DNA of 64,000 nt. It comes from Actinospica robiniae DSM 44927. GTDB lineage: Bacteria; Actinomycetota; Actinomycetes; Streptomycetales; Catenulisporaceae. Positions 1 to 64,000 of the stretch are shown here, in pieces. Below the pieces are notes generated by a model. That model had not been told where the DNA came from. It saw only the letters and a list, made by a program, of their open reading frames with translations, and did no database searches. The position numbers and the translations under genes were made by a program. Each line of letters opens with the position of its first letter. Position 1 is the first letter of the stretch. The stretch covers positions 2,725,372-2,789,371 of the forward strand of contig NZ_KI632511.1 in NCBI RefSeq assembly GCF_000504285.1. The letters run 5' to 3'.

Positions 1-899
1 AACTGGGCGGCATGTACCGGATGGAGCGCTCGGGCGTCCTCGGCGGCCTCAACCGGGTGCGCGCCATCCAGCTCAACGACGCGCACGTCTTCTGCCGCGA
101 GGACCAGGTCGAGCAGGAGGCGAGGGCCGCGCTGGCTCTCATCGGGGAGGCGCACCGCGCGCTGGGCATCGTGGGCGCGCGCTACCGGCTCTCTCTGCCC
201 GGCCCGGGCGCCAAGTACGTGGACAACCCGGCGATGTGGAGCCGTTCGATCGCATTGCTGCGCGAGATCCTGGCGGCGTCCGAGCTCGACTACGAGGAGG
301 CCGAGGGCGAGGCGGCGTTCTACGGCCCGAAGATCGACGTGCAGCTGGCCGACAGCGCCGGCCGCGAGTTCAGCCTGTCCACCGTCCAGGTCGACTTCCA
401 TCAGCCGGAGCAGTTCGACCTGCACTACATCGGCGCGGACGGCAACAAGCACCGGCCGGTGATGGTGCACCGCAGTGTCATCGGCAGCATCGAGCGCGCC
501 ATCTCACACGTGCTCGAGGTGCACGCGGGCAAGTTCCCGGCGTGGCTGGCTCCGGTCCAGGTGGCCGTCCTCCCGCTCAGCGACGCGGAACTCCCGTACG
601 CACAGGCCATCCGCGACCGCTGCCTGGAGCGGGGTCTGCGCGTCGAGCTCTACGCTCCGGACCGCGGCAGTCTCGGAGCCCGCATCCGCGAGGCCCGGCT
701 GGTGCCGTATCAGGCCGTGGTCGGCGCGAGCGAAGCAGCGAGCGGCGACATCTCGCTGCGCCTGCGGGACGGGCGGCGGCTCGCGGCGATGAAGATCGAG
801 CACGTACTCGCGCGCGTGCTCGAGCAGATCGCCCGCCGGGACGGCGCGCGACTCTGGGACGAAGAGCCGGCCGCGTCCGCGCCGAAGTCAGGCGAGTGA
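1..899 (+). CDS. thrS: threonyl-tRNA synthetase, C-terminal part (5' end outside window)
   Basis: Charges tRNA-Thr with threonine in the cytosol. About 298 residues are visible; the reading frame is open at the left edge, so the TGS, editing and early catalytic regions lie outside. Visible: motif 2 region (GGLNRVRAIQLNDAHVFC, with the Zn-binding His), AFYGPKI, the second Zn-ligand His in RPVMVHRSV, class II motif 3 (GSIERAISHVLE), and the anticodon-binding domain from about APVQVAVLPL to the end. The motif 2 stretch departs from the common actinobacterial form (RVRGFTQDDAHIFC or similar), which hints at an auxiliary rather than the housekeeping enzyme; this is an inference from memory of family sequences. 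The last 12 bases overlap the convergent TenA-like gene. Confidence 0.93.
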   Translation, partial: LGGMYRMERSGVLGGLNRVRAIQLNDAHVFCREDQVEQEARAALALIGEAHRALGIVGARYRLSLPGPGAKYVDNPAMWSRSIALLREILAASELDYEEAEGEAAFYGPKIDVQLADSAGREFSLSTVQVDFHQPEQFDLHYIGADGNKHRPVMVHRSVIGSIERAISHVLEVHAGKFPAWLAPVQVAVLPLSDAELPYAQAIRDRCLERGLRVELYAPDRGSLGARIREARLVPYQAVVGASEAASGDISLRLRDGRRLAAMKIEHVLARVLEQIARRDGARLWDEEPAASAPKSGE

Positions 900-1604
900 C
901 GTGAGTGCGCGGGCGTCGGCATCGACGAGGTCGGGCGCGCACTCGTCGGCGACGGTGTTCCAGAACATCAGCTCGTACGACTGGAACAGCCGGCCGTAGA
1001 TGAAGGCTTCCTCGCTGTCCCGCCCCGCGTCGATCCCGGCCTGGAGTGCGTCGGCCGCCAGGTCCTCGATGTCCGGGGCCGGGGCGGCGAAGAAGTCGAA
1101 GAAACCGCACGCCTCGTCGTCGAACCCGTACTGTTCGCGCATGGCGGCGGCCACGGCGCCGCAGTATCCGCCCCACGCGGCGAAGTTCGCCAGCAGCGCG
1201 ACGATCACGTCGGCGGGTTCGGCGTAGAGGCAGAGCCAGGCCACGTACGCCGGATACGCCTGGCAGCCCGCCTTGGGCTGGTAGGCCCGGAGCATGGCCG
1301 GGGACATGCCGATCGCGGTGCGCAGCGCGGCGAGCCGGCTCAGCGCCAGCGCCTCGCCGTCGGCGAGGGCGGAGAACAGCCGCCGGCTGTGCGGTTCGGC
1401 GCAGCGGCCGGCGACGGTCAGGAAGCTGCGCCAGTCGCTGTGCACGATGCGCGTCTCCTCCGCCGCGATGGTCGCGAACACCGAGCGCGGCGCCCGGCCG
1501 GAGGCGAGCAGCGGCAGCAGCCGGTTGCCGCCCTCGGCCGGCGCGAGCGTCCCGCGGGCCATGGCGAGCACGTCGCGCGCTGAGCGGGCCGAGGTGAGCA
1601 GCAT
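888..1604 (-). CDS. TenA/THI-4/PQQC-family (haem-oxygenase fold) protein
   Basis: 238 residues, all-helical, typical of the TenA-like group that actinomycete annotations often call a transcriptional regulator. Recognisable stretches are PKAGCQAYPAYVAWL, LLANFAAWGGYCGAV and FFDFFAAP, which match the TenA-like core. True TenA hydrolyses thiamine degradation products, but no TPP riboswitch or thi gene is nearby and the residues needed for thiaminase activity were not verified, so the substrate is open. ATG at 1604 has an AGAAGG ribosome binding site 5 bases away. Its 3' end overlaps the end of the thrS gene by 12 bp in convergent orientation. Confidence 0.75.
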   Translation of the reverse strand: MLLTSARSARDVLAMARGTLAPAEGGNRLLPLLASGRAPRSVFATIAAEETRIVHSDWRSFLTVAGRCAEPHSRRLFSALADGEALALSRLAALRTAIGMSPAMLRAYQPKAGCQAYPAYVAWLCLYAEPADVIVALLANFAAWGGYCGAVAAAMREQYGFDDEACGFFDFFAAPAPDIEDLAADALQAGIDAGRDSEEAFIYGRLFQSYELMFWNTVADECAPDLVDADARALTSLA

Positions 1605-1766
1605 GGAGCCTTCTTCCGTCGCCGGGCGCTGCGCCGAACCGCAGTCGGCGAACAGCCTAAATCAGGACACATCGGAAACCGCGTCAGCCCGCGCCGGGCC
1701 GCGCCCGGCGGCCACTGCGCCGGGCGGACGGGGGCGCGTGAGGGAACGCGCGCCCTGTCGGCTAAC

Positions 1767-1785
1767 CTAGGTTAGGCATACCTTA
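1767..1785 (+). promoter_or_regulatory. iron box (DtxR/IdeR/DmdR-type operator) upstream of efeU
   Basis: CTAGGTTAGGCATACCTTA matches about 15 of 19 positions of the actinobacterial iron box TTAGGTTAGGCTAACCTAA. It overlaps a second palindrome, TAACCTAGGTTA (1763-1774). It lies 44 bp before the chosen efeU start. Fe(II)-bound DtxR-family repressor is expected to shut the operon off in iron-replete cells. Confidence 0.85.
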
Positions 1786-1828
1786 ATAAGGACTGCCTAC
1801 CCTTATCGAATTGGACGGGACGCTCGCG

Positions 1829-3442
1829 ATGCTGCCTACCTTCGTCATCGGCCTGCGGGAAGGACTCGAGGCCTCGCTCATCGTCGGGATCATCGCGGCC
1901 TTCCTCAGCCGGCAGGGCCGCCGCGATCTGCTGCGCTGGGTCTACCTCGGCGTCGGCCTCGCGGTGCTGCTGTGCATCGGGGTGGGCGCCACGCTCGAAG
2001 CGGTCTCGGCCGACCTGCCGCAGCGTCAGCAGGAGGGCCTCGAGACGGTCGTGGGTGTGCTGGCCGTCGGCATGGTCACGTACATGGTCGTGTGGATGAA
2101 GCAGCACTCGCGCGAACTCAAGCGGCAGCTCGAGGGGCTGGCCGCGGAGGCGATGGGCGAGGGCGGCGGACGCGGCGGCCGGGCGATGGTGGTGATGGCC
2201 TTCCTCGCCGTGCTGCGCGAGGGCTTCGAGACCGTCGTGTTCCTGCTCGCCGCGTTCAACGAGAACAACGGCGGCACGGCCGAGGCGGCCGGCGGCGCGG
2301 TGGCCGGCATCCTGCTCGCGGTGCTGCTGGGCTACGGGATCTACCGCGGCGGGGTCAAGCTCAACCTCTCCAAGTTCTTCCGCGGCACCGGGATCGTGCT
2401 GGTCCTGGTCGCGGCCGGGCTCGTGGTCACGGCGCTGCACACCGCGCACGAGGCGGGCTGGCTGGACGCGGGGCAGAGCTCGACGGTGGACCTGACCTGG
2501 CTGGTGTCTCCCGGCTCGGTCCAGTCCGCGCTGCTGACCGGCATGCTCGGGGTGCAGGAGCACCCGGTGCTGATCGAGGTGATCGGCTGGTTCGCCTACC
2601 TGGTCCCGGTGGGCGCGTTCGTGGCCTGGCCGCCGAACCGGCCGGTCTCCCGGCGCGCGCTGATCAAGGGCGGCTCGGCGCTGGCCGGGCTCGGCGTCCT
2701 GGCGACGGCGCTGCTGGTCGCCTTCGCCCCGTCCGCCCCCGCCGCGGATCCGGCCACCAGCGCGGGCTCCTTCAGTGCGCAGCTCGCCGGCACGCCCGGC
2801 CAGACGGCCGTGGTGCGGACGATCGCGCAGAGCCCGGCGGGCGGCACGTCCGGCTCCGCCGCGACGTCGATCACCCTGCACCGCAGCGGATCCGCGCAGC
2901 ACGCCGGGCTCGCCGCCGACGTCTACACGGCCACCGTGCCCGGCGGCGCGTCGGCGAGCCGGCCGGCGCAGCTGACGTTCGAGCAGGTCGCCGCGCTCAA
3001 CGGGGGCAGGCTGCCGCTGGGCGTGCGCACGACCGACGCGAACGCGACGGTGCAGGTGCACTACACCGACAGCAGCGTGCTGACCGCGTGGGTCGAGCCG
3101 CGCACCGGCCGCGTCCTCGACCTGCGCTGGACCGAAAGCGTGCTCGCCACCCTGACGGGCACTCAGGTCGGCACGGTTCCGCTGGACAGCCCCGTCGCCA
3201 CCGGTACGGCCGCGATGCCGGCGGCCGACTCGGCCGCCGCCGCGTCGGCCGCTCGCGCGGATCTGACGGCCCTGGACCGGCATTCCGGCCTGGCCGAGGG
3301 CGCGGAGGCAGCCGGCACCCTCGCCGTGCTCGCCTTGCTGGGCACGGCCGCGCTGGTGCTGACGGAGCGTCGGAAGCGTGAGCGCGTCGCGGTGACGCAC
3401 GTCACCCGCGCCCCGGCCGCGTCGACTGCCGATCAGGTCTGA
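1829..3442 (+). CDS. efeU: EfeU/FTR1-type iron permease with long C-terminal extracytoplasmic extension
   Basis: Membrane permease of the EfeUOB ferrous-iron importer. It begins MLPTFVIGLREGLEASLIVG with the first REGLE iron-binding motif at residues 10-14; the second, REGFE, is near residue 130. Seven or so hydrophobic segments occupy the first 300 residues. ATG 1829 is chosen because it gives the canonical EfeU N-terminus and follows GGACGGGA; a TTG at 1811 is in frame. Typical EfeU is about 280 residues, but this protein has 537: after the permease come about 190 polar Ala/Thr/Ser-rich residues (roughly 305-490), one further membrane helix (LAVLALLGTAALVLTE) and a basic tail. The extension recalls PorA/DUF3068-like extracytoplasmic regions, weakly. 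An iron box precedes it and efeO-efeB follow. Confidence 0.92.
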   Translation: MLPTFVIGLREGLEASLIVGIIAAFLSRQGRRDLLRWVYLGVGLAVLLCIGVGATLEAVSADLPQRQQEGLETVVGVLAVGMVTYMVVWMKQHSRELKRQLEGLAAEAMGEGGGRGGRAMVVMAFLAVLREGFETVVFLLAAFNENNGGTAEAAGGAVAGILLAVLLGYGIYRGGVKLNLSKFFRGTGIVLVLVAAGLVVTALHTAHEAGWLDAGQSSTVDLTWLVSPGSVQSALLTGMLGVQEHPVLIEVIGWFAYLVPVGAFVAWPPNRPVSRRALIKGGSALAGLGVLATALLVAFAPSAPAADPATSAGSFSAQLAGTPGQTAVVRTIAQSPAGGTSGSAATSITLHRSGSAQHAGLAADVYTATVPGGASASRPAQLTFEQVAALNGGRLPLGVRTTDANATVQVHYTDSSVLTAWVEPRTGRVLDLRWTESVLATLTGTQVGTVPLDSPVATGTAAMPAADSAAAASAARADLTALDRHSGLAEGAEAAGTLAVLALLGTAALVLTERRKRERVAVTHVTRAPAASTADQV

Positions 3443-3443
3443 C

Positions 3444-3462
3444 TTAGGCTAGCCTTACCTAA
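3444..3462 (+). promoter_or_regulatory. iron box upstream of efeO
   Basis: TTAGGCTAGCCTTACCTAA matches about 16 of 19 positions of the iron box consensus. It starts 2 bases after the efeU stop codon and ends 37 bases before the efeO GTG. So efeOB probably has its own iron-regulated promoter in addition to read-through from efeU. Confidence 0.88.
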
Positions 3463-3499
3463 CAACAGCTCAGCGCTTCGTTCCTCGACAGGAGAACCC

Positions 3500-4702
3500 G
3501 TGCCCACCATCCCCGCCGCCCGCCGCCCGCGAGCCGTCCTCGCGATATCCCTGGCCGCGGTCACCGCGGCCGGCGCCCTGGCCGGATGCAGCTCGTCCTC
3601 CTCGGCCAAGGCCGACGCCGCGAGCACGCAGAGTGCCGGCGGCGACCCGCACAAGGCGAGCGTCACCATCACCGCGGCGAGCGGGTGCAGCTCGGACAAG
3701 ACCAGCTTCGCGGCGGGCGCGATCACCTTCGCGATCACCAACAAGGACGCCACCGCCGTCAGCGAGGTCGAGCTGCAGAGCGGGCAGCGGATCGTGGGCG
3801 AGAAGGAGAACCTTCCGCCCGGCTTCTCCGGCAGCTTCTCGGTGACCGTGGACGCCGGCACGTACACCCTCTACTGCCCCGGCGCGGCGCAGGAGAACAC
3901 CACGATCACGGTCACCGGCAAGGCCGCGAGCAGCGGCGACTCCAGCGTGGACGCGCTGCTCGCGCAGGGCACCAAGGAGTACGCGACCTACGTCACCAGC
4001 CAGATCACCTACCTGCTGCAGACCGCCCAGGCGCTCGACACCGCCCTGCAGGGCAGCGATCTGACCGCGGCTCAGCAGGCCTACATGAAGGCGCGGCCGT
4101 ACTACGAGAAGATCGAGCCGGTCGCCGAGTCCTTCACCGTCGGCAAGGACAACCTCGACAGCGACATCGACGCCCGCGTCGACGACGTGCCGGCCAGCCA
4201 GTGGGAGGGCTTCCACCGGATCGAGAAGGGCCTGTTCCAGGACAAGAGCCTGAGCGGCCTGGCCACCTACGGCGACGGCCTGGTGGCCGACGTCAAGAAG
4301 CTCCAGTCGCTCACCACCGGCCTGACCTACAAGCCGTACGAGCTCGCCAACGGCGCGCAGGACCTGCTCGACGAGGTGGCCAGCAGCAAGATCACCGGCG
4401 AGGAGGAGCGCTACTCGCACATCGACCTGCTCGACTTCCAGGCCAACGACGAGGGCGCGGAGCAGGCCTTCGCCGCGCTGCAGCCCGCGCTGGCCAAGAT
4501 CGACGCGTCGCTGACCTCGAACATCGCGCAGCAGTTCAGCGCGCTGGACAAGCTGGTGGACACCTACCGCACCGGTGCGAACGCCTCCGGCTTCCAGCTC
4601 TACACCGCCCTGACCGACACCGACAAGCAGAAGCTCGCCGCCGCGGTCAAGGCCGTGCAGGAGCCGCTCTCGCAGGTCGCGGCGAAGGTCGCGAGCGCCT
4701 GA
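3500..4702 (+). CDS. efeO: EfeO iron-binding lipoprotein (cupredoxin domain plus M75 peptidase-like domain)
   Basis: Extracytoplasmic iron-binding partner of EfeU, 400 residues, the usual full-length size. The N-terminus is a lipoprotein signal with lipobox LAGC (Cys near 30). An EfeO-type cupredoxin domain spans about residues 50-140 (ending TYTLYCPGAAQENTTITV), followed by the helical M75/imelysin domain with the signature HRIE (GFHRIEKGLF) that supplies metal ligands. GTG 3500 follows AGGAGA at good spacing. Its stop codon TGA overlaps the efeB ATG (TGATG), so the two are translationally coupled. Confidence 0.95.
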   Translation: MPTIPAARRPRAVLAISLAAVTAAGALAGCSSSSSAKADAASTQSAGGDPHKASVTITAASGCSSDKTSFAAGAITFAITNKDATAVSEVELQSGQRIVGEKENLPPGFSGSFSVTVDAGTYTLYCPGAAQENTTITVTGKAASSGDSSVDALLAQGTKEYATYVTSQITYLLQTAQALDTALQGSDLTAAQQAYMKARPYYEKIEPVAESFTVGKDNLDSDIDARVDDVPASQWEGFHRIEKGLFQDKSLSGLATYGDGLVADVKKLQSLTTGLTYKPYELANGAQDLLDEVASSKITGEEERYSHIDLLDFQANDEGAEQAFAALQPALAKIDASLTSNIAQQFSALDKLVDTYRTGANASGFQLYTALTDTDKQKLAAAVKAVQEPLSQVAAKVASA

Positions 4703-6000
4703 TGGACGAGCCTGAGACGGTGAGCGCGGGCCCCGCGGGCGGCGGCGGCACCAGCCGGCGCACGCTGCTGGGCCGCACCCTCGGCGCCGCCGGAGTGGTC
4801 GCGGCGTCGGGCGGCGCCGGGTACGGCGTGGCCCGGGCGGCCGGATCCTCCGGCGGCGCCGCCCCCGCGGCGTCCACCTCCGACCTGGTCGCCTTCTACG
4901 GCGGGCACCAGGGCGGCATCGCCACCCCGGCGCAGGACCGGCTGGCCTTCGCCGCGTTCGACGTCACCAGCACCAGCGCCACCGATCTGCAGGTCATGCT
5001 GGGCACCTGGGCCGCCGCGGCGGCGCAGATGACCCGCGGCCTGCCGATCGGCGCGGTGGAGACCGACCCGCAGGCCCCGCCGATCGACACCGGCGAGGCC
5101 GACGGGCTCGGCGCCTCCTCGCTCACCGTCACCGTGGGCTTCGGCCCGGGCCTGTTCGACCAGCGCTTCGGCCTGGCCTCCAAGCGCCCGGCCGCCCTGG
5201 CCGACCTGCCGACGCTGCCCGGCGACGGCTCGCTGCAGCAGGCCCGCAGCGGCGGCGACCTGTGCGTGCAGGCCTGCGCGGACGACCCGACGGTGGCCTT
5301 CCACGTGATCCGCAACTTCGCCCGGCTCGCCCGCGGCACCGCGGTGATCCGCTGGTCCCAGCTCGGTTTCGGCCGCACCTCGTCCACCTCCACGACCCAG
5401 CAGACCGAGCGCAACCTGATGGGCTTCAAGGACGGCACCCGCAACATCAAGGGCGAGGACGGCGCCGACCTCGACGACTACGTGTGGGTGGGCCGGGAGA
5501 CCGACCAGCCGTGGATGCGCGGCGGCAGCTACCTGGTCGCCCGCCGGATCAGGATGCTGATCGAGTCCTGGGACACCGACTTCCTCTCCGACCAGGAGAA
5601 CGTCTTCGGCCGGTACAAGACCAACGGCGCGCCGCTGGGCGGGAAGAACGAGTTCGACACCCCGGACCTGGCCGCCAAGGGCGCCGACGGCAAGCCGGTC
5701 ATCCCGCTCAACGCGCACATCCGGCTGGCCAGCCCGTCGACCAACGCCAACCAGAAGATCCTGCGCCGCGGCTACTCCTACACCGACGGCATCGACGCGG
5801 ACACCGGCCTGCTCGACGCCGGCCTGTTCTTCCTGGCCTACCAGAAGGATCCGCGCAAGCAGTTCGTGCCGATCCAGCGCAAGCTCGGCCAGCAGGACAG
5901 CCTCAACGAGTACATCCGGCACACCGGCAGCGCCTTGTTCGCGGTGCCGCCGGGGCTGTCCGCGGCCGGCGACTGGTGGGGCAAGGAGCTGTTCATCTAG
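4702..6000 (+). CDS. efeB: EfeB, Tat-exported dye-decolourising haem peroxidase
   Basis: Third component of the Efe iron system: a DyP-type haem peroxidase proposed to oxidise ferrous iron or act on haem outside the membrane. 432 residues. Tat signal SRRTLLGRTLGAAGVVAASG at about residues 16-35. The DyP hallmark GFKDGTRNI supplies the catalytic Asp; the proximal His lies in NAHIRLASP and the haem-site Arg in RRGYSY. The ATG overlaps the efeO stop. A strong hairpin follows 10 bases after the stop codon and closes the operon. Confidence 0.95.
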   Translation: MDEPETVSAGPAGGGGTSRRTLLGRTLGAAGVVAASGGAGYGVARAAGSSGGAAPAASTSDLVAFYGGHQGGIATPAQDRLAFAAFDVTSTSATDLQVMLGTWAAAAAQMTRGLPIGAVETDPQAPPIDTGEADGLGASSLTVTVGFGPGLFDQRFGLASKRPAALADLPTLPGDGSLQQARSGGDLCVQACADDPTVAFHVIRNFARLARGTAVIRWSQLGFGRTSSTSTTQQTERNLMGFKDGTRNIKGEDGADLDDYVWVGRETDQPWMRGGSYLVARRIRMLIESWDTDFLSDQENVFGRYKTNGAPLGGKNEFDTPDLAAKGADGKPVIPLNAHIRLASPSTNANQKILRRGYSYTDGIDADTGLLDAGLFFLAYQKDPRKQFVPIQRKLGQQDSLNEYIRHTGSALFAVPPGLSAAGDWWGKELFI

Positions 6001-6010
6001 GACCGGTGCC

Positions 6011-6042
6011 CGGTGCCCGTCGGGATCGGCCGACGGGCACCG
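6011..6042 (+). terminator. hairpin terminator of the efeUOB operon
   Basis: Perfect 13-bp inverted repeat CGGTGCCCGTCGG / CCGACGGGCACCG around a 6-base loop, 10 bases after the efeB stop. There is no long T run, as is usual in high-GC actinomycetes. Confidence 0.8.
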
Positions 6043-6125
6043 GACACCCCTGCTTGCCTACGCGCAGCCTCAAGCTCTAGATTTCCTTGCCCGCACATCG
6101 GTGCGGGCTCTAAAGGGGGATCTCG

Positions 6126-7238
6126 GTGGATGCGCAGGGCGCATGGACGGCAGGCGCGCAGGTGCGTCTGCGCCCGACGGCTTGGCAGCGGGCGCCGTTC
6201 TTACTGGTTTTCGCGATCTTGCCGACGGAGATGATAGTGATCTCCCCGTCCGTCGGAATCGCCCTCGCGGCTCCGCCGCTGGCCGCGGCGCTCGGCACCT
6301 GGCTCCTGCTCGGTCGTGCCGGGGTCGAACTCACCCCGGAGGGCGCGATCGTCCGCACCCTGCGCCGACGGCAGATCGCGTGGCGCGACGTCCAGTACGT
6401 TCAGATCCAGCGCTTCTCCGGCAATCGCGTCGTCGTGCTCTACGAAGCCGGCGGACGGCGCACCCGGCTGCGCGCGCCGAGTACCGGATTCCTGAACTGG
6501 GACAAGCGGTTCGAGGAGAAGGCCGACGTCATCGGCCGGTGGTGGGAGACGCATCGCGGCGTCCAGGACTCCGTCCAGGCCAGCGTCGAGCTCGGCGGCG
6601 GGTGGGGCGCGGGCGGCTGGAACGCGCGGAACCCGGGCGCGTGGTGGCGCCCGACCTCGCGCATACGCCTGGCCACCGTGCAGATCGTGATGATCCTGAT
6701 GCTGCTGGGCTCCCTGACCCTTCAGGCGTTCACAGGCTTCGTCCTCGCACCGGCCGGCGACTCGGACGGCGGTCCCGGCGTCCTGTCCGCCACCATCTGC
6801 CTGGTCGTCACCTGCCTGCTCGTCGAGGCGGCGAGGGTCTTCGCGGTGAACGCCGGGGTCACCGCCCGAGCCGAAGGGCTGCAGGTACACAAACAGCGCG
6901 GCCGCCTGCTGCCGTGGACCGAGATCGCCTCGTTCTCGGTCGAGACCACCTGGCACGGCAGCCGCCTCGTCGCCCATGAGGTGTCCGGGCGGCGTACCCG
7001 GCTCTCCGGCCCCCGGATCGGCTTCCTGCTGTGGGACGACGACTTCGCGGCCAAGGCGTGGGCCGTCGACGGTTGGTGGCGCGCCGCGACCGGTGCCACG
7101 GCTCCACCGCTCGACCTGAGCGGCGTGCGCAGGGCCGCGGGATGGAAGAAAGTGCTGGTCGGCCTGGTCGCCGCGGCCCTCACCGCCGAGTTGCTCCTCG
7201 GCGCTCTCGTATCGCTGCTGCTCCTGACGTTCGCGTGA
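6126..7238 (+). CDS. membrane protein with two tandem PH-like modules
   Basis: 370 residues, function unknown. Two hydrophobic hairpins (about 25-65 and 180-235) plus a C-terminal helix (about 345-370) anchor it in the membrane. Each hairpin is followed by a cytosolic beta-rich module resembling bacterial PH domains. The modules are paralogous: GRRTRLRAPSTGFLNWDKRF (about 115-135) corresponds to GRRTRLSGPRIGFLLWDDDF (about 285-305), and both end in GRWW or DGWW. GTG 6126 follows GGGGGAT. It lies alone between two terminators, so it is probably transcribed by itself. Confidence 0.7.
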   Translation: MDAQGAWTAGAQVRLRPTAWQRAPFLLVFAILPTEMIVISPSVGIALAAPPLAAALGTWLLLGRAGVELTPEGAIVRTLRRRQIAWRDVQYVQIQRFSGNRVVVLYEAGGRRTRLRAPSTGFLNWDKRFEEKADVIGRWWETHRGVQDSVQASVELGGGWGAGGWNARNPGAWWRPTSRIRLATVQIVMILMLLGSLTLQAFTGFVLAPAGDSDGGPGVLSATICLVVTCLLVEAARVFAVNAGVTARAEGLQVHKQRGRLLPWTEIASFSVETTWHGSRLVAHEVSGRRTRLSGPRIGFLLWDDDFAAKAWAVDGWWRAATGATAPPLDLSGVRRAAGWKKVLVGLVAAALTAELLLGALVSLLLLTFA

Positions 7239-7276
7239 GCCCCGCGGACGGCATCCACCGAATGCAGTAGCACCCC

Positions 7277-7320
7277 ACGGCCCGCCGGGCAGGCTCGAGT
7301 GGCCCCGCCCGGCGGGCCGT
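7277..7320 (+). terminator. hairpin terminator after the PH-like gene
   Basis: Perfect 14-bp inverted repeat ACGGCCCGCCGGGC / GCCCGGCGGGCCGT separated by 16 bases, between the PH-like gene and the FAD monooxygenase. Confidence 0.75.
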
Positions 7321-7355
7321 GCTGCCGTAGGAAGGAGCGGCAGGAGGAGGTTGCC

Positions 7356-8999
7356 ATGGTGGTGGATTGCGATGTCCTGGTGGTCGGGGCCGGCCCGGTC
7401 GGGCTGACCGCGGCCGCGGAGCTGGCCCGGCGCGGCGTGAAGTGCCGCGTGATCGACCAGCTCACCGCGCCGATGCCGTACGCGAAGGCCGTCGGCATCC
7501 AGCCCAGGACGCTGGAGGTCTGGGACGCGATGGGCGTCGTCCGGGAGGCGCTGGACGCCGCCGAACCGCTGCTGGGCCAGCGCGTCTACCTCAATGGGCG
7601 CGAGGTCTCGGCCCTCACGCTGGAGCTGCCGTCGGACGTGCCCTACGGCTTCGCCGCCCTCCCGCAGTACGAGGTCGAGCGGATCCTGACCGAGCACCTG
7701 GCGGCGCTCGGTGTGCAGGTCGAGCACAACACCCAGCTCGTCTCCTTCGCTCAGGACGCCGACGTGGTGCAGGCGACCTTGGAGCGGGCGCCCGGCGGCA
7801 AGACCCAGGATCGGATCGCCGTCCGCTACCTGGTCGGCTGCGACGGCGCGCACAGCACCGTGCGCAGAGGGCTCGGGCTGCGCTTCGAAGGGGACGCGTT
7901 CCCCGAGGAGTACATGATCGGCGACCTCGAGGTGGACTGGTCGCTGCCGCGCGGCTACGGGATCCGCGCGATGCACCAGACCGACGGCAAGACCGACGAC
8001 CTGCTGGTGTGCGTGCCGCTGCCGGGGCACGGCCGGTACCGGATGTCGATGCAGCTGCCGACGCCCTCGGCGGAGTCCGGCCAGGCCGCCCGCGACGAGG
8101 TCGTGCACGGTCTGCAGCCGGGCCGGGCCCCGGAGCTCTCGGACCTGCAGGCGGTGCTCGACCGGCTCTCCCCCGAGCCGGTCACGGCCTCGAACCTGCG
8201 CTGGTCCTCAGTCTTCCGCATCAGCCACCGGCTGGTCGACCACTACCGGCACGGGCGCGTGTTCATCGCCGGCGACGCCGCGCACATCCACCCGCCCACC
8301 GGCGGCCAGGGCATGAACACCGGCATCCAGGACGCGTACAACCTGGCGTGGAAGCTGGCGCTGGCCGTGCACGGCCAGTCCGCCGACGGACTGCTCGACA
8401 GCTACGAGGCGGAGCGGCGCCCGGTGGCCGAAGAGGTCGTCGGCCGCACGGTGCGCCACGCCCGCAGCGGCTTCGAAGGAGACCCGGACGACCCGTCCAC
8501 CATCATGCAGCGCGAGGCCCAGCTGCTCGTCGCGTATCCGGACAGCCCGCTCACCGGGCCGACGCCTACGCAGTCCGACGATGCCGCTTCCGGCGCGCGG
8601 CCCGGCGGCCGGGCGCCCGACTGCCGGGAGCTGCACAGCGCGATCGCCACCTATCCGCTGCGGCTGTTCGACCTGCTGCGCGGAACCGACCCCACCCTGC
8701 TGCTCTACGCGCAGAACGCGGCGGCCGCCGAGACCGTCTTCCCGCGTCTAGCCGCCGACGCGGCCTACCGGGCCGGCGGGCACCTCGACGCCTACGCGGT
8801 GCTCGCCGAGGGCGTCGAAGTGGTCGGTGATGGGATCCCGGTCGTGCACGACTCCGCCGGGCAGTTCCGGGCCGCGTACGCGCCGCACGACGCCGAGGCG
8901 TTCCTCATCCGGCCCGACGGCTACCTCGGCACCCGGGTCGACCTGACCGAGGACAGCACCCTGTTCGAGCACCTGGACCGCATTTTCGCAGCGGCCTGA
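7356..8999 (+). CDS. FAD-dependent aromatic monooxygenase (PheA/TfdB/RdmE-like)
   Basis: 547-residue class A flavoprotein hydroxylase using NAD(P)H and O2 on an aromatic substrate. Visible: the N-terminal FAD-binding GAGPVGLTAAAELARRG, the GCDGAHSTVRRGLG segment, the second FAD motif GDAAHIHPPTGGQGMNTGIQ, and a C-terminal thioredoxin-like extension ending in GYLGTRVDL. ATG 7356 is chosen because AGGAGGAGG sits 6 bases upstream. Relatives act in polyketide tailoring, rifamycin inactivation and phenol degradation; no polyketide or catabolic genes are adjacent, so the substrate is unknown. It converges with the GT4 gene, 9 bases away. Confidence 0.88.
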   Translation: MVVDCDVLVVGAGPVGLTAAAELARRGVKCRVIDQLTAPMPYAKAVGIQPRTLEVWDAMGVVREALDAAEPLLGQRVYLNGREVSALTLELPSDVPYGFAALPQYEVERILTEHLAALGVQVEHNTQLVSFAQDADVVQATLERAPGGKTQDRIAVRYLVGCDGAHSTVRRGLGLRFEGDAFPEEYMIGDLEVDWSLPRGYGIRAMHQTDGKTDDLLVCVPLPGHGRYRMSMQLPTPSAESGQAARDEVVHGLQPGRAPELSDLQAVLDRLSPEPVTASNLRWSSVFRISHRLVDHYRHGRVFIAGDAAHIHPPTGGQGMNTGIQDAYNLAWKLALAVHGQSADGLLDSYEAERRPVAEEVVGRTVRHARSGFEGDPDDPSTIMQREAQLLVAYPDSPLTGPTPTQSDDAASGARPGGRAPDCRELHSAIATYPLRLFDLLRGTDPTLLLYAQNAAAAETVFPRLAADAAYRAGGHLDAYAVLAEGVEVVGDGIPVVHDSAGQFRAAYAPHDAEAFLIRPDGYLGTRVDLTEDSTLFEHLDRIFAAA

Positions 9000-9008
9000 C
9001 GCCTCGGC

Positions 9009-10226
9009 TCAGAGCGCTGATCGGTACGCGGCGACGTAGCGGGCGCTCGAGGCCTCCCAGGCGAGTTCGGCCTCGAAGGTCTTGCGCAGCCGGGCTCCCT
9101 GGGCCTCCCGCTCGGCGACGGAGGCGTCCAGGAAGCGCTCGATCGCGGCGGTGAACGCGGGCAGGCCCATGTCCTCGGCGACGAATCCGGCCCCTGCGAC
9201 GAGGCGGGCGTTCTCGCGCAGCGGCCGCAGCACCACGGGGATGGCGCGGGCCATCGCGTGCGTCACCTTGTTCATCGCACAGTAGTGGTTGAACTCGATG
9301 TCGGGGTCGGGCACGAGCATGGCGTCGATGCCGCGGAAGAACCGGTCGATCTGGTCGCGGCCGAGCCACCCTCTGATCCGCACCACGTCTTCGAGGCCGA
9401 GCTCGGCGGTGCGGGCTCGGACCGCCGGCAGAGCCGGGCCGTCACCGGCGAGGTCGACCCGGAACCCGTTGCGGCCCTTGGCTTTGAGCGCGTGCACGGC
9501 CTCGATCAGGTCGCCGACGCCGTCCTGCTCGCCGATGACGCCGAGGTAGCCGAGCACGATCTCGTGGCCCTCGCCGTCGCCGCGGCCCGCATCCGTTTCC
9601 GCCTCCGCGGACGCCGAGGATTCGACCGGCGCGGTGCGCACGATGACCGCTTCGCGCCCGTACAGCTCCCTGAGACGGTCGGCTTGTTCGATGCTGGGCG
9701 TGAGGATCGCGTCCGCGGCGGCGACGGTCCGGCGCTCGCAGGCCAGGAAGAACGGCGCGAGCTTGCGGAAGGACGGACGCGAGGAAGCGAGCAGCGGCAC
9801 CACGTCGTGCTGGTCGTAGAGCGTGCGCACGCCGCGCCTGCGGGCCCGGCGCAGCAGCCCGAACGCGAGGTCCGGCGGGTTGCACACCTGCAGTGCGCGT
9901 GGCGCGCCGCGCAGCTCCGCCAGGGCTCTGCGCGCCTCGCGGCCGGCCGCGAACGTGGTCCACGCGCCCTCGAAGATCGTCGCCAGCCTGCCTTCGCCCT
10001 CGAAGGAGCGGAAGCACCGGATCTCCACGCCGTCGATCCGGCGCCGTCCGGGTCGGGCGTCGCGGATGGACGGGCACACGACGGCGACCCGGAATCCGGC
10101 GTCCCGCAGGGCGAGCGCCTCGGCCCAGACCCGGTGATCGTCCGGGACGGGCAGGTTGAAAACGACGATCACCGCTCCCGGGCCGGTCGCCACGGCGGCG
10201 CGGTCAGGGTTCTTGCGTGAGGGCAC
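9009..10226 (-). CDS. GT4-family (GT-B fold) glycosyltransferase
   Basis: Retaining glycosyltransferase of the glycogen synthase/MshA-like group; sugar and acceptor unknown. Visible: N-terminal donor-independent domain (VFNLPVPDDHRVWAEALALR), YDQHDVVPLL, the domain-linking region VLGYLGVIGEQDGVGDLIEA, and the C-terminal nucleotide-binding region around NHYCAMNKVTHAMARAIPVV, where an E-x7-E motif would normally sit. GTG 10226 is chosen for the upstream GGGAGA; the frame stays open further upstream to 10328. About 405 residues. It stands apart from the main exopolysaccharide genes but may serve them. Confidence 0.8.
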   Translation of the reverse strand: MPSRKNPDRAAVATGPGAVIVVFNLPVPDDHRVWAEALALRDAGFRVAVVCPSIRDARPGRRRIDGVEIRCFRSFEGEGRLATIFEGAWTTFAAGREARRALAELRGAPRALQVCNPPDLAFGLLRRARRRGVRTLYDQHDVVPLLASSRPSFRKLAPFFLACERRTVAAADAILTPSIEQADRLRELYGREAVIVRTAPVESSASAEAETDAGRGDGEGHEIVLGYLGVIGEQDGVGDLIEAVHALKAKGRNGFRVDLAGDGPALPAVRARTAELGLEDVVRIRGWLGRDQIDRFFRGIDAMLVPDPDIEFNHYCAMNKVTHAMARAIPVVLRPLRENARLVAGAGFVAEDMGLPAFTAAIERFLDASVAEREAQGARLRKTFEAELAWEASSARYVAAYRSAL

Positions 10227-10423
10227 GGGCTCTCCCGGCTTCCACCCGAGGCGGGTATGCGAGCTCGACGACACGGACGGGACCGACGATAACGGCCCGG
10301 GCCCGACCCGGTCGCGGCGTGGCAGCACTGTGACGGATCCGTGATCTCCGGGCGGGATCTTCGCACACTGCCTGCGCGCGGTACTGAGGCAGCCCTATCA
10401 TCGGGGGCGAAGGGGAGGCTTTC

Positions 10424-11746
10424 ATGTACATCCCGCGTGGTGGCGCGGCGACTGCTTCCGCGACGCGCGACCCTGCCCGGGCGCGGGTCGGGAAGGCGGG
10501 CGAACCGCGGCCGAGCGCGGCCCCGGAGCGGGTGCCGCGCAACGTGTACGCGCTCGGGTTCGTCAGCCTGCTGACGGACGTCTCGGCCGAGATGATCACC
10601 TCGGTGGTCGGCTACTACCTGCTGGTCTACCTCCAGGTCTCCACGGTCACGGTCGGTTTCCTGGACGGGCTCTACTCCGCGGTGCCAGTGCTGCTCTCGC
10701 TGACCGCCGCGTACCTCGCGGACCGGTTCCAGCGGCGCAAGCTGCTCGCCGGGGTCGGCTACGGCCTGTCCGCGGTGAGCAAGCTCGGCTTCCCGGTGGT
10801 GGGCCGCTCGATCTCCGGGCTCGGGCTGGTGCAGGGCGCCGACCGGCTCGGCAAGGGCCTGCGCACGGCGCCGCGGGACGCGCTGATCTCGCTCTCCAGC
10901 CCGGCGCCGATCCAGGCGCGGGCCTTCGGCGTGCACCGGATGATGGACACCATCGGCGCCTTCCTGGGCCCGCTGATCGCCGTGGTCGCGCTCGGCCTGT
11001 CGGTGGCCGCCACCGCGTTCGACGCGGTGTTCGTGGTCAGCTTCTGCATCGCGACGATCGGCCTGCTGGCCCTGATCCTGCTGGTGTCCGACCACCGCGA
11101 GCCGGCCGCGGCCGGGAAGTCCGAGCGGACCTCGTTCCGCGCGGCGCTGCGGCTGTTGGCGGACAAGAGGTTCCGGCGCGTGTGCGTGGCCGCGACGGTG
11201 CTGGGCGCCGCCTGGATCAGCGACACGTTCATCTATCTCGTGATCCAGCAACGGCTCGACCTGACAGCCGTCGAATACGCCCTGCTCGCCGTCGGCACCT
11301 CGGGTTCCTACCTGCTGCTCGCGATCCCGGCCGGGCGGATCGCGGACCGGGTCGGGCGCTGGCGCATCTTCCTCTACGGGCACCTGGCATTGCTGGCCGT
11401 CTACCTGTTGCTGGCCGGGCCGATCGGCGGCGTCGTGCTGCTGGTCGTGACGCTGCCGATCCACGGGCTCTTCTATGCGATGACCGACGGCGTGCTGATG
11501 GCGCACGCCGGTCCGATGCTGCCGCGGGAGCTGCGGACGGCGGGCCTGGCCCTGCTGCAGAGCGTGCGCGCGCTCGGCGCGTTCGTCTCGTCGCTGGCCT
11601 TCGGCTTCGCCTGGTCGATGGCGGGTTCGCGCGCGGTCGTCGGCGGCTACGTCCTGGCCCTCGTGCTCGCCCTCGTCGTCGCGGTGAAGCTGGCCCGTCC
11701 GGAGAAGCTGCTCCGCCCCGAGAAAGAGATGAGCTCGACGTCATGA
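10424..11746 (+). CDS. MFS transporter
   Basis: 440-residue major facilitator with about 12 membrane helices after a 40-residue basic N-terminal tail. Signatures: SLLTDVSAEMITSVVGYYL in helix 1, the loop 2-3 motif AAYLADRFQRRKLL and GKGLRTAPRDALISLS. These fit the subgroup with LTDVSSEM, whose substrates are poorly defined. ATG 10424 follows GGGGAGG. The stop overlaps the start of the next gene (ATGA), so the two are coupled. Confidence 0.85.
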   Translation: MYIPRGGAATASATRDPARARVGKAGEPRPSAAPERVPRNVYALGFVSLLTDVSAEMITSVVGYYLLVYLQVSTVTVGFLDGLYSAVPVLLSLTAAYLADRFQRRKLLAGVGYGLSAVSKLGFPVVGRSISGLGLVQGADRLGKGLRTAPRDALISLSSPAPIQARAFGVHRMMDTIGAFLGPLIAVVALGLSVAATAFDAVFVVSFCIATIGLLALILLVSDHREPAAAGKSERTSFRAALRLLADKRFRRVCVAATVLGAAWISDTFIYLVIQQRLDLTAVEYALLAVGTSGSYLLLAIPAGRIADRVGRWRIFLYGHLALLAVYLLLAGPIGGVVLLVVTLPIHGLFYAMTDGVLMAHAGPMLPRELRTAGLALLQSVRALGAFVSSLAFGFAWSMAGSRAVVGGYVLALVLALVVAVKLARPEKLLRPEKEMSSTS

Positions 11747-12798
11747 GTGCCACGCGCAACCAGACCACTGACGGCCCCGGGATCGCGCGGTGGCGGATCT
11801 GGGCGTTCGTCCTCGGCAGCGTGCTGTTCCTGGGCGCGGCGGCCGGCTACAGCGTCTACGCGGCGCAGCGGCATTCCTCGGAGGTCGCGTCGACCGCGCA
11901 CGCGTTCTCCAGCACCGTGCCGCTGTCCGGGACACCGAAGATCCTCTACATGTCCACGGCGGTGGGTGCGGACGAGTACCACCTCGCCGAGGTTCCCGAG
12001 TCCGATGCCGGAGCCTCCCCGGACCTGTCCACGCTCAAGTGCGAACGGTCGTACGCCGCTGCGGGAACCCTCTCCTGCCTGAACGCCGGCAGTGCGCTCA
12101 ATCCGACGCAGTACACCGAGGTGTATCAGGACACGACCGGTACGCCGAAACTCCTCACGAAGATCCCCCTGCCCGGAAATCCCAGTCGGACCAGGGTTTC
12201 CCCGGACGGACGACTGGTCGCCTGGACCGTGTTCGTCAGCGGAGACTCCTACAACGGGCCGCAGTTCTCCACCCGCACCGGCGTGTACGACGTCAAGACG
12301 GGCACGGTCATCCAGAGCCTGGAGACCTTCACCGCCAAGGTGAACGGCAAGATCTATAAGGCTGTGGACATCAACTACTGGGGCATTACCTTCGAACCCG
12401 ACGACGTCCACTTCTACGTCACCATGGGCTCGGCCGGCCAGACCTGGCTGATGCGGGGCGACCTGGCCACGCGCACACTGACCTCGGTGATCTCGAACGT
12501 CGAATGCCCCTCGCTCTCGCCGGACGGCACCCGCATCGTGTTCAAGAAGCGGGTCTCGACGAATCTCGCCACGCCGTGGCGCCTCTACGTGCTCGACCTC
12601 GCCACGCTCAAGGAGACCCCGCTCGCCGAGACGCGCAGCATCGACGACCAGGCCGCGTGGCTCGGCGACGACACCGTCATGTACCAGGTGCCCTCGCCCG
12701 CCGGTTACGACATCTGGGCGGTGCCGGCGGACGGCACCGGCACTCCCCGTCTCCTGATCCGCAACGGGAAGTCACCCGTGGTGGTCGGCGGCTCCTGA
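11743..12798 (+). CDS. membrane-anchored TolB/WD40-like beta-propeller protein
   Basis: 351 residues: a short cytosolic tail, one signal-anchor helix (WRIWAFVLGSVLFLGAAAGY) and an exported domain. The domain contains TolB-like blades with SPDG turns (RVSPDGRLVAWTVFV, SLSPDGTRIVFKKRV, DIWAVPADGTG). No enzyme motif was seen. Starts 4 bp inside the MFS gene. Such proteins usually act as extracytoplasmic scaffolds or sensors. The last 27 bases overlap the convergent acetyltransferase gene. Confidence 0.7.
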   Translation: MSATRNQTTDGPGIARWRIWAFVLGSVLFLGAAAGYSVYAAQRHSSEVASTAHAFSSTVPLSGTPKILYMSTAVGADEYHLAEVPESDAGASPDLSTLKCERSYAAAGTLSCLNAGSALNPTQYTEVYQDTTGTPKLLTKIPLPGNPSRTRVSPDGRLVAWTVFVSGDSYNGPQFSTRTGVYDVKTGTVIQSLETFTAKVNGKIYKAVDINYWGITFEPDDVHFYVTMGSAGQTWLMRGDLATRTLTSVISNVECPSLSPDGTRIVFKKRVSTNLATPWRLYVLDLATLKETPLAETRSIDDQAAWLGDDTVMYQVPSPAGYDIWAVPADGTGTPRLLIRNGKSPVVVGGS

Positions 12799-13428
12799 TT
12801 CGGTCAGCACCCCGTCGCGTTCCTGGTGCAGCCGCCCGGTGGTCGGGCAGCGGAACCGGCCCTCACCCTCGTCCACCAGCGGCACTCCGGCCCGGCCCAC
12901 CCAGCCGATCCGCCGGGCCGGCACACCGACCACGAGGGCGAAGTCGGGCACGTCCCGCACGACCACCGCGCCCGCGGCCACCAGCGCCCAGCGGCCGATC
13001 CGCACCGGCGCCACGCACACGCTGCGGGCGCCGAGCGAGGCGCCCTCCCCGACGCGCACGCCCACGGCCTCCCAGTCGTCCGCCGTCTTGAGCCGGCCCT
13101 CCGGGGTGACCGCGCGCGGGTAGGTGTCGTTGGTGAGCACCACCGCGGGGCCGACGAACGCGCCGTCCCCGAGTTCCGCGGGCTCGTAGATCAGGGCCTG
13201 ATTCTGGATCTTGACATTGTTCCCGACCCGCACGCCCGGGCCCAGATACGCCCCGCGGCCGATCACGCAGTTCTCTCCGACGCTGGCGTCCTGCCGCACC
13301 GTGGCCAGGTCCCACACCGAAGAGCCGGCGCCGACGCTCGCCCCCGGCTCCACGCTCGCGCTCGGCGCGATCCGGACGCCTGCCGGCTCCGGTGCCGCCG
13401 CGGTGTCCGGCTCAGACGATGACAGCAT
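12772..13428 (-). CDS. left-handed beta-helix sugar acetyltransferase (WbpD/WlbB-like)
   Basis: 218 residues made of hexapeptide repeats (VRIAPSASVEPGASVGAG onward). Stretches NNVKIQNQALIYEP, GPAVVLTNDTYPRA and GAVVVRDVPDFALVVGVPAR resemble WbpD/WlbB, which N-acetylate UDP-2-acetamido-3-amino-glucuronate using acetyl-CoA. A Gfo/Idh (WbpB-like) and DegT (WbpE-like) set at 29.5-34.7 kb could supply that substrate, so this may be the last step of a diacetamido-uronic acid pathway (inference). ATG 13428 follows GGAGGAAGCGG and lies 17 bp inside the upstream Wzz-like gene. Confidence 0.82.
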   Translation of the reverse strand: MLSSSEPDTAAAPEPAGVRIAPSASVEPGASVGAGSSVWDLATVRQDASVGENCVIGRGAYLGPGVRVGNNVKIQNQALIYEPAELGDGAFVGPAVVLTNDTYPRAVTPEGRLKTADDWEAVGVRVGEGASLGARSVCVAPVRIGRWALVAAGAVVVRDVPDFALVVGVPARRIGWVGRAGVPLVDEGEGRFRCPTTGRLHQERDGVLTESGAADHHG

Positions 13429-14083
13429 CCGCTTCCTCCGTGTTCGTCTCCTGATCCCAGGACGCTGCCGAGCCCGACCGCCCCTTGCGGCGGTTGTGCA
13501 GCCGCAGCGACACCGCGACCGCCAGCCCGAAGCCCAGCAACGCCACGCCGATCGCGCCGCGCGAATGCGAGCCGTGCAACTGCACCGCCGTCGGCGGCGC
13601 GAGGGTGGCGTCGCTGATCTGCACCTTGTCCACCACGCCGGTGTTCGCCTGCATGGTGTGCAGGCCCGCGCCATAGGCCTGGATCAGGACCCCGGCCTCC
13701 CGCACCAGCGCGTCAGGGTCCGGACCCGTGACCGTGATCAGCTCGCTGGGCACCCGGTACGCGGGCGTCTCGCTGGTGCCGTTGTTCCTCGGCGCGATGG
13801 TGAACGTGTCGGTCACGCCCTGGGCGCGCAGCCCGTCCGCGTCGGCCCCGCTGGTGAGCAGGTCGTCCACGGCCACCCCGACCGCCGCCAGCGAGGGCGT
13901 GGCCGCCGCCAGCTGGTTCGGCACGCTCGGCTCCTTCGGCGGGACCAGGGCCACCACCGCGGTCGCCTGGTAGAGCGGCTTCTCCCGGATGGCCAGGTAA
14001 CCCACAGCGGCCACGCACAGCAGCACGGCGAGGAAGGCATACCAGCGCGCGCGCAGCGCGGTGAGCACCTCTTGGAACGTCAA
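13412..14083 (-). CDS. Wzz-like chain-length determinant/capsule export regulator
   Basis: 223 residues with the polysaccharide co-polymerase topology: a cytosolic start, a membrane helix at about 14-32 (WYAFLAVLLCVAAVGYLAI), an extracytoplasmic domain and a second helix at about 188-206 (GAIGVALLGFGLAVAVSL). A short basic/acidic tail follows, with no BY-kinase domain. Presumed to control polymer length with the Wzy-like protein. Divergent from a second Wzz-like gene at 14409. Confidence 0.78.
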   Translation of the reverse strand: MTFQEVLTALRARWYAFLAVLLCVAAVGYLAIREKPLYQATAVVALVPPKEPSVPNQLAAATPSLAAVGVAVDDLLTSGADADGLRAQGVTDTFTIAPRNNGTSETPAYRVPSELITVTGPDPDALVREAGVLIQAYGAGLHTMQANTGVVDKVQISDATLAPPTAVQLHGSHSRGAIGVALLGFGLAVAVSLRLHNRRKGRSGSAASWDQETNTEEADAVIV

Positions 14084-14408
14084 CGGCCTCTCTCCCTAAG
14101 GACGTCGTACACAGACGGTCTCGCAGCAGCGGTCGGTGTACGGCCGGTCGCGCCCCGTCGGCGGCCAGCGTACCGGCGCGCGCGCGGCGCATGGAAGGCG
14201 CGCTCGGCACGGATTTCACGCGAGGACGGTGAAATCCCGCGCCGCGTCTGACAGACTTGGCCCCGCGGGCACAGCGAGTCCGCATCCGTACGTGCTCCGG
14301 GGGGAGTGGCAAGGTGGGTTCCTCCCGCACGGAGCGCGAGCCAGTGTGCAAGTGATCTGATCGAGCACAGCCTTACCGGGGTCCGCCCCGGTGTCCCTGG
14401 AGGGGTCG
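14084..14408. other. divergent intergenic region between two Wzz-like genes
   Basis: 325 bp without a gene; it must hold promoters for both exopolysaccharide transcripts. A small hairpin ACCGGGG-tccg-CCCCGGT (14375-14392) lies directly before the GGAGGGG ribosome site of the rightward gene and could affect its translation. No known riboswitch was recognised. Confidence 0.5.
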
Positions 14409-15194
14409 ATGAGCCTCGCCGAAATGTGGCGGGTCATACGCAGGAGATGGTACGTGTTGCTGCCATCCATCCTGCTTGTCATGGGTTTGACCGCGGGCGT
14501 CTACGTGTCCATACCCGCGCAGTATCAAACCAGTGCCATGATGAGTCTGCTGGCGTCACAGCAGTCGATCAAGGGCACGTCCACGGTCCCGGGTACCTCG
14601 AACCCGTTCATGAACTTCGATTCCTCGCTCAACGACACGGCCGACTTCCTGGTGCGCAGGCTCGCCTCCACCGACGCGGCCCAGCAGCTGGGCGACGAGG
14701 GCGTCTCCGGCTACACGGCCGTGCTGGCCGCGAGCCAGGGCCCGTTCATCGAGCTGACCGCCAACGGGTCCACCCCGGCCGCGGCCAGCGCCGCCATCAG
14801 CAAGCTGATCGCCTACACCAGCCAGCAGCTCCAGCAGCTCCAGCAGCAGCAGGGCGTGCCGGCCCAGGCGATGATCGAGTCCGCGGTGATCGTGCCGGGC
14901 AGCCCGGCGCTGGCGCAGACCAAGAAGCGCACCCAGGACTCCCTCGGCGCCGGCGCCGGCGGCTTCGCCCTGGCCCTGCTGGCCACCTTCGCCGTCGACG
15001 CGCTGGCCCTGCGCCGCCGCGCCGGCAAGCGGCGCGCCGCTCCCCCGTCGTCCTCCTACGAGCCGCCGGCGCCGCCGGCCGCCGGGCCTACGGGCGAGCC
15101 GGCGCACGTGCGCCGCCGCTCCTCCCGGCCGGGCGACCGCAGCACGCAGATCACCAGCGAGCTGATCAGCCCGCTGTCGGAAGTGCGCGACTGA
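14409..15194 (+). CDS. Wzz-like chain-length determinant, second copy
   Basis: 261 residues. Begins MSLAEMWRVIRRRWYVLLPS, a classic Wzz start, with helix 1 at about 15-37, an extracytoplasmic domain rich in Ala/Ser/Gln (a Gln run QQLQQLQQQQ near 140-150) and helix 2 at about 180-200. A 60-residue Pro/Arg/Ser cytosolic tail ends in TQITSELISPLSEVRD; no kinase domain. ATG 14409 follows GGAGGGG; the GTG at 14391 is less likely. Four bases separate it from the polymerase gene. Confidence 0.8.
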   Translation: MSLAEMWRVIRRRWYVLLPSILLVMGLTAGVYVSIPAQYQTSAMMSLLASQQSIKGTSTVPGTSNPFMNFDSSLNDTADFLVRRLASTDAAQQLGDEGVSGYTAVLAASQGPFIELTANGSTPAAASAAISKLIAYTSQQLQQLQQQQGVPAQAMIESAVIVPGSPALAQTKKRTQDSLGAGAGGFALALLATFAVDALALRRRAGKRRAAPPSSSYEPPAPPAAGPTGEPAHVRRRSSRPGDRSTQITSELISPLSEVRD

Positions 15195-15198
15195 GAAC

Positions 15199-16569
15199 GT
15201 GGCAACCCCGCGCATCCGAGCCCGCAGCGTCGTGGTCCTCACGACCTACCTGGTGCTCGTCGAGTTCATCCCCTCGGGCTGGGTGCTGCCCTCGTTCGGC
15301 GACGTGGGCACGCCGGCGAACATCTTCGCGCTGGTCGCGCTGATCTGGTACGCCGCGTCCTGGCTGGCCGGGCGGGTCCGCCCGGCCCCGGGCACCGGCG
15401 CCGTGCGCGTGGCCATGTGGGTGTTCGGCGCCTCGATCCTGCTCGCCTACCTGGCCCTGGCCTCCTCGGACCGGCAGGCCGCCGCCCTGGAGATCCAGGC
15501 CGCCGACCGCGGGCTGATCGGCTTCGCGGCCTGGATCGGGGTGGTGGTGATCGCCTCCGCCGGCATCCGCGACCTGGCCGACCTGCAGCTGCTGCTGCGC
15601 CGGGCGGTGGTCTACGGGTCCTTCGTCGGCGCGCTGGGCATCGTCGAGTTCTTCACCTCCAGCAACCTGCTGGCCCGGGTGCACATCCCGGGCCTGCGGG
15701 CCAGCAGCCTGGTCAGCTCCCTGATGACGCGCGGGGCCTACATCCGGCCGTCCTCGAACACCTCACAGCCGCTCGAGCTCGCCGCCGTGCTGGCCCTGCT
15801 GCTGCCGTTCGCGCTGCAGCAGGCGCTCGACCCGGCCCGCGAGGGCTGGGCCCGGCGCTGGGTGCCGGTGATCTGCATCGGCGGCGCGATGCCGCTGACG
15901 GTCTCGCGCACCTCGATCATCGGGCTCGCCGTCGTGCTGATGCTGCTGATCCCGACCTGGCCGTCGCACCGCCGGTGGCCCGCCCTCGGCGTGATCGTGT
16001 GCGGGATCGGGCTGCTCAAGCTGGCCGTGCCGGGGCTGGTCTCGACCACCTTCGGCCTGTTCGCCTCCTTCCTCGGCAACTCGGACGACAGCACCCAGGC
16101 GCGCACCGCCGACTACGCCGGGGTGGCGCAGTACATCGAGCAGCGGCCCTGGTTCGGCCGCGGCTACGGCACGTTCATCCCGAGCCTGTACCGGTACACG
16201 GACAACATGTACCTGCTCGCCATCGTCGAGATCGGCGTCGTCGGCGTGCTGGCGATCCTCGGGCTGTACCTGACCGGCTGGCGCTGCGCCCGGCTGGGCC
16301 GTCGGCTGACCGACGATCCGGTGCGGCGCGAGCTCGGGCAGTGCTTCGCCGCCGCGATGGCCGCGTCGCTGATCCTGAGCGCCACCTTCGACTCGCTCGG
16401 CTTCCCGATGTTCGCGGGCCTGCTCTTCCTGCTGATCGGCCTGTCCGGCGCCTATCTCGGCATCATGCGGCGCGAGGCGGCCGAGCGCCGCGACGCGCTG
16501 TTCGCCGAGGCCGCCACCATCCGGATGGAGCGGGTGCCCGCGATCGACGGGGCGGGGGGCGGAGCGTGA
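15199..16569 (+). CDS. O-antigen ligase/polymerase-like (Wzy-type) membrane protein
   Basis: 456 residues with about 10-12 membrane helices. The large extracytoplasmic loop with ARTADYAGVAQYIEQRPWFG and GRGYGTFIPSLYRYTDNMYL is the usual RGxG-type Wzy/WaaL signature region. Likely polymerises lipid-linked repeat units on the outer face of the membrane. Lies between a Wzz-like and a Wzx-like gene; GTGA overlap with the flippase gene shows coupling. Confidence 0.85.
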   Translation: MATPRIRARSVVVLTTYLVLVEFIPSGWVLPSFGDVGTPANIFALVALIWYAASWLAGRVRPAPGTGAVRVAMWVFGASILLAYLALASSDRQAAALEIQAADRGLIGFAAWIGVVVIASAGIRDLADLQLLLRRAVVYGSFVGALGIVEFFTSSNLLARVHIPGLRASSLVSSLMTRGAYIRPSSNTSQPLELAAVLALLLPFALQQALDPAREGWARRWVPVICIGGAMPLTVSRTSIIGLAVVLMLLIPTWPSHRRWPALGVIVCGIGLLKLAVPGLVSTTFGLFASFLGNSDDSTQARTADYAGVAQYIEQRPWFGRGYGTFIPSLYRYTDNMYLLAIVEIGVVGVLAILGLYLTGWRCARLGRRLTDDPVRRELGQCFAAAMAASLILSATFDSLGFPMFAGLLFLLIGLSGAYLGIMRREAAERRDALFAEAATIRMERVPAIDGAGGGA

Positions 16570-18161
16570 GGGTCCGGCCGCGCGTCGGGGAGATCCCGGC
16601 ACCCGACCCCGACCAGCCCACCGACCAGCCCACCGATCCGCACGAGGACCTGCACGGCAACGTACGGCGCGGAGTGCGCTGGAGCCTGGTCAACACCGTG
16701 GTGATCCGGATCGGCAACTTCCTGACCGGCGTCGTGCTCGCCCGCGGGCTGCTCGGCCCGCGGGACTGGGGCCTGTACGCGATCGGGCTGGCCGCGCTTG
16801 CGGTGCTGCTGGCCGCGAACGAGATGGGCGTGAGCCTGGCCATCGTGCGCTGGGAGGGGGACGTGCGCCGGTTCGCGCCGACCGTGCTGACCCTCTCCAC
16901 GCTCTCGTCCACCGTGCTCTACGCCGTGCTCTTCGTCATCGCGCCGGAGGCGGCCCGGCTGCTCGGCTCGGGCGACGCCACCGGCGTGCTGCGGGTGCTG
17001 GGCCTGGCCGTGATCATCGACGGGATCTCCTGCGTGCCGGCCGGGGTGCTCAACCGCACCTTCGCCCAGCAGCGCCGGATGTGGATCGACGCGGCGAACT
17101 TCGTCGTCGGCAGCGGCCTGACGATCGGGCTGGCCGTGGCCGGGATCGGCGCGATGAGCTTCGCCTGGGGCTCGGTCGCGGGCAACGTGGTCGGCCTGGT
17201 CGGCTGCGCCGTCTGCGCCCCCGGATACCTCAAGCCCGGCTGGGACCGGGAGCAGGCCAAGGCCCTGATCCGGTTCGGCGCGCCGCTGGCGGGCGCGAGC
17301 CTGCTGGTGCTGTGCATGCTCAACGTCGACTCGGTGGTGGTCGGCGCGACGCTCGGACCGGTCGCGCTCGGGCTCTACCAGCTGGCGTTCAACATGTCCG
17401 GCTGGCCGGTGCGCGCGGTCTCCGAGGTGGCCCGGCGGGTGTCCTTCGCCGGCTTCTCCCGGCTGGCCGAGACCGGCCGGATCGCCAAGGGCTTCGAGAA
17501 CAGCCTCAGCCTGCTGATGGCGGCCGCGATGCCGCCCTGCGTGCTGCTGCTGACGCTGGCCAAGCCGGCCATCTCCTTCGTCTACGGGCACGAATGGACC
17601 GGGGCCTCCGGCGCGCTGAGCTTCCTGGCCATGCTGGGCGTGCTGCGGGTGGCCTTCGAGCTCGCCTACGACTGCCTGGTCGCGGCCGGGCGTCAGCGGG
17701 CCCTGATCCTGGTGCAGGGCTGGTGGCTGGTCGCCCTCATTCCGGCCCTGATCTTCGCCGCCCGGATGCGCGGCATCGCCGGCGTCGGCGCCGGGCACAT
17801 CCTGGTGGCCGGCCCGCTGGTGACCCCGTTCTTCCTGTGGGCTCTGTCCCGGGCCGGGATCAAGCCCGGGGTGGTACTGCGGGCCTGTTGGCGCCCGGTG
17901 GTCGGCGGCGCGGCGATGGCGGCCGTCTCGCTGGCGGTGGCCCGGTTCGGCGGCCTGCACGGGACGCCGGTGCTGTTCGTCGCCTCCGTGCCCGCGCTGG
18001 CCGTCTACGCCGTGATCATCTGGCCGGCCGTGGCCCGCATGCGCGGCCGGCGCCCCGGTCGGCTGCACCGCCGGCCGAAATGGCGGACCGCGCGGTTGAG
18101 ACGTACCGACCCCCGTCCCCCGAACACCTGGGACGTCCCCCAAGGAGAGCCTCAGTGGTGA
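16566..18161 (+). CDS. Wzx-type polysaccharide flippase (MOP superfamily)
   Basis: 531 residues. After a hydrophilic N-terminus with a duplicated DQPT (DQPTDQPTDPHED) come about 12-14 helices, starting at RRGVRWSLVNTVVIRIGNFL, typical of RfbX/Wzx. Translocates undecaprenyl-linked repeat units across the membrane. GTG 16566 overlaps the polymerase stop codon (GTGA). The C-terminal 50 residues are basic and the gene overlaps the next one by 7 bp. Confidence 0.87.
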   Translation: MRVRPRVGEIPAPDPDQPTDQPTDPHEDLHGNVRRGVRWSLVNTVVIRIGNFLTGVVLARGLLGPRDWGLYAIGLAALAVLLAANEMGVSLAIVRWEGDVRRFAPTVLTLSTLSSTVLYAVLFVIAPEAARLLGSGDATGVLRVLGLAVIIDGISCVPAGVLNRTFAQQRRMWIDAANFVVGSGLTIGLAVAGIGAMSFAWGSVAGNVVGLVGCAVCAPGYLKPGWDREQAKALIRFGAPLAGASLLVLCMLNVDSVVVGATLGPVALGLYQLAFNMSGWPVRAVSEVARRVSFAGFSRLAETGRIAKGFENSLSLLMAAAMPPCVLLLTLAKPAISFVYGHEWTGASGALSFLAMLGVLRVAFELAYDCLVAAGRQRALILVQGWWLVALIPALIFAARMRGIAGVGAGHILVAGPLVTPFFLWALSRAGIKPGVVLRACWRPVVGGAAMAAVSLAVARFGGLHGTPVLFVASVPALAVYAVIIWPAVARMRGRRPGRLHRRPKWRTARLRRTDPRPPNTWDVPQGEPQW

Positions 18162-18970
18162 AGGCACAGGTCAAGAAGGCGGTCCGGGCCCGCGTCGGCT
18201 GGCTGCCGCCGTACGAGCTGCGCAACAAGGTACTGCTGGGCCACACCGTGCCGGCGGTCCTGCGCTTCGAGAACGCGCAGGTCAAGAGCCTCAGGGCCCT
18301 GCTACCGCCGCCGGCGGGCAAACCGCCGCTGGTCACCACGGTCATCCCCACCTACCGGCGCCCGGAACAGCTGCGCGCGGCAGTGGTATCAGCTCTCGAA
18401 CAGACGGTGCGCGAGCACCGGGTCCTGGTCGTGGACGACGGCGCCGGACTGCCCGACCTGCCGGACGATCCGCGCCTGACCGCGCTGAGCCTGTCCCGCA
18501 ACTGCGCGGTCCTCGGCGTCGTGCGCAACGTCGGCATCCGCCTCGCCGACTCGCCGTACCTGGCGTTCCTGGACGACGACAACACCTGGGAGCCGGACCA
18601 CCTCGCCGTCACGATCGAGGCGCTCGAAGCCGACCCGCGCCTGGCCGGCGTCTACACCGCGCTGCGCCGGATGCTCCCGGACGGCACGGACTACGACGTC
18701 ATATCGGAGCCGTTCGACGTCCGCACCGCCCGCGAGCGCGCCTACCTCGACGCCAACGCCTTCGTGGTCCGCGCCGACGCGAGGCTCCGCTTCAGCAGGC
18801 TGCGACGCGACCGCGGCGTGCTCCCGCGCGAGGACTGGGCCACCCTCTACCCCTTCGCCCGCCGCCACCGCGTCACCCACATCCCCCGCGGCACCGTCCG
18901 CTACCTGGTGAACCCGCAGACGTACTACACGACCTGGGACGGCGACGAGGCGGCAGCCGCAGCCTCCTGA
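18155..18970 (+). CDS. GT2-family glycosyltransferase
   Basis: 271 residues, GT-A fold. VTTVIPTYRRPEQLRAAVVS opens the Rossmann-like core at about 50; VLVVDDGAG and the DxD-type FLDDDNTWEPDH bind the nucleotide sugar and metal. GTG 18155 (a second GTG follows at once) is preceded by AAGGAGAG. Last gene of the rightward polymerase-flippase operon; its sugar is unknown. Confidence 0.87.
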   Translation: MVKAQVKKAVRARVGWLPPYELRNKVLLGHTVPAVLRFENAQVKSLRALLPPPAGKPPLVTTVIPTYRRPEQLRAAVVSALEQTVREHRVLVVDDGAGLPDLPDDPRLTALSLSRNCAVLGVVRNVGIRLADSPYLAFLDDDNTWEPDHLAVTIEALEADPRLAGVYTALRRMLPDGTDYDVISEPFDVRTARERAYLDANAFVVRADARLRFSRLRRDRGVLPREDWATLYPFARRHRVTHIPRGTVRYLVNPQTYYTTWDGDEAAAAAS

Positions 18971-19020
18971 TTCGCGCGGGCGGCTGAGCTTGCCGCTCTG
19001 AAGCGGTTCCTTCAGGGCTC

Positions 19021-19497
19021 TCAAAGTGCGGCCCAGCGCCCGAGCACTCCTGTGACCGCGAGGATGCCCACCACGGCGACCGCGCACGCCAGAAGCCCGA
19101 GGAACAGATAGCCTGACTCGTTGCTCAGGATCGACGGCAAGGTCAGGGAGCTGACAGCGGCGACCGTCGTCGGTCGACTCGGCAGATACCGCACCAGGAC
19201 GCTCTGCCCTGCTTGCGCGCCCCCACACTGGCTGTCGAGCCACGCCTCGTACCGGACACCTGCGGAGTCCTGATAAGAGACCTCACATTGCACGACCTTA
19301 CCGGCCGCCTGGGTCACCACTACCCGTGCTTGCGTGGTAATTCCGTCATATCGCAAGGCGAACTGTGTGTACGCCGCTGAAACGGCCCACACACTGACCC
19401 CGACGCCGAAAGCCGCGAAGAGCGCGGCCCGCACCCAGGTCCTCCTCGGGCTCCGTCGTGTGTCCCGCGGACGCCCCAACGCCTGCTTCCTCCCCAT
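19021..19497 (-). CDS. DUF3592-like small membrane protein
   Basis: 158 residues: a basic N-terminus, a helix at about 24-44, an extracytoplasmic beta domain with paired Cys (VVQCEVSYQDSAG and LDSQCGGAQAGQSVLVRYLP, a DUF3592-type signature) and a C-terminal helix at about 130-152. Function unknown. It starts the block that interrupts the exopolysaccharide locus. Confidence 0.6.
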   Translation of the reverse strand: MGRKQALGRPRDTRRSPRRTWVRAALFAAFGVGVSVWAVSAAYTQFALRYDGITTQARVVVTQAAGKVVQCEVSYQDSAGVRYEAWLDSQCGGAQAGQSVLVRYLPSRPTTVAAVSSLTLPSILSNESGYLFLGLLACAVAVVGILAVTGVLGRWAAL

Positions 19498-19561
19498 GTC
19501 CGCAATCGTCGCTCACTCGGCGTGCGGAATCAAGGCATGATCTCAACCTCCGCAGAGGCGC

Positions 19562-19588
19562 GGTCCCGCGACTCGAAGCCGCGGGACC
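19562..19588 (-). terminator. hairpin downstream of the small secreted protein gene
   Basis: Perfect 9-bp stem GGTCCCGCG / CGCGGGACC with a 9-base loop, 52 bases past the stop codon of the gene ending at 19640. Confidence 0.55.
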
Positions 19589-19639
19589 ACTGGACGTCAG
19601 GGCATTGACGACTCCGCCATGCCGCTTCGACCTGAACGG

Positions 19640-20104
19640 TCAGATGCCGTCTGTGCAGTGCTTTGCCGCACCGGACCACGACGTGAACCGAAAGCAAGCG
19701 CGGGCCAGGTAGCCGGGCCCGTCGTAGTAGCCACCCGTGGCCGTGCCCGGCTGGAATGCCTCGGAGGTTGAACTGGTCAGCTCGTGAGTGCCGGAGACTT
19801 GGGACCAGTCCGCGCCGCCGTCGGTGCTCCGCTCCAGCCAACAGTCCATGGTGTAGTCGGTGTTGTAGTCAATGCAGTCCGCCATCGCGTAGGCGGGAAT
19901 GGTCTTGGAACCGAGGAAAATCGTCCCGCTCCGGTCGGTCCAAGACACCGTCGCGTCACCCGAGCCGTTCGCGGTGGCTTGGTTGACGGCGCTGCTGGAG
20001 CCGAGGGTGCCGACCGTGTCCGCATGCGCCGTGCCCGCGGCGCCGAACGCGATACCGGTGGCTGCGGCCAGACCGACCACCATCTGCTTGCCCCTACTGA
20101 TCAC
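19640..20104 (-). CDS. small secreted protein, function unknown
   Basis: 154 residues with a Sec signal peptide (MVVGLAAATGIAFGAAGTAHA, cleavage near AHA-DT, residues about 28-30). The mature part has four Cys (ADCIDYNTDYTMDCWLERS, ARACFRF, KHCTDGI) that could form two disulphides. No family recognised. GTG 20104 gives the listed start; an in-frame ATG 7 codons in is equally possible. It overlaps the upstream hemerythrin gene by 11 bp, so the two are probably co-transcribed. Confidence 0.6.
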   Translation of the reverse strand: MISRGKQMVVGLAAATGIAFGAAGTAHADTVGTLGSSSAVNQATANGSGDATVSWTDRSGTIFLGSKTIPAYAMADCIDYNTDYTMDCWLERSTDGGADWSQVSGTHELTSSTSEAFQPGTATGGYYDGPGYLARACFRFTSWSGAAKHCTDGI

Positions 20105-20681
20105 TTCTCTGGTCCTTGCTTCGTTGTGGGTGAACCTGCCCCGACCCGCCAGCGTCGTCAGCGGCCCGACGGAGTGCCGATGGGTGTCGATCGGATCCTA
20201 CCGACCGTGGCAGAGCCTTTCGATGGGCCTCGGGATGTTCGGCCACGTCTTCGTCCAACGCCCGGCCGACGGCCCGTTCCTCGTAGCGGAAGTGGGACTC
20301 CATGATCGCCGCCAACCCGTCGAGCTCACGCCTGATCGCCTCCACTGCGGCGCCGTCCGACACGGCGGCCGCGTCGGCGAGCTCGCGGACGCGCGAGAGG
20401 ATCGCGGCGATCATCCCGTGGTCCTCGACCAGCTTCGCGATAGTCCCGGCGAGATCAGGGCGCTGAGCCACGAGGGCAGTGAAGATCCCCTCGTCTTCGC
20501 CGAGGTGGTGTGCCGTCAGCGCGTCGCAGAAAGCGAGGCAGTGGGTCACGAGTGTGTCATCGCGCATCCGGCGCTGCCCGAGGCCCGCCCTGACCTCAGT
20601 GATCTGATGACGGAGTCGTCGATGTGCCGCGGCGAGCTGCAAACTAAGGGCGATCACGCGATCGCCTTCTTGGGAAGCCAC
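20094..20681 (-). CDS. hemerythrin-like HHE domain protein
   Basis: About 195 residues. A four-helix HHE domain carries di-iron ligands: a His early in the first helix (AAAHRRLRHQI), HHLGEDEGIF, EDHGMIAA and HFRYEERAVG. Members bind O2, NO or iron or protect against oxidants. The GTG at 20681 is preferred because GAAGGGA lies upstream and the family motif begins shortly after; the frame remains open to an ATG at 20762. The C-terminal 25 residues are polar and unstructured. Confidence 0.78.
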   Translation of the reverse strand: MASQEGDRVIALSLQLAAAHRRLRHQITEVRAGLGQRRMRDDTLVTHCLAFCDALTAHHLGEDEGIFTALVAQRPDLAGTIAKLVEDHGMIAAILSRVRELADAAAVSDGAAVEAIRRELDGLAAIMESHFRYEERAVGRALDEDVAEHPEAHRKALPRSVGSDRHPSALRRAADDAGGSGQVHPQRSKDQRSDQ

Positions 20682-20836
20682 GGGTGGCGGTCCCTTCGGT
20701 TCAACACCTCCATGCTTGACGCAGTCCGTCACCAGCACGCGATGCTGCCCCCAGCCGATCACATCCCGCGGTCAGGCGGCAAGCCGGTCCAGTCGATCGG
20801 GTGATTGATGATCGGGTGAAAGCACCCCGCCGCAAC

Positions 20837-20872
20837 GCCGATCGTGCCGCGCATGCCCGACGCCGGGAGAGC
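20837..20872 (+). repeat. dispersed repeat segment, partner of the element at 40.8-40.9 kb
   Basis: 34 of 36 bases match 40913-40948, including the core TGCCGCGCATGCCCGACGCC and the terminal GAGAGC. Only this end of the longer hairpin element is present here. Confidence 0.7.
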
Positions 20873-20901
20873 CTCGCCGCAACAGGGAACTCCCCTGCAT
20901 T

Positions 20902-20996
20902 GGTGTCCGGAAAATCCTGCTTCTCCTGACCCATCCGTGGGTGATTCGAAAGCAAGCCGAACGCGATGCCGCCGGGATCACTCCGTTCCGGACACC
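20902..20996. repeat. 11-bp perfect inverted repeat flanking a 73-bp spacer
   Basis: GGTGTCCGGAA at 20902-20912 and TTCCGGACACC at 20986-20996. It may be terminal repeats of a tiny element or paired operator half-sites upstream of the 21124 gene; no transposase is present. Confidence 0.45.
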
Positions 20997-21123
20997 TCAC
21001 CGCTTCATGGGAATCGAATCGACTTCGCCGGGGACACGAATCGATATCCTCAGACTTTTGCGATTAGCCTCGCCTCTACAATCGACGCGAACACTTCATC
21101 GCAGCTGTGGCATAGGGGGCTTG

Positions 21124-21531
21124 GTGGACGTCTCCGCACTGGTGTCGGCGGGAGCAAGCACACTCGTCAATCTGATGGTGACCGACGGCTGGAAGGCGGC
21201 CGAGGACCGCTTCGCCGCGCTTCTCGGCCGCGGCGAAAAGGATCCGGGCAAGGCCGCCGAGGAGCTCAGGACCTCTCGAGCCACGCTCGAGGAGGCACGG
21301 CGGCACGGGGACGCCCGGGCCGCGGCGGATCTCGAAGCCTACTGGCGAGTACGTCTTCATGGGTTGATGCGCGAAGACGGGGACGCGGCCGGACTGCTCG
21401 CACGGCTGCTCGCCGAGCTCGAAGGCTCCGCCGGGCCGGCCGACGGGCGCCACGAGATCAACGGCAACACCTTCCGCGGCCAGGCCCAGATTCAGCAGGG
21501 CGGCCACCACAACACCCAGACCCGTCGCTGA
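21124..21531 (+). CDS. small helical protein with C-terminal amyloid-like QIQQGG motif (putative signalling effector)
   Basis: 135 residues. Residues 1-105 are predicted helical (VDVSALVSAGASTLVNLMV, EELRTSRATLEEARRHGDAR, GLLARLLAELEG). They resemble a common uncharacterised actinomycete family whose members end in short Gly/Asn/Gln motifs. The C-terminal 25 residues contain GNTFRGQAQIQQGGHHNTQT, with an I-Q-Q-G core recalling RHIM and bacterial amyloid-signalling (BASS) motifs. The same motif recurs at the N-terminus of the next protein. By analogy with Bell-domain/NLR pairs, this would be the cytosolic effector (inference). GTG 21124 follows AGGGGG. Confidence 0.68.
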   Translation: MDVSALVSAGASTLVNLMVTDGWKAAEDRFAALLGRGEKDPGKAAEELRTSRATLEEARRHGDARAAADLEAYWRVRLHGLMREDGDAAGLLARLLAELEGSAGPADGRHEINGNTFRGQAQIQQGGHHNTQTRR

Positions 21532-21537
21532 GTCCGC

Positions 21538-22464
21538 GTGCCGACGACTGGCGACCGTCGAGGCGGCTCCAACCGCGTCGAGGGAAATGACTTCCGCGGC
21601 CCCACGCAGATCCAGCAGGGCGGCACGGGCAACCGGCAGACCTACGTCGCCGGGCTCTCCTACCGGGCCGTCGCAGCCATCGTCTTCGTGGTGGTGGTCG
21701 GCCTCGGGGTCGGCGGCTACTACGGCGTCCGGGCGCTCGGCGGCACCGGTGGCGGCGCCAACTCGAACGTCGTACGCGGCGGCGGAGGGCTGGACATCGG
21801 GACGGGCGGTACCGGCGCGGCCAGCCCCGGGGCGTCGGCCACCGCGTCGCACGTCAGCCGCAGTTCGCTGACCCGTGGAAGCACCGACCAGACGAACAAT
21901 CCGCAGGTCGCCGCCTCCACGGCAAGCCACGTGGTGGCCCCCGCGAAGACCACCGCCAACGGGGCCGCCGCCAGCCACCCTGCCGCCGCCTCGCCCACGC
22001 CGGCTCCGGCCAAGACCAGCCGCGCTCTGCCCTCAGGCGCGAGCAACGGCAGCGTGATCGGCTTCCAACCGGTCAGCAACACGCTCTACTGCCTGCACTA
22101 TCAGCAGAATCCGGCGGGAACCGACTTCTGGGTCGGCCTCGACAACAATGAGGGCAACCCGTGTGAGGAATCGGAGTACGGCGGCGACTGGCAGTACAAC
22201 GTGAACACCGGCCTGATCCAGATCGACTCCGGCGGCCGCTGCCTGGCCGCCGGTTCCGCGGGCAGCACTCCCACCGTGACGAGTTCCTGCAACCAGAACA
22301 GCGCCGGCCAACGCTGGACCTTCAACCGGGTCTCGGGCAATTACGTCATCGAGTCCGACACTGCGCTGTGTATCAGCACGGTGCCCGACAACGGCTCCAT
22401 CACCATGCAGTCGTGCACCGGAGACAGCGGCAGCGAGCTGTTCAACATCGACAACTCGTCCTGA
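21538..22464 (+). CDS. transmembrane ricin-B-lectin protein with N-terminal QIQQGG motif (putative sensor)
   Basis: 308 residues. Residues 12-35 contain GNDFRGPTQIQQGGTGNRQT, nearly the same motif as the end of the preceding protein. A single membrane helix (about 43-63, RAVAAIVFVVVVGLGVGGYY) follows, then a long Ala/Ser/Thr/Pro-rich linker (about 70-170) and a C-terminal ricin-type beta-trefoil lectin domain with QRW (GQRWTF) and paired Cys. The motif should be cytosolic and the lectin outside, giving a ligand-sensing receptor arrangement. GTG 21538 lies 6 bases after the preceding stop, so one transcript is likely. The carbohydrate ligand is unknown. Confidence 0.7.
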   Translation: MPTTGDRRGGSNRVEGNDFRGPTQIQQGGTGNRQTYVAGLSYRAVAAIVFVVVVGLGVGGYYGVRALGGTGGGANSNVVRGGGGLDIGTGGTGAASPGASATASHVSRSSLTRGSTDQTNNPQVAASTASHVVAPAKTTANGAAASHPAAASPTPAPAKTSRALPSGASNGSVIGFQPVSNTLYCLHYQQNPAGTDFWVGLDNNEGNPCEESEYGGDWQYNVNTGLIQIDSGGRCLAAGSAGSTPTVTSSCNQNSAGQRWTFNRVSGNYVIESDTALCISTVPDNGSITMQSCTGDSGSELFNIDNSS

Positions 22465-22503
22465 GCTCGTCGCCCGGAACAACAGACCCCTACTATGGCA
22501 CTC

Positions 22504-23403
22504 CTACGGCCGCCTGCCCTTGCGCAGCCAGATGCCGCCGGGCACCTGGCCGGCGGCCGAGGGGAGGGCTTCGCGCACCAGCTCCGGCTCGCAGTGCCAC
22601 AGCCAGGCGTTGAAGAGCTCGATGCTGAAGGCGCTGTTGAACGCCAGGAAGGCGCGCAGCAGGTAGGCCTCGGTCCAGCCGCGGCGCTGGCGGAGCCAGC
22701 GCTCGGGGTACTCGAAGGGCCACACGATGTCGTGGACGTGCACGAGCACGCCGTCGGCGAGGCGGGGCAGGATCTCGAAGAACAGCAGGTTGACGTCGCT
22801 GCCGGCCTTGCTGACGTGGGACGAGTCGATGAACAGGAGGTCGCCGGCTTCCAGTTCCTCGAACACCTCGGTGCCGGCATCCTGCACCGGCTTGCGGATC
22901 AGGGTGCAGCGTTCGCGGTCCCGATCGCCGAGCAGGGCGAGCAGGCGGTCGGGGTAGGGCTCGATGAAGGTGAACTTCAGGTCCGCGTCGGACAGGAAGC
23001 GGTCGGCCGTGTCCAGCGCGACCGCGGACGAGAAGCCCGAGCCCACCTCGACGATCCTGCTCGGCGGGAAGCGGCGGAGCATGCCGTGGTAGACGGCGGC
23101 GTCGCCGAGGCCGTACATGTTGTTCTCCGGGCGGTAACGCCACCCCTCCGCCGCCGTGGTCGGCACGTCGGCGAAGGTGGCGGCGAGCTCCTTGAACAGG
23201 ATCCGCTGGCCTTGCGCGTTCAGGTCGATGCCGGGCAGGCCGGCTTGCGCCGCCGCTTCGAGCTCCTCCTCGCGCCGCCGCACGGCGCGGTCGGTGTCCG
23301 CGCCGCCGGGCATCGGCGAGTAGAAGTGGCCCGGCGCGGCCCACGGCGGCTCGCGCAGGATCGCGGTCCCCGCCGTCAGCAGGCGTCTGACGTTTCCCAG
23401 CAT
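22504..23403 (-). CDS. class I SAM-dependent methyltransferase (Methyltransf_24-like)
   Basis: 299 residues. SAM motif I is IVEVGSGFSSAVALD at about 125; FIDSSHVSKAGSDVN and HVHDIVWPFEYPERW carry acidic/His residues that may bind metal. Homologues are frequent in exopolysaccharide and cell-wall glycan loci and may O-methylate sugars. Last gene of the leftward exopolysaccharide series, about 50 bases after the GT2 gene. Confidence 0.8.
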   Translation of the reverse strand: MLGNVRRLLTAGTAILREPPWAAPGHFYSPMPGGADTDRAVRRREEELEAAAQAGLPGIDLNAQGQRILFKELAATFADVPTTAAEGWRYRPENNMYGLGDAAVYHGMLRRFPPSRIVEVGSGFSSAVALDTADRFLSDADLKFTFIEPYPDRLLALLGDRDRERCTLIRKPVQDAGTEVFEELEAGDLLFIDSSHVSKAGSDVNLLFFEILPRLADGVLVHVHDIVWPFEYPERWLRQRRGWTEAYLLRAFLAFNSAFSIELFNAWLWHCEPELVREALPSAAGQVPGGIWLRKGRRP

Positions 23404-23453
23404 CTACGGCTCCCCTCGTCGGTTCCTGCTCCTGCGGGCCCGGCCGGCCCTCG

Positions 23454-24500
23454 TCAGATTCCGGTGCGCCGCCAGGTGCGCCACCACATCCGCTCGCGCA
23501 CTTTGTGGGTGACGGCGGTGAGCACGAGCGGCTGGAGGTAGGGCATCGCCTTCGTGCCTATGCGCCGGCGCATCTTCAGCGCGCGGTACTCCGGCAGGTC
23601 CTCGTGCTCGGGCCAGCATTCCCGGGCGAAGCCGACGAGTTCGTCGACCGGCACCTGCTCCGTGCGGCCGCGGTCGTACGCGCGCACCGCCCGGCGCAGG
23701 GCCTGGCGGGCGAGCTTGCGGTGGACGAGCCGGTCGAGCTCGTCCCGGTCCTTCATCTGCTCGCCGCACCGGCCCAGCACCGCCTCGAAGGCGGCCTTGC
23801 GCTGGCGCAGGTCGTCGAGCTGGCCGCCGAAGTCGGTGGTGGACATGTTCGCGCCGTGCACCCGGTAGTACGCCTGGTCCACGCCGCGCAGGTAGCCCAC
23901 GTCGGCGTGGGCGGCCAGGCGCATCCACATCTCGATGTCGCCGGAGTGCGGCAGGCCGGGGTCGTAACCGCCGACCTGCCGCTGCAGCTTCGTACGCACC
24001 ACCACCTCGGGCGAGGTGATGCACCCGTGCCCGGTCTCGAAGTGCCGCCGCAGCCACCACTGGCCGTCCCAGACGGTCCAGCCCCGGCCCGCGGTCCTCG
24101 CCGCTGGCAGGGCCGAGCCGTGCTGGAAGCGCACCGGGTGGCCGTAGCAGAACCCGACTTCCGGGTGGGCGTCGAGCAGCGCCGCGGCGCGGCTGAGCGC
24201 ACCGGGGGTGAGCCGGTCGTCGGCCGAGAGCAGGGCGACGTAGTCGCCCTCGGCCCACTCGAGCAGGCCCTCGTTGTAGGTGGCGATGTGCCCCTTGTTC
24301 CGGGGATGCACCAGCACCTGCACGCGGGGGTCCTCGGCCGCGAGCGCCCTGGCCTTGTCGGCCGAGTCGTCCGGGGAGGCGTCGTCGATGATCAGGACGC
24401 GCACGTCGACGCCGTCCTGGTGGTTCAACGCGCTTCCGACGGACTCCTGTAGATAGTGGCCGTACTTGTAGCAGGGGACGATCACGCTCACCGTGCTCAC
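23454..24500 (-). CDS. GT2-family glycosyltransferase
   Basis: 348 residues, GT-A fold: VSVIVPCYKYGHYLQESVGS at the start, LIIDDASPDDS, the DxD-equivalent LLSADDRLTPGA, GGYDPGLPHSGDIEMWMRLA (acceptor-side catalytic region) and a C-terminal helical, basic tail (about 260-348). Adds an unknown sugar to the repeat unit. Confidence 0.88.
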   Translation of the reverse strand: MSTVSVIVPCYKYGHYLQESVGSALNHQDGVDVRVLIIDDASPDDSADKARALAAEDPRVQVLVHPRNKGHIATYNEGLLEWAEGDYVALLSADDRLTPGALSRAAALLDAHPEVGFCYGHPVRFQHGSALPAARTAGRGWTVWDGQWWLRRHFETGHGCITSPEVVVRTKLQRQVGGYDPGLPHSGDIEMWMRLAAHADVGYLRGVDQAYYRVHGANMSTTDFGGQLDDLRQRKAAFEAVLGRCGEQMKDRDELDRLVHRKLARQALRRAVRAYDRGRTEQVPVDELVGFARECWPEHEDLPEYRALKMRRRIGTKAMPYLQPLVLTAVTHKVRERMWWRTWRRTGI

Positions 24501-24568
24501 GCGGTCAGCCTTTCCAGCTTGTCATCGTGTCACTGCATTATCTGGAGCCTGATATCGAAGGTGCGGTA

Positions 24569-27500
24569 TCAGACGTCGAGCGGGACGGAGTAACGCTTGG
24601 GCAGCTTGGTCTCCACCGCCAGCACCACCGGGGGCGAGGTGCCGTCCGCCGGGACGGTCCCGCCGGCCGGCGTGGCCGGCTGGGCCGCCACCGCGGTGAA
24701 GGTCCAGGTGATGGGGGCCACCGCCTTGCCCGCCACCGTCGTCGCCGTCGCCGTCGCGTGGTAGGTCTGGCCGGGCACCAGCGCGGTGGTGGGGTGGAAC
24801 GAGGCGGTGAAGGTCTTCGGGTTGTAGGAGACCGTGCCGGTCACCGCGGTGCCGGCGGCGGACTCCGAACCCTGATAGCCCTGGGTGGTGGTCACGGTCA
24901 CCTTCAGGCTCTGCGGCTCGATCGCCTGGGAGAAGCCGACGGTGGCCGGGTAGACCGCGTTCTCCCAGGAACTGGTCGTCGGCGTGATGGTCGAGGTCCC
25001 GATCGTGGCGGAGGCGTCCTCGGCGCCGCTGCCGCCGGACGACGGCGCCTGGGTGGTGAAGTCCGCGTCCACCCAGTAGTTCGTCGCGTTGTAGCTGGTG
25101 GTCGGGAACGCGGAGCCGGTGCCGTAGTGGTAGATGCCGTTGCCGGATCCTGCCACGCTCGCCAGCGCCGTGATCGGGTAGTTGCTGATCGGCGCGGTGA
25201 AGTACTGCGAGTTGGACGAGTAGAAGCCGGTCGGCGTGTAGTAGGAGACGACGTACGGCGTGCTCGCCGTGATCGCCACCGGGTTCGCGAAGGTCAGCGT
25301 CTGCCAGCCGCTCGCGCTCTCACCCGTGAAGGTGCCGGTGGCCAGCAGCGTGCCGGTGTTCGTCCACAGGTTCCCGATGTGCGTCCCGGTGTTCTTGGTG
25401 CCCTTGTAGAAGCTGACTCCGGTGACGTAGCCGGCCACGGCCGACTGGAACCGCATGCCGACCTCGACCGCGTGCTGGTCGCTGGTGTTCGTGTTGGCGG
25501 GCACGGCCGTGCCGTTCCACAGCGAACAGGGGCAGGTGTACGCCGGCGGCGTGGCGGACGTGGTGAACGTCCACGTGTACGGCGACGGCATGACGTTGCC
25601 CCACAGGTCGGTGGCCGTGAGCGAGGCCGTGTAGGTGTCGTTCATGGCCAGCTGGCCGGCCGGCTGGAACGTCACGGTGTGGCCGACCGGGTCGTAGGTG
25701 ATCGAGCCGGGCGCGCTCACCCCGTTCTGGTCGGTGACGGTGAGCTTGACCGAGCTCGCGGTCAGGCCCTCGCTCATCGACGCGGTCAGGGTGCTGTTGA
25801 CCGGGACGTCGGTGGCACCGGTGGCCGGGGTGGTCGAGGTGACCGTCGGCGGGGTGGTGCTGCTGACGTTGCCCTGGAAGATCGCGTCCACCCAGTAGTT
25901 GCTGGCCTGGTACGCGGTCGTCGGGAAGGCGGTGGCGCTGGCGTACTTGTAGACGCCGTTGCCGTTGGCGGCGGTGTTCGACAGGCCCTGGATCGGCGCG
26001 ATGCCGGCGCCCTGCGTGGCGAAGTAGTTCGCGTCGGCGGAGTAGTGGCCGCTCGGGGCGTAGTAGGAGACCACGTAGGTGGTGCCGGCGGTGACCGGGA
26101 TGGGCTGGGTGAAGTTCGCCTCCTGCCATCCGGAGGTCGTCTCGTTGGTGAAGGTGACGCTGCCGAGCAGGGTCCCGGTCGAGGTCCACAGCGAGCCGAC
26201 GTGCGTGCCGGTGTTCGTCGCGGCCTTGTAGAACTGGATGCCGGTGATCTCGCCGGACTGGGTCGGGCTGAACTTCATGCCGACGTCGACCGCGTGCGCG
26301 TCACCGCTGTCCGGCTTGGCCGGGGTGGACGCGTCGGGGAAGACGGAGCAGGGGCACACGGCGGCGGTCACGGTGACCGGGATGCTCGCCGTCGCGCCGA
26401 TGTTGTCGCTGTCGTCCTCGGCCCGCACCAGGATCGTGGCCGCGCCGGTCTGCAGCGGCGTCCAGCTGAAGGTCCAGTTCCCCAGGCCGCTGGCCGGGTT
26501 CCAGGTGGTGCCGCCGTCGGTGGAGACCTCGACCCGGGCCACGACCGCGCCGCTCGCCGGCGTCGCGGTGCCGCTGATGGTCAGCGGGGACATGGCGGGG
26601 GTGGACACGTTCGGCGCGGGGGTGGCCACGTTGACCGTCGGGCCGGTGCCGACCGTCGACTTCGCGGCGCCCACCAGGCCGGACTGCAGGGTGCTCGGCT
26701 GCACGCCCATGTCGGCGAAGAGGTTGACCGTGGCCTGTTCCATCACCGGGTCCTCGGTGGTGGTCAGGTCCGCGTGCACGGTGCCCAGGCCCCAGGCCCA
26801 CTGCACGGTGGCCGAGCTGAAGACGAGCGCGTTGGACTTCGGATCCCGGTACTCGGTCAGGCTGTGCGTGGCGGTGCCGTTGCCGTAGAGGTTGCCCCAG
26901 TCCTGGCGCAGCGTGCCGTTGGTGATGGAGATCGTGGTCGAGGACATGTCGATCTCACCCGGTGGCCGGGTGGCGTCGTTGATGTCCGAGTCCCACTCGT
27001 AGCCGAGCGTGCCGGTCTGCATCTCGTAGGTCTGGCCGGAGGTGAGCGAGGCGACCTGGGTGTTGCGCCAGATCCGGTCCTGGCTGTACGGGTAGGAGAC
27101 GGTGATCGCGTCGGCGCGGTATCCGTTGACGTTGAACAGGGTTCCGGTCAGCTGGTTCTCCGGTTCGGCTCCGGTGGCAGCGCCGGCCGGGTCCATCCAG
27201 GTGCCGGTCCACTGGCCGCTCGGGTCGGCCACGCCGTCCGGCTGCGGATACTCCAGCTTCGTCATCTTGTACTCGTCGATGGTCCGGTTCGCGGCGCCGT
27301 TGGCGATGCTCGGCTGCAGCACGGTGCGCCAGAACACGTCGTTGCCGCTGAAGTACGCCTCGTTCACGCCGGCGTCCTTGGCCGCGGTGGCCGCGTCGAA
27401 CTGTTGCTGGTCCCAGTATTCGTCGTGCCCGGAGGAGACGAAGACCTTGTGGTTGAGCAGCAGCGAGGGATGCTGCGTGATGTCGACCGAGGACAGATAG

Positions 27501-28261
27501 CTGACGTCGTAGCCGTTGCGCTCGAGGAACTGGATCATCGGGTATTCGGACCCGAAGATGCCGTTCTCGCCGGAGATGTTCATCGGCCGGTTGTAGCTCA
27601 CGGCGTAGTCGCGGCCGTCCGGAGCGGGTCCGTTGCCCTCGTACAGGTCGGCGCCGCCCCACATGTTGTAGGCCTGCCAGGTCTGGTCGGAGGTCTGCAC
27701 CACCATGTCGGACGTGCTCGACGGGTTGGTGACCACGAACGGGTAGGGCATCAGGCCCTGGTTGTCGCTCTGGTCGAACTCGGCGAGGTAGACCCCGGAG
27801 ACCGCGTTCGAGGGCACCGTCCAGCTCATGCTGACCGACCAGTTGCCGCAGTCCACCATGCCGGTGGAGGCGGACTTGTCGCAGTCCGGCTGGGTGACGG
27901 CCGGGTAGACCGCGGTCGGCGAGGTCGGCATCAGCCGCGCCCCGTCGCCGCCGTACCAGCCCAGCCGGTAGATCTCCACCTTGTAGCCGACCGGCGAGCT
28001 GACCGAGAAGTTGATCGTCCCGCCGACGGCCACGCTGGTCGTGGTCGGGAAGGCCTCGATGTCGCCCCAGGCTCCCGGGGAGTACCAGTCGGACAGCGGC
28101 GTGCCCGGCTGCGAGTTCTCACAGACGATCGCGTTGGAGCCCGGCCCGCAGGGGCCGGTGTCGGCCGAGGCCGCCTGGGGCGCGGCCACCGTCGCGACCA
28201 GGACCACCGCCGCGGAGAAAATCGCAGTGCGCACGCTGCGCGTCCATCTTCGCAAGTTCAT
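24569..28261 (-). CDS. giant secreted multidomain protein: N,N-dimethylformamidase-beta-like domain, Ig-like and two DUF4082 modules
   Basis: 1230 residues, Sec-exported (TAIFSAAVVLVATVAAPQ then ASA-DT). Order: a DMFase beta-subunit-like domain (about 45-535) with YRLGWYGGDGARLM, FVSSGHDEYWDQQQF and YFSGNDVFWR; an Ig-like domain (about 550-635); DUF4082 (about 637-797, starting PCSVFPDAS); Big_5-type Ig (about 803-900); a second DUF4082 (about 910-1068, starting PCSLWNGTA); a final Ig-like domain (about 1085-1190). ATG 28261 is preferred over 28297. The DMFase-like domain occurs in many exported actinomycete proteins near polysaccharide genes; formamide hydrolysis is not implied. It may modify or degrade the exopolymer (inference). 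Confidence 0.85.
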   Translation of the reverse strand: MNLRRWTRSVRTAIFSAAVVLVATVAAPQAASADTGPCGPGSNAIVCENSQPGTPLSDWYSPGAWGDIEAFPTTTSVAVGGTINFSVSSPVGYKVEIYRLGWYGGDGARLMPTSPTAVYPAVTQPDCDKSASTGMVDCGNWSVSMSWTVPSNAVSGVYLAEFDQSDNQGLMPYPFVVTNPSSTSDMVVQTSDQTWQAYNMWGGADLYEGNGPAPDGRDYAVSYNRPMNISGENGIFGSEYPMIQFLERNGYDVSYLSSVDITQHPSLLLNHKVFVSSGHDEYWDQQQFDAATAAKDAGVNEAYFSGNDVFWRTVLQPSIANGAANRTIDEYKMTKLEYPQPDGVADPSGQWTGTWMDPAGAATGAEPENQLTGTLFNVNGYRADAITVSYPYSQDRIWRNTQVASLTSGQTYEMQTGTLGYEWDSDINDATRPPGEIDMSSTTISITNGTLRQDWGNLYGNGTATHSLTEYRDPKSNALVFSSATVQWAWGLGTVHADLTTTEDPVMEQATVNLFADMGVQPSTLQSGLVGAAKSTVGTGPTVNVATPAPNVSTPAMSPLTISGTATPASGAVVARVEVSTDGGTTWNPASGLGNWTFSWTPLQTGAATILVRAEDDSDNIGATASIPVTVTAAVCPCSVFPDASTPAKPDSGDAHAVDVGMKFSPTQSGEITGIQFYKAATNTGTHVGSLWTSTGTLLGSVTFTNETTSGWQEANFTQPIPVTAGTTYVVSYYAPSGHYSADANYFATQGAGIAPIQGLSNTAANGNGVYKYASATAFPTTAYQASNYWVDAIFQGNVSSTTPPTVTSTTPATGATDVPVNSTLTASMSEGLTASSVKLTVTDQNGVSAPGSITYDPVGHTVTFQPAGQLAMNDTYTASLTATDLWGNVMPSPYTWTFTTSATPPAYTCPCSLWNGTAVPANTNTSDQHAVEVGMRFQSAVAGYVTGVSFYKGTKNTGTHIGNLWTNTGTLLATGTFTGESASGWQTLTFANPVAITASTPYVVSYYTPTGFYSSNSQYFTAPISNYPITALASVAGSGNGIYHYGTGSAFPTTSYNATNYWVDADFTTQAPSSGGSGAEDASATIGTSTITPTTSSWENAVYPATVGFSQAIEPQSLKVTVTTTQGYQGSESAAGTAVTGTVSYNPKTFTASFHPTTALVPGQTYHATATATTVAGKAVAPITWTFTAVAAQPATPAGGTVPADGTSPPVVLAVETKLPKRYSVPLDV

Positions 28262-28280
28262 CTTTCTCTTCGCCCTTCTC

Positions 28281-28312
28281 GGGCGGCGGGACCCCACCAG
28301 GACCCGCCGCCC
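28281..28312 (-). terminator. hairpin between the two secreted-protein genes
   Basis: Perfect 10-bp stem GGGCGGCGGG / CCCGCCGCCC with a 12-base loop. It lies after the beta-helix gene and just upstream of the giant secreted protein gene, so it could end the first transcript or attenuate the second. Confidence 0.5.
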
Positions 28313-28371
28313 TCCCTCGGATGTGCTGCCGGCTGCCGGCAGCGCCGTCGTGCCTGTGCTGAGCTATCCCG

Positions 28372-29511
28372 TCACTTCGACGGGACGACCTGCGCCCCGC
28401 TGGTCAGCCGGTTGCCCGACCACTGGTTCCCGCTGCCGCCGGTGTTCCAGTAGGCGACCGGCCCGTAGTACCCGCACCCGCTCGCGTACGTCGTGGAGAA
28501 GATGTTGCCGGTCACCACGACGCCGCTGGCCCCGGTGCCTCCGCCGTAGATGGTGTAACCGCCGCCGGCCAGCCAGTTGTCGGTGATCGTGGTGTTGGAG
28601 ATGGGTCCGGTGTTCGGCAGCAGTCCGATCACCGAGGTCGTGCCCTGCCCGGTGGGCACGGGGTTCATCAGGGTGTTGTGGACGACCCGCAGCCCCGCGG
28701 TGTCGTCGCCGTCGCTGATCACCACGTCCAGGTGGGCGTAGCCGCCGGAACGGTTGATGAACGGGACGATGTCGTGCACGTAGTCGTCGTGGATGTAGCC
28801 GTGGCCCATGGACAGGGCGTTGGCGAAGACGGAGACGTCGTCCCAGCCTACTTCGATGTTCCCCTCGCCCATGTTGGACACGGCGTAGTCCTCGCCGCCG
28901 TTGTCCGGTCCGGCGCCGGGGGTCCCGGTCAGGTTGCTGTGCAGGATCTTCAGGCCGGTGTAGCCGGAGCGGAGGTTCACCGCCCACCAGTTCTTCGAAT
29001 CGATCTTGGTGTCGATGATGGTGACGTTGTCGGCGTAGATGTCCAGCGAACCGGAGAGGTTCCAGCCGCTGATCGTCGTGCCGTTGGTCTTCACCTCGAT
29101 GTCGCCGGAGTGCGCGCTGAGACTGCTCGTGCGCGGCCCGGTGCTCGACGCGCTCGGGTAGCCGCAGGCCTGCGGGGTCGAGCACGCCTGCGCCGCGGCG
29201 GCTGCGGCGGACGAGGAGGCGGCCGCGGCGGCCGTGCCGGTGAGCGTGTGCGACGGGACCGCGCCGGCCGAGGCCTTGGCGGTGCCGGTCGCGCTCGCAC
29301 TGCTGCTCGCGCTCGGCGAGAGCGGCGCGCCGGCGCTCGATCCGGGGACCGTCTTGCCGGTCAACGGCTCGCCGACCACGATCTTCGAGGGTCCGGAGCC
29401 GCCGGAGCCGAGCACCAGCCACGCGGCCAGGCCGAGTCCGCACGCGACGAACCCCGCGACCAGCAGGGCCCGTCGCGGGGTGGAAGAGCCGCCGTGCCTT
29501 CTCGCGGTCAC
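28372..29511 (-). CDS. membrane-anchored right-handed beta-helix (pectin-lyase-fold) protein
   Basis: 379 residues: a cytosolic tail, an anchor helix (LLVAGFVACGLGLAAWLVLG, about 15-35), a Ser/Ala/Thr-rich linker (about 60-115) and a parallel beta-helix domain. Its Asn/Asp-rich rungs include DIYADNVTIIDTKIDSKNWW, ISNTTITDNWLAGGGYTIYG and GVVVTGNIFSTT. Such proteins are often polysaccharide lyases or hydrolases, but catalytic residues were not identified. Its start overlaps the DegT gene stop by 4 bp, which ties it to the sugar-biosynthesis operon. Confidence 0.78.
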   Translation of the reverse strand: MTARRHGGSSTPRRALLVAGFVACGLGLAAWLVLGSGGSGPSKIVVGEPLTGKTVPGSSAGAPLSPSASSSASATGTAKASAGAVPSHTLTGTAAAAASSSAAAAAAQACSTPQACGYPSASSTGPRTSSLSAHSGDIEVKTNGTTISGWNLSGSLDIYADNVTIIDTKIDSKNWWAVNLRSGYTGLKILHSNLTGTPGAGPDNGGEDYAVSNMGEGNIEVGWDDVSVFANALSMGHGYIHDDYVHDIVPFINRSGGYAHLDVVISDGDDTAGLRVVHNTLMNPVPTGQGTTSVIGLLPNTGPISNTTITDNWLAGGGYTIYGGGTGASGVVVTGNIFSTTYASGCGYYGPVAYWNTGGSGNQWSGNRLTSGAQVVPSK

Positions 29512-30632
29512 CCGACCGCCGCCAAGAGTCTCTCCACGACCCGCTCCTGTTCCTCGGCCGTCAGATGGGGGTGCAGGGGAAGGGACAGGATCCGGTCCGC
29601 CGCGTCTTCGGCGTGCGGGAACGCGCCCCGGAAATGATCGAGGTCGGCGAAGGCCGGCGTCAGGTGCAGCGGGTACGGGTAGTGCACCCCGGCCCCTATG
29701 CCGTCGGCGTTGAGCTTCTCCACGACCGCGTCGCGGCGCTCGGCGCCCTCGCCCGGCTCGCCGACCTTGACCACGTAGAGGTGCCAGACGTGCTCGTTGC
29801 CCTCGAGCACCGCCGGGAGCTGGATCCCGTCCTGCCCGGCCAGCAGCGCGTGATAGCGCGCGGCGGCGGCGCGGCGCGCCTCGTTCCAGCCGGCCAGCCG
29901 CTTGAGCTTGGCCCGCAGGACCACCGCCTGCAGCGCGTCGAGCCGGCTGTTGCGGCCGACGACGACGTGCTCGTACTTGCTCCGGCCGCCGTGGTTCGCC
30001 CGGATCCGCACCGCGTCCGCGAGCTCGGCGTCATCGGTGACCACCGCGCCGGCGTCGCCGTAGGCGCCGAGGTTCTTGCCCGGGTAGAAGCTGGTGGCCG
30101 CGACGCCGCCGACCCCGGCCTGCCGGCCGAAACGGGTAGCGCCCTGGCACTGGGCGGCGTCCTCGACGATGCGCACCGGGGCGCCGGCGAGCGCCTCGCG
30201 CAGCCGCTCGACCGGCGCGAGCTGGCCGTAGAGGTGTACCGGGATCAGCACCTTGGTACGCGGGCCGATCGCCGCGGCCGCAGCCTCGACGTCGATCAGC
30301 TGGGTGTCCGGGTCGCAGTCCACGAACACCGGCGTGGCGCCGGCCAGGCTGACCGCCTCGGCGGTGGCCGCGAAGGTGTTGACCGGCAGCACCACCTCGT
30401 CACCCGCGCCGAGTCCGAGCGCGCGCAGCACCAGTTCGAGCGCGTCGGTGCCGTTGGACACGCCGACGCACCGGCTCACGCCGCTGAACGCGGCGAACTC
30501 CTGCTCGAACGCGGCGACCTCCGGCCCGCCGACGAAGCCGGTCGTGGCCAGGACGCGCGCGAAACCCTCGCGCACCTCCTCCTCGACCTCTTCGTGCGCG
30601 GCCTTGAGGTCGACCAGCGGTATCCCCCTCAT
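29508..30632 (-). CDS. DegT/DnrJ/EryC1/StrS aminotransferase (WbpE-like)
   Basis: 374 residues, PLP-dependent fold type I sugar aminotransferase. Visible: IPLVDLKAAHEEV, the substrate/phosphate region SNGTDALELVLRALG, the PLP-ring Asp in VEDAAQCQGA and the Schiff-base Lys in FYPGKNLGAYGD. The sequence style is closest to WbpE/DesV enzymes acting on 3-keto sugars, so transamination of the Gfo/Idh product is plausible (inference). Four-base overlap with the beta-helix gene; 3 bases after the PglD-like gene. Confidence 0.88.
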   Translation of the reverse strand: MRGIPLVDLKAAHEEVEEEVREGFARVLATTGFVGGPEVAAFEQEFAAFSGVSRCVGVSNGTDALELVLRALGLGAGDEVVLPVNTFAATAEAVSLAGATPVFVDCDPDTQLIDVEAAAAAIGPRTKVLIPVHLYGQLAPVERLREALAGAPVRIVEDAAQCQGATRFGRQAGVGGVAATSFYPGKNLGAYGDAGAVVTDDAELADAVRIRANHGGRSKYEHVVVGRNSRLDALQAVVLRAKLKRLAGWNEARRAAAARYHALLAGQDGIQLPAVLEGNEHVWHLYVVKVGEPGEGAERRDAVVEKLNADGIGAGVHYPYPLHLTPAFADLDHFRGAFPHAEDAADRILSLPLHPHLTAEEQERVVERLLAAVG

Positions 30633-30635
30633 GAC

Positions 30636-31358
30636 TTACGATCCTCCCCTGTTCGCGGCCGCGGCGCGGCCCTCTTCGGAAAACGCCAGGGTCCGCAAGT
30701 GCCGCGCCGGGTTCCCGGCCCACACCTGCCCTGACGGGATGTCATCGAGCACCACCGAGCCCATGCCGACCACGGAGCCGGCGCCGACCCGCACGTATTC
30801 GCGCACGGTCGCGCCGGCGCCGATGTAGGCGCCGCGCTCGACGTGCACGCCGCCGGCCAGCGCGACCCCGGAGGCGATGGTCGCGTAGTCCTCGACCACG
30901 TCGTCGTGGGTGAGCACGACCCGCGGCATCACGGCCACGTGCTCGCCGATCCGCACCGCGGCGGTGAGCACGCTCTGCGCCAGCAGGATCGAGCCCGCAC
31001 CGATGCTTGAGTCCTGGGAGACCTCGACCGAGGGGTGCACGAAGGTGGCGTAGCGCTCGGCCGGCAGGTCCATCCGCCGGGCCACCCGCAGCCGGATCAG
31101 CGGGTCGCGCACGCCGGCCACGCACAGCAGGACTCTGGCATGCGGCATCGCGCCGGCGGCCTCGCTGCCGCCGAGCACCGGCGTGCCGGCCACCTCTCCC
31201 CCGGCCAGCAGGGGGTTGTCGTCCAGGAAACCGAGCAGCCGCCAGTCCCGCCCGGCCGCGCACGCGGCCGCGACGGCCTGGGCGGTCTCGCGCCCGAGCC
31301 CGCCCGCGCCGACGATCAGCAGCTCGGACGGGCTCTGGCTTGGTGCGTGATCAGACAC
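30636..31358 (-). CDS. PglD/NeuD-type sugar O/N-acetyltransferase
   Basis: 240 residues. The N-terminal Rossmann-like PglD_N domain binds the UDP-sugar (LLIVGAGGLGRETAQAV). The C-terminal left-handed beta-helix (about 100-210) carries the acetyl-CoA site and a catalytic-type His in RVVLTHDDVVEDYA. Such enzymes acetylate 4-amino sugars made by DegT enzymes, and one flanks it on each side. Starts 8 bp inside the upstream DegT gene. Confidence 0.87.
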   Translation of the reverse strand: MSDHAPSQSPSELLIVGAGGLGRETAQAVAAACAAGRDWRLLGFLDDNPLLAGGEVAGTPVLGGSEAAGAMPHARVLLCVAGVRDPLIRLRVARRMDLPAERYATFVHPSVEVSQDSSIGAGSILLAQSVLTAAVRIGEHVAVMPRVVLTHDDVVEDYATIASGVALAGGVHVERGAYIGAGATVREYVRVGAGSVVGMGSVVLDDIPSGQVWAGNPARHLRTLAFSEEGRAAAANRGGS

Positions 31359-32505
31359 CTGAGGCCACCGGCTCCAGCAGCGCGGCCGCCACCCGCTCCT
31401 GCTGGGCGGAGGTCATGGTGTGGAACATCGGCAGGATCAGCGAGTCGCGGGTGATCCGCTCGGTGGCCGGCAGGTCCACGTGCTTGACCGTGTCGTAGGC
31501 CGGCTCGAGGTGCGCGGCCATGATCCCGCGCCGGGCCGAGATGCCGCGCTCGGCCAGCCGGGCCAGCGCGCCGTCGCGGCCGCCGCCCGGGAAGTCCGGG
31601 TCAAGCAGCACCCAGAACGACTGGTAGTTGCTCTGCCCGTACTCGGGGTCGCGCACCGCCCGCAGCCCGGGCACGCCGGCCAGCAGCGCGTGGTAGTACG
31701 CGGCCAGTTCGCGGCGGCGGCGCACGATCTCCGCCAGCCGGCCGAGCTGGACCAGGCCGACCGCGGCCTGGATGTCGGTCATCCGGAAGTTGAATCCGAC
31801 CTCGAGGTACTGCTCGAAGACCGGCCCGGCGCTGGCGTGCCGGTCGGCGGCCGAGACGGACATGCCGTGCTCGCGCAGCCGGCGCAGCCGGGTCGCCCGG
31901 TCGGCGTCGTCGAGGGTGAGCATGCCGCCCTCGCCGGTGGTCAGCAGCTTGCGGGGGTGGAAGGACCAGGTGGCCACCTGCGCCTCGGCACCGACCGGGG
32001 CGCCGCGGTAGACCGAGCCGACGGCGCAGGCCGCGTCTTCGACCACGGCGATGCCGAGCGGCTCGGCCAGCTCCTTGATCGCGCGCACGTCGGCGGGCAC
32101 GCCGCCCTGGTGCACGAGCACGATCGCCCGGGTGCGCGGGCCGAGCACCTCGCGCACGGTGTCAGGGGTCAGATTGCCGGTGGTCTCGTCCACGTCCGCG
32201 AACACCGGGTCGGCGCCGACGTAGCGCGCGGCGTTGGCGGTGGCGATGAAGGAGAGCGAGGGCACCACGACCTCGTCGCCGGGGCCGATCCCGCAGGCCA
32301 CCAGGGACAGGTGCAGCGCGGTCGTACAGGAGCTGACGGCCACGCCGTGCGCGGCCGTGACGCTCTCGGCGAAGGCGCGCTCGAACTGCGCCACCCGCGG
32401 GCCCTGCGCGATCCAGCCGGAGGCCACCGCCTCGGCCGCGGCCTGCTCCTCCTCGATGCCCAGGTAGGGCACCATCACCGGGATCCGGTCGGTCAGGGTG
32501 CTCAT
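31351..32505 (-). CDS. DegT/DnrJ/EryC1/StrS aminotransferase, second type
   Basis: 384 residues, PLP-dependent. Visible: VPYLGIEEEQAAAEAVASGW, SSCTTALHLSLVACGIGPGD, VVEDAACAVGSVYRG and the Lys region SFHPRKLLTTGEGGML. Distinct from the 29508 enzyme and nearer the group making 4-amino-4-deoxy sugars; the PglD-like gene directly downstream would then acetylate the product. ATG 32505 overlaps the epimerase stop (ATGA). Confidence 0.88.
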   Translation of the reverse strand: MSTLTDRIPVMVPYLGIEEEQAAAEAVASGWIAQGPRVAQFERAFAESVTAAHGVAVSSCTTALHLSLVACGIGPGDEVVVPSLSFIATANAARYVGADPVFADVDETTGNLTPDTVREVLGPRTRAIVLVHQGGVPADVRAIKELAEPLGIAVVEDAACAVGSVYRGAPVGAEAQVATWSFHPRKLLTTGEGGMLTLDDADRATRLRRLREHGMSVSAADRHASAGPVFEQYLEVGFNFRMTDIQAAVGLVQLGRLAEIVRRRRELAAYYHALLAGVPGLRAVRDPEYGQSNYQSFWVLLDPDFPGGGRDGALARLAERGISARRGIMAAHLEPAYDTVKHVDLPATERITRDSLILPMFHTMTSAQQERVAAALLEPVASGV

Positions 32506-33560
32506 CGGGCGGCCGCCTCGGCCTCGGCCGCGCGCTCGGCCCGCCACCAGTCGACCAGGTCGCGCAGGCCCTCGTCCAGGCCGATCTCGGCCCGGAAGCC
32601 GAGCCGCTGCTCGGCCGCGGAGATGTCGGCCAGCCGGCGGCGCACGCCGTTGACCGCGCGCTCGGGGCCGTGCTCGACCGCGAGGCCCTGCGCGCCCATC
32701 GCCGCGAGCAGGCCCTCGGCCAGCTGCAGCAGGCTGGTCTCGACCCCGCAGGCCACGTTGAAGACCTCGTCGGTCACCGGCGCCTCGGCCGCGAGCAGGT
32801 TGGCCCGGGCGATGTCGCGCACGTGCACGAAGTCCATCGTCTGCGCGCCGTCGCCGAAGATCAGCGGCGGCTGCCCCTGGGCGATCCGCTCCATCCAGCG
32901 GATCAGCACCTCGGTGTAGAGCCCGAATATGTCCATCCGCGGGCCGTAGACGTTGAAGTAGCGCAGCGCGACGTAGTCGAGGTCGTACATGGCCTTGAAG
33001 CTGCGCAGCGTGGCCTCGTTGAAGGCCTTGGCCGCGCCGTAGAACGTGTCGTTGTGATAAGGGTGCTGATCCTCCGGCGTCGGGAAGACGTCGGCCAGCC
33101 CGTACACCGAGGCCGAGGACGAGGCGACGACCTTGCGCACGCCCGCCTCCACCGCCGCCTCGAGCACGTTGAAGGTGCCGTCGACGAGGACCTCGTTGGC
33201 CAGCCGCGGCTCCTGCGCGCACTGGGTGATGCGGATCGCGGCGAGGTGGAAGACCAGGTCGGCGCCCGCGGTCGCCTCGGCCAGGGCCTTGCGATCGCGC
33301 ACGTCGCCGTCGATCACCTGCACCGGGCCGTTCGCGAGGGCCCAGGCCAGGTTCTCCGGACGGCCGCGCACGAAGTTGTCGAACACGACGATCTCCGCGG
33401 CCTTCTCCCGCACCAGCAGGTCCACCAGGTTGGACCCGATGGTGCCGGCGCCGCCGGTGACCAGGACGCGGCGTCCCGCGACCGGCACCGCGGCGCCCTG
33501 CGCCTCGCCGTGTTCCGCCGAGGCGTTGTGCTCCGCCGAGGCGTTGTGCAAGCTGTTCAC
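32502..33560 (-). CDS. NAD-dependent nucleotide-sugar epimerase/dehydratase (extended SDR)
   Basis: 352 residues. NAD-binding VLVTGGAGTIGSNLVDLLV, catalytic Ser region SSSASVYG and Tyr-Lys in YGAAKAFNE are all present, with extended-SDR stretches ALRYFNVYGPRMD and DFVHVRDIARANLLA. Likely a UDP-glucose/GlcNAc 4-epimerase-type enzyme. GTG 33560 follows AAGGGA and overlaps the Gfo/Idh stop by 4 bp. The N-terminus carries a duplicated NASAEH from an 18-bp repeat. Confidence 0.88.
   Translation of the reverse strand: MNSLHNASAEHNASAEHGEAQGAAVPVAGRRVLVTGGAGTIGSNLVDLLVREKAAEIVVFDNFVRGRPENLAWALANGPVQVIDGDVRDRKALAEATAGADLVFHLAAIRITQCAQEPRLANEVLVDGTFNVLEAAVEAGVRKVVASSSASVYGLADVFPTPEDQHPYHNDTFYGAAKAFNEATLRSFKAMYDLDYVALRYFNVYGPRMDIFGLYTEVLIRWMERIAQGQPPLIFGDGAQTMDFVHVRDIARANLLAAEAPVTDEVFNVACGVETSLLQLAEGLLAAMGAQGLAVEHGPERAVNGVRRRLADISAAEQRLGFRAEIGLDEGLRDLVDWWRAERAAEAEAAAR
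33514..33549. repeat. two tandem 18-bp copies inside the epimerase 5' end
   Basis: TCCGCCGAGGCGTTGTGC occurs twice in a row and duplicates six residues (NASAEH) ahead of the Rossmann fold. Copy number could vary without breaking the frame. Confidence 0.85.
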
Positions 33561-34651
33561 GCGCTGGTTCCCTTCATACCTTTCAGAGCGACGGGTGCCC
33601 CGTCGAGTTCGAGGCTGCGCGAGGCGGACTCGAGGATGTCCACCACGCGCAGGCCCGCGCGTCCGTCGGTCGGCGGCGGGGTTCCGGTGGTGATCGCGGT
33701 GGCGAAGGCCTCGACCATGGCGCGCAGCGCCTCGCGTTCGACCAGCGCGGGCGCGACCATGTCGCCGGAGCGGTAGCTGATCTGCATCTGCCGCCGGGTC
33801 TGCTCGTTCTGCTGGTCCAGCGGGGTCAGGTCGACGCCGCGGTCGAACAGCGCGATCCGCTGGGCCGGGTTCAGGTCGTCCCACAGCAGAGTGCGCTTGG
33901 AGCCGCCGATCATGGTGGTGCGCACCTTGCTCGGCGAGAGCCAGTTGACGTGGAAGTGCGCGATCGCGCCGCCGGTCAGGCGCAGGGTGAGGTAGCCGAC
34001 GCAGGCGCGTCCGGCCCCGATCGGGTCGGCGCCGTGCGCGGCCACCGAGATCGGCTCCATCCCGGCGGGCAGGATGAAGTCGAGGATGGACAGATCGTGC
34101 GGAGCCAGGTCCCACAACACGTCCACGTCCGGCTGCACCAGCCCGAGGTTGATCCGGACCGAGTCGAGGAAGTGCACCTCGCCCAGCTCGCCCGAGGCGA
34201 TCAGATCCCTGATGTAGGTGACGGCCGGGGTGTAGCAGTAGGTGTGGTCGCACATCAGGGTCAGGCCCTGCTCGGCGGCCACCTCGACCAGCTCCCGGCC
34301 CTCGGCGTAGCTGGCCGCGAGCGGCTTCTCCACCAGCACGTGCTTGCCCGCGCGCAGGGCGGCGAGGGCGAGGTCGCGGTGGGTGGCCGCCGGCGTGGCG
34401 ATGGCCACGGCCGCGACCTTCGGGTCGGCCAGCACCGCGGCGTAGTCGTCGGTCGCCGTCACCGTCGAGTACCGGCCCAGGGCCCGGCGGGCCCGCTCGA
34501 TCTGCAGGTCGCACATCCAGCGCAGCTCGAAGGACTCCGAGGCCTGGAAGTTGCGCACCAGGTTCGGGCCCCAGTAGCCGCCGCCGACCACCGCCACCCC
34601 CAGCCGGCCGTCGGCCTCCGCCGCTCGGGCTCCGGGTATCTCCGTGGTCAT
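33557..34651 (-). CDS. Gfo/Idh/MocA oxidoreductase (WbpB-like)
   Basis: 364 residues. NAD(P)-binding VAVVGGGYWGPNLVRNF, the catalytic-Lys EKP motif (HVLVEKPLAASYAEG) and a C-terminal alpha/beta domain with DLAPHDLSILDFI. In WbpB-type enzymes it oxidises UDP-GlcNAcA at C3 for transamination by a DegT partner, both of which are present here. ATG 34651 has GGGGAGAG upstream; the open frame to 34810 has no ribosome site. Confidence 0.88.
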   Translation of the reverse strand: MTTEIPGARAAEADGRLGVAVVGGGYWGPNLVRNFQASESFELRWMCDLQIERARRALGRYSTVTATDDYAAVLADPKVAAVAIATPAATHRDLALAALRAGKHVLVEKPLAASYAEGRELVEVAAEQGLTLMCDHTYCYTPAVTYIRDLIASGELGEVHFLDSVRINLGLVQPDVDVLWDLAPHDLSILDFILPAGMEPISVAAHGADPIGAGRACVGYLTLRLTGGAIAHFHVNWLSPSKVRTTMIGGSKRTLLWDDLNPAQRIALFDRGVDLTPLDQQNEQTRRQMQISYRSGDMVAPALVEREALRAMVEAFATAITTGTPPPTDGRAGLRVVDILESASRSLELDGAPVALKGMKGTSA

Positions 34652-34662
34652 ACTCTCCCCCA

Positions 34663-36138
34663 TCAGTAGGCTCCGTCGCCGCGCACGACGGCCGTAGTGG
34701 TGCGCAGCAGGATCATCGCGTCCAGGCTGGGCGACCAGTTCTCCACGTAACTCAGGTCGAGGCGCACCGACTCGGCGCCCGAGAGCGTCGAGCGGCCGCT
34801 GATCTGCCACAGGCCGGTCAGGCCCGGCTTGACCACCAGGCGCCGGCGCATCTCCTCGGTGTAGCGGGCCACCTCGGCCGGCAGCGGCGGGCGCGGTCCG
34901 ACCAGCGCCATCGAGCCGCCGACGACGTTGAACAGCTGCGGCAGCTCGTCCAGCGAGTAGCGGCGCAGCACTGCGCCGATCCGGGTCAGCCGCGGGTCGT
35001 TGCTGATCTTGAACAGCGGCGAGTCCGCGGGCATCTCGTTCAGGTGCGCGAGCGCGGCCAGCCGGGCCTCGGCGTCCACCACCATGGTGCGGAACTTCAG
35101 GCAGGTGAACTCGGCGCCGCCCTTACCCACCCGGGTCTGCCGGAAGAGCGCCGGGCCCGGGCTGGTGGCGCGCACCAGCACCGCCAGCGTCAGCATCAGG
35201 GGGCTGAGCAGGGTCAGGATGAGCAGCGCGGCCAGGCGCTGGCAGAGGTCGGTGGCCCAGCGCGAGGGGCCGGTGAGCACCGGCGCGCGCAGGTGCAGCA
35301 GCGGCAGGCCGCCGCTGCTGGCCACCGCGATCCGCTCGGCCGCCACGTCGGCGAGTATCGGCGCCAGCGCCACGTCGACGCCGGCCTCGTGCAGCTCCCA
35401 GCAGATCCGGCGCAGCGCCGCCCGGCTCAGGCCGGAGCCGCCGAGCAGGATCACCGCGTCGCAGCCGTTGGCCCGGGCCGCGCGGACGATCTCGTTGGCG
35501 CCGCCCACCACCGGGACGGTCAGGTCGAGCAGGCCGTCCGGCTCGTCCTCGCCGAGCACGCAGGCGGCGACCACGCGCAGCCGGCGGGCGTCGGCCGGGC
35601 GCAGGTGGCGCAGGAACTCGTCGATCGGCCCGGCCTGACCGACGATCAGGCCGCGGCGCGGGCCGTGCCGCTGGCCGTAGCCCTGCGCGCCGAGGCGCTG
35701 GACCAGGACCCTGAGCAAGGGCGTGAACAGCGCGGCGAGCACCACCGCGAGCACGACCCGGCGCAGCAGGGCCACGCTGTCGACCAGCAGGCCGGCGAAG
35801 GCCAGCAGCACGCCGACGCGGGCGGCGGCGCGCAGCACGCGTCCGCCCAGGCCGTCGTCGCCGGGCAGCAGGCGCCGGCCGTAGGTGCCGCAGGCGGCCA
35901 GGCCGAGCACCCACAGCGGCACGATCGCCGCCGTGGCCACCCGGGTGGCGGTGCCGCGCAGCCCTGCGGCATCGCTCCCGCCCAGGTGCCAGACGGTGGT
36001 CAGCGCCGCCGCGACCCCGGCGGCGCAGGCATCGGATAGGACCAGGGTCCAGATTCGGGGGCGGCGCGGGCCCGCCAGCAGCCCGCGGAACTCCGCATCC
36101 GGTTCTCGACGCGTGGAGGTGAAACTGACTGAAGTCAT
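34663..36138 (-). CDS. polyprenyl glycosylphosphotransferase (WbaP/CpsE-like), initiates repeat-unit synthesis
   Basis: 491 residues. Four to five N-terminal helices (about 25-145), a central nucleotide-binding-like domain (CDAVILLGGSGLSRAALRRI), another helix and the bacterial sugar transferase domain (about 310-491). That domain shows TRVGKGGAEFTCLKFRTM, SLDELPQLFNVVGGSMALVG and KPGLTGLWQISGRS. Transfers a sugar-1-phosphate to undecaprenyl phosphate. ATG 36138 follows GGGGAGAG. First gene of the leftward sugar operon, 11 bases before the Gfo/Idh gene. Confidence 0.92.
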   Translation of the reverse strand: MTSVSFTSTRREPDAEFRGLLAGPRRPRIWTLVLSDACAAGVAAALTTVWHLGGSDAAGLRGTATRVATAAIVPLWVLGLAACGTYGRRLLPGDDGLGGRVLRAAARVGVLLAFAGLLVDSVALLRRVVLAVVLAALFTPLLRVLVQRLGAQGYGQRHGPRRGLIVGQAGPIDEFLRHLRPADARRLRVVAACVLGEDEPDGLLDLTVPVVGGANEIVRAARANGCDAVILLGGSGLSRAALRRICWELHEAGVDVALAPILADVAAERIAVASSGGLPLLHLRAPVLTGPSRWATDLCQRLAALLILTLLSPLMLTLAVLVRATSPGPALFRQTRVGKGGAEFTCLKFRTMVVDAEARLAALAHLNEMPADSPLFKISNDPRLTRIGAVLRRYSLDELPQLFNVVGGSMALVGPRPPLPAEVARYTEEMRRRLVVKPGLTGLWQISGRSTLSGAESVRLDLSYVENWSPSLDAMILLRTTTAVVRGDGAY

Positions 36139-36585
36139 CGCTCTCCCCGGACAATGATCAGTGTACGGCGGAACAGACAGTGCACGTGGAAACGCGAATG
36201 CCACCACCTCTGTCACAGGTGAAGGTCCCTCCCCTTCAACACCCTGACAGCCTGGGGAACCAGAAGCGGCAGCAGCTTCCTACACGGCAGCAAGCTAGCG
36301 GCAAACGGGGTCCGATTGAAAGGGTTTCACCAAAGCTTCATAAAGCCGCCTGGTGCACAGGGGCGCGAGCTGCGGTGACAGCGCGCGCCCCGCGTGACTT
36401 GTCACGCGGAGTGAGGCTCGACTTACGTTTCGATGTCGGCATAACAGGACGCTTGGAACCAATCGGGCAGCCATCGGACCGCCGAGATCCTCGATCTTGG
36501 CCGTACTTTACCGTAGATTGCCGTTACTTGATATTTTCCCGGTTCCGGTGGACAGCGTCGACGAGCGGCCCTGATACTGGCCCGC
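36139..36585. promoter_or_regulatory. divergent 447-bp control region with an 18-bp palindrome
   Basis: Between the leftward initiating transferase and the rightward GT2 pair. CGCGTGAC-TT-GTCACGCG at 36391-36408 is a perfect inverted repeat and a candidate operator. A stretch around 36500-36545 is clearly AT-richer than its surroundings and could hold promoters. GGGGCGCG / CGCGCCCC (36360-36391) forms a second hairpin next to it. Confidence 0.5.
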
Positions 36586-37464
36586 GTGCCCAGCATCATC
36601 GTCCCCGCATACAACGAGGCCCCGGCCCTTCGCCGTCTTCTGCCGCGCCTGCTGGCGGGCGCGGAGCCGGACGAGTTCGAGGTCGTGGTGATCGCCAACG
36701 GCTGCACCGACGACTCGGCCGAGGCGGCGCGCTCCTTCGGCCCGGCGGTGCGGGTGCTTGAGACCCCGGTGGCCAACAAGTTCCGCGCGCTGCGGCTGGG
36801 CGACGAGGCGGCCGGCAGCTTCCCGCGGATCTACCTCGACTCCGACGTCGAACTCGGCTGCGCGGACGCGCGGGCGCTGGCGGCGGCGGTGCAGGCCGGC
36901 CCGGTGCTGGCCGCCGCGCCGGAGCGGGAGATCCCGCTGGCCGGCTGCTCCTGGACGGTGCGCTGGTACTACGAGGTGTGGCTGCGGCTGCCGGTGGTGC
37001 GCTCCGGGCTCTTCGGCCGCGGCGTGATCGCCGTGTCCGCGGCCGGATACGAGCGGCTGGCCGCGATCCCGGAGCTGATGGGCGACGACCTCGCCGCCTC
37101 GCTCGCGTTCAGCGAGCAGGAGCGCACCGTGGTGGAGCAGGCACGGGCTCTGATATACCCGCCGCGCACGCTCGCGGACCTGGTGCGCCGGCGGACCCGG
37201 GTCAACACCGTCACCGCCCAGGCCGGAGCGCGCGCCGAGCTCGCCGGCGCCGGCGCGGAGGCCCGCACCAGCCGCGCCGACCTCATGGCCCTGATACGCA
37301 GCGCGCCGGTCCGGATGACCCCGCGGGTGGCCTGGTTCCTGTACGTCACCGTGGTCACGCGGCGCAAGTCCCGCAAAGCCGTCGCGGCCGGCGACTTCGC
37401 GACCTGGCTGCGCGACGAGAGCAGCCGGGAGTCGGCCACGTCCACGGGAGGCACGAGCGTATGA
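36586..37464 (+). CDS. GT2-family glycosyltransferase
   Basis: 292 residues. MPSIIVPAYNEAPALRRLL, VVVIANGCTDDSAEAA and the DxD motif YLDSDVELG define a GT-A enzyme. A C-terminal region with basic segments (RRTRVNTV, RRKSRKAV) suggests membrane association. GTG 36586 is the family-consistent start. It overlaps the next GT2 gene (ATGA). Confidence 0.85.
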   Translation: MPSIIVPAYNEAPALRRLLPRLLAGAEPDEFEVVVIANGCTDDSAEAARSFGPAVRVLETPVANKFRALRLGDEAAGSFPRIYLDSDVELGCADARALAAAVQAGPVLAAAPEREIPLAGCSWTVRWYYEVWLRLPVVRSGLFGRGVIAVSAAGYERLAAIPELMGDDLAASLAFSEQERTVVEQARALIYPPRTLADLVRRRTRVNTVTAQAGARAELAGAGAEARTSRADLMALIRSAPVRMTPRVAWFLYVTVVTRRKSRKAVAAGDFATWLRDESSRESATSTGGTSV

Positions 37465-38366
37465 GTACTCATATAGAGGTGGTCGTCGTCACCTGGAACA
37501 GCGCGGCGATCCTCGGCGGTCTGCTGGACTCGCTTCCGGCCGGCCTGGACGGGCTGGCCTACCACCTGACGGTCGTCGACAACGACTCCGCGGACGAGAC
37601 GGTGCGCCTGGCCGAGACCTGGCTGCGCGCGCACGAGAGCGTGGACGGATGCGTCCTGCAGACCGGCCGCAACGCCGGCTACGCGGCCGCGATCAACGCG
37701 GGCCTGCGAGCGGCCGAGCCCTATACCTCGGCCCTGATTCTGAACCCTGACATCCGGCTCGAGCCCGGCACCGCGGCGCGGCTGCTGGCGGCGCTCGACG
37801 CTCCGGGCACGGGTATCGTCGTACCCTGTATCTATAGTGCGACCGGCGAACTGGCGCACTCGCTGCGCCGCGAGCCCTCGATCCCGCGCGCCTTCGGCGA
37901 GGCCGTGCTCGGCGGCCGGGCGGGCCGGGTGGGGTGGCTCGGCGAGAGCGTGCTCGACCCCGCCGCGTATCAGGAGGCGACGACGGTGGACTGGGCCACC
38001 GGTGCGATCATGCTGATCTCGGCGCAGTGCCTGGAGAAGTGCGGGCTGTGGGACGAATCGTTCTTCCTCTACTCCGAGGAGACCGAGTTCGCCCTGCGCG
38101 CCCGCGATCACGGCTTCGCCACCCGCCTCGCGCCCGAGGCCAGGGTCACCCACCTCGGCGGCGAGTCCAACACCTCGGCCCGGCTGTGGGCGCTGCTCTC
38201 GGTCAACCGCGTGCGCCTGTACCGACGCCGGCACAGCGCTCCGGCCACCGCGCTCTACTGGTCCGCGGTCATGCTCCGCGAGACCCCGCGAGCCGTGCTC
38301 GGCCGCCGCACCAGCCGCGCCGCCGTCACGGCGCTGCTGCGGCTACGCCCCGTCACCGTGCCCTGA
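37461..38366 (+). CDS. GT2-family glycosyltransferase (rhamnosyltransferase-like)
   Basis: 301 residues. VVVVTWNSAAILGGLLDSL, LTVVDNDSADETV, GRNAGYAAAINAGL and ALILNPDIRLEPG are typical of the WcaE/rhamnosyltransferase-like GT2 group; FFLYSEETEFALRARDHG contains the general-base region. Translationally coupled to the preceding GT2 gene. The rhamnose assignment is only a family tendency. Confidence 0.86.
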   Translation: MSTHIEVVVVTWNSAAILGGLLDSLPAGLDGLAYHLTVVDNDSADETVRLAETWLRAHESVDGCVLQTGRNAGYAAAINAGLRAAEPYTSALILNPDIRLEPGTAARLLAALDAPGTGIVVPCIYSATGELAHSLRREPSIPRAFGEAVLGGRAGRVGWLGESVLDPAAYQEATTVDWATGAIMLISAQCLEKCGLWDESFFLYSEETEFALRARDHGFATRLAPEARVTHLGGESNTSARLWALLSVNRVRLYRRRHSAPATALYWSAVMLRETPRAVLGRRTSRAAVTALLRLRPVTVP

Positions 38367-38400
38367 CGACTTCTCCGAAAGTTCGCCCGGGCGCGCTATC

Positions 38401-39600
38401 GTGCGCGCCGTGACCGAGTCCCTGCCTGAGCAGACCACGCCCGACGTGCCGCTACCCCGGATCGCCCGGGAATGGGGCCGGATCGGGATCACGGGCTTCG
38501 GCGGCCCGCCCGCGCACATCGCGCTGCTGCGCAAGCTGTGCGTCGCCGAGCGGAAGTGGATCCCGGCGGACGAGTTCGAGGACGCGATCGCCACCTGCAA
38601 CCTGTTGCCCGGGCCCGCCTCCACCCAGCTGGCGATCTGGTGCGGCTACCGGCTGCGCCGCCGGCTCGGCGCCGTCGTCGCCGGGGTCTGCTTCATCGTG
38701 CCCGGCCTGGTCCTGATCCTCGCGCTCTCAGCGCTCTTCCTCGCCGCACACCCGCCGACCTGGGTGCTCGGCGCCGCGGCGGGCGCCGGGGCCGCCGTTC
38801 CAGCCGTCGCGGTGCACGCGGCGTGGGGTCTCGCCCCGGCCAGCTGGAAGCGGATGCAGGACCCGGCCCAGCCCGGCCGGCACGCGCCCGCGTCGTCGCG
38901 CCGACGTTGGATCGGCTACGCCGTGATCGGCGGCGTCGCGGCGGCCACGATCGGGCCGTTCCTCGTGTTGGTCCTGCTCGCCTGCGGCCTGATCGAGATC
39001 GCTGTGCGCATCAAGCCGGCGGCACTGTCCCCGGCAGGGCTGCCGCTGCCGCTTGCGGGCGTCGGCACCGGCGGGCTCGGCGCGCTGGCGTGGACCGCGC
39101 TCAAGGTCGGCGCCCTTTCGTACGGCGGCGGATTCGTCATCATTCCGCTGATGCAGCACGACGCGGTGACCACGTACCACTGGATGTCCGGCGCGCAGTT
39201 CCTCGACGCGGTCGCCCTCGGCCAGGTCACCCCCGGCCCGGTGGTGCTCACCACGGGCGCGGTCGGCTACGCGGCGGCCGGGATCGGCGGCGGATTGCTG
39301 GCCGTGGCCGTCGCATTCAGTCCGTCGTTCCTCTTCGTCCTGCTCGGTGCACACCACTTCGACCGGCTGCGCCGCAACCAGCCGGTCCAGGCGTTCCTCA
39401 CCGGCGCCGGTCCGACCGTCATCGGGGCGATCGCCGGCTCCGCCGTCCCGCTGACACTCGCCCTCAGCCACGGCTGGCAGTACCCGCTGCTCGCCGCCGC
39501 GGCCGCTGGGCTCTTCCTCGGCCGGCGCGGCGTGGTCTCGATCCTGCTGCTCGCCGCCCTCGTCGGCGTCGTCGCGGCGCTAGCCGGAGCGCCCGTCTGA
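38401..39600 (+). CDS. chrA: ChrA-type chromate transporter
   Basis: 399 residues with two homologous CHR halves. The first half starts GRIGITGFGGPPAHIALLRK and contains CNLLPGPASTQLAIWCGY; the second starts LKVGALSYGGGFVIIPLMQ and contains ALGQVTPGPVVLTTGAVGY. Family members extrude chromate, driven by the proton gradient; some carry other anions. GTG 38401 is listed; GTG 38410 is equally possible because neither has a clear ribosome site. The stop lies 21 bp inside the convergent TetR gene, which may regulate it. Confidence 0.88.
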   Translation: MRAVTESLPEQTTPDVPLPRIAREWGRIGITGFGGPPAHIALLRKLCVAERKWIPADEFEDAIATCNLLPGPASTQLAIWCGYRLRRRLGAVVAGVCFIVPGLVLILALSALFLAAHPPTWVLGAAAGAGAAVPAVAVHAAWGLAPASWKRMQDPAQPGRHAPASSRRRWIGYAVIGGVAAATIGPFLVLVLLACGLIEIAVRIKPAALSPAGLPLPLAGVGTGGLGALAWTALKVGALSYGGGFVIIPLMQHDAVTTYHWMSGAQFLDAVALGQVTPGPVVLTTGAVGYAAAGIGGGLLAVAVAFSPSFLFVLLGAHHFDRLRRNQPVQAFLTGAGPTVIGAIAGSAVPLTLALSHGWQYPLLAAAAAGLFLGRRGVVSILLLAALVGVVAALAGAPV

Positions 39601-40413
39601 CGCCAGCCGCTCGAAGGTGTCGAGAAGGAGTCCGAGGCAGGACTCGAAGGCGCTCATCTGGGCGTGCTCGACCACGAGCGGACCGAACGCGGCCAGGTTG
39701 GGCAGCTTTTCCGGATCGACGTCGCCGTACGCCTCCTGCCAGCGCCGGCTGTCGGCTTCCTGCTCCTCGGCCGGGCTGGCCAGGTAGTCGGCGTCGACGG
39801 CGCTGAAGGCGAGGATGAAGTCGCCGAGGCTGCGGTAGAGCCGCACGGCCTGCTCGCCCTCGAAGCCGGCCGTGCGCAGCTGCCCGAGCAGCAGGTCGAT
39901 CACCCGAGCCTCGTTCTCGCCGCCGGTCACCCGCGCGGCCACGGCGATGGCCACCCGCGGGTGGGCGAGGTACGCCGCGTAGGTGGCGCGGGCCAGCGAG
40001 CGCAGGTTCTCCTTCCAGCTTCCGCCGGGGCGGTAGTTCGAAAGCGCCTGGCCGATCAGCCGGTCCGCGACGGCGAGCATCAGCGCATCCATCCCGGCGA
40101 AGTGGCGGTAGATCGCGGTCGGGTCGCAGCCGAGCGCAGCGCCGAGCCGGCGCACCGAGAGCGAGGCCGCGCCGTGCTCGCCCACCAGGCCCATCGCGGT
40201 GTCCACGATCAGCTCCTTGGAGAGCACCGCGCCGGAGCGGGTCCGGGTGTTGCGGGTGCGCTTGGCGATCACCCGCTCCCGCGGGGCCGGCTCGGCCGGC
40301 TCGGACCGCTCGGACGGCTCGGACGGCTCGGACAATTCGGACCGCTTGGGCGGCTCGCCGGCGGAACTGTCCGCCGCCCGTTCGGCCCGCTTGCCCGCCA
40401 CGTCATCTGCCAC
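39580..40413 (-). CDS. TetR-family regulator with repetitive acidic N-terminal tail
   Basis: About 277 residues. The TetR helix-turn-helix (LIVDTAMGLVGEHGAASLSV through AALGCDPTAIYRHF) sits near residues 70-110, followed by a helical ligand/dimer domain with YRSLGDFILAF. Ahead of the DNA-binding domain is a low-complexity run of Ser-Glu-Pro/Leu/Arg triplets encoded by a 9-bp repeat. GTG 40413 follows GAGGGCGG; ATG 40443 is in frame but lacks a ribosome site. Convergent with and overlapping chrA. Confidence 0.82.
   Translation of the reverse strand: MADDVAGKRAERAADSSAGEPPKRSELSEPSEPSERSEPAEPAPRERVIAKRTRNTRTRSGAVLSKELIVDTAMGLVGEHGAASLSVRRLGAALGCDPTAIYRHFAGMDALMLAVADRLIGQALSNYRPGGSWKENLRSLARATYAAYLAHPRVAIAVAARVTGGENEARVIDLLLGQLRTAGFEGEQAVRLYRSLGDFILAFSAVDADYLASPAEEQEADSRRWQEAYGDVDPEKLPNLAAFGPLVVEHAQMSAFESCLGLLLDTFERLASDGRSG
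40291..40353. repeat. 9-bp tandem repeat within the TetR gene
   Basis: About seven imperfect copies of CTCGGACGG, encoding the Ser-Glu-Pro-like triplets of the N-terminal tail. Confidence 0.75.
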
Positions 40414-40739
40414 CTGCCGCCCTCGTTCCTGGTCGCCGCACATTCAATCACGGACGGCTTCGGGCCGGTGGCTGCCACGGGATGGTAACGGGGCCAGGCC
40501 CTTGGCTCTGCTGGAACCGAACCGGTTGGAGTACCGATTGCTGATTGGCCTTCAGCTCTACCTCCCTCCGGTCGTCGAGGCACTGCGCTGCGCGACCCTC
40601 GCACGCTCGGGGGCTCAACCACGCGCGGCGTTGCGCGGGGTCGGGTCACGCCGGCTCCTGGCGTGACAAAGGCGTGCGCCTCCGGCGGGCCCTCCGCCGA
40701 GCAGGTAGCCGGGCGAGGTCTCGGTTCGCAGGTGGTCGG

Positions 40740-40784
40740 GTTCGTGGTGGTGGGGTTCGTGGTGGTGGGGTTCGTGGTGGTGGG
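40740..40784. repeat. three tandem copies of a 15-bp G/T-rich unit
   Basis: GTTCGTGGTGGTGGG repeated three times exactly. On the + strand it is strongly G-rich (GGTGGTGGGG runs) and could form a G-quadruplex. Confidence 0.85.
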
Positions 40785-40794
40785 GTTCGGCGGC

Positions 40795-40948
40795 GCTCTC
40801 CCGGCGCCGGACACCCGAGGGGCTATCAGCGTCGTGGCGCATGCGCAACCGGCGTTGGCTCGGCCCGGCTGTCGCAGGATTCCGCATTCGCCGGTTGCGC
40901 CTGCGCCACGACGCTGATCGTGCCGCGCATGCCCGACGCCGAGAGAGC
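40795..40948. repeat. 154-bp imperfect palindromic element (MITE/REP-like)
   Basis: Two 60-base arms around a 34-base centre. The inner 30 bases (40825-40854 and 40889-40918) match at 29 of 30 positions, the outer 30 at about 21 of 30; the ends are GCTCTC and GAGAGC. The right end recurs at 20837-20872 with 34 of 36 identities. No coding capacity for a transposase. Confidence 0.72.
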
Positions 40949-41304
40949 ACCACCTCGAGGGAGAATCCTGCGCCGGGCCGGTGCCCGGTGCCCTCGCCGG
41001 GGGCGGGTCCGGGGGAGATTCTTCATGGCCGGTCGCGCCGCAGAATTCTGATCGGCCATCGTGCACGCCATTGCACTTCGTATTCATCTGGTTGCCCTCA
41101 GCGTAAACGCTGCTCGCGACAAATACTGCGAAAGCGGGTCATAGTCTTAGAGAGACATCTGAGGATTCCAACCGCGCGCAGGAAGGTGCCGAGGCATCAC
41201 GGGGCGCGGGCGACTGGATCGGTCCCGGCGCCGCCCTTCGCACTCACGAAGTCATCTGCGCAGCCGATTCGGACGACATGGGGCCCGGCCTGGAAAAAAG
41301 TTCG

Positions 41305-41319
41305 GTCAACACTGTTGAC
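41305..41319. promoter_or_regulatory. palindromic candidate operator upstream of the permease operon
   Basis: GTCAACA-C-TGTTGAC, a perfect 7+1+7 palindrome 78 bases before the permease ATG. It has the size and symmetry of a dimeric repressor site. No regulator gene is adjacent, so the binding protein is unknown. Confidence 0.55.
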
Positions 41320-41397
41320 TGATGGCTCCGGAGGCCGCACTATCGTCGGCAACCCCTGGGCATTTACCTCCGCCCTCCCCGACGCGAAGGACGTGCG

Positions 41398-42930
41398 ATG
41401 ACCGAGAGCCCCGCGCCCGACCACCCCGAGCCCGCCCCCGACACGGCCGGGCAGGCGCGCCTGCGGCCGAGCGTCGGCGCCGGGGCGACCGCCGTGATCG
41501 CCATGGCCAACACCGCCCCCACCCTGAGCATCGGCATCGGGCTCGGCCTGATCAGCCTGGACACCGGCGCCGCGGTCCCGGCGATGGTGCTGCTCGCGGC
41601 GCTGCCGATCCTCGGCATCGCGCTCGCCTTCAGCCGGCTCAACCGGGTCGAGCGGAATCTGGGCGCGAGCTACAGCTGGGTCGGCAGTGCGCTGAGCCCT
41701 TGGCTCGGCTTCCAGTGCGGCTGGGTGAACCTGGCCGGCTCTACCCTCTACCTCGCCTACGGCAGCCAGGTCTGCGGCTCGATGGTGCTCACCTTCGCCC
41801 GCGAATGCCACTGGACCAGCGTCTTCGGCCTCGAGCTCGACCCGGGCTCGATCGCGCTGACCACTGTGATCGGCGTTCTCGTACTGGCCGGGCTGACGCT
41901 GCTGGCGCTGCGTGGCGCCGACGTGGTCGCGCGGCTGCAGACCCCGATGATCGCGTTCGAGTACCTGGTGCTGATCGGCTTCTGCGGCTACGCCGCGATC
42001 CGCGGCAGCCACCCGATCACGCTGGATTGGTTCAACCCGTTCGCTGCGCCCTCGGCCAAGCTCGCGGCGACCGGCTTCATCCTGTGTGTGTACTGCTTCT
42101 GGGGCTGGGACAGCGCGTTCACTCTCACCGAGGAGACCCGCAGCGCCCGCGACTCGGCCCGGGCCGGCTTCGGCTCGATCTTCCTGATGCTCGGCATGTT
42201 CCTGCTCGCGGCCTTCGGCTTCGAGCGCTACTTCTCACTGGACACGATGGGCGCGAACGGCGCGCAGCTGCTGCCCTACCTCGGCACCGCGATCGCCAAG
42301 CAGCCGCTGGCCGCGCTGCCGCTGCTGGCCATGCTCTTCTCCTCCATCGCCTCGCTGCAGACCGGCGTGCTGCCCAACGCCCGCGGCGCGCTGGCCATGG
42401 GCCGCGACGGCACGCTCGGGCGCGCCTGGACCCGGGTGAGCCCGAAGTACGGCACGCCGGCCGTCGGCAGCCTGCTGATCGCGGGCATCGCCGCCGTCAT
42501 CGCGGTCCTCGGCATCGGCATCGGCACGCTCAACCAGTTCGTGCTGGCGATGGCGACCTCGGTCGGCACGCTCGTCTCCGGCTACTACGGCCTGGCCGGG
42601 CTGGCCTGCGCCTGGCGCTTCCGCCGCGATCTGACCGCCGGGGTCAGGAGCGCGCTGGTCGCGGTCGTGATCCCCGCGATCAGCTCCCTGCTTCTGCTCG
42701 GACTCGGGATCTTCCTGTCCGTCAGCAGTTGGCAGGCCAGCCCCGACTTCGCGTTCAGCGCCGAGAACGGCCGGTTCCTCGCGCTCGTGCCGATCGCGGT
42801 CGTGGCGGCCGGGATCGTGCTGTCGGCCTGGGCCAAGTGGGGTCGGCGGTCCGCCTACTTCGCGCGCGGCGCCTTCGACGGTTCGCATAGCCTCGTGGTC
42901 TCGTTGACGGAAGAAGAAAGCGCGGCATGA
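41398..42930 (+). CDS. APC-superfamily amino-acid permease
   Basis: 510 residues with about 12-14 helices. The N-terminal SVGAGATAVIAMANTAPTLS, GASYSWVGSALSPWLGFQCG and the helix 6 region YCFWGWDSAFTLTEET are typical of the APC family. Imports an amino acid or amine by proton symport; the substrate is unknown. ATG 41398 is used. It overlaps the amidohydrolase gene by 4 bp, so the permease probably supplies the substrate hydrolysed by its partner or removes its product. Confidence 0.85.
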   Translation: MTESPAPDHPEPAPDTAGQARLRPSVGAGATAVIAMANTAPTLSIGIGLGLISLDTGAAVPAMVLLAALPILGIALAFSRLNRVERNLGASYSWVGSALSPWLGFQCGWVNLAGSTLYLAYGSQVCGSMVLTFARECHWTSVFGLELDPGSIALTTVIGVLVLAGLTLLALRGADVVARLQTPMIAFEYLVLIGFCGYAAIRGSHPITLDWFNPFAAPSAKLAATGFILCVYCFWGWDSAFTLTEETRSARDSARAGFGSIFLMLGMFLLAAFGFERYFSLDTMGANGAQLLPYLGTAIAKQPLAALPLLAMLFSSIASLQTGVLPNARGALAMGRDGTLGRAWTRVSPKYGTPAVGSLLIAGIAAVIAVLGIGIGTLNQFVLAMATSVGTLVSGYYGLAGLACAWRFRRDLTAGVRSALVAVVIPAISSLLLLGLGIFLSVSSWQASPDFAFSAENGRFLALVPIAVVAAGIVLSAWAKWGRRSAYFARGAFDGSHSLVVSLTEEESAA

Positions 42931-44600
42931 ACAGCACACCTCAGGCAGAACTGCTCTTCCACTCTGGATCGGTGTTCACCGCGGACGGCGCGTCCGGACC
43001 GGCGCGCACGGCAGTGGCGGTGGCGGACGGCCGGATCCTCGCGGTGGGGGCGCAGGCCCTGGATCTGGCCGGCCCGCGCACCGAGCGGGTCGACCTGGCC
43101 GGCCGGCTGCTCGTCCCCGGCTTCCAGGACTCGCACATCCACGCGGTCTTCGGCGGCCTCGAACTCGGCCGCTGCGATCTCAGCGCTCTGAAGACGGCCG
43201 AGGAGTACCTGGCGGCCATCGGCCACTACGCCCACGCGCATCCGGAGCAGGAGTGGATCACCGGCGGCGGCTGGTCGCTCGAGTCCTTCCCGGGCGGGCT
43301 GCCCACGGCCTCGGCCCTCGACGCCGTGGTCCCGGACCGCCCGGTCTTCCTGCCCAACCGCGATCACCACGGCGCGTGGGTCAACAGCCGAGCGCTGGGA
43401 CTGGCCGGGATCACCCGGGACACGCCGGATCCGGCGGACGGGCGGATCGAGCGGGACGGGCGCGGCGAGCCGATCGGCGTGCTGCAGGAGGGCGCGGTCG
43501 TCCTGGTCGAGTCGCTGCTGCCGAAGATCTCGGAGCAGGAGTACGACGCGGCGTTCGACCGGGCGCAGGCGCTGCTGCACTCGCTGGGCATCACCGGCTG
43601 GCAGGACGCGCTGGTCGGCGCCGGCATCGGCTTGCCGGACAACTTCGAGGTCTACCTGCGGGCCGCGGTCTCCGGCCGGCTCACCGCACGGGTACGCGGC
43701 GCACTGTGGTGGGAACGCGAGCGCGGCGCCGAGCAGATAGCCGGGTTGCTCGAGCGGCGCCGGATCGGGCGCGGTGCCGGAAACGGCCGGTTCGACCCGG
43801 GCAGCGTGAAGATCATGCAGGACGGCATCATCGAGAACCGCACCGCCGCCCTCAACTCGCCCTACTTCGAGCCCTGCGCCTGCCGCGGGCACGGAGGGGA
43901 GCCGGCCGGCGAGAGCGGCAGCGGTCTGAGCTTCGTCGACCCGGCCAAGCTGGGCGGATACGTGGCCGAACTCGACCGCCTCGGCTTCCAGGTGCACTTC
44001 CACGCCCTCGGCGACCGGGCCGTGCGCGAGGCTCTCGACGCGCTCGAGGCGGCGCTCGCGGCCAACGGCGGCCTCGGCCATCGCCACCACCTCGCCCACC
44101 TGCAGGTGGTGCACCCCGACGACGTGCCCCGGTTCGCCGCGCTCGGCGCCACGGCCAACATCCAGCCGCTGTGGGCCTGCCACGAACCGCAGATGGACGA
44201 GCTCGCCATCCCGCTGCTCGGCCCCGAGCGCGCCCAATGGCAGTATCCGTTCGCGGCGCTGCGCGCCGCCGGAGCCGAGCTCGCCGCCGGCAGCGACTGG
44301 CCGGTCACCAGCCCCGACCCGATCCAGGGCATCCACGTCGCGGTCAACCGCGTCGCGCCCGGTGAGGGGGGCGCGGCGCTCATCCCGAGCGAGAAGCTGA
44401 CGCTCGCTCAGGCGCTCGCGGCGTACACGGCCGGCTCCGCACGGGTCAACCACGTCGACCAGGCCGGCCGGATCGCCCCCGGCATGCTCGCCGACCTCGC
44501 CGTGCTCGACCGCGACCCGTTCGGCGCGCCGGAGGAGGAGATCCACGAGGCCCGGGTGACCGCCACGTACGTGGCCGGGCAGGCGGTGTTCCAGGCCTGA
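42927..44600 (+). CDS. amidohydrolase family 3 protein (YtcJ-like metal-dependent hydrolase)
   Basis: 557 residues. Metal-binding motif DSHIHAVFGG (near 66), the KIMQDGIIENRTA segment with the carboxylated-Lys-type position, later His in FQVHFHALGDRAVREAL and HHLAHLQVVHPDD, and the Asp in GSDWPVTSPDP. The C-terminal composite beta domain ends AVLDRDPFG. Family members hydrolyse N-acyl or cyclic amides, such as N-substituted formamides in nfdA. Coupled to an APC permease. Confidence 0.86.
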   Translation: MNSTPQAELLFHSGSVFTADGASGPARTAVAVADGRILAVGAQALDLAGPRTERVDLAGRLLVPGFQDSHIHAVFGGLELGRCDLSALKTAEEYLAAIGHYAHAHPEQEWITGGGWSLESFPGGLPTASALDAVVPDRPVFLPNRDHHGAWVNSRALGLAGITRDTPDPADGRIERDGRGEPIGVLQEGAVVLVESLLPKISEQEYDAAFDRAQALLHSLGITGWQDALVGAGIGLPDNFEVYLRAAVSGRLTARVRGALWWERERGAEQIAGLLERRRIGRGAGNGRFDPGSVKIMQDGIIENRTAALNSPYFEPCACRGHGGEPAGESGSGLSFVDPAKLGGYVAELDRLGFQVHFHALGDRAVREALDALEAALAANGGLGHRHHLAHLQVVHPDDVPRFAALGATANIQPLWACHEPQMDELAIPLLGPERAQWQYPFAALRAAGAELAAGSDWPVTSPDPIQGIHVAVNRVAPGEGGAALIPSEKLTLAQALAAYTAGSARVNHVDQAGRIAPGMLADLAVLDRDPFGAPEEEIHEARVTATYVAGQAVFQA

Positions 44601-44734
44601 CGAGTCGGCCGACCGGCGGACGCGCCCGCGTGTCAGTGCCAGGAGACCGGACCGCCCGGAACTAGCCTGGCAGCTGGCAGGGTGCGCTCGCCGGATTCGG
44701 CCGCGCCGACCAGGGCGCGAACGCGGAGCGGCGG

Positions 44735-45430
44735 ATGCTGTGGGAGGCGGTGCTCGCGGCGCTGATCGCGGGATTCGCGCCGTGGACGCTGCTGATCGTG
44801 GCCACGCTGCTCAGCCGCGAGCGTCCGATGCATCACGCGCTGATCTTCCTGGCCACGGCCGCGGCCATCACCCTGCTCGTCGGCTTCCTCGTGGTCGAGG
44901 CGCTGGGCAACACCGACCTGGAGAACCGGCACCAGCACCACTCCGTCTCCCCGGCGATCGACCTCGGCCTCGGGATCGCCGTCCTCGTCTTCGTGCCCTA
45001 CTTCGCCCGGCGGTCGCCGAAGCCGAAACCGGACCCGAAGGACCGGCCGGCCCGGACCTCCCGTTTCCACCGCAAGTCCACGGACTCGCGGGCGTGGTGG
45101 GAGCGCAAGACCGGGCTGCTCGCCGTCATCGCGCTCGGCGCGTTCGTCGGCTCGCCCTCGCCGCTCTACCTGGCTTCGCTGCACTCGGTCACCAAAGGCC
45201 GCCCGGGCGGCGCGGTCGGCGCCCTCGAGGTGCTGCTGCTCGCGGTCGTCGTGCTGCTCATGGCCGAGGTGCCGATCATCCTGTTCGCCCTGGCCCCGGA
45301 CCGCACCGCGGCCCTGCTCCACAGCGCCAACGCATGGCTGGCCGTGCACGGGCGCACGATCGTCATCGTGGCGCTGACCGGAGCAGGGGTCTACTTCACC
45401 ATCAACGGGCTCGCGCGTCTGATCGGCTGA
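44735..45430 (+). CDS. GAP-family (Sap, sulfolipid-addressing-like) membrane protein
   Basis: 231 residues with six helices: WEAVLAALIAGFAPWTLLIV at the start, a cytosolic basic loop in the middle (RRSPKPKPDPKDRPARTSRF) and GLLAVIALGAFVGSPSPLYL. This GAP/Sap family in mycobacteria is linked to surface lipid transport; the substrate here is unknown. ATG 44735 is preceded only by a weak purine stretch (GGAGCGGCGG). Confidence 0.7.
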   Translation: MLWEAVLAALIAGFAPWTLLIVATLLSRERPMHHALIFLATAAAITLLVGFLVVEALGNTDLENRHQHHSVSPAIDLGLGIAVLVFVPYFARRSPKPKPDPKDRPARTSRFHRKSTDSRAWWERKTGLLAVIALGAFVGSPSPLYLASLHSVTKGRPGGAVGALEVLLLAVVVLLMAEVPIILFALAPDRTAALLHSANAWLAVHGRTIVIVALTGAGVYFTINGLARLIG

Positions 45431-45446
45431 GCGGCCGCGCGGATCC

Positions 45447-46523
45447 CTAATAGAGGGCGTCCATGGCCTGGCGGACTTCGACGAGCGTGGCGTCGGCGAC
45501 GGCGTTCGCCCGTTCGTTGCCCGCGCGCAGGATCTGCCGGAGGTAGCCGCGGTCCTCGGCGTACTCGGCACGGCGGGCGCGGATCGGCGCGAGGTAGCTG
45601 TTGACGGCGTCGGTGACCGTCCTTTTCAGCGCCGCGGCTCCGGCTGAGCCGATCTCCTCGGCGACGGCTTCCGGAGCGCGGTCCTGACAGAGGGCTGCCA
45701 GCAGGAGAAGCGACGCGACCTGGGGCCGCGCGACCGGGTCGTAGGTGATGTGGCGCTCGACGTCGGTCGTGGCGCCCTTGATCAGGCGGGCCGTCTCGTC
45801 CGCGTCGGCGGCGAGGGCGATCGCGTTGCCCCGGCTCTTGCTCATCTTCGTCCCGTCGGTGCCGAGCAGCAGCGGCGCGTTGGACAGCAGCACGTCGGGC
45901 CGCGGGAAGACGACGCCGTAGCGCTCGTTGAAGCGCCGGGCCACGGTCCGGGTGAGCTCGACGTGCGGAAGCTGGTCGCGGCCGACCGGCACCAGGTTGG
46001 CCTTGCAGAACAGGATGTCGGCGGCCTGATGGACGGGGTAGGTGTACATCAGGCCGCTGACCGCGGCTTGGCGCGAGTGGGCGATCTCGTCCTTGACGGT
46101 CGGGTTGCGTTCGAGTTCGGCGATGGACACCAGGCTGAGGAACGGCAGCATCAGCTGGTTGAGCGCGGGCACGGCGCTGTGCGTGAAGATCGTGCTGCGC
46201 GCCGGGTCGATGCCGATGGCGAGGTAGTCGAGCACCAGTTCCTCGACGTACTCGGTCAGGTTGTCGGCGACGTCGCGGTCGGTCAGCACCTGGTAGTCGG
46301 CGATGAGCACGTACGTCTCCACGCCGAGGTCCTGCAGCCGGACGCGGTTGTGCAGCGTGCCGAAGTAGTGGCCGAGGTGCAGCCGGCCGGTGGGCCGGTC
46401 GCCGGTGAGGATGCGGAACTGCCCCGGGTCGGCGCTGATCAGCTCTTCCAGATCACTGCTGCGCGCCTGCGCCGCGGAGATGGAGATGGGCGCGGCGGGA
46501 GTGGTAGTGGCGATGGCGGACAT
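45447..46523 (-). CDS. trpS: tryptophanyl-tRNA synthetase, auxiliary (TrpRS-II-like) type
   Basis: 358 residues, class I. HIGH motif as LHLGHYFG (about 48-55) inside TGDRPTGRLHLGH, and KMSKS at about 224-228 (GTDGTKMSKSRGN). The TGDRPTG...HLGH and NRVRLQDLG style matches the auxiliary type (Deinococcus TrpRS-II, Streptomyces TrpRS1) rather than the housekeeping SGIQPTGxLHLGN form. Streptomyces TrpRS1 confers indolmycin resistance and is controlled by ribosome-mediated attenuation; the leader here has the matching features (next entries). CAAGGAGAC lies upstream of ATG 46523. Confidence 0.92.
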   Translation of the reverse strand: MSAIATTTPAAPISISAAQARSSDLEELISADPGQFRILTGDRPTGRLHLGHYFGTLHNRVRLQDLGVETYVLIADYQVLTDRDVADNLTEYVEELVLDYLAIGIDPARSTIFTHSAVPALNQLMLPFLSLVSIAELERNPTVKDEIAHSRQAAVSGLMYTYPVHQAADILFCKANLVPVGRDQLPHVELTRTVARRFNERYGVVFPRPDVLLSNAPLLLGTDGTKMSKSRGNAIALAADADETARLIKGATTDVERHITYDPVARPQVASLLLLAALCQDRAPEAVAEEIGSAGAAALKRTVTDAVNSYLAPIRARRAEYAEDRGYLRQILRAGNERANAVADATLVEVRQAMDALY

Positions 46524-46596
46524 GTCGAAGTCTCCTTGAGGTCAGTCGCATACGCCGTCAGGACGTCACGACCCGGTGCTCCCCAGGGGACGACGA

Positions 46597-46622
46597 AAGG
46601 GCCGTTCATCCGAACGGCCCTT
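46597..46622 (-). terminator. transcription attenuator hairpin in the trpS leader
   Basis: Perfect 11-bp stem AAGGGCCGTTC / GAACGGCCCTT with a 4-base loop, then TTTCGTC, 27 bases after the leader peptide stop and 73 bases before trpS. The GC-rich segments between the leader peptide and this stem (GCGGCCGCCTCGCAGGCGC) could form an alternative antiterminator. Confidence 0.82.
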
Positions 46623-46648
46623 GTTTCGCGCCTGCGAGGCGGCCGCTC

Positions 46649-46690
46649 CTAAGTGGAGCGCCACCAGCCCAGACACGAGGAAGATCGCAT
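46649..46690 (-). CDS. trp leader peptide with tandem Trp codons
   Basis: Thirteen residues, MRSSSCLGWWRST then TAG. Trp codons 9 and 10 (46661-46666) are adjacent; Trp is the rarest amino acid, so WW in a 13-residue peptide just before trpS is strong evidence of a leader. No ribosome binding site is visible. A TAGAAT box ends 6 bases before the ATG, which suggests a leaderless mRNA. Ribosome stalling at WW under low charged tRNA-Trp would favour antitermination. Confidence 0.82.
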   Translation of the reverse strand: MRSSSCLGWWRST

Positions 46691-46696
46691 GCCCGC

Positions 46697-46702
46697 ATTC
46701 TA
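46697..46702 (-). promoter_or_regulatory. -10 hexamer of the trpS leader transcript
   Basis: TAGAAT on the minus strand, 6 bases before the leader ATG, placing the transcription start at or next to the A of ATG. No good -35 hexamer is visible 17-18 bases upstream. Confidence 0.55.
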
Positions 46703-46730
46703 GCGAAGATCGGCGCCGGAGGGGACTGCG

Positions 46731-47396
46731 TTACGCGATTCGTTCGATGGTCGCCAGCCACGCGGGAGCGCCGTCTTCGCCATGGAAGCGGGTCTGGATG
46801 CGCGTGCTCTCGAGCGCTTCGATCCGCCAGCCGGACTCCGCGTTGAACGAGACGTCGAACTCGGCGCGGCCCACCGGGTGCGGGCCGGGCTCGGGGCCCT
46901 CGTCGCTGAAGCAGAGCACGTGCAGCGTCCCCTCGGGCGCGGTCACCAGGGCGAGGCTGGCGACGTAGTCCCGGCGCTCGTCCTCGTCGAAGGTGTGAAA
47001 GAGCCCGCAGTCGAGCACGGTGTCGAAGGTGCTGCCGAGGCGCTGGAGCCGGAACGCGTCGGCGGTCGCGAAGCGGGCCGGGATGCCGCGGGCTTCGGAC
47101 TTGGCCCGGGCTATGGCCAGCGCGGTGGGCGCGACGTCCACGCCGAGCACGTCGAGGCCGGTGGCGGCGATGTGCAGGCTGTTCTCGCCGGTCCCGCAGC
47201 CGACGTCGAGCACCGTCCCGGTGAACCCGCCGTCCGCCACCACCCGCGCGACGGCCGGCTGCGGCCTGCCGATGTCCCAGGGCGCGGGTTCGCCCAGGTA
47301 GGAGGCCTCCCAGGGCTGCCCGGCGAGCCGCTCGTGGCTGGTGCGCCGCCGGTCGCCGTAGGGATCGCGGGACAGGTCGCTCGTTGCTGCGGACAC
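46731..47396 (-). CDS. class I SAM-dependent methyltransferase (Methyltransf_25/11-like)
   Basis: 221 residues. SAM motif I is VLDVGCGTGENSLHIA (about 62-77), followed by VLGVDVAPTALAIARAK, ATADAFRL and FDTVLDCGLFHTF. The N-terminal GQPWEASYLGEPAPWDIGRP is typical of the thiopurine/chalcogen-type small-molecule methyltransferases seen in actinomycetes. Substrate unknown. Located upstream of the trpS leader promoter. Confidence 0.85.
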   Translation of the reverse strand: MSAATSDLSRDPYGDRRRTSHERLAGQPWEASYLGEPAPWDIGRPQPAVARVVADGGFTGTVLDVGCGTGENSLHIAATGLDVLGVDVAPTALAIARAKSEARGIPARFATADAFRLQRLGSTFDTVLDCGLFHTFDEDERRDYVASLALVTAPEGTLHVLCFSDEGPEPGPHPVGRAEFDVSFNAESGWRIEALESTRIQTRFHGEDGAPAWLATIERIA

Positions 47397-47507
47397 GATG
47401 CATCACCTCTCCCTCGATCCTGCCACGCCGCGCGAGCTGCGCCACGTTCTCGCCGATCCTCACCCGAATGGAGTAATCCGGGCCTGTTCGCGGCCGGCCC
47501 GTGAAAG

Positions 47508-47556
47508 CCGGGTAGGCCGGGCGGGCCCGGTCGGGGGCCGCGCCCGGCCTACCCGG
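47508..47556 (-). terminator. strong bidirectional hairpin terminator
   Basis: Perfect 16-bp inverted repeat CCGGGTAGGCCGGGCG / CGCCCGGCCTACCCGG separated by 17 bases, just after the stop of the small secreted protein gene. Confidence 0.8.
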
Positions 47557-47578
47557 CCGGTCTGGAAGGTGGGTCGGA

Positions 47579-48028
47579 TCAGATCCAGCGGGCGATGAGG
47601 GTGCGCGAGGAGCTGGCCCGGTCGTAGCGGTTCTGCGGGCTCCACAGGGTCGCGTCCACCCGCACCGCGCCGGGCGAGAACTGCTGGCCGCGGTGGTTCG
47701 AGGCGAACGTGAGACGCCAGGTCTGCAGCGAGCCGTTGCAGTTCACCCGCACCTCGCGGGTGGCCTCGGCGCGGCCGCGGCGGTCCGCGCTGCTGACGGA
47801 GACCTGCAGTTCCTCGGACCGCGAGCGCCACGCGCACTGGTAGCGCCCGTTCACAGTGACCTGCCCGTGCGAGACGACGGCGGAGGTGGTGGAGACGCGG
47901 GCGTGCGAACCGGCGGCGAGGGCCGGGCCGGCTGCCAGCGCGACGGCGCCGGCGGCGATGGCGGGCACGGTCGCCCAGCGAGCGGTCTTGACGGCGCCGG
48001 CCTTGGTGAAGAAGAACGACAAGCTCAT
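47579..48028 (-). CDS. small secreted protein, function unknown
   Basis: 149 residues. Sec signal peptide with hydrophobic core TVPAIAAGAVALAAGPALAAG (about 20-40). The mature part has two Cys (GRYQCAWRS, VNCNGSLQTW) that could form one disulphide and a beta-rich, Arg-rich composition. No family recognised. GGAGGCTTTCCC precedes ATG 48028. A terminator follows at once, so it is monocistronic. Confidence 0.65.
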   Translation of the reverse strand: MSLSFFFTKAGAVKTARWATVPAIAAGAVALAAGPALAAGSHARVSTTSAVVSHGQVTVNGRYQCAWRSRSEELQVSVSSADRRGRAEATREVRVNCNGSLQTWRLTFASNHRGQQFSPGAVRVDATLWSPQNRYDRASSSRTLIARWI

Positions 48029-48260
48029 GGGAAAGCCTCCTCGTAGGCGCGATCGCGCCCGTAGGGTTCAACCACGCGTCATACGTGATTGATCGTCATG
48101 AGCCTTTTATGGCATGCGATCCGCCGCCGCTCCGCCTCACCATGCCGCCGCGCCACGCGCCGGACGATAGCGAATGGTGGCGGGCTCTACGCTGGACGTG
48201 ACGGCGTGTCGGAACCGCCGCGGGGATTGCCGGGCTCGTCCCCGTGCGCTCGAATGAGCT

Positions 48261-48785
48261 ATGACCGATCTGACCCCCCTCGCGTCCAAGAACCTCGGCG
48301 AACGCTACGGCCTGCCGGTCGTCGACTGGGCCCGCGCCGAGGAGGCGCTGGCCCAGGGGCCGACGCCGGAAGTCACCTACTTCATCGGCACCTGCCGGCC
48401 GGACGGCACGCCGCACGCCGCCGGACTCGGCGCCCAGTGGAGTCAGGGCGCGCTCTACTTCACCAGCAACCCGACCACCCGCAAGGCCCGCGATCTGGCC
48501 GTCAACCCGCGGTGCACGATGTCGGTGCGGCTGCCCGGCGTCGACCTCGTCCTCGAGGGCGAGGCGCGCCGGGAGACGGACGCGGCCACCCTCGAGCGCA
48601 TCGCGGCCGGCTACCGGGCCGGCGGCTGGCCCGCCGAGGTGCAGGACGACGCGCTCACCGCGCCCTACAGCGCGCCCAGCGCCGGCCCGGCACCCTGGCA
48701 CGTGTACCGCTTCACCCTGCACGCCGCGGTCGGCCTGACCACCACGGAACCCGGTGGCGCGACGCGCTGGACCTTCGCGCACTGA
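48261..48785 (+). CDS. pyridoxamine 5'-phosphate oxidase-family (FMN/F420-binding split barrel) protein
   Basis: 174 residues. The split-barrel core shows YFIGTCRPDGTPHAAGLGA, LYFTSNPTTRKARDLAVNPR and TMSVRLPGVDLVLEGEA. In actinomycetes this family includes F420- and FMN-dependent reductases and PNPOx-like proteins; the cofactor cannot be decided here. ATG 48261 has no strong ribosome site. Confidence 0.8.
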   Translation: MTDLTPLASKNLGERYGLPVVDWARAEEALAQGPTPEVTYFIGTCRPDGTPHAAGLGAQWSQGALYFTSNPTTRKARDLAVNPRCTMSVRLPGVDLVLEGEARRETDAATLERIAAGYRAGGWPAEVQDDALTAPYSAPSAGPAPWHVYRFTLHAAVGLTTTEPGGATRWTFAH

Positions 48786-48813
48786 GACGCGGACGGGCTG
48801 CGCCGGAGCGAGC

Positions 48814-49185
48814 TCAGCCCTCGGGCGCGTGGCAGACCGCTTCCACGTTGTTGCCGTCGGGGTCGCGCACGAACACGGCGAAGTAGAACTCGTGGTACTC
48901 CGGCCACACCCGCGGCGCGTGCATGATCTCGGTTCCGGTCGCGAGGGCCGCGGCGTAGAACGCGTGCACCTGGTCGCGGGTCGCGGCGGAGAAAGCCAGG
49001 TGCACCTCCGCCGCGGGTTCCCGGGACTGCTTGTCGGAGATCCAGAAGTCCGCCTGCTCCGTGCCGTACCCGACCGCGTCGCCCTCGTCCATCAGCCGCC
49101 GCCCGCCGAGCGGGGCGAGGACGGAGTCGTAGAACGCGCAGCTCGCGGCGAAGTCGCGGACCTGGACGGAGACGTGGTCGATCAT
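48814..49185 (-). CDS. VOC-family (glyoxalase/bleomycin-resistance fold) protein
   Basis: 123 residues, one VOC domain of two beta-alpha-beta-beta-beta units: IDHVSVQVRDFAASCAFYDS at the start and EFYFAVFVRDPDGNNVEAVC at the end. His and Glu at the usual metal positions (IDHV, HLAF, NNVEAV). Function unknown; relatives isomerise, dioxygenate or sequester small molecules. Starts 4 bases after the nadE stop, so it is probably co-transcribed with nadE. Confidence 0.82.
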   Translation of the reverse strand: MIDHVSVQVRDFAASCAFYDSVLAPLGGRRLMDEGDAVGYGTEQADFWISDKQSREPAAEVHLAFSAATRDQVHAFYAAALATGTEIMHAPRVWPEYHEFYFAVFVRDPDGNNVEAVCHAPEG

Positions 49186-49189
49186 GTCC

Positions 49190-51244
49190 CTATTCTGACC
49201 TTCCGGACGCCGGGTCGCTCGGCACGACCCGGTCGAGTTCGCGCAGCCAGGCGTCCGCCGAGCCGTCCGAGGGCGCGCGCCAGTCCCCGCGCGGCGAGAG
49301 CGAGCCGCCGGCCAGCACCTTCGGCCCGTTGGGCATGGCCGAGCGCTTGAACTGGGCGAAGCCGAAGAAGCGGCGGCAGAAGTACTCGAGCCAGTGCCGG
49401 ATCACCGGCAGGTCGTAGGCCGCCCGCTTGGCCGCGGGGAAGCCCGGCGGCCACGCCCCGGCGTCCGCGTCGTGCCAGGCGTGCCAGGCCAGGAAGGCGA
49501 TCTTCGAGGGCCGGAACCCGTGGCGCAGCACGTAGAAGAGGGTGAAGTCGTGCAGCGCGTAGGGCCCGATCCGGTCCTCAGTGGACTGCAGCTCCTCCCC
49601 CGGCACCAGTTCCGGGCTGATCTCGGTGTCCAGGATCGCGGTGAGGGTCTCGTCCGCCTCCGGATCGAACTGGCCGCTGCTGACGACCCATCGGATCAGG
49701 TGCTGGATCAGCGTCTTGGGCACGCCCGAGTTCACGTTGTAGTGGCTCATCTGGTCGCCCACGCCGTAGGTGCACCAGCCGAGCGCCAGCTCGGACAGGT
49801 CGCCGGTGCCTAGCACGATCCCGCCGTGCTGGTTGGCCAGCCGGAACAGGTAGTCCGTGCGCAGCCCGGCCTGGACGTTCTCGAAGGTGACGTCGTACAC
49901 CGGCTCGCCGCCCGCGAACGGGTGGCCCATCTCCTGCAGCATCAGCCGAGCGGTGGAAGTGATGTCGAGCTCGTGCGCGGTGACGCCGAGAACGCTCATC
50001 AGCTTGTGCGCGTTGCCCTTGGTGTGGTCCCCGGTCGCGAAGCCGGGCATGGTGTAGGCCAGGATGTCGCTGCGCGGCCGGCCTGCCCGGTCCATCGCCC
50101 GCGCGGCGACGATCAGCGCGTGGGTGGAGTCGAGGCCGCCGGAGATGCCGATGACCACCTTCGGGCCGCCGATCGCGGCGAGCCGCTGCTGCAGCGCGGC
50201 GACCTGGATGTTGTAGGCCTCGTAACAGTCCAGGGCGAGCCGGTCCGGGTCCGCGGGCACGAACGGGAACCGGTCCACCTCGCGGCGCAGCCCCAGGTCG
50301 GTGACCGGCGGGTCGAGCTCGAAGTCGATGCGGCGGTAGTCGGTCCGGGCCCGGTGCGTCCGGCGGTTCTCGTCGAAGGTGCCCATCCGCGCCCGTTCCT
50401 GGCGCAGCAGGTCCAGGTCGACGTCCGCGACGGCGTACTGGTCGCCGGTCGGGAACCGGTCGGTCTCGGCGAGCAGCGTGCCGTTCTCGTAGATCATCGT
50501 CTGGCCGTCCCAGGACAGATCGGTGCTCGACTCGCCCAGCCCGGCCGCGGAGTAGACGTAGGCGGCCAGGCACCGCGCGGACGCGGAGCGGCACAGCAGC
50601 TTGCGATCCTCGGCCCGCCCGACCGTGATCGGGCTGCCGGACAGGTTGACCAGCACGCTCGCGCCGGCCAGCGCGGCCTCGGCGCTCGGCGGGATCGGCA
50701 CCCACATGTCCTCGCAGACCTCTGCGGCGACCACCAGGCCGGGCACGTCCTGCGCCTCGAAGAGCAGGTCCACGCCGAACGGCACGTTCGCGCCGCCGAG
50801 CAGGATCTGCCCGCCGCGCTCGTCCTCGCCCGAGGCGATCTGCCGGCGCTCGTAGAACTCCCGGTAGTTCGGCGGGTAGGACTTGGGCACGACGCCGAGG
50901 ATCCGGCCCCGGTGGACGAAGACGGCGCAGTTGTAGACGCGGTTGCGGTGCCGCAGCGGCGCCCCGAGCACGATCACCGGCAGCAGCTGCGCCGAGCCGG
51001 CCACCACCTCGCCGAGCGCCGTCTCGACCTCGTCGAGCACGACGTCCTGCAGCAGCAGGTCCTCGATCGAGTACCCGGTCAGGCACATCTCGGGGAAGAC
51101 CGCGAGCGCGACGCCCTCCTGCGCGCAGCTGCGCGCCAGCCGCACCACGGCCGCCGCGTTGGCGAGCGGGTCGGCTATCGCGGTGTGGCCGGTGCACGCC
51201 GCGACGCGCGCGAAGCCATGCTGATAAATGGACCAGAAGTTCAA
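49190..51244 (-). CDS. nadE: glutamine-hydrolysing NAD+ synthetase
   Basis: 684 residues; makes NAD+ from deamido-NAD+, ATP and glutamine. The N-terminal nitrilase-type glutaminase has Glu in FPEMCLTGYSIED, Lys in VPKSYPPNYREF and Cys in AAEVCEDMWVP. The C-terminal synthetase has the PP-loop GISGGLDSTHAL and GTGDLSELALGWCTYG. The start MNFWSIYQHGFARVAACT matches mycobacterial NadE, which identifies the TTG at 51244 as the start codon, with GGGGAAG upstream. Size agrees with the family (about 680). Confidence 0.96.
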   Translation of the reverse strand: MNFWSIYQHGFARVAACTGHTAIADPLANAAAVVRLARSCAQEGVALAVFPEMCLTGYSIEDLLLQDVVLDEVETALGEVVAGSAQLLPVIVLGAPLRHRNRVYNCAVFVHRGRILGVVPKSYPPNYREFYERRQIASGEDERGGQILLGGANVPFGVDLLFEAQDVPGLVVAAEVCEDMWVPIPPSAEAALAGASVLVNLSGSPITVGRAEDRKLLCRSASARCLAAYVYSAAGLGESSTDLSWDGQTMIYENGTLLAETDRFPTGDQYAVADVDLDLLRQERARMGTFDENRRTHRARTDYRRIDFELDPPVTDLGLRREVDRFPFVPADPDRLALDCYEAYNIQVAALQQRLAAIGGPKVVIGISGGLDSTHALIVAARAMDRAGRPRSDILAYTMPGFATGDHTKGNAHKLMSVLGVTAHELDITSTARLMLQEMGHPFAGGEPVYDVTFENVQAGLRTDYLFRLANQHGGIVLGTGDLSELALGWCTYGVGDQMSHYNVNSGVPKTLIQHLIRWVVSSGQFDPEADETLTAILDTEISPELVPGEELQSTEDRIGPYALHDFTLFYVLRHGFRPSKIAFLAWHAWHDADAGAWPPGFPAAKRAAYDLPVIRHWLEYFCRRFFGFAQFKRSAMPNGPKVLAGGSLSPRGDWRAPSDGSADAWLRELDRVVPSDPASGRSE

Positions 51245-51281
51245 CGCGCTTCCCCAACTGTCGTGGACAGACGAGACGACT

Positions 51282-51620
51282 CTAGCCTTCCTCGTCTCCG
51301 CCCACGTTCGGGCCGCCGCCCCGCCCGACCCACCACTTGTCCTTCATCGTCTCGTTCTCGCCGGGCACCTCGCCCGCGGCGACGTCGCGTTCGTGCCGCT
51401 CCGGCTCGCCGGGAGGATGCTCGGTGTACGAACTCTCCCGGGCTTCGACGAAGACGCCGTCGACGAAGGCCCCGGAGTGCGCCTTCTTGTCCGGCGTGAC
51501 GACGATGGCCGGGTGCTCGGCCGCCGTGCCCTTGCGCGCCTCCTGCAGCGCGTAGGTCTCGCCCGTGTCCGCTGTGTCGGGCGTCTCCTGCGGCTTGTGT
51601 GCTCGCCTACCCCATCGCAT
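51282..51620 (-). CDS. small acidic hydrophilic protein, function unknown
   Basis: 112 residues, charged and probably disordered (ETPDTADTGETYALQEARK, EPERHERDVAAGEVPGENET, ending GGGPNVGGDEEG). No family recognised. ATG 51620 is chosen because GGTGGAG precedes it; a GTG three codons upstream is alternative. A sigmaB-like promoter (51657-51680) lies about 37 bases upstream, which suggests a stress-induced role. Confidence 0.6.
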   Translation of the reverse strand: MRWGRRAHKPQETPDTADTGETYALQEARKGTAAEHPAIVVTPDKKAHSGAFVDGVFVEARESSYTEHPPGEPERHERDVAAGEVPGENETMKDKWWVGRGGGPNVGGDEEG

Positions 51621-51656
51621 GCTCTCCACCTTCCGCTCGGCCCGGTCTCTGCCGGT

Positions 51657-51680
51657 TAGCCCGGAAAGAACCGGATAAAC
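51657..51680 (-). promoter_or_regulatory. sigmaB-type promoter for the small acidic protein
   Basis: GTTT-N14-GGGCTA on the minus strand; streptomycete sigmaB consensus is GNNT-N14-16-GGGTAC/T. One base off in the -10, with the same spacing as the sigma operon promoter at 54080. Confidence 0.55.
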
Positions 51681-51784
51681 AAGACCATACGAACGGATCG
51701 CTCACAGCCGCTGGCGCACGCCCGCCTCCCGGGTGACGTGCGCGACCCGGCCCGCGAGCTGTGCCTGTCGTCGCGCTTCGGGCT

Positions 51785-52735
51785 TCAGCGCACGTCGAAG
51801 TAGCCGCGCACGGTGGTCCCCTCGTTCGGGGCGGACCGAATGAGCAGCAGTTCGCAGATCTGGTTGGCGCTCCACAGCCCGGCTCCGGGGCCGTGCTCGC
51901 GCAGGTCGGGGCGCCGCCGTCCGGCCAACGGGTCGATGATCAAGCCCTTGTCGCTTACCTCGCACACGGCGCGGCCCTCGGCCACCCACAGGGCCATGCG
52001 TCCGTCGCCGCCGCCGTGCTGGACGCTGTTGCCGGCCAGCTCGTCCGCCACCAGGACGAAGTCCGCCACCTGGCCGCCGCGCAGGCCCAGCGCGGGCACG
52101 TGGTCCCGGACCGCTCCGCGCAGCCGGGGCAGATCCGGCAGGCTGAACGCCGTCTCGAACAGCGGCTTGCCGAGCTCGGGCAGCGGCTCCTCGAACGCGG
52201 TGAGCGCGCCGCGCGGGTCGAAACCGCCGGCGCCGGGCGGCAGCGGCAGGCCGCAGATCCGGGGGTGGGAGCGGGCGACCGCCTCGATCATCGCGGGCGA
52301 GTGCAGCCCGAGGTCGTGGGGGCAAAGCAGCCGCCAGCCGGGACCGGCCTCGAACGCGGCGTTGGTCATGTGCTCGTGCACCCGGCAGGCCCGGTCCCAC
52401 GCCGCGCCGTTCCCGCCGCCCACCGGCTCGCCCACACCGCGGCACCGGCCGCCGCCGGAGTTGCCCGCGACCCAGTCCCGCCACCACGGCACCAGCCGGG
52501 CCGGGTTGCGGCCGAGATCGGCCGCGTCCGGGAACCGCACCCGCGCCGCGTCCGCGCCGAGCTCGTCCCGCAGCGCGTCCGCGTGCCGCGCGGTCAACGC
52601 GACCGCGACCGGCTCGCCCGCGTCCAGGCCCTCCCGGACGAAGGCGGCCACCTGCGCGGCGAACCCGCGCTCGCCCCGGTACAGCAGCGCCTCATGCGCG
52701 AACCGCGTCTCGTCCGGCCCCGTCACCCTTTCCAC
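51785..52735 (-). CDS. MEDS-domain plus RsbW-like ATPase anti-sigma/sensor protein
   Basis: 316 residues. An N-terminal MEDS (DcmR sensory) domain (about 12-175; HEALLYRGERGFAAQVAAFV, WRLLCPHDLGLHS) is followed by a HATPase_c domain with N box VLVADELAGNSVQHGG and the glycine-rich ATP lid REHGPGAGLWSANQICE. In actinomycetes such proteins are anti-sigma or anti-anti-sigma kinases in partner switching. Third gene of the sigma operon, 24 bases after the sigma factor. Confidence 0.83.
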   Translation of the reverse strand: MERVTGPDETRFAHEALLYRGERGFAAQVAAFVREGLDAGEPVAVALTARHADALRDELGADAARVRFPDAADLGRNPARLVPWWRDWVAGNSGGGRCRGVGEPVGGGNGAAWDRACRVHEHMTNAAFEAGPGWRLLCPHDLGLHSPAMIEAVARSHPRICGLPLPPGAGGFDPRGALTAFEEPLPELGKPLFETAFSLPDLPRLRGAVRDHVPALGLRGGQVADFVLVADELAGNSVQHGGGDGRMALWVAEGRAVCEVSDKGLIIDPLAGRRRPDLREHGPGAGLWSANQICELLLIRSAPNEGTTVRGYFDVR

Positions 52736-52759
52736 CGCCTCCTTCTCGCACCCGTCTCG

Positions 52760-53581
52760 TCAGCCGAAGCCCTCGCGCAACTGCCCCAGCACCTTCGTGA
52801 TCAGCCGGGAGACCTGCATCTGGGAGATGCCGAGCTCCTCGCCGATCTCCGCCTGGGTCATGCCCCGGAAGAACCGCATGAGCAGGATCCGCTTGTCCCG
52901 CTCGCTCAGTCCGGCCACCAGCCCGCGCAGCACCTCGCGGTCCTCCGTCAGCCGGAAGCCCGGGTCGTCGTGCCCGATCGTCTCACCGAGGGTCGCGCCG
53001 CCCTCCTCCAGGCCGACCGGGCGGTCGAGCGAAGAGGTCGAATACGCCTCCGCCGCGTCGAGGGCCTCGACCACCTCGTCCGCGTCCAGGCCGACGTGCT
53101 CGGCGAGCTGAGAGATCGTCGGCTCCCGGCCCTGTCGCACCGTCAGCTCCTCCCGGGCGCGGCGCAGCGCGCCGGTGATCTCCTGCATCCGCCGCGGCAC
53201 GTGCACGTCCCAGGTGGCGTCCCGGAAGTAGCGCTTGATCTCGCCGATGATCATCGGGGTCGCGTAGCCGAGGAAGCCGGTGCCGCGCCCGGGGTCGAAG
53301 TTGTCCACCGCCTTGACCAGCCCCAGATAGGCGACCTGGGCGAAGTCCTCGTCGCTCACCCCGCGCCGGCTGTAGTGGCCGGCCAGGTGGCGCGCGTAGG
53401 CCATGTGATCCTCGATCACCTCCGCGCGCAGCCGGGCCCGCTGCGGGTGATCGGCGTCCAGGGCGGAGAGCCGGGTCAGCGTGCGCATCGTCTCAGCCCG
53501 CTGCTCCGCCCGCTCGACCGGCCCGATCGCCCGCGCCGGGGCGGCGAACGGGCCCGGCTCCTCGTGTACGCCGGTGCTCAC
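52760..53581 (-). CDS. SigB/SigF-family stress sigma factor
   Basis: 273 residues. Region 2 (GVSDEDFAQVAYLGLVKAVD through GYATPMIIGEIKRYFRD), region 3 (VHVPRRMQEITGALRRARE) and region 4 helix-turn-helix (MTQAEIGEELGISQMQVSRL) are complete; region 1 is lacking, as usual for group 3. Directs general/osmotic stress or developmental transcription. GTG 53581 overlaps the stop of the anti-sigma gene (GTGA), so the pair is translationally coupled. An autoregulatory-looking promoter precedes the operon. Confidence 0.93.
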   Translation of the reverse strand: MSTGVHEEPGPFAAPARAIGPVERAEQRAETMRTLTRLSALDADHPQRARLRAEVIEDHMAYARHLAGHYSRRGVSDEDFAQVAYLGLVKAVDNFDPGRGTGFLGYATPMIIGEIKRYFRDATWDVHVPRRMQEITGALRRAREELTVRQGREPTISQLAEHVGLDADEVVEALDAAEAYSTSSLDRPVGLEEGGATLGETIGHDDPGFRLTEDREVLRGLVAGLSERDKRILLMRFFRGMTQAEIGEELGISQMQVSRLITKVLGQLREGFG

Positions 53582-54036
53582 GAAGCCGGCAGCGGTTCGC
53601 GCAGTGTCAGGGTCATGATGCCGCCGGAGGTCTCCATCCGGATGTCCTCGACCAGGGCCTGGAGCAGCACCCAGCCGATCTCCCCGGGCGCGGGACCGCG
53701 GTACGGCGCGGCGCCGCGGGCCGAGATGCACAGGTGCGAGCCGTCGCGCTCGAACCGCAGCGACACCGCCGACGGCGGCGCCACCCGCTCGGCGGCCGCG
53801 GCGGGCGGGGCGTGGAACAGCAGGGCGCAGGCCTCGTTGACGGCCAGCCGCAGCTCGGCGAGCCGGCTCACCGGCACCCCGAGCACGCCGGCCACGTGCA
53901 CGGCGGCGAGCCGCGCCAGGCCCAGCGAGTCGGCTTCGGCCGGTATGGTCAGCTCCGCCAGCAGCTCGCAGGTGCGGGCGCGGGACCCGGGCGGCGCCGG
54001 TGCGCGGACGGATCCATCGTGGCCATCGGAGTGCAT
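53578..54036 (-). CDS. RsbW-like anti-sigma factor (HATPase_c_2)
   Basis: 152 residues, an ATPase of the serine-kinase anti-sigma family. Visible: the N box LAELRLAVNEACALLFHAP and the final strands GGIMTLTLRE. Expected to bind the sigma factor encoded directly downstream and to phosphorylate a STAS antagonist such as the one at 57535. ATG 54036 has GAGGAGCC upstream. The central ATP-lid region (RGAAPYRGPAPGEIGWVLLQ) is shorter on conserved glycines than typical, so kinase activity is not assured. Confidence 0.85.
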   Translation of the reverse strand: MHSDGHDGSVRAPAPPGSRARTCELLAELTIPAEADSLGLARLAAVHVAGVLGVPVSRLAELRLAVNEACALLFHAPPAAAAERVAPPSAVSLRFERDGSHLCISARGAAPYRGPAPGEIGWVLLQALVEDIRMETSGGIMTLTLREPLPAS

Positions 54037-54079
54037 GGGACGGCTCCTCGGCTTCGTGTCGGGGGGATGCGCCGACGGA

Positions 54080-54103
54080 TAACCCTTTGGAGCGCGGATA
54101 AAC
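54080..54103 (-). promoter_or_regulatory. sigmaB-type promoter of the anti-sigma/sigma operon
   Basis: GTTT-N14-GGGTTA on the minus strand, 44 bases before the anti-sigma ATG. Fits autoregulation by the sigma factor the operon encodes. The rest of the 54037-54353 gap shows no gene. Confidence 0.62.
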
Positions 54104-54353
54104 CGGGAATTCAATGCAGAAGTCGCATACCACTCTTCCGATAGCCCAGTCATCACTCGTTCGGGTGGTTCCGCGTTCGGGCCGAGGTTGTCCGGGGCGC
54201 GCGGACGTCGCCGCCCCGCGTTCGCCGCGCGCTGTTCGGCGAAAGCGGCGACTGAGGCACCCGCCGCGGGCGTGGCCCACCGGGATCCGGGTATTCGGGA
54301 AAGCCTTGTGGGATCATCGGACCCGCGAAGCGAAGGCCCGGAGGTGAAGTCCG

Positions 54354-55103
54354 CTGGACAGCGAGGAGATCGACAGCGACCCCGCCGAGGCGGCACGGAT
54401 GATCGCCGCCTGCGCCGGTGAGGCGGCCCCGCCCGGCGAGTTCGTCGGCCGGCTGTGCCACCTCGGGCCCCGGCTGCTCCCGGTAGACGGCGCCTCGGTC
54501 TCGCTCCTGGCCGAGGGGGCGGCCCGGCAGCTGCTCTGCTCCACCGACGACACAGCCGCCCAACTGTGCGAGGCACAGCTCTCCCTCGGCAGCGGCCCCG
54601 GCCTGCACGCCTTCGCCGAGGGCAGCCCCGTCCTGGTGGCCGACCTGGGGCGGGCCTCGGACGCCGAGCGCTGGCCGATGTTCGCGCACCGCGCGCTCGA
54701 GCTCGAGACCGCCGCGCTCTTCGCCTTCCCGCTGTCCGTCGGCGCGATCGCCGTCGGCACGATGGACCTGTACCGCCGCCGCCCCGGTCCGCTGGCCGAG
54801 CCGGAGATCGGCGCCGCGCTGCTGCTGGCCGACGCGGTCACCCTCGGCGTGCTGCGGCTCTACGCGACCGGCGGCGAGGCCGAGTACGAGCGCGGCGAGG
54901 GCGAACTGTCCTCCTGGCTGCCCGGCCAGGCCGACTACGACGAGGTGCACCAGGCCACCGGCATGGTGATGGTGCAGTGCGGGGTCGGTCCGGAGGAGGC
55001 GCTGCTGCGGCTGCGGGCGCGCGCGTTCGCCGTCGGGATGGATCTGACCGGATTGTCCCGCGAGGTGGTTTCGCGCCGCGTGCGATTGGACGAGGATGAG
55101 TGA
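54354..55103 (+). CDS. GAF-ANTAR regulator, probably starting at CTG
   Basis: 249 residues if read from CTG 54354, or 234 from ATG 54399. A GAF sensor domain (about 25-165) with GPRLLPVDGASVSLLAEG is followed by a C-terminal ANTAR RNA-binding three-helix domain (DYDEVHQATGMVMVQCGVGP, LRLRARAFAVGM). ANTAR proteins bind paired hairpins to prevent termination. The perfect GGAGGTGA at 54340-54347 is 6 bases before CTG 54354, whereas ATG 54399 has no comparable site; an in-frame TGA at 54345 limits the start. Confidence 0.75.
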   Translation: MDSEEIDSDPAEAARMIAACAGEAAPPGEFVGRLCHLGPRLLPVDGASVSLLAEGAARQLLCSTDDTAAQLCEAQLSLGSGPGLHAFAEGSPVLVADLGRASDAERWPMFAHRALELETAALFAFPLSVGAIAVGTMDLYRRRPGPLAEPEIGAALLLADAVTLGVLRLYATGGEAEYERGEGELSSWLPGQADYDEVHQATGMVMVQCGVGPEEALLRLRARAFAVGMDLTGLSREVVSRRVRLDEDE

Positions 55104-55143
55104 GACGAGGATCGGACCGCGCGGACGGGAGGAGGAAGCGGAG

Positions 55144-55478
55144 ATGAGCCGGGAACTGCAGCTGAGGCGTTCGCCGACGTCGCCGCGTTCGCGATGCTCG
55201 GCCGCCCGGACCGGCGCACCGGCCCGGAGGACGTGCTGGCCCGGCTGCAGGCCACCATCAGCAACAAGGTCGCGATCGAGCAGGCCAAGGGCTTCCTGGC
55301 CGAGTCCGGCCACATCTCCATCGAGGAGGCCGGCACGGCGCTGCGCGTCTACGCCCGGCAGCACGGCGTCCGGATGACCGACGCGGCCCGGGCGGTCGTG
55401 CACCGGGCGTTGCGCGCCGAGGACGTGCTGGGACCGGTGCCCATGCCGGAGGCGAAGCCGACCGGCGAGCTGCTCTGA
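55144..55478 (+). pseudogene. ANTAR-domain fragment of a decayed GAF-ANTAR gene
   Basis: The ANTAR helices (VLARLQATISNKVAIEQAKG, GVRMTDAARAVVHRAL) are intact and preceded by the usual linker AEAFADVAAFAM, but no GAF domain is left. The good ribosome site GGGAGGAGGAAGCGG leads to ATG 55144 in another frame (MSRELQLRRS), and ATG 55194 in the ANTAR frame has no ribosome site. A frameshift after an internal deletion explains both. If expressed from 55194 it would be a 94-residue free ANTAR domain. Confidence 0.6.
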
Positions 55479-55488
55479 GAGGCAGCGC

Positions 55489-56250
55489 TTACTCCTCGGG
55501 CAGGTCCGCGGCGGTGATCTCGTCCGGATCCGCGCCGGTGCGCACCACGTGCTCGGCCACTCTCCACAGCTGCACGTTCAGCCGCTGCGCGGTGAGCGAG
55601 AGCCGCTCCAGCGCCTGCGCCGAGCCGAGCTGGCGACGCTCCATCAGGATGCCGGTGGCCTCGCCGATGCACTGCCGGCTGGTCAGCGCCGTCACCACGT
55701 TCTCGGCGAGCCGGGCCTGGCTGTAGGCCACCGAGGAGTAGGCGGCGAACAGCGCCGCGCGCTCCACCGCGGTGGCGTCGAAGGCGTCCGGCTCGTACGC
55801 GTGCAGGTTGAGCGCCACCGTGCCGCCGCCCGGCAGGGGCAGGCCGCACACGAGCGTGCTGCGCACGCCGAGCTGGGCCGCCGCGGGGGCGAAGCGCGGC
55901 CAGCGCCGTTCCCGGGCCATGTTCTCGACCACGATGACCTCCCGGCCGCGGACCGAGGCGACGGCCAGGCAGGGGCCTTCGCGGTAGCGCGCCTGCAGGT
56001 GGTCGAGCAATACGACGTGGGTGTTGGTGTACGCGCGGGTCCGCATCAGGCCCGTGTGCGTGAAGACGGTCAAGCCCGCCATGGCCGTGCCCTCGACGAC
56101 GTCCGCCGCCGTACGCACGATCTGCTCGCCGGCGGTCTTCGTCGAAGCGCACCCGGCGACCGCTTCCGCCATCCCGGCGAGCTTCGCCGAAAGGCTGACC
56201 CTGTCCACCGAGGTTCCCAGCTCCGTCATCTTCACACCGCTCTTATTCAT
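55489..56250 (-). CDS. GAF-ANTAR regulator
   Basis: 253 residues. GAF domain (about 20-165; GTAMAGLTVFTHTGLMRTRA, YREGPCLAVASVRG, RSTLVCGLPLPGGGTVALNL) and ANTAR domain (ALTSRQCIGEATGILMERRQ, ALERLSLTAQRLNV). ATG 56250 starts MNKSGVKMTELGT; a second in-frame ATG at 56229 is possible and the frame extends upstream to 56370 without a ribosome site. Convergent with the ANTAR fragment. Confidence 0.83.
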   Translation of the reverse strand: MNKSGVKMTELGTSVDRVSLSAKLAGMAEAVAGCASTKTAGEQIVRTAADVVEGTAMAGLTVFTHTGLMRTRAYTNTHVVLLDHLQARYREGPCLAVASVRGREVIVVENMARERRWPRFAPAAAQLGVRSTLVCGLPLPGGGTVALNLHAYEPDAFDATAVERAALFAAYSSVAYSQARLAENVVTALTSRQCIGEATGILMERRQLGSAQALERLSLTAQRLNVQLWRVAEHVVRTGADPDEITAADLPEE

Positions 56251-56376
56251 TCGGACCCTAGCATCTGCCCGCGCCGGCGCCGCCGAATCGGTCCGCGCGT
56301 GACGTACTGACTGACGACTCGTCAGAGACCGGCTCCTGAAGGCGATCCGACACCCTGCCAGATCCGGCACGGTAAG

Positions 56377-56985
56377 TCAGCGGGCGACGGCCTGGGCGAA
56401 CTGTTCGACGAAAGTGTCGCAGAAGGCCGGCAGGTCCTGCGGCTTGCGACTGGTGATCAACGTGTTCGGGCCGCTCTCGCAGACCACGACCTCCTCGTCG
56501 CGCCAGTTGCCGCCGGCGTTCGTCACGTCCGTGTGCAGGCTCGGCCACGAGGTCAGCGCGCGGTCCTCGACCAGGCCCGCCTCCACCAGCAGCCACGGCG
56601 CGTGGCAGATCGCCGCGACCGGCTTGCCGGCCTCGAAGAACGCGCGCGCGAACGCGACGGCCTCCGGGTCGGTGCGGAGCATGTCGGGGTTCGCCACTCC
56701 GCCGGGCAGCACGAGCGCGTCGTAATCGGCCGGGCTGGCCGCCGTCAGGGTCCGGTCCACCTGCATCGTGCGGCCGCGGTCGAGATGGTCGAACAGCTGC
56801 GCCTCGCCCTCCGTCGGGCTGATCAGCACCGGGTGGCCGCCGGCCTGGGCCACCGCTTCCCAGGGCCGCATCGTCTCGGACTCCTCGGCGCCCTCGGGCG
56901 CGATCAGGAAGGCGATCTCCCTGCCCTCGAGCGAGGGCCGGTCGAACGAGCGCGCCGAGGCCGTGCTGGTGTTGTTCGTGCCCAT
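56377..56985 (-). CDS. DJ-1/PfpI-family protein (type 1 glutamine amidotransferase-like)
   Basis: 202 residues. Core stretches are IAFLIAPEGAEESETMRPWE, DALVLPGGVANPDML and the nucleophile elbow AAICHAPWLLVEAG with the Cys-His pair. PfpI-like stress proteins act as proteases, glyoxalases or chaperones; general stress protein 18 is a relative. ATG 56985 follows AGAAGGAGAAGC. A good sigmaB-type promoter is 39 bases upstream. Confidence 0.87.
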   Translation of the reverse strand: MGTNNTSTASARSFDRPSLEGREIAFLIAPEGAEESETMRPWEAVAQAGGHPVLISPTEGEAQLFDHLDRGRTMQVDRTLTAASPADYDALVLPGGVANPDMLRTDPEAVAFARAFFEAGKPVAAICHAPWLLVEAGLVEDRALTSWPSLHTDVTNAGGNWRDEEVVVCESGPNTLITSRKPQDLPAFCDTFVEQFAQAVAR

Positions 56986-57023
56986 CTCGCTTCTCCTTCT
57001 CCGACGATGAAACGGCACGGCCA

Positions 57024-57048
57024 GTACCCGGGAATCCGCTGGATACGC
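57024..57048 (-). promoter_or_regulatory. sigmaB-type promoter of the PfpI-like gene
   Basis: GCGT-N15-GGGTAC on the minus strand, with an exact -10 match to the sigmaB consensus, 39 bases before the ATG at 56985. Confidence 0.62.
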
Positions 57049-57050
57049 AC

Positions 57051-57075
57051 GCATGGAACGGGCCGGGCCGGGTAA
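57051..57075 (+). promoter_or_regulatory. possible sigmaB-type promoter for the SDR relic and STAS gene
   Basis: GCAT-N15-GGGTAA on the plus strand, directly beside the divergent PfpI promoter. The -10 differs from GGGTAC at the last base. Confidence 0.4.
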
Positions 57076-57121
57076 CGGACGGAGTCCCGGAATGATCGAC
57101 CGAACCCGGGCAGGAGCAGAC

Positions 57122-57538
57122 ATGAGCGACTGCATGCGCGAGGGCTCGGCCTTTCTGCGCCGGCAGCAGGACGCGCCCGGCACCATCGGCGCCGTGTACC
57201 CGCTGCCTCGGGACTCGATGGCCGGATACCGCGGCCGGGGCCTGCCGGCCGGCCGCAAGGCCTTGATCACCGGCGGCGACTCGGGCATCGGCCGCGCCAC
57301 GGCCGTCGGCTCCGCGAAGGAAGGCGCGGACGTCGCCGTCGCCTACTCGCTCGCCCAGGCCCTGGCGAAACGCGGCATCCGGGTCAACGCCGTCGCGCCC
57401 GGACCGGTGTGGACGCCGCTGATCCCCTCCACACTGGAGCCGAGAAGGTCCTCTCCGCCCTCGGCGGCGAGATCGCGTCGGGCTGAGATGGCCGAGCGCC
57501 GGCAAGCAAGCCAAGCCTCGAGGAAGCGAGCGTCATGA
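57122..57538 (+). pseudogene. internally deleted short-chain dehydrogenase (SDR) relic
   Basis: The N-terminus through the NAD-binding ALITGGDSGIGRATAVGSAK is intact, as in stress-related YghA/YhdG-like SDRs. It then jumps from EGADVAVAY straight to SLAQALAKRGIRVNAVAPGP. Roughly 100-110 residues are missing, including the catalytic Ser and Tyr-x3-Lys. After WTPLIPSTLE the frame departs from the family (the other frame reads EKVLSALGGEIASG), so a frameshift follows. It cannot encode an active enzyme. Confidence 0.8.
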
Positions 57539-57900
57539 GCAGCCCGATGGAGATCCGCGAGATCACCGGGGAGCACGAGAAGGCCGCGGTGCTGGCGATG
57601 TCCGGCGACCTCGACCTGCTCGCCGCTCCCGAGCTCTACCAGCGCGGCGCCCACGCGGTGGAGGAGCGGCACAACCTGATCCTGGACCTGTCCGCGGTCA
57701 CCTTCTGCGACTCGTCCGGCTTCAACGCGCTGATCCGGCTGCGCCGCCGGGCCGAGGAGGCGGGCGGCCGGCTGGTGCTGGCCGCGCCGCCGGAGCAGGT
57801 GGTGCGGCTGCTCGCGCTCAGCGGCGCCCAGGTGCTCTTCCCCACCACCGAGACGCTGGACGAGGCCCGCGCGAGAGTGGCGGCGCCGTCACCCGGATGA
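57535..57900 (+). CDS. STAS-domain anti-sigma factor antagonist
   Basis: 121 residues, one STAS domain. MSGDLDLLAAPEL, then the phosphorylatable Ser region LDLSAVTFCDSSGFNALIRL (Ser in DSSG), and GGRLVLAAPPEQVVRLL. It would bind the RsbW-like protein when unphosphorylated and so free the sigma factor. ATG 57535 overlaps the stop of the SDR relic. Suggests the two share a transcript from the promoter near 57051. Confidence 0.9.
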   Translation: MSSPMEIREITGEHEKAAVLAMSGDLDLLAAPELYQRGAHAVEERHNLILDLSAVTFCDSSGFNALIRLRRRAEEAGGRLVLAAPPEQVVRLLALSGAQVLFPTTETLDEARARVAAPSPG

Positions 57901-57945
57901 GCGGTGCGGGCGCGCGAGGGCGCCGAGGTGTTGCAGGGTGAATGT

Positions 57946-58227
57946 ATGACGAATTCCGAAGAAGCGGCGTTCATGCTCGATTTCCGGATGATCAAGATCG
58001 GCGCGATCGTGGCCGGCGCGGGCATGATGGTGGCCGCTGCCGGCAGCGGCCTGATCGGCCTCGCCCTGACCCGCGCGACGCGGCAGTGGATGGCGCGCAA
58101 GGAGGTCTCGCCCAGCACCATGGCGGCGGACCGGATGCGCCAGGCGCGGCACGCGTCCATGGCCGGCGCGCAGGCCTGGCGCAGCTACCAGATGACCAGC
58201 GCGAACGGCGTCGGCGCGCGCCGCTAG
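57946..58227 (+). CDS. small membrane protein, function unknown
   Basis: 93 residues with one hydrophobic segment ([21 protein letters not shown], about 12-35) and an amphipathic, Met/Ala/Arg-rich C-terminal half ([20 protein letters not shown]). ATG 57946 is preceded by CAGGGTG. Similar short proteins are common in actinomycete stress loci, without assigned role. A strong terminator follows. Confidence 0.65.
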
Positions 58228-58296
58228 GGGTCGTGCCCGAGCGCGCGCGATCGGCACACCGCCGCGCCGCGCTTGTATCAGCAGCCAGCCGACCGA

Positions 58297-58326
58297 GACG
58301 GGTGCCCCGCGCCCGGGGCACCCGTC
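58297..58326. terminator. bidirectional hairpin terminator
   Basis: Perfect 12-bp stem GACGGGTGCCCC / GGGGCACCCGTC with a 6-base loop between the convergent small membrane protein and ABC transporter genes. Confidence 0.82.
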
Positions 58327-58332
58327 GGCGGG

Positions 58333-59034
58333 TCACGCCGCCTGCTTGGCCCTGCCGTCACGCTTGATGGTGAGCTTGCCGTGCTTGATCTGCGCCAGCC
58401 GGGGCACGCGCTTGGCCAGCACGGAGTCGTGCGTGACCATGATCACGGTCAGGCCTCGGTCCGCCCACAGGTTCTCCAGCAGGCCGAAGATGTCGTCCCG
58501 GGTCTCCTCGTCGAGGTTTCCGGTCGGCTCGTCGGCCAGGATCACCTTCGGCTCCTTCACCAGCGCCCGCGCGATCGCGACACGCTGCTGCTGGCCGCCG
58601 GAGAGCTCCGTCTGCAGGTGGCCGCTCCGGTCGCCCAGACCGACCTCGGCCAGCGCCTTCGCCGCGCGCTCGCGCCGCTCGGCCTTGGAGACACCCATCG
58701 GCACGAGCGCCGTCTCGACGTTCTCCTGCGCGGTGAGGGTCGGGATCAGGTTGAAGCCCTGGAAGATGTAGCCGAAGTTCTGCGCACGCAGCTTCGTCAG
58801 CGACATCTCCCCCATCTTCGCCATCTCCTGGCCGTCGAACTTCAGCGAACCGCCCGTCGGCCGGTCCAGACCGCCCAGCAACTGCAGTAGCGTCGACTTC
58901 CCATGCCCGGTCGGACCCTGGATCGCGAGCATGTCGTTGTCCGGGATCACCACGTCCACGCCCTGAAGCGCGTTCACCTTCTCGTTCTTGCCCTTGCCCT
59001 GATAAACCTTGGTCAGACCACTGATCTCATACAT
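58333..59034 (-). CDS. ABC transporter ATP-binding protein (MacB/LolD-like)
   Basis: 233 residues. Walker A is GPTGHGKST (the usual second Ser is Thr and the usual Ser/Cys before Gly is His), Q-loop [10 protein letters not shown], signature [15 protein letters not shown], Walker [13 protein letters not shown] and H-loop MVTHD. Powers the adjacent FtsX-like permease. ATG 59034 is 38 bases after the permease stop, so the pair is an operon. Confidence 0.93.
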
Positions 59035-59072
59035 GTTGTTCCTTCGGAAGCGAAAGCCCGGAGACGCAGGTC

Positions 59073-60599
59073 CTAGGCGACCTTGCTCAGAGCGTCGGCC
59101 GGGCGGAGGGAGGAGGCACGCCAGCCGCCGGCCGTACCGGCGATCAGGCCGCCCAGCACCGCGAGACCGACCGCGATCAGCAGGATGTTCAGGTGCACCG
59201 GCGCGGTCAGGTGCACCGTGATGTCGCCGGCGCCGCGGCCCGCTCCGGCCGTCCGCGCGCCGCCGCCGCCGTTGGGCGCCGCGGTCGCGAAGCCGCCGCC
59301 ACCGCCACCGCCGGGGAAACCGCCGCCGCCGGGGAAGCCGCCCGCGGTGTTGCTAGCGCTGCTGGTCGAGGACGAGGCGGACAGAGCCGGGGCGACCTTG
59401 TCGATCGTGTAGGCACCGAGGAAGCCGAGCCCGATGCCGAGCGCGCCGCCGACCAGGCCGGTGACGATCGACTCGCCGACCACCTGGCGCACCACCCGGC
59501 GCGAGGTCCAGCCGATCGCCTTGAGGGTGCCGAACTCCCGGGTGCGCCGGCCCACCGCGGACATCGTGAAGAGCACCGCGACCAGGAACGCGACCGCGAG
59601 CACGCCGATGGCGAGCCACTTGCCGAGGCTGTCGAGCAGCGAGGTGGTGGAGGCGAGCGAGCCGGAGACCGAGTTGGCCAGGTCGGCCGAGGTGGAGACG
59701 GTGGCGCCGGACGCGGTCTTCTTGATCTGCGCGGCGACGGAGTCGATCTGGGTGCTGCTGGCGGCCTTGACGTAGACCGTGGTGACCTTGCCCGTCTGGC
59801 TCGAGATCTTCTGCGCCTCGGCCAGCGGGATGAAATAGTCCTGCGCCGCGGTGGTGCTCACGATGCCGACGACGGTGAACTTGGTGCCGCCGAGGGACTC
59901 GGTCGCGCCGACCTTGATGCTGTTCTGCGTCGCGTAGCTGCTGTTGACCAGCGCCACCGCGGACGAGGCGTCAGAAGCCGCGAGCGCCCGGCCGGAGCTC
60001 ACCGCGAGCGTCGACATCGGGCCCATGGCGGGCGCCGTGACGTCGACGCCTTCCATCGTGGTCTGATTGAAGTCGAAGTTGCCCCGGGGCGGGCCGGCGG
60101 TGAAGCCGGGCTGCGGCTGGCGCGAACCGCCGGGGAACCCGCTGCCCGAGTTGCCGCTCGACTTGTCCTGGGTGATGGTCTGGCTCAGCGTGCCGGACAC
60201 TTTGAAGTCGACCAGGCTGAGGCTGCCGACCGCCGCGGAGACGCCGGTGCCGCCCTTGATCTCGTCCAGGGTCGAGGTGGCGATCGTCCCGGTGCCGGGC
60301 GCGACCGACGCGACGTCCTGGGTGGCCGAGGTGCTCTTCGTCCCGCCGGAGGTCTGCTGCTGGCCGGTGATGCCGAAGGACTGGCCGCCGCCGGTGCCGC
60401 GGGTCGCGGTCTGCGTCACGGTGATGTCGGTGCCGACTCCGTAAAGGGATTTGAGCACCTGCGCCTGCGCGGCCTTCGCGCCGTTGGAGGCCGCGTCCAC
60501 CGAGATGGCCAGCCCGATCCCGATGGCGAGGCCCAGGGCGATGACCAGGGCTTGGCGGCTGCGCCTGCGCAGCTCACGGCCCAGATAGGTAAGGAACAT
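59073..60599 (-). CDS. FtsX/MacB-like ABC transporter permease
   Basis: 508 residues. Helix 1 (ALVIALGLAIGIGLAISVD), a large extracytoplasmic Ser/Thr/Gly-rich MacB-type domain (about 40-340), then three helices around 360-385, 410-435 and 475-500. The cytosolic loop GRRTREFGTLKAIGWTSRRV is typical. A Gly-rich insertion (GGFPGGGGFPGGGGGGGF) lies outside between the last two helices. Likely exports a peptide, lipid or drug, or transmits force to an envelope enzyme. Confidence 0.9.
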   Translation of the reverse strand: MFLTYLGRELRRRSRQALVIALGLAIGIGLAISVDAASNGAKAAQAQVLKSLYGVGTDITVTQTATRGTGGGQSFGITGQQQTSGGTKSTSATQDVASVAPGTGTIATSTLDEIKGGTGVSAAVGSLSLVDFKVSGTLSQTITQDKSSGNSGSGFPGGSRQPQPGFTAGPPRGNFDFNQTTMEGVDVTAPAMGPMSTLAVSSGRALAASDASSAVALVNSSYATQNSIKVGATESLGGTKFTVVGIVSTTAAQDYFIPLAEAQKISSQTGKVTTVYVKAASSTQIDSVAAQIKKTASGATVSTSADLANSVSGSLASTTSLLDSLGKWLAIGVLAVAFLVAVLFTMSAVGRRTREFGTLKAIGWTSRRVVRQVVGESIVTGLVGGALGIGLGFLGAYTIDKVAPALSASSSTSSASNTAGGFPGGGGFPGGGGGGGFATAAPNGGGGARTAGAGRGAGDITVHLTAPVHLNILLIAVGLAVLGGLIAGTAGGWRASSLRPADALSKVA

Positions 60600-60799
60600 A
60601 CAAGGTCCTCGATCATTGATTCGGGCGAGACGGGGACCGGCGGCGGACGAGCGCCACGCCCCCGGTCGGCCTGAGAATCTAAAGCCGATCACCTCTAGGT
60701 CCAGTGAGCGCTCCATGAGATTGCCATGAGATGTGCAGCGGACCTTGACCGAAGCTGTGAGAAGCGAAGGAAGCGCCGGGGATTCACGCGGCCGGCTGC

Positions 60800-60825
60800 G
60801 CTTGAAGATCGACTCTCGCGGGTAC
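60800..60825 (+). promoter_or_regulatory. possible sigmaB-type promoter of the SpoIIE phosphatase relic
   Basis: GCTT-N16-GGGTAC on the plus strand, with an exact -10 match, 46 bases before ATG 60872. Confidence 0.45.
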
Positions 60826-60871
60826 GCGGCGCCTCCTTGAGGAGAGGGCGGGCAGCGCGGGAAGGCGGAGC

Positions 60872-61843
60872 ATGAACGGGGACAGGATCATCCTGGCGGA
60901 CGTCCTCGCCGAGGCGGAGAACGCCTCGCCGGTGGCGTCGCTGGACGTGGTAGCACCTCGACATCGTCGGGCTGAAGATGGTCCGGGTGACCGAGGAGAC
61001 CGACACCCAGCAGGGCCGGCGCGCCGCGCCGATCAGCCTGGCCGCGGAGATCCAGCGGCAGCTGCTGCCCACGGCCCCCTCCTGCGAAGCGGCCGAGTTC
61101 GCTCTGGCTTGTGCGCTGGTGCCGGCCAACGCGATCGCGGGCGACAGCTACGACTACGTGCTCGACTACGACACCACGGCCGCGGGACCTTCGCCACCGG
61201 CCAGCTGCTGCGCCTCGCCCTCGACGGCGGCAGCGCCCAGATCGTCAACGCCCGCCACCCCTGGCCGCTGATCCTGCGCGACGGCGCGGTGATGGCACCA
61301 CACCTTGAGGTCGACATGCCCTTCGGCCTGCTCGAAGCGCGTCCGCACCGGGTCCAGGATCTCGACCTGCGCCCCGGCGACCGCCTCCTGCTCTACACCG
61401 ACGGCGCGCAGGAACGCCAGGCGGAGGCCGTCGACCTGCGCCGCCTGATGCGCGAGACCGCGGAGCGCCCGCGCGAGTTCGTCCGCAGCGTGACCGAAGC
61501 GGTCATCCGGGCCTCCCACGGCAACATGCAGGACGACGCCACGGTGCTGTGCCTGGACTGGCACGGCGCCGACGCGGGCGCACGCCGCGCGCGGCGGGGC
61601 CGACCAGTAAGGACCCTGCTCCGGAGGGGTCCCGGCCGCGCACCGAAAGAATCATGGTGCGCCCCCGTGTCAGGATCCGCGGCCCGGGTACCCGACGTCG
61701 AGGCACCGACGGACTCTCCCCCCGTTCCGCGGTGCCGAGCCTCCCGCCCCGCCCCTCAAGCCCGCGGGAGGGCCCAGCGCCGCCCGCCGACTGGCAGCCA
61801 AGACGTCGGCGGGCGCCGCGCTGTGCGGGCCCGTTCCCGCTAA
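60872..61843 (+). pseudogene. decayed SpoIIE/RsbU-type PP2C phosphatase
   Basis: Family sequence is split over two frames. [20 protein letters not shown] is in the first, [20 protein letters not shown] and [16 protein letters not shown] in another, then the first frame resumes with [30 protein letters not shown] and [12 protein letters not shown] (ending near 61565). Between GDSYDY and FATG about 60-70 residues of the catalytic core, including the second metal-binding Asp-Gly region, are gone, and the usual NAGHP reads NARHP. The intact enzyme would have dephosphorylated a STAS antagonist. Reading beyond 61565 is not family sequence. Confidence 0.8.
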
Positions 61844-61881
61844 GGTGACAGCCACCCGAAGGACGATCATCTGATCGAAGG

Positions 61882-62907
61882 ATGCCGCCTGTGCCCGACA
61901 GTCTGACCAAGCGCCGCGTCGACGAAGCGACCGTGGCCGTGCTGTTGCGCGAGGCCTTCGGGCCCGGGGCCGCGATCGCCCGGTGCACCGAGCTGAACGA
62001 CGGCTTCTTCAATGCGGCGTACCGGATCCTGCTCGAGGACGGCCGGGACGTCGTGCTCAAGATCTCCCCGGGTCCCGCGGCTGCGCTCCTCGGCTACGAG
62101 CGGGACATCATGCGCGGCGAGGACGTGTTCTTCCGGGCCGCCGCGATCTCGGGCGTGCCGCTGCCCGAGGTACTCTATTCAGGGTTCGAACGTGCCGCCA
62201 TCGACGGCGACTTCCTGGTGCTGGCCGCGCTCGAGGGCGTCACCTGGGACTCGGTCGACGCCGACCTCGACGACGCGGAGAAAGCTGCGCTGCGCACCGA
62301 ACTCGGGGCGACGGCAGCGCGCCTGCACACGGTGACCAACCCCAACGGAAGATTCGGCTACCCGGCCGTCCGGGAACTGTCCGCCGACTCCTGGCCGGAG
62401 GCCTACACGGCGATGCTCGGCGAACTGCTGCGTGACGCAGAACGCTACAACGTCGCGCTGCCGCTGCCAGCCGACGAGCTGCGGCAGTTGGTCGCGGACA
62501 ACACCGTCCACCTTGCCGAGATCATCGAACCCGTACTCGTCCACTTCGATCTGTGGACTGGCAACATCTTCGTCTCCACTCCGCCCGACGGGACCGCGCG
62601 CCGCATCACGGGTCTGATAGACGGCGAGCGGATGATCTGGGGCGACCCGCTGATGGAGTTCGTCGGCATGGACGTGTTCGGCCGAGCCGACCAGGACCCT
62701 GATATCAGAGCCGGATATCTGCGCGCGGGCGGCACGATCGAGGCCGGCCAGGCCGCGGAACGGCGCATCTCGCTCTACCACCTCTACATGCAACTGCTGC
62801 TGCTGATCGAGATGACGCCGCGCGGCTACACGGACCCGGGCTACCTCGAATGGTTCGCCACCGAGTGCCCCCGACGTATCTTCGCGGCCGCGCAACGCCT
62901 GCGCTGA
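61882..62907 (+). CDS. phosphotransferase (APH/choline-kinase fold) enzyme
   Basis: 341 residues. LNDGFFNAAYRILLEDGRDV (nucleotide loop), VVLKISP (Lys), the Brenner motif VLVHFDLWTGNIFV with catalytic Asp and Asn, and the metal Asp in GLIDGERMIWGDPLMEF. The family phosphorylates aminoglycosides, macrolides, homoserine or choline-like substrates; resistance cannot be claimed from sequence alone. ATG 61882 is listed; GTG 61891 with GAAGGA upstream is an alternative. Confidence 0.82.
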   Translation: MPPVPDSLTKRRVDEATVAVLLREAFGPGAAIARCTELNDGFFNAAYRILLEDGRDVVLKISPGPAAALLGYERDIMRGEDVFFRAAAISGVPLPEVLYSGFERAAIDGDFLVLAALEGVTWDSVDADLDDAEKAALRTELGATAARLHTVTNPNGRFGYPAVRELSADSWPEAYTAMLGELLRDAERYNVALPLPADELRQLVADNTVHLAEIIEPVLVHFDLWTGNIFVSTPPDGTARRITGLIDGERMIWGDPLMEFVGMDVFGRADQDPDIRAGYLRAGGTIEAGQAAERRISLYHLYMQLLLLIEMTPRGYTDPGYLEWFATECPRRIFAAAQRLR

Positions 62908-62929
62908 GGAGCGGACCGGCGGCGCTCCC

Positions 62930-63991
62930 TCAGCGGGCCAGCGGCGGAGGGGGCACGGGCGCGCCATCCGCGACCGCGGCCGGGGCGTCGGTCAGGTTCA
63001 TCCGGTTGCGCAGCCGGCTGTAGAAGTCCATCGGCGCCAGCCGCACGGCCCGCAGCCGATCCATGGCCGTATACACCGAGATCCAGTCCCCCGGGTCGAG
63101 CACGCCGCGGACCTCGCCGTCGATCGTGACGACGGCCTGCGCGGACTTCTCGAGGATGCGCAGACCGACCTGCTCCCCCGGCCCCGTGACCACCGATCGG
63201 TTGAACGTCATGTGCGGCGCCACCGGCGTGAACACCAGGCCCTCGGCGCACGGCGAGACGACCGGGCCGCCGGCCGCGAAGCTGTAGGCGGTCGAGCCGG
63301 TAGGGGTGGCGACCAGCAGCGCGTCGGCCGAGTACGAAGCCAGGAGCCGGCCGTCGACGTACACGCCGACCGAGACCTGCCGGTCCCGAGCCAGCTTCTC
63401 CACCACGACATCGTTCAGTGCGTGCACGTCGAGCGGAACGCCTTCGCCGCCGGCCTCGTCCCCGGTCACCTGCGGCGGGGGCAACCGACGGCCGCGGTCG
63501 TAGACCATCAGGCTCTCCAGCTCGGAGGGCACCTCCAAGCGCCGGGAGGCGCGCACCGCGAGCAGCATCCGGACGTCGGTCTCGAACCGGCCCTCGTGCA
63601 CCGCGTTCAGCGCGGAACGCACCCGCGCGGCCGGGACCTCGGTGAGAAAGCCCACCCGCCCCACGTCGACGCCGAGCACGAGCGCGTCGTTCTTGGCCGC
63701 GAGCCGGGCGCCGCGCAAGAACGTGCCGTCCCCGCCGAGCGTGACGATCAGGTCGGGCCGGCCGGCCGCGCGCATCTCTTCGCGCGCGCTGCGCCGACCG
63801 CCCTCGCTCCACACGTCGAGGTCGGTGCACTGCACGGTGTTGCGGGAGCACCACTGCCGGACGTCCTCGGCGGCCTGCGCCGCTTCGGGCCGCCCGCCGT
63901 GCACGACCAGGCCCACATTGGTGACCGCCACGTTCGCCTCCGGCTCGATCCTGCGGCCGGTCGGGGTGCGTTGTCCTGTCGGGGCGTCCAT
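62930..63991 (-). CDS. nadK: NAD kinase
   Basis: 353 residues; phosphorylates NAD+ to NADP+. Diagnostic GGDGTFLRGARLAA, the second domain motifs HALNDVVVEK and ATPTGSTAYSFAAGGPVVSP, and the TIDGE segment are present. ATG 63991 is 9 bases from the window edge, so a start further upstream cannot be excluded. About 50 residues longer than minimal NadK, with additions at both ends. Confidence 0.94.
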   Translation of the reverse strand: MDAPTGQRTPTGRRIEPEANVAVTNVGLVVHGGRPEAAQAAEDVRQWCSRNTVQCTDLDVWSEGGRRSAREEMRAAGRPDLIVTLGGDGTFLRGARLAAKNDALVLGVDVGRVGFLTEVPAARVRSALNAVHEGRFETDVRMLLAVRASRRLEVPSELESLMVYDRGRRLPPPQVTGDEAGGEGVPLDVHALNDVVVEKLARDRQVSVGVYVDGRLLASYSADALLVATPTGSTAYSFAAGGPVVSPCAEGLVFTPVAPHMTFNRSVVTGPGEQVGLRILEKSAQAVVTIDGEVRGVLDPGDWISVYTAMDRLRAVRLAPMDFYSRLRNRMNLTDAPAAVADGAPVPPPPLAR

Positions 63992-64000
63992 TGCGGGGGC

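Follow-up and report, generated by a model that had tools for sequence, protein, structure and literature searches.

Organization of the leader and synthetase region

The window (the whole stretch of DNA that was analysed, 64,000 nt long) carries a gene for an auxiliary tryptophanyl-tRNA synthetase, trpS1, preceded by a short open reading frame and a hairpin, the hairpin sitting between this leader ORF and trpS (Table 1). An earlier note on this DNA had singled out the leader for two adjacent Trp codons, for a TAGAAT box 6 bases upstream of an ATG that has no ribosome site, and for a perfect 11-bp hairpin with a short T run ahead of trpS. All of these are present in the sequence. TGGTGG makes up codons 9 and 10 of MRSSSCLGWWRST, inspection of this locus shows no Shine-Dalgarno sequence before the leader ATG, and the two arms of the terminator hairpin (AAGGGCCGTTC and GAACGGCCCTT) pair without a mismatch around a GGAT loop. 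The T run is TTT only, and two of its three Ts lie within the stem. By eye, the TAG within the -10 box is also an in-frame stop for the leader ORF, so that an upstream start is not possible. The trpS start codon is the ATG at 46523, which is preceded by AAGGAG; some 60 nt separate the hairpin from this Shine-Dalgarno sequence.

Table 1. Features of the leader and synthetase region, in window coordinates
Feature	Position	Strand	Remarks
-10 box TAGAAT	46702-46697	minus	6 nt (spacer GCGGGC) upstream of the leader ATG
Predicted transcription start	46690	minus	A of the leader AUG; placed from the -10 box
Leader ORF MRSSSCLGWWRST, 13 codons (ATG 46690-46688, stop TAG 46651-46649)	46649..46690	minus	Predicted leaderless
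Putative regulatory Trp codons 9 and 10, TGG TGG	46661..46666	minus	Conservation in aligned leaders
Helix 0, 5' strand (codons 5-7, including Cys-6)	46670..46678	minus	Pairs with 46634-46626 in the window fold
Strand 1, CGCTCC	46655..46660	minus	Would be masked by a ribosome stalled on the Trp codons
Strand 2, GGAGCGGCC	46641..46649	minus	Alternative partners of GAGCGGCC: strand 1, beside the Trp codons, or strand 3
Helix 0, 3' strand, CAGGCGCGA	46626..46634	minus	Directly before the terminator; window fold and covariation
Strand 3, AAGGGCCGTTC, terminator left arm	46612..46622	minus	Sequence and covariation
Strand 4, GAACGGCCCTT, terminator right arm, then TCGTCG	46597..46607	minus	Sequence; very short U tract
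Shine-Dalgarno sequence AAGGAG of trpS1	46532..46537	minus	Sequence
Auxiliary tryptophanyl-tRNA synthetase, trpRS1/TrpRS II type, 358 aa	45447..46523	minus	TIGR00233, PDB ranking, second trpS

The leader is a real feature and goes beyond chance. A search of the 9.92-Mb genome for TAnnnT-N6-ATG-N21-TGGTGG found this leader and no other site, and the reversed control gave no occurrence. Over its 111 nt, the leader has a folding energy of -62.7 kcal/mol (z = -5.73), and none of 200 shuffles was equally stable. No -35-like box was seen at the locus, a generic consensus scan of 46400-46900 returned neither promoters nor terminators, and Rfam, at its gathering thresholds, gave no match in the whole window.

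A nearly invariant predicted leaderless start

The earlier note had also proposed aligning the trpS1 leaders of related genomes. We compiled 118 trpRS1 loci, namely that of the window, 8 of the same family, 29 of the same order and a named set of 80. In the order search, 77 of 391 genomes gave a strong match, and the best 30 places were taken as loci; the named set is the best 80 of 559 relatives. Some genomes are included twice, for example as L042 and L108, which are identical upstream. When a leader was defined as a Trp ORF with TAnnnT 5 to 8 nt before an ATG or GTG, a leader comparable to that of the window was found at 107 of the 118 loci listed. Within this group, the distance from box to start is 6 nt in 90 and 7 nt in 17, the start codon is ATG in 98 and GTG in 9, and 97 peptides are 13 aa long; two Trp codons are present in 97 leaders and one in 10.

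Because this rule itself uses the box, the search was repeated with the peptide rule only, which picked 109 ORFs. TAnnnT lies 6 or 7 nt before the start in 106 of them (the remaining three are false ORFs at L071 and L126 and a start inside the L035 leader), and elsewhere in the span of 0 to 54 nt only four boxes were present. Shine-Dalgarno matches of at least 4 nt were lacking in 107 of the 109; for comparison, trpS starts had such a match at 76 of the 118 loci and none at 42. The mean distance from box to transcription start given for S. lividans in the relevant part of PMC8079986 is 6.3 nt. The leaderless start that the earlier note had predicted is thus nearly invariant, as judged from sequence, in the leaders examined, and it has probably been selected.

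A different reading of the same region is that transcription comes from the upstream methyltransferase-like gene or from a promoter farther upstream, that the ORF is translated by another route and that the box is incidental. That gene is on the same strand as the leader, with an ORF end at 46731, about 40 nt before the leader ATG, and the missing -35 box and the empty promoter scan would suit transcription from farther upstream. However, this would leave without explanation the box at 6 or 7 nt from ORFs that were picked without it, as well as the near-absence of Shine-Dalgarno matches from the same ORFs, and S. lividans trpL2 is reported to be leaderless from RNA-seq (PMC8079986, in the portion available). 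We therefore regard a leadered transcript as very improbable and retain the leaderless start.

As to promoter sequence, no -35 consensus appears upstream of the -10 box in the 94 distinct leader upstream strings; a G stands at -8 from the box end in 82 of them, and there is an A-enriched spot near -37 to -34.

A leader was missing at 11 of the 118 loci (L042, L066, L071, L075, L083, L089, L096, L108, L115, L124 and L126), L042 and L108 being the same sequence. The Micromonospora copies L075, L089 and L096 fall within a 53-member clade of the protein tree (see below), most of which has a leader, yet they have none; L089 and L096 retain what looks by eye like a decayed hairpin, which suggests a loss of attenuation. 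At two loci, transposase genes lie directly upstream, at the leader position: DDE_Tnp_1 and DUF4096 at L071 (1892-2848), where a terminator-like hairpin is still visible, and rve_3 at L083 (1497-2885). Streptomyces sp. A1277 has two trpRS1 copies (L059 and L126), one with a leader and one without.

More distant copies of trpRS1, at 59 to 68% identity, are found on plasmids. In 4 of 10 plasmid records, three such copies have leaders that differ in sequence and share the same design: Microbacterium (MNFNRSAWWWLR), Rhodococcus (MFVIRQAWWRLLSQPV) and Nonomuraea gerenzanensis (MTRFRMWWRPIDGR). All three have TAnnnT 6 to 7 nt before the start and retain Trp codons in differing sequence contexts, and in the fold of the Microbacterium leader a 9-bp outer stem stands at the place of helix 0. 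This WWW leader lies at L178 (Microbacterium sp. No. 7 plasmid B, 1346-1474), where trpRS1 adjoins istAB of IS21, and the strain has a further trpRS1 copy on another plasmid. A Collinsella relative had no Trp ORF in the 440 nt scanned.

Competing helices

Base pairing was studied in an alignment (A1) of 75 of the 107 leaders, from which we left out L035 and L107 (ORFs over 45 nt) and 30 leaders that share more than 93% identity over 100 nt with a retained one. The terminator helix 3:4 is the best kept, with 99.6% of cells paired. Helix 1:2 is paired in 95.8% of cells and has two-sided changes (here and below, counts of sequences and not of independent events) in three of its six pairs, for example CGCTCC/GGAGCG versus CGCCTC/GAGGCG; the antiterminator 2:3 is paired in 95.2% of cells, with a change from AU to GC in 8 sequences. 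An outer helix, helix 0, joins codons 5 and 6 to the segment just before strand 3, and in its six-pair core 92.7% of cells are paired and four of the six pairs show two-sided changes. Compensatory changes thus occur in helices 0, 1:2, 2:3 and 3:4 over the 75 leaders.

For helices 0, 1:2 and 3:4 taken jointly, each of the five observed values was out of reach of all 500 shuffles, and when slid, these helices were paired in 29 to 60% of cells. On its own, helix 0 exceeded all shuffles in cells paired, in cells changed and in covariation (0.397, with slid versions at 0.119 or less), while its number of pairs with two-sided changes was reached by 122 and its number of further pair types by 96 of the 500. 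The control for helix 2:3 was mixed: all 500 shuffles fell below it in percentage paired, in cells with two-sided changes and in covariation score, but 17 shuffles reached its number of pairs with two-sided changes, 497 reached its further pair types, and one slid version had a slightly higher covariation score (0.092 versus 0.085). With that reservation about 2:3, pairing and predicted folding make helices 1:2, 2:3 and 3:4 mutually exclusive. The ribosome-mediated attenuation put forward in the earlier note gains support, as a prediction, from these competing helices and their compensatory changes.

Each of the 75 leaders was also folded up to just before strand 4, and a ribosome stall was simulated by removing nt 1-41, a cut that we chose from the usual ribosome footprint. 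With the whole leader present, helix 1:2 formed at P > 0.5 in 68 of the 75 and helix 2:3 in none; with nt 1-41 removed, the antiterminator 2:3 formed at P > 0.5 in 69. Once strand 4 was added, 3:4 won in all 75, with or without nt 1-41. Since 3:4 beats 2:3 whenever strand 4 is present, an equilibrium switch is unsupported and the switch must be kinetic; in such a model, the decision would have to fall during the passage of RNA polymerase from strand 3 to strand 4, a timing that we assume. We see this kinetic requirement both as a limit of the evidence and as a prediction.

It might be argued that the hairpin acts at another level, through Rho-dependent termination or through translational control of trpS, rather than by intrinsic termination. 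The U tract is indeed very short at this locus, in 29 of the 75 leaders the 10 nt that follow the core of strand 4 contain T runs of 1 to 2 nt at the longest, and the mycobacterial Cys leaders are described, in the part of PMC13236596 available, as translation attenuation. Against this, 3:4 is the helix kept best of all, the hairpin stands well clear of the trpS Shine-Dalgarno sequence in the window, and the likeness of strands 2 and 4 is what would be expected if 2:3 and 3:4 compete. On balance, action at another level seems unlikely to us, and 3:4 is treated below as a putative intrinsic terminator.

Conservation of the Trp and Cys codons

Codon 10 is TGG in all 75 aligned leaders, and codon 9 is TGG in 68 (with 6 gaps and one CGG). 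The first T of codon 10 is invariant, whereas its partner is A in 40, G in 29, T in 4 and C in 2; since this T stays fixed while its partner varies, pairing alone fails to explain it, and we rejected the possibility that TGGTGG is kept for pairing only.

The 97 leaders of 13 aa have Cys at position 6 in 91 cases, Trp at position 9 in 95, and Trp at position 10 and Arg at position 11 in all 97. Such constancy is what one would see if the ORF encoded a functional small peptide in which Cys-6 and the WWR motif were kept for their own sake. However, residues 2 to 5, 7 and 8 vary among the same leaders, and codon 6 falls within the covarying helix 0, where the Cys codon (UGU or UGC) mostly stands opposite GCA or GCG. 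Five aligned leaders lack Cys-6. One of these, L117, has Gly and pairs in six of six positions, and the other four (L029, L037, L098 and L118) pair in 5, 4, 3 and 2 of the six. Based on the variable residues and the covarying helix, we rejected a functional peptide, which we consider scarcely credible. Helix 0, rather than the peptide, would largely account for the conserved Cys-6 codon, an RNA explanation that is incomplete because four of the five leaders without Cys pair imperfectly. A role for Cys-6 as a cysteine sensor was likewise rejected, the codon lying within a covarying helix, although the same four leaders pair imperfectly.

A model for control of trpS1

Taken together, the sequence, its conservation and covariation and the predicted folding make it highly probable that the auxiliary trpS is controlled by a trp-type, ribosome-mediated transcription attenuator with a leaderless leader ORF; the transcript start, translation, termination and regulation are what we infer from them. 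In this model, RNA polymerase would start at the A of the AUG, as the -10 box suggests, and a ribosome would load on the 5' AUG. When Trp-tRNA is charged, the ribosome would pass codons 9 and 10 to the stop codon and cover strand 2, and the 3:4 terminator would form. When Trp-tRNA is uncharged, through starvation or inhibition of the main TrpRS, the ribosome would stall at TGGTGG and mask strand 1; strand 2 could then pair with the emerging strand 3 before strand 4 exists, and transcription would continue into trpS1. If no ribosome is loaded, helices 0 and 1:2 would form, followed by the terminator.

This last state raises the speculative possibility of a two-input switch, in which Trp-tRNA charging is sensed through elongation and 70S availability through initiation, with helix 0 as an initiation gate, because helix 0 and 1:2 would close the leader and lead to termination unless a 70S ribosome were loaded on the 5' AUG. 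The geometry, with the AUG at +1, the Trp codons at nt 25-30 and helix 0 from nt 13, is compatible with such a gate, and folding of nt 1-94 leaves the first 12 nt unpaired, which a gate requires. When the folded stretch stops just short of strand 4, however, nt 3-5 and 7-10 are paired; a free 5' end is seen only when strand 4 is included, which weakens the gate reading, and we think it improbable that the second input exists. The locus nonetheless offers a compact system for asking whether leaderless initiation is part of the input to an attenuator. It would also be a clean example, in actinobacteria, of a spare synthetase of a type reported to be indolmycin resistant that is wired to Trp-tRNA shortage.

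History of the synthetase gene

The synthetase scores 238.9 bits against TIGR00233 (trpS), for which the cut-off is 176.75. The earlier note had assigned it to the TrpRS II/TrpRS1 type, and two findings bear this out: a second trpS lies elsewhere in the window's genome, at 38% identity to the auxiliary copy, and the entries that rank first among 28 solved structures in the PDB are 1yi8 and 2a4m, which makes TrpRS II the closest. The latter entry is named Tryptophanyl-tRNA synthetase II, and we take both to be the enzyme of Deinococcus radiodurans that acts together with nitric oxide synthase. What one paper says of TrpRS II supports this identification, and TrpRS1 is described there as resistant to indolmycin (PMC9437257).

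The two other genomes of the window's genus had no trpRS1 match at E <= 1e-80. Another genus of the family (g3) had a match in 8 of 10 genomes, at 61 to 63% identity, while Nonomuraea and Streptomyces copies, among the best 80 of 559 relatives, reach 83 to 84% identity to the window's trpRS1. A tree built from 127 protein sequences places the copy of the window in a 53-member clade (support, 0.926) that also holds copies from Streptomyces, Nonomuraea, Micromonospora, Microlunatus and Labedaea. Several nodes separate it from the g3 copies; most of these nodes have support above 0.8, and one has 0.08. Given the genus mates without a match, the closer Nonomuraea and Streptomyces copies and the placement in the tree, leader and gene look as if they had been acquired together by horizontal transfer. 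They would then have moved jointly into a lineage in whose family a different version is found.

Other uses of the leader design

An RNA model of the leader (R1) was searched in 396 genomes of the phylum, with 49 matches at E <= 0.01. When R1 was searched in the window's family, the 8 strong matches outside G000 were trpRS1 leaders already known, six of them in the model itself. G016 has a match of 81.9 bits upstream of its trpRS1 match, and beyond the best matches of G000, G016 and G608, all scored 28.8 bits or less; the window's own leader, read on its antisense strand, reaches 26.7 bits with R1. Of eight R1 loci inspected (L139 to L146), only L139, in G608, resembles a Trp leader. Based on these scores and on the eight loci inspected, the remaining matches were treated as chance hairpins.

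The match at L139 (1501-1609, 42 bits) contains the leader MHTPSTRSWWPAS, with TAGGCT 7 nt before the ATG and a hairpin, upstream of a chorismate-binding enzyme (PF00425, 120.3 bits). Its sequence and position make MHTPSTRSWWPAS a possible leader of trpE type that shares this design. In the window's genome, the region before the single Anth_synt_I_N match has two single-Trp ORFs (11 and 17 aa) with no box in the 16 nt ahead of their start codons, and the stretch scanned before the other trpS has no Trp ORF of 6 to 40 aa.

Comparison with known systems

Attenuation of trpS and a leaderless trpS leader are both already in print, and the locus is a well-supported new example of them. According to its title, the paper of Vecchione and Sello (2010, J. 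Bacteriol. 192:3565) places an antibiotic-resistant auxiliary trpS of Streptomyces under ribosome-mediated transcriptional attenuation. On that title alone, the gene and the mode of control are the same as proposed for the window, whose genome, however, belongs to another family than the genomes taken for Streptomyces.

The closest parallel for the leader is S. lividans trpL2 (MMTRTCTQLWRAA), which precedes trpS (SLIV_21112/21110). The available text of PMC8079986 credits trpL2, beyond its leaderless start by RNA-seq, with two hairpins that lack a U-enriched sequence; trpL1, leuL1, leuL2, metL and thrL are called leaderless there as well. Like the leader in the window, trpL2 is a leaderless ORF of 13 aa before trpS, with Cys at position 6, Trp at 10 and Arg at 11; unlike it, trpL2 has one Trp codon instead of two. 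We infer that SLIV_21110 is a trpRS1 paralogue. A box-plus-ORF pattern modelled on this single-Trp leader was found in 0 of 383 genomes, which left the S. coelicolor/lividans type without a position on the tree.

Attenuators before trpS were predicted earlier in some Streptomyces, including a candidate before trpS2 of S. avermitilis (Seliverstov 2005, PMC1262725). These trpS and trp operon attenuators of Actinobacteria share with the window a leader with Trp codons, an antiterminator and a terminator, while the text of that paper examined makes no mention of a leaderless start or an outer helix (PMC1262725). In mycobacteria, leaderless polycysteine ORFs act as attenuators (Canestrari 2020, as covered in the review PMC9031893). 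They resemble the window's leader in being short and leaderless and in having codons that sense shortage of an amino acid, but they use Cys instead of Trp, precede other genes and are termed translation attenuation in the accessible portion of PMC13236596. For helix 0 and the near-invariant distance of the box, we found no description in the literature searched, which took in Vecchione and Sello (2010) by title and other sources in part. What the present comparison adds to these systems is a near-invariant predicted leaderless start, an outer helix that would largely account for the conserved Cys codon and the apparent joint transfer of leader and gene.
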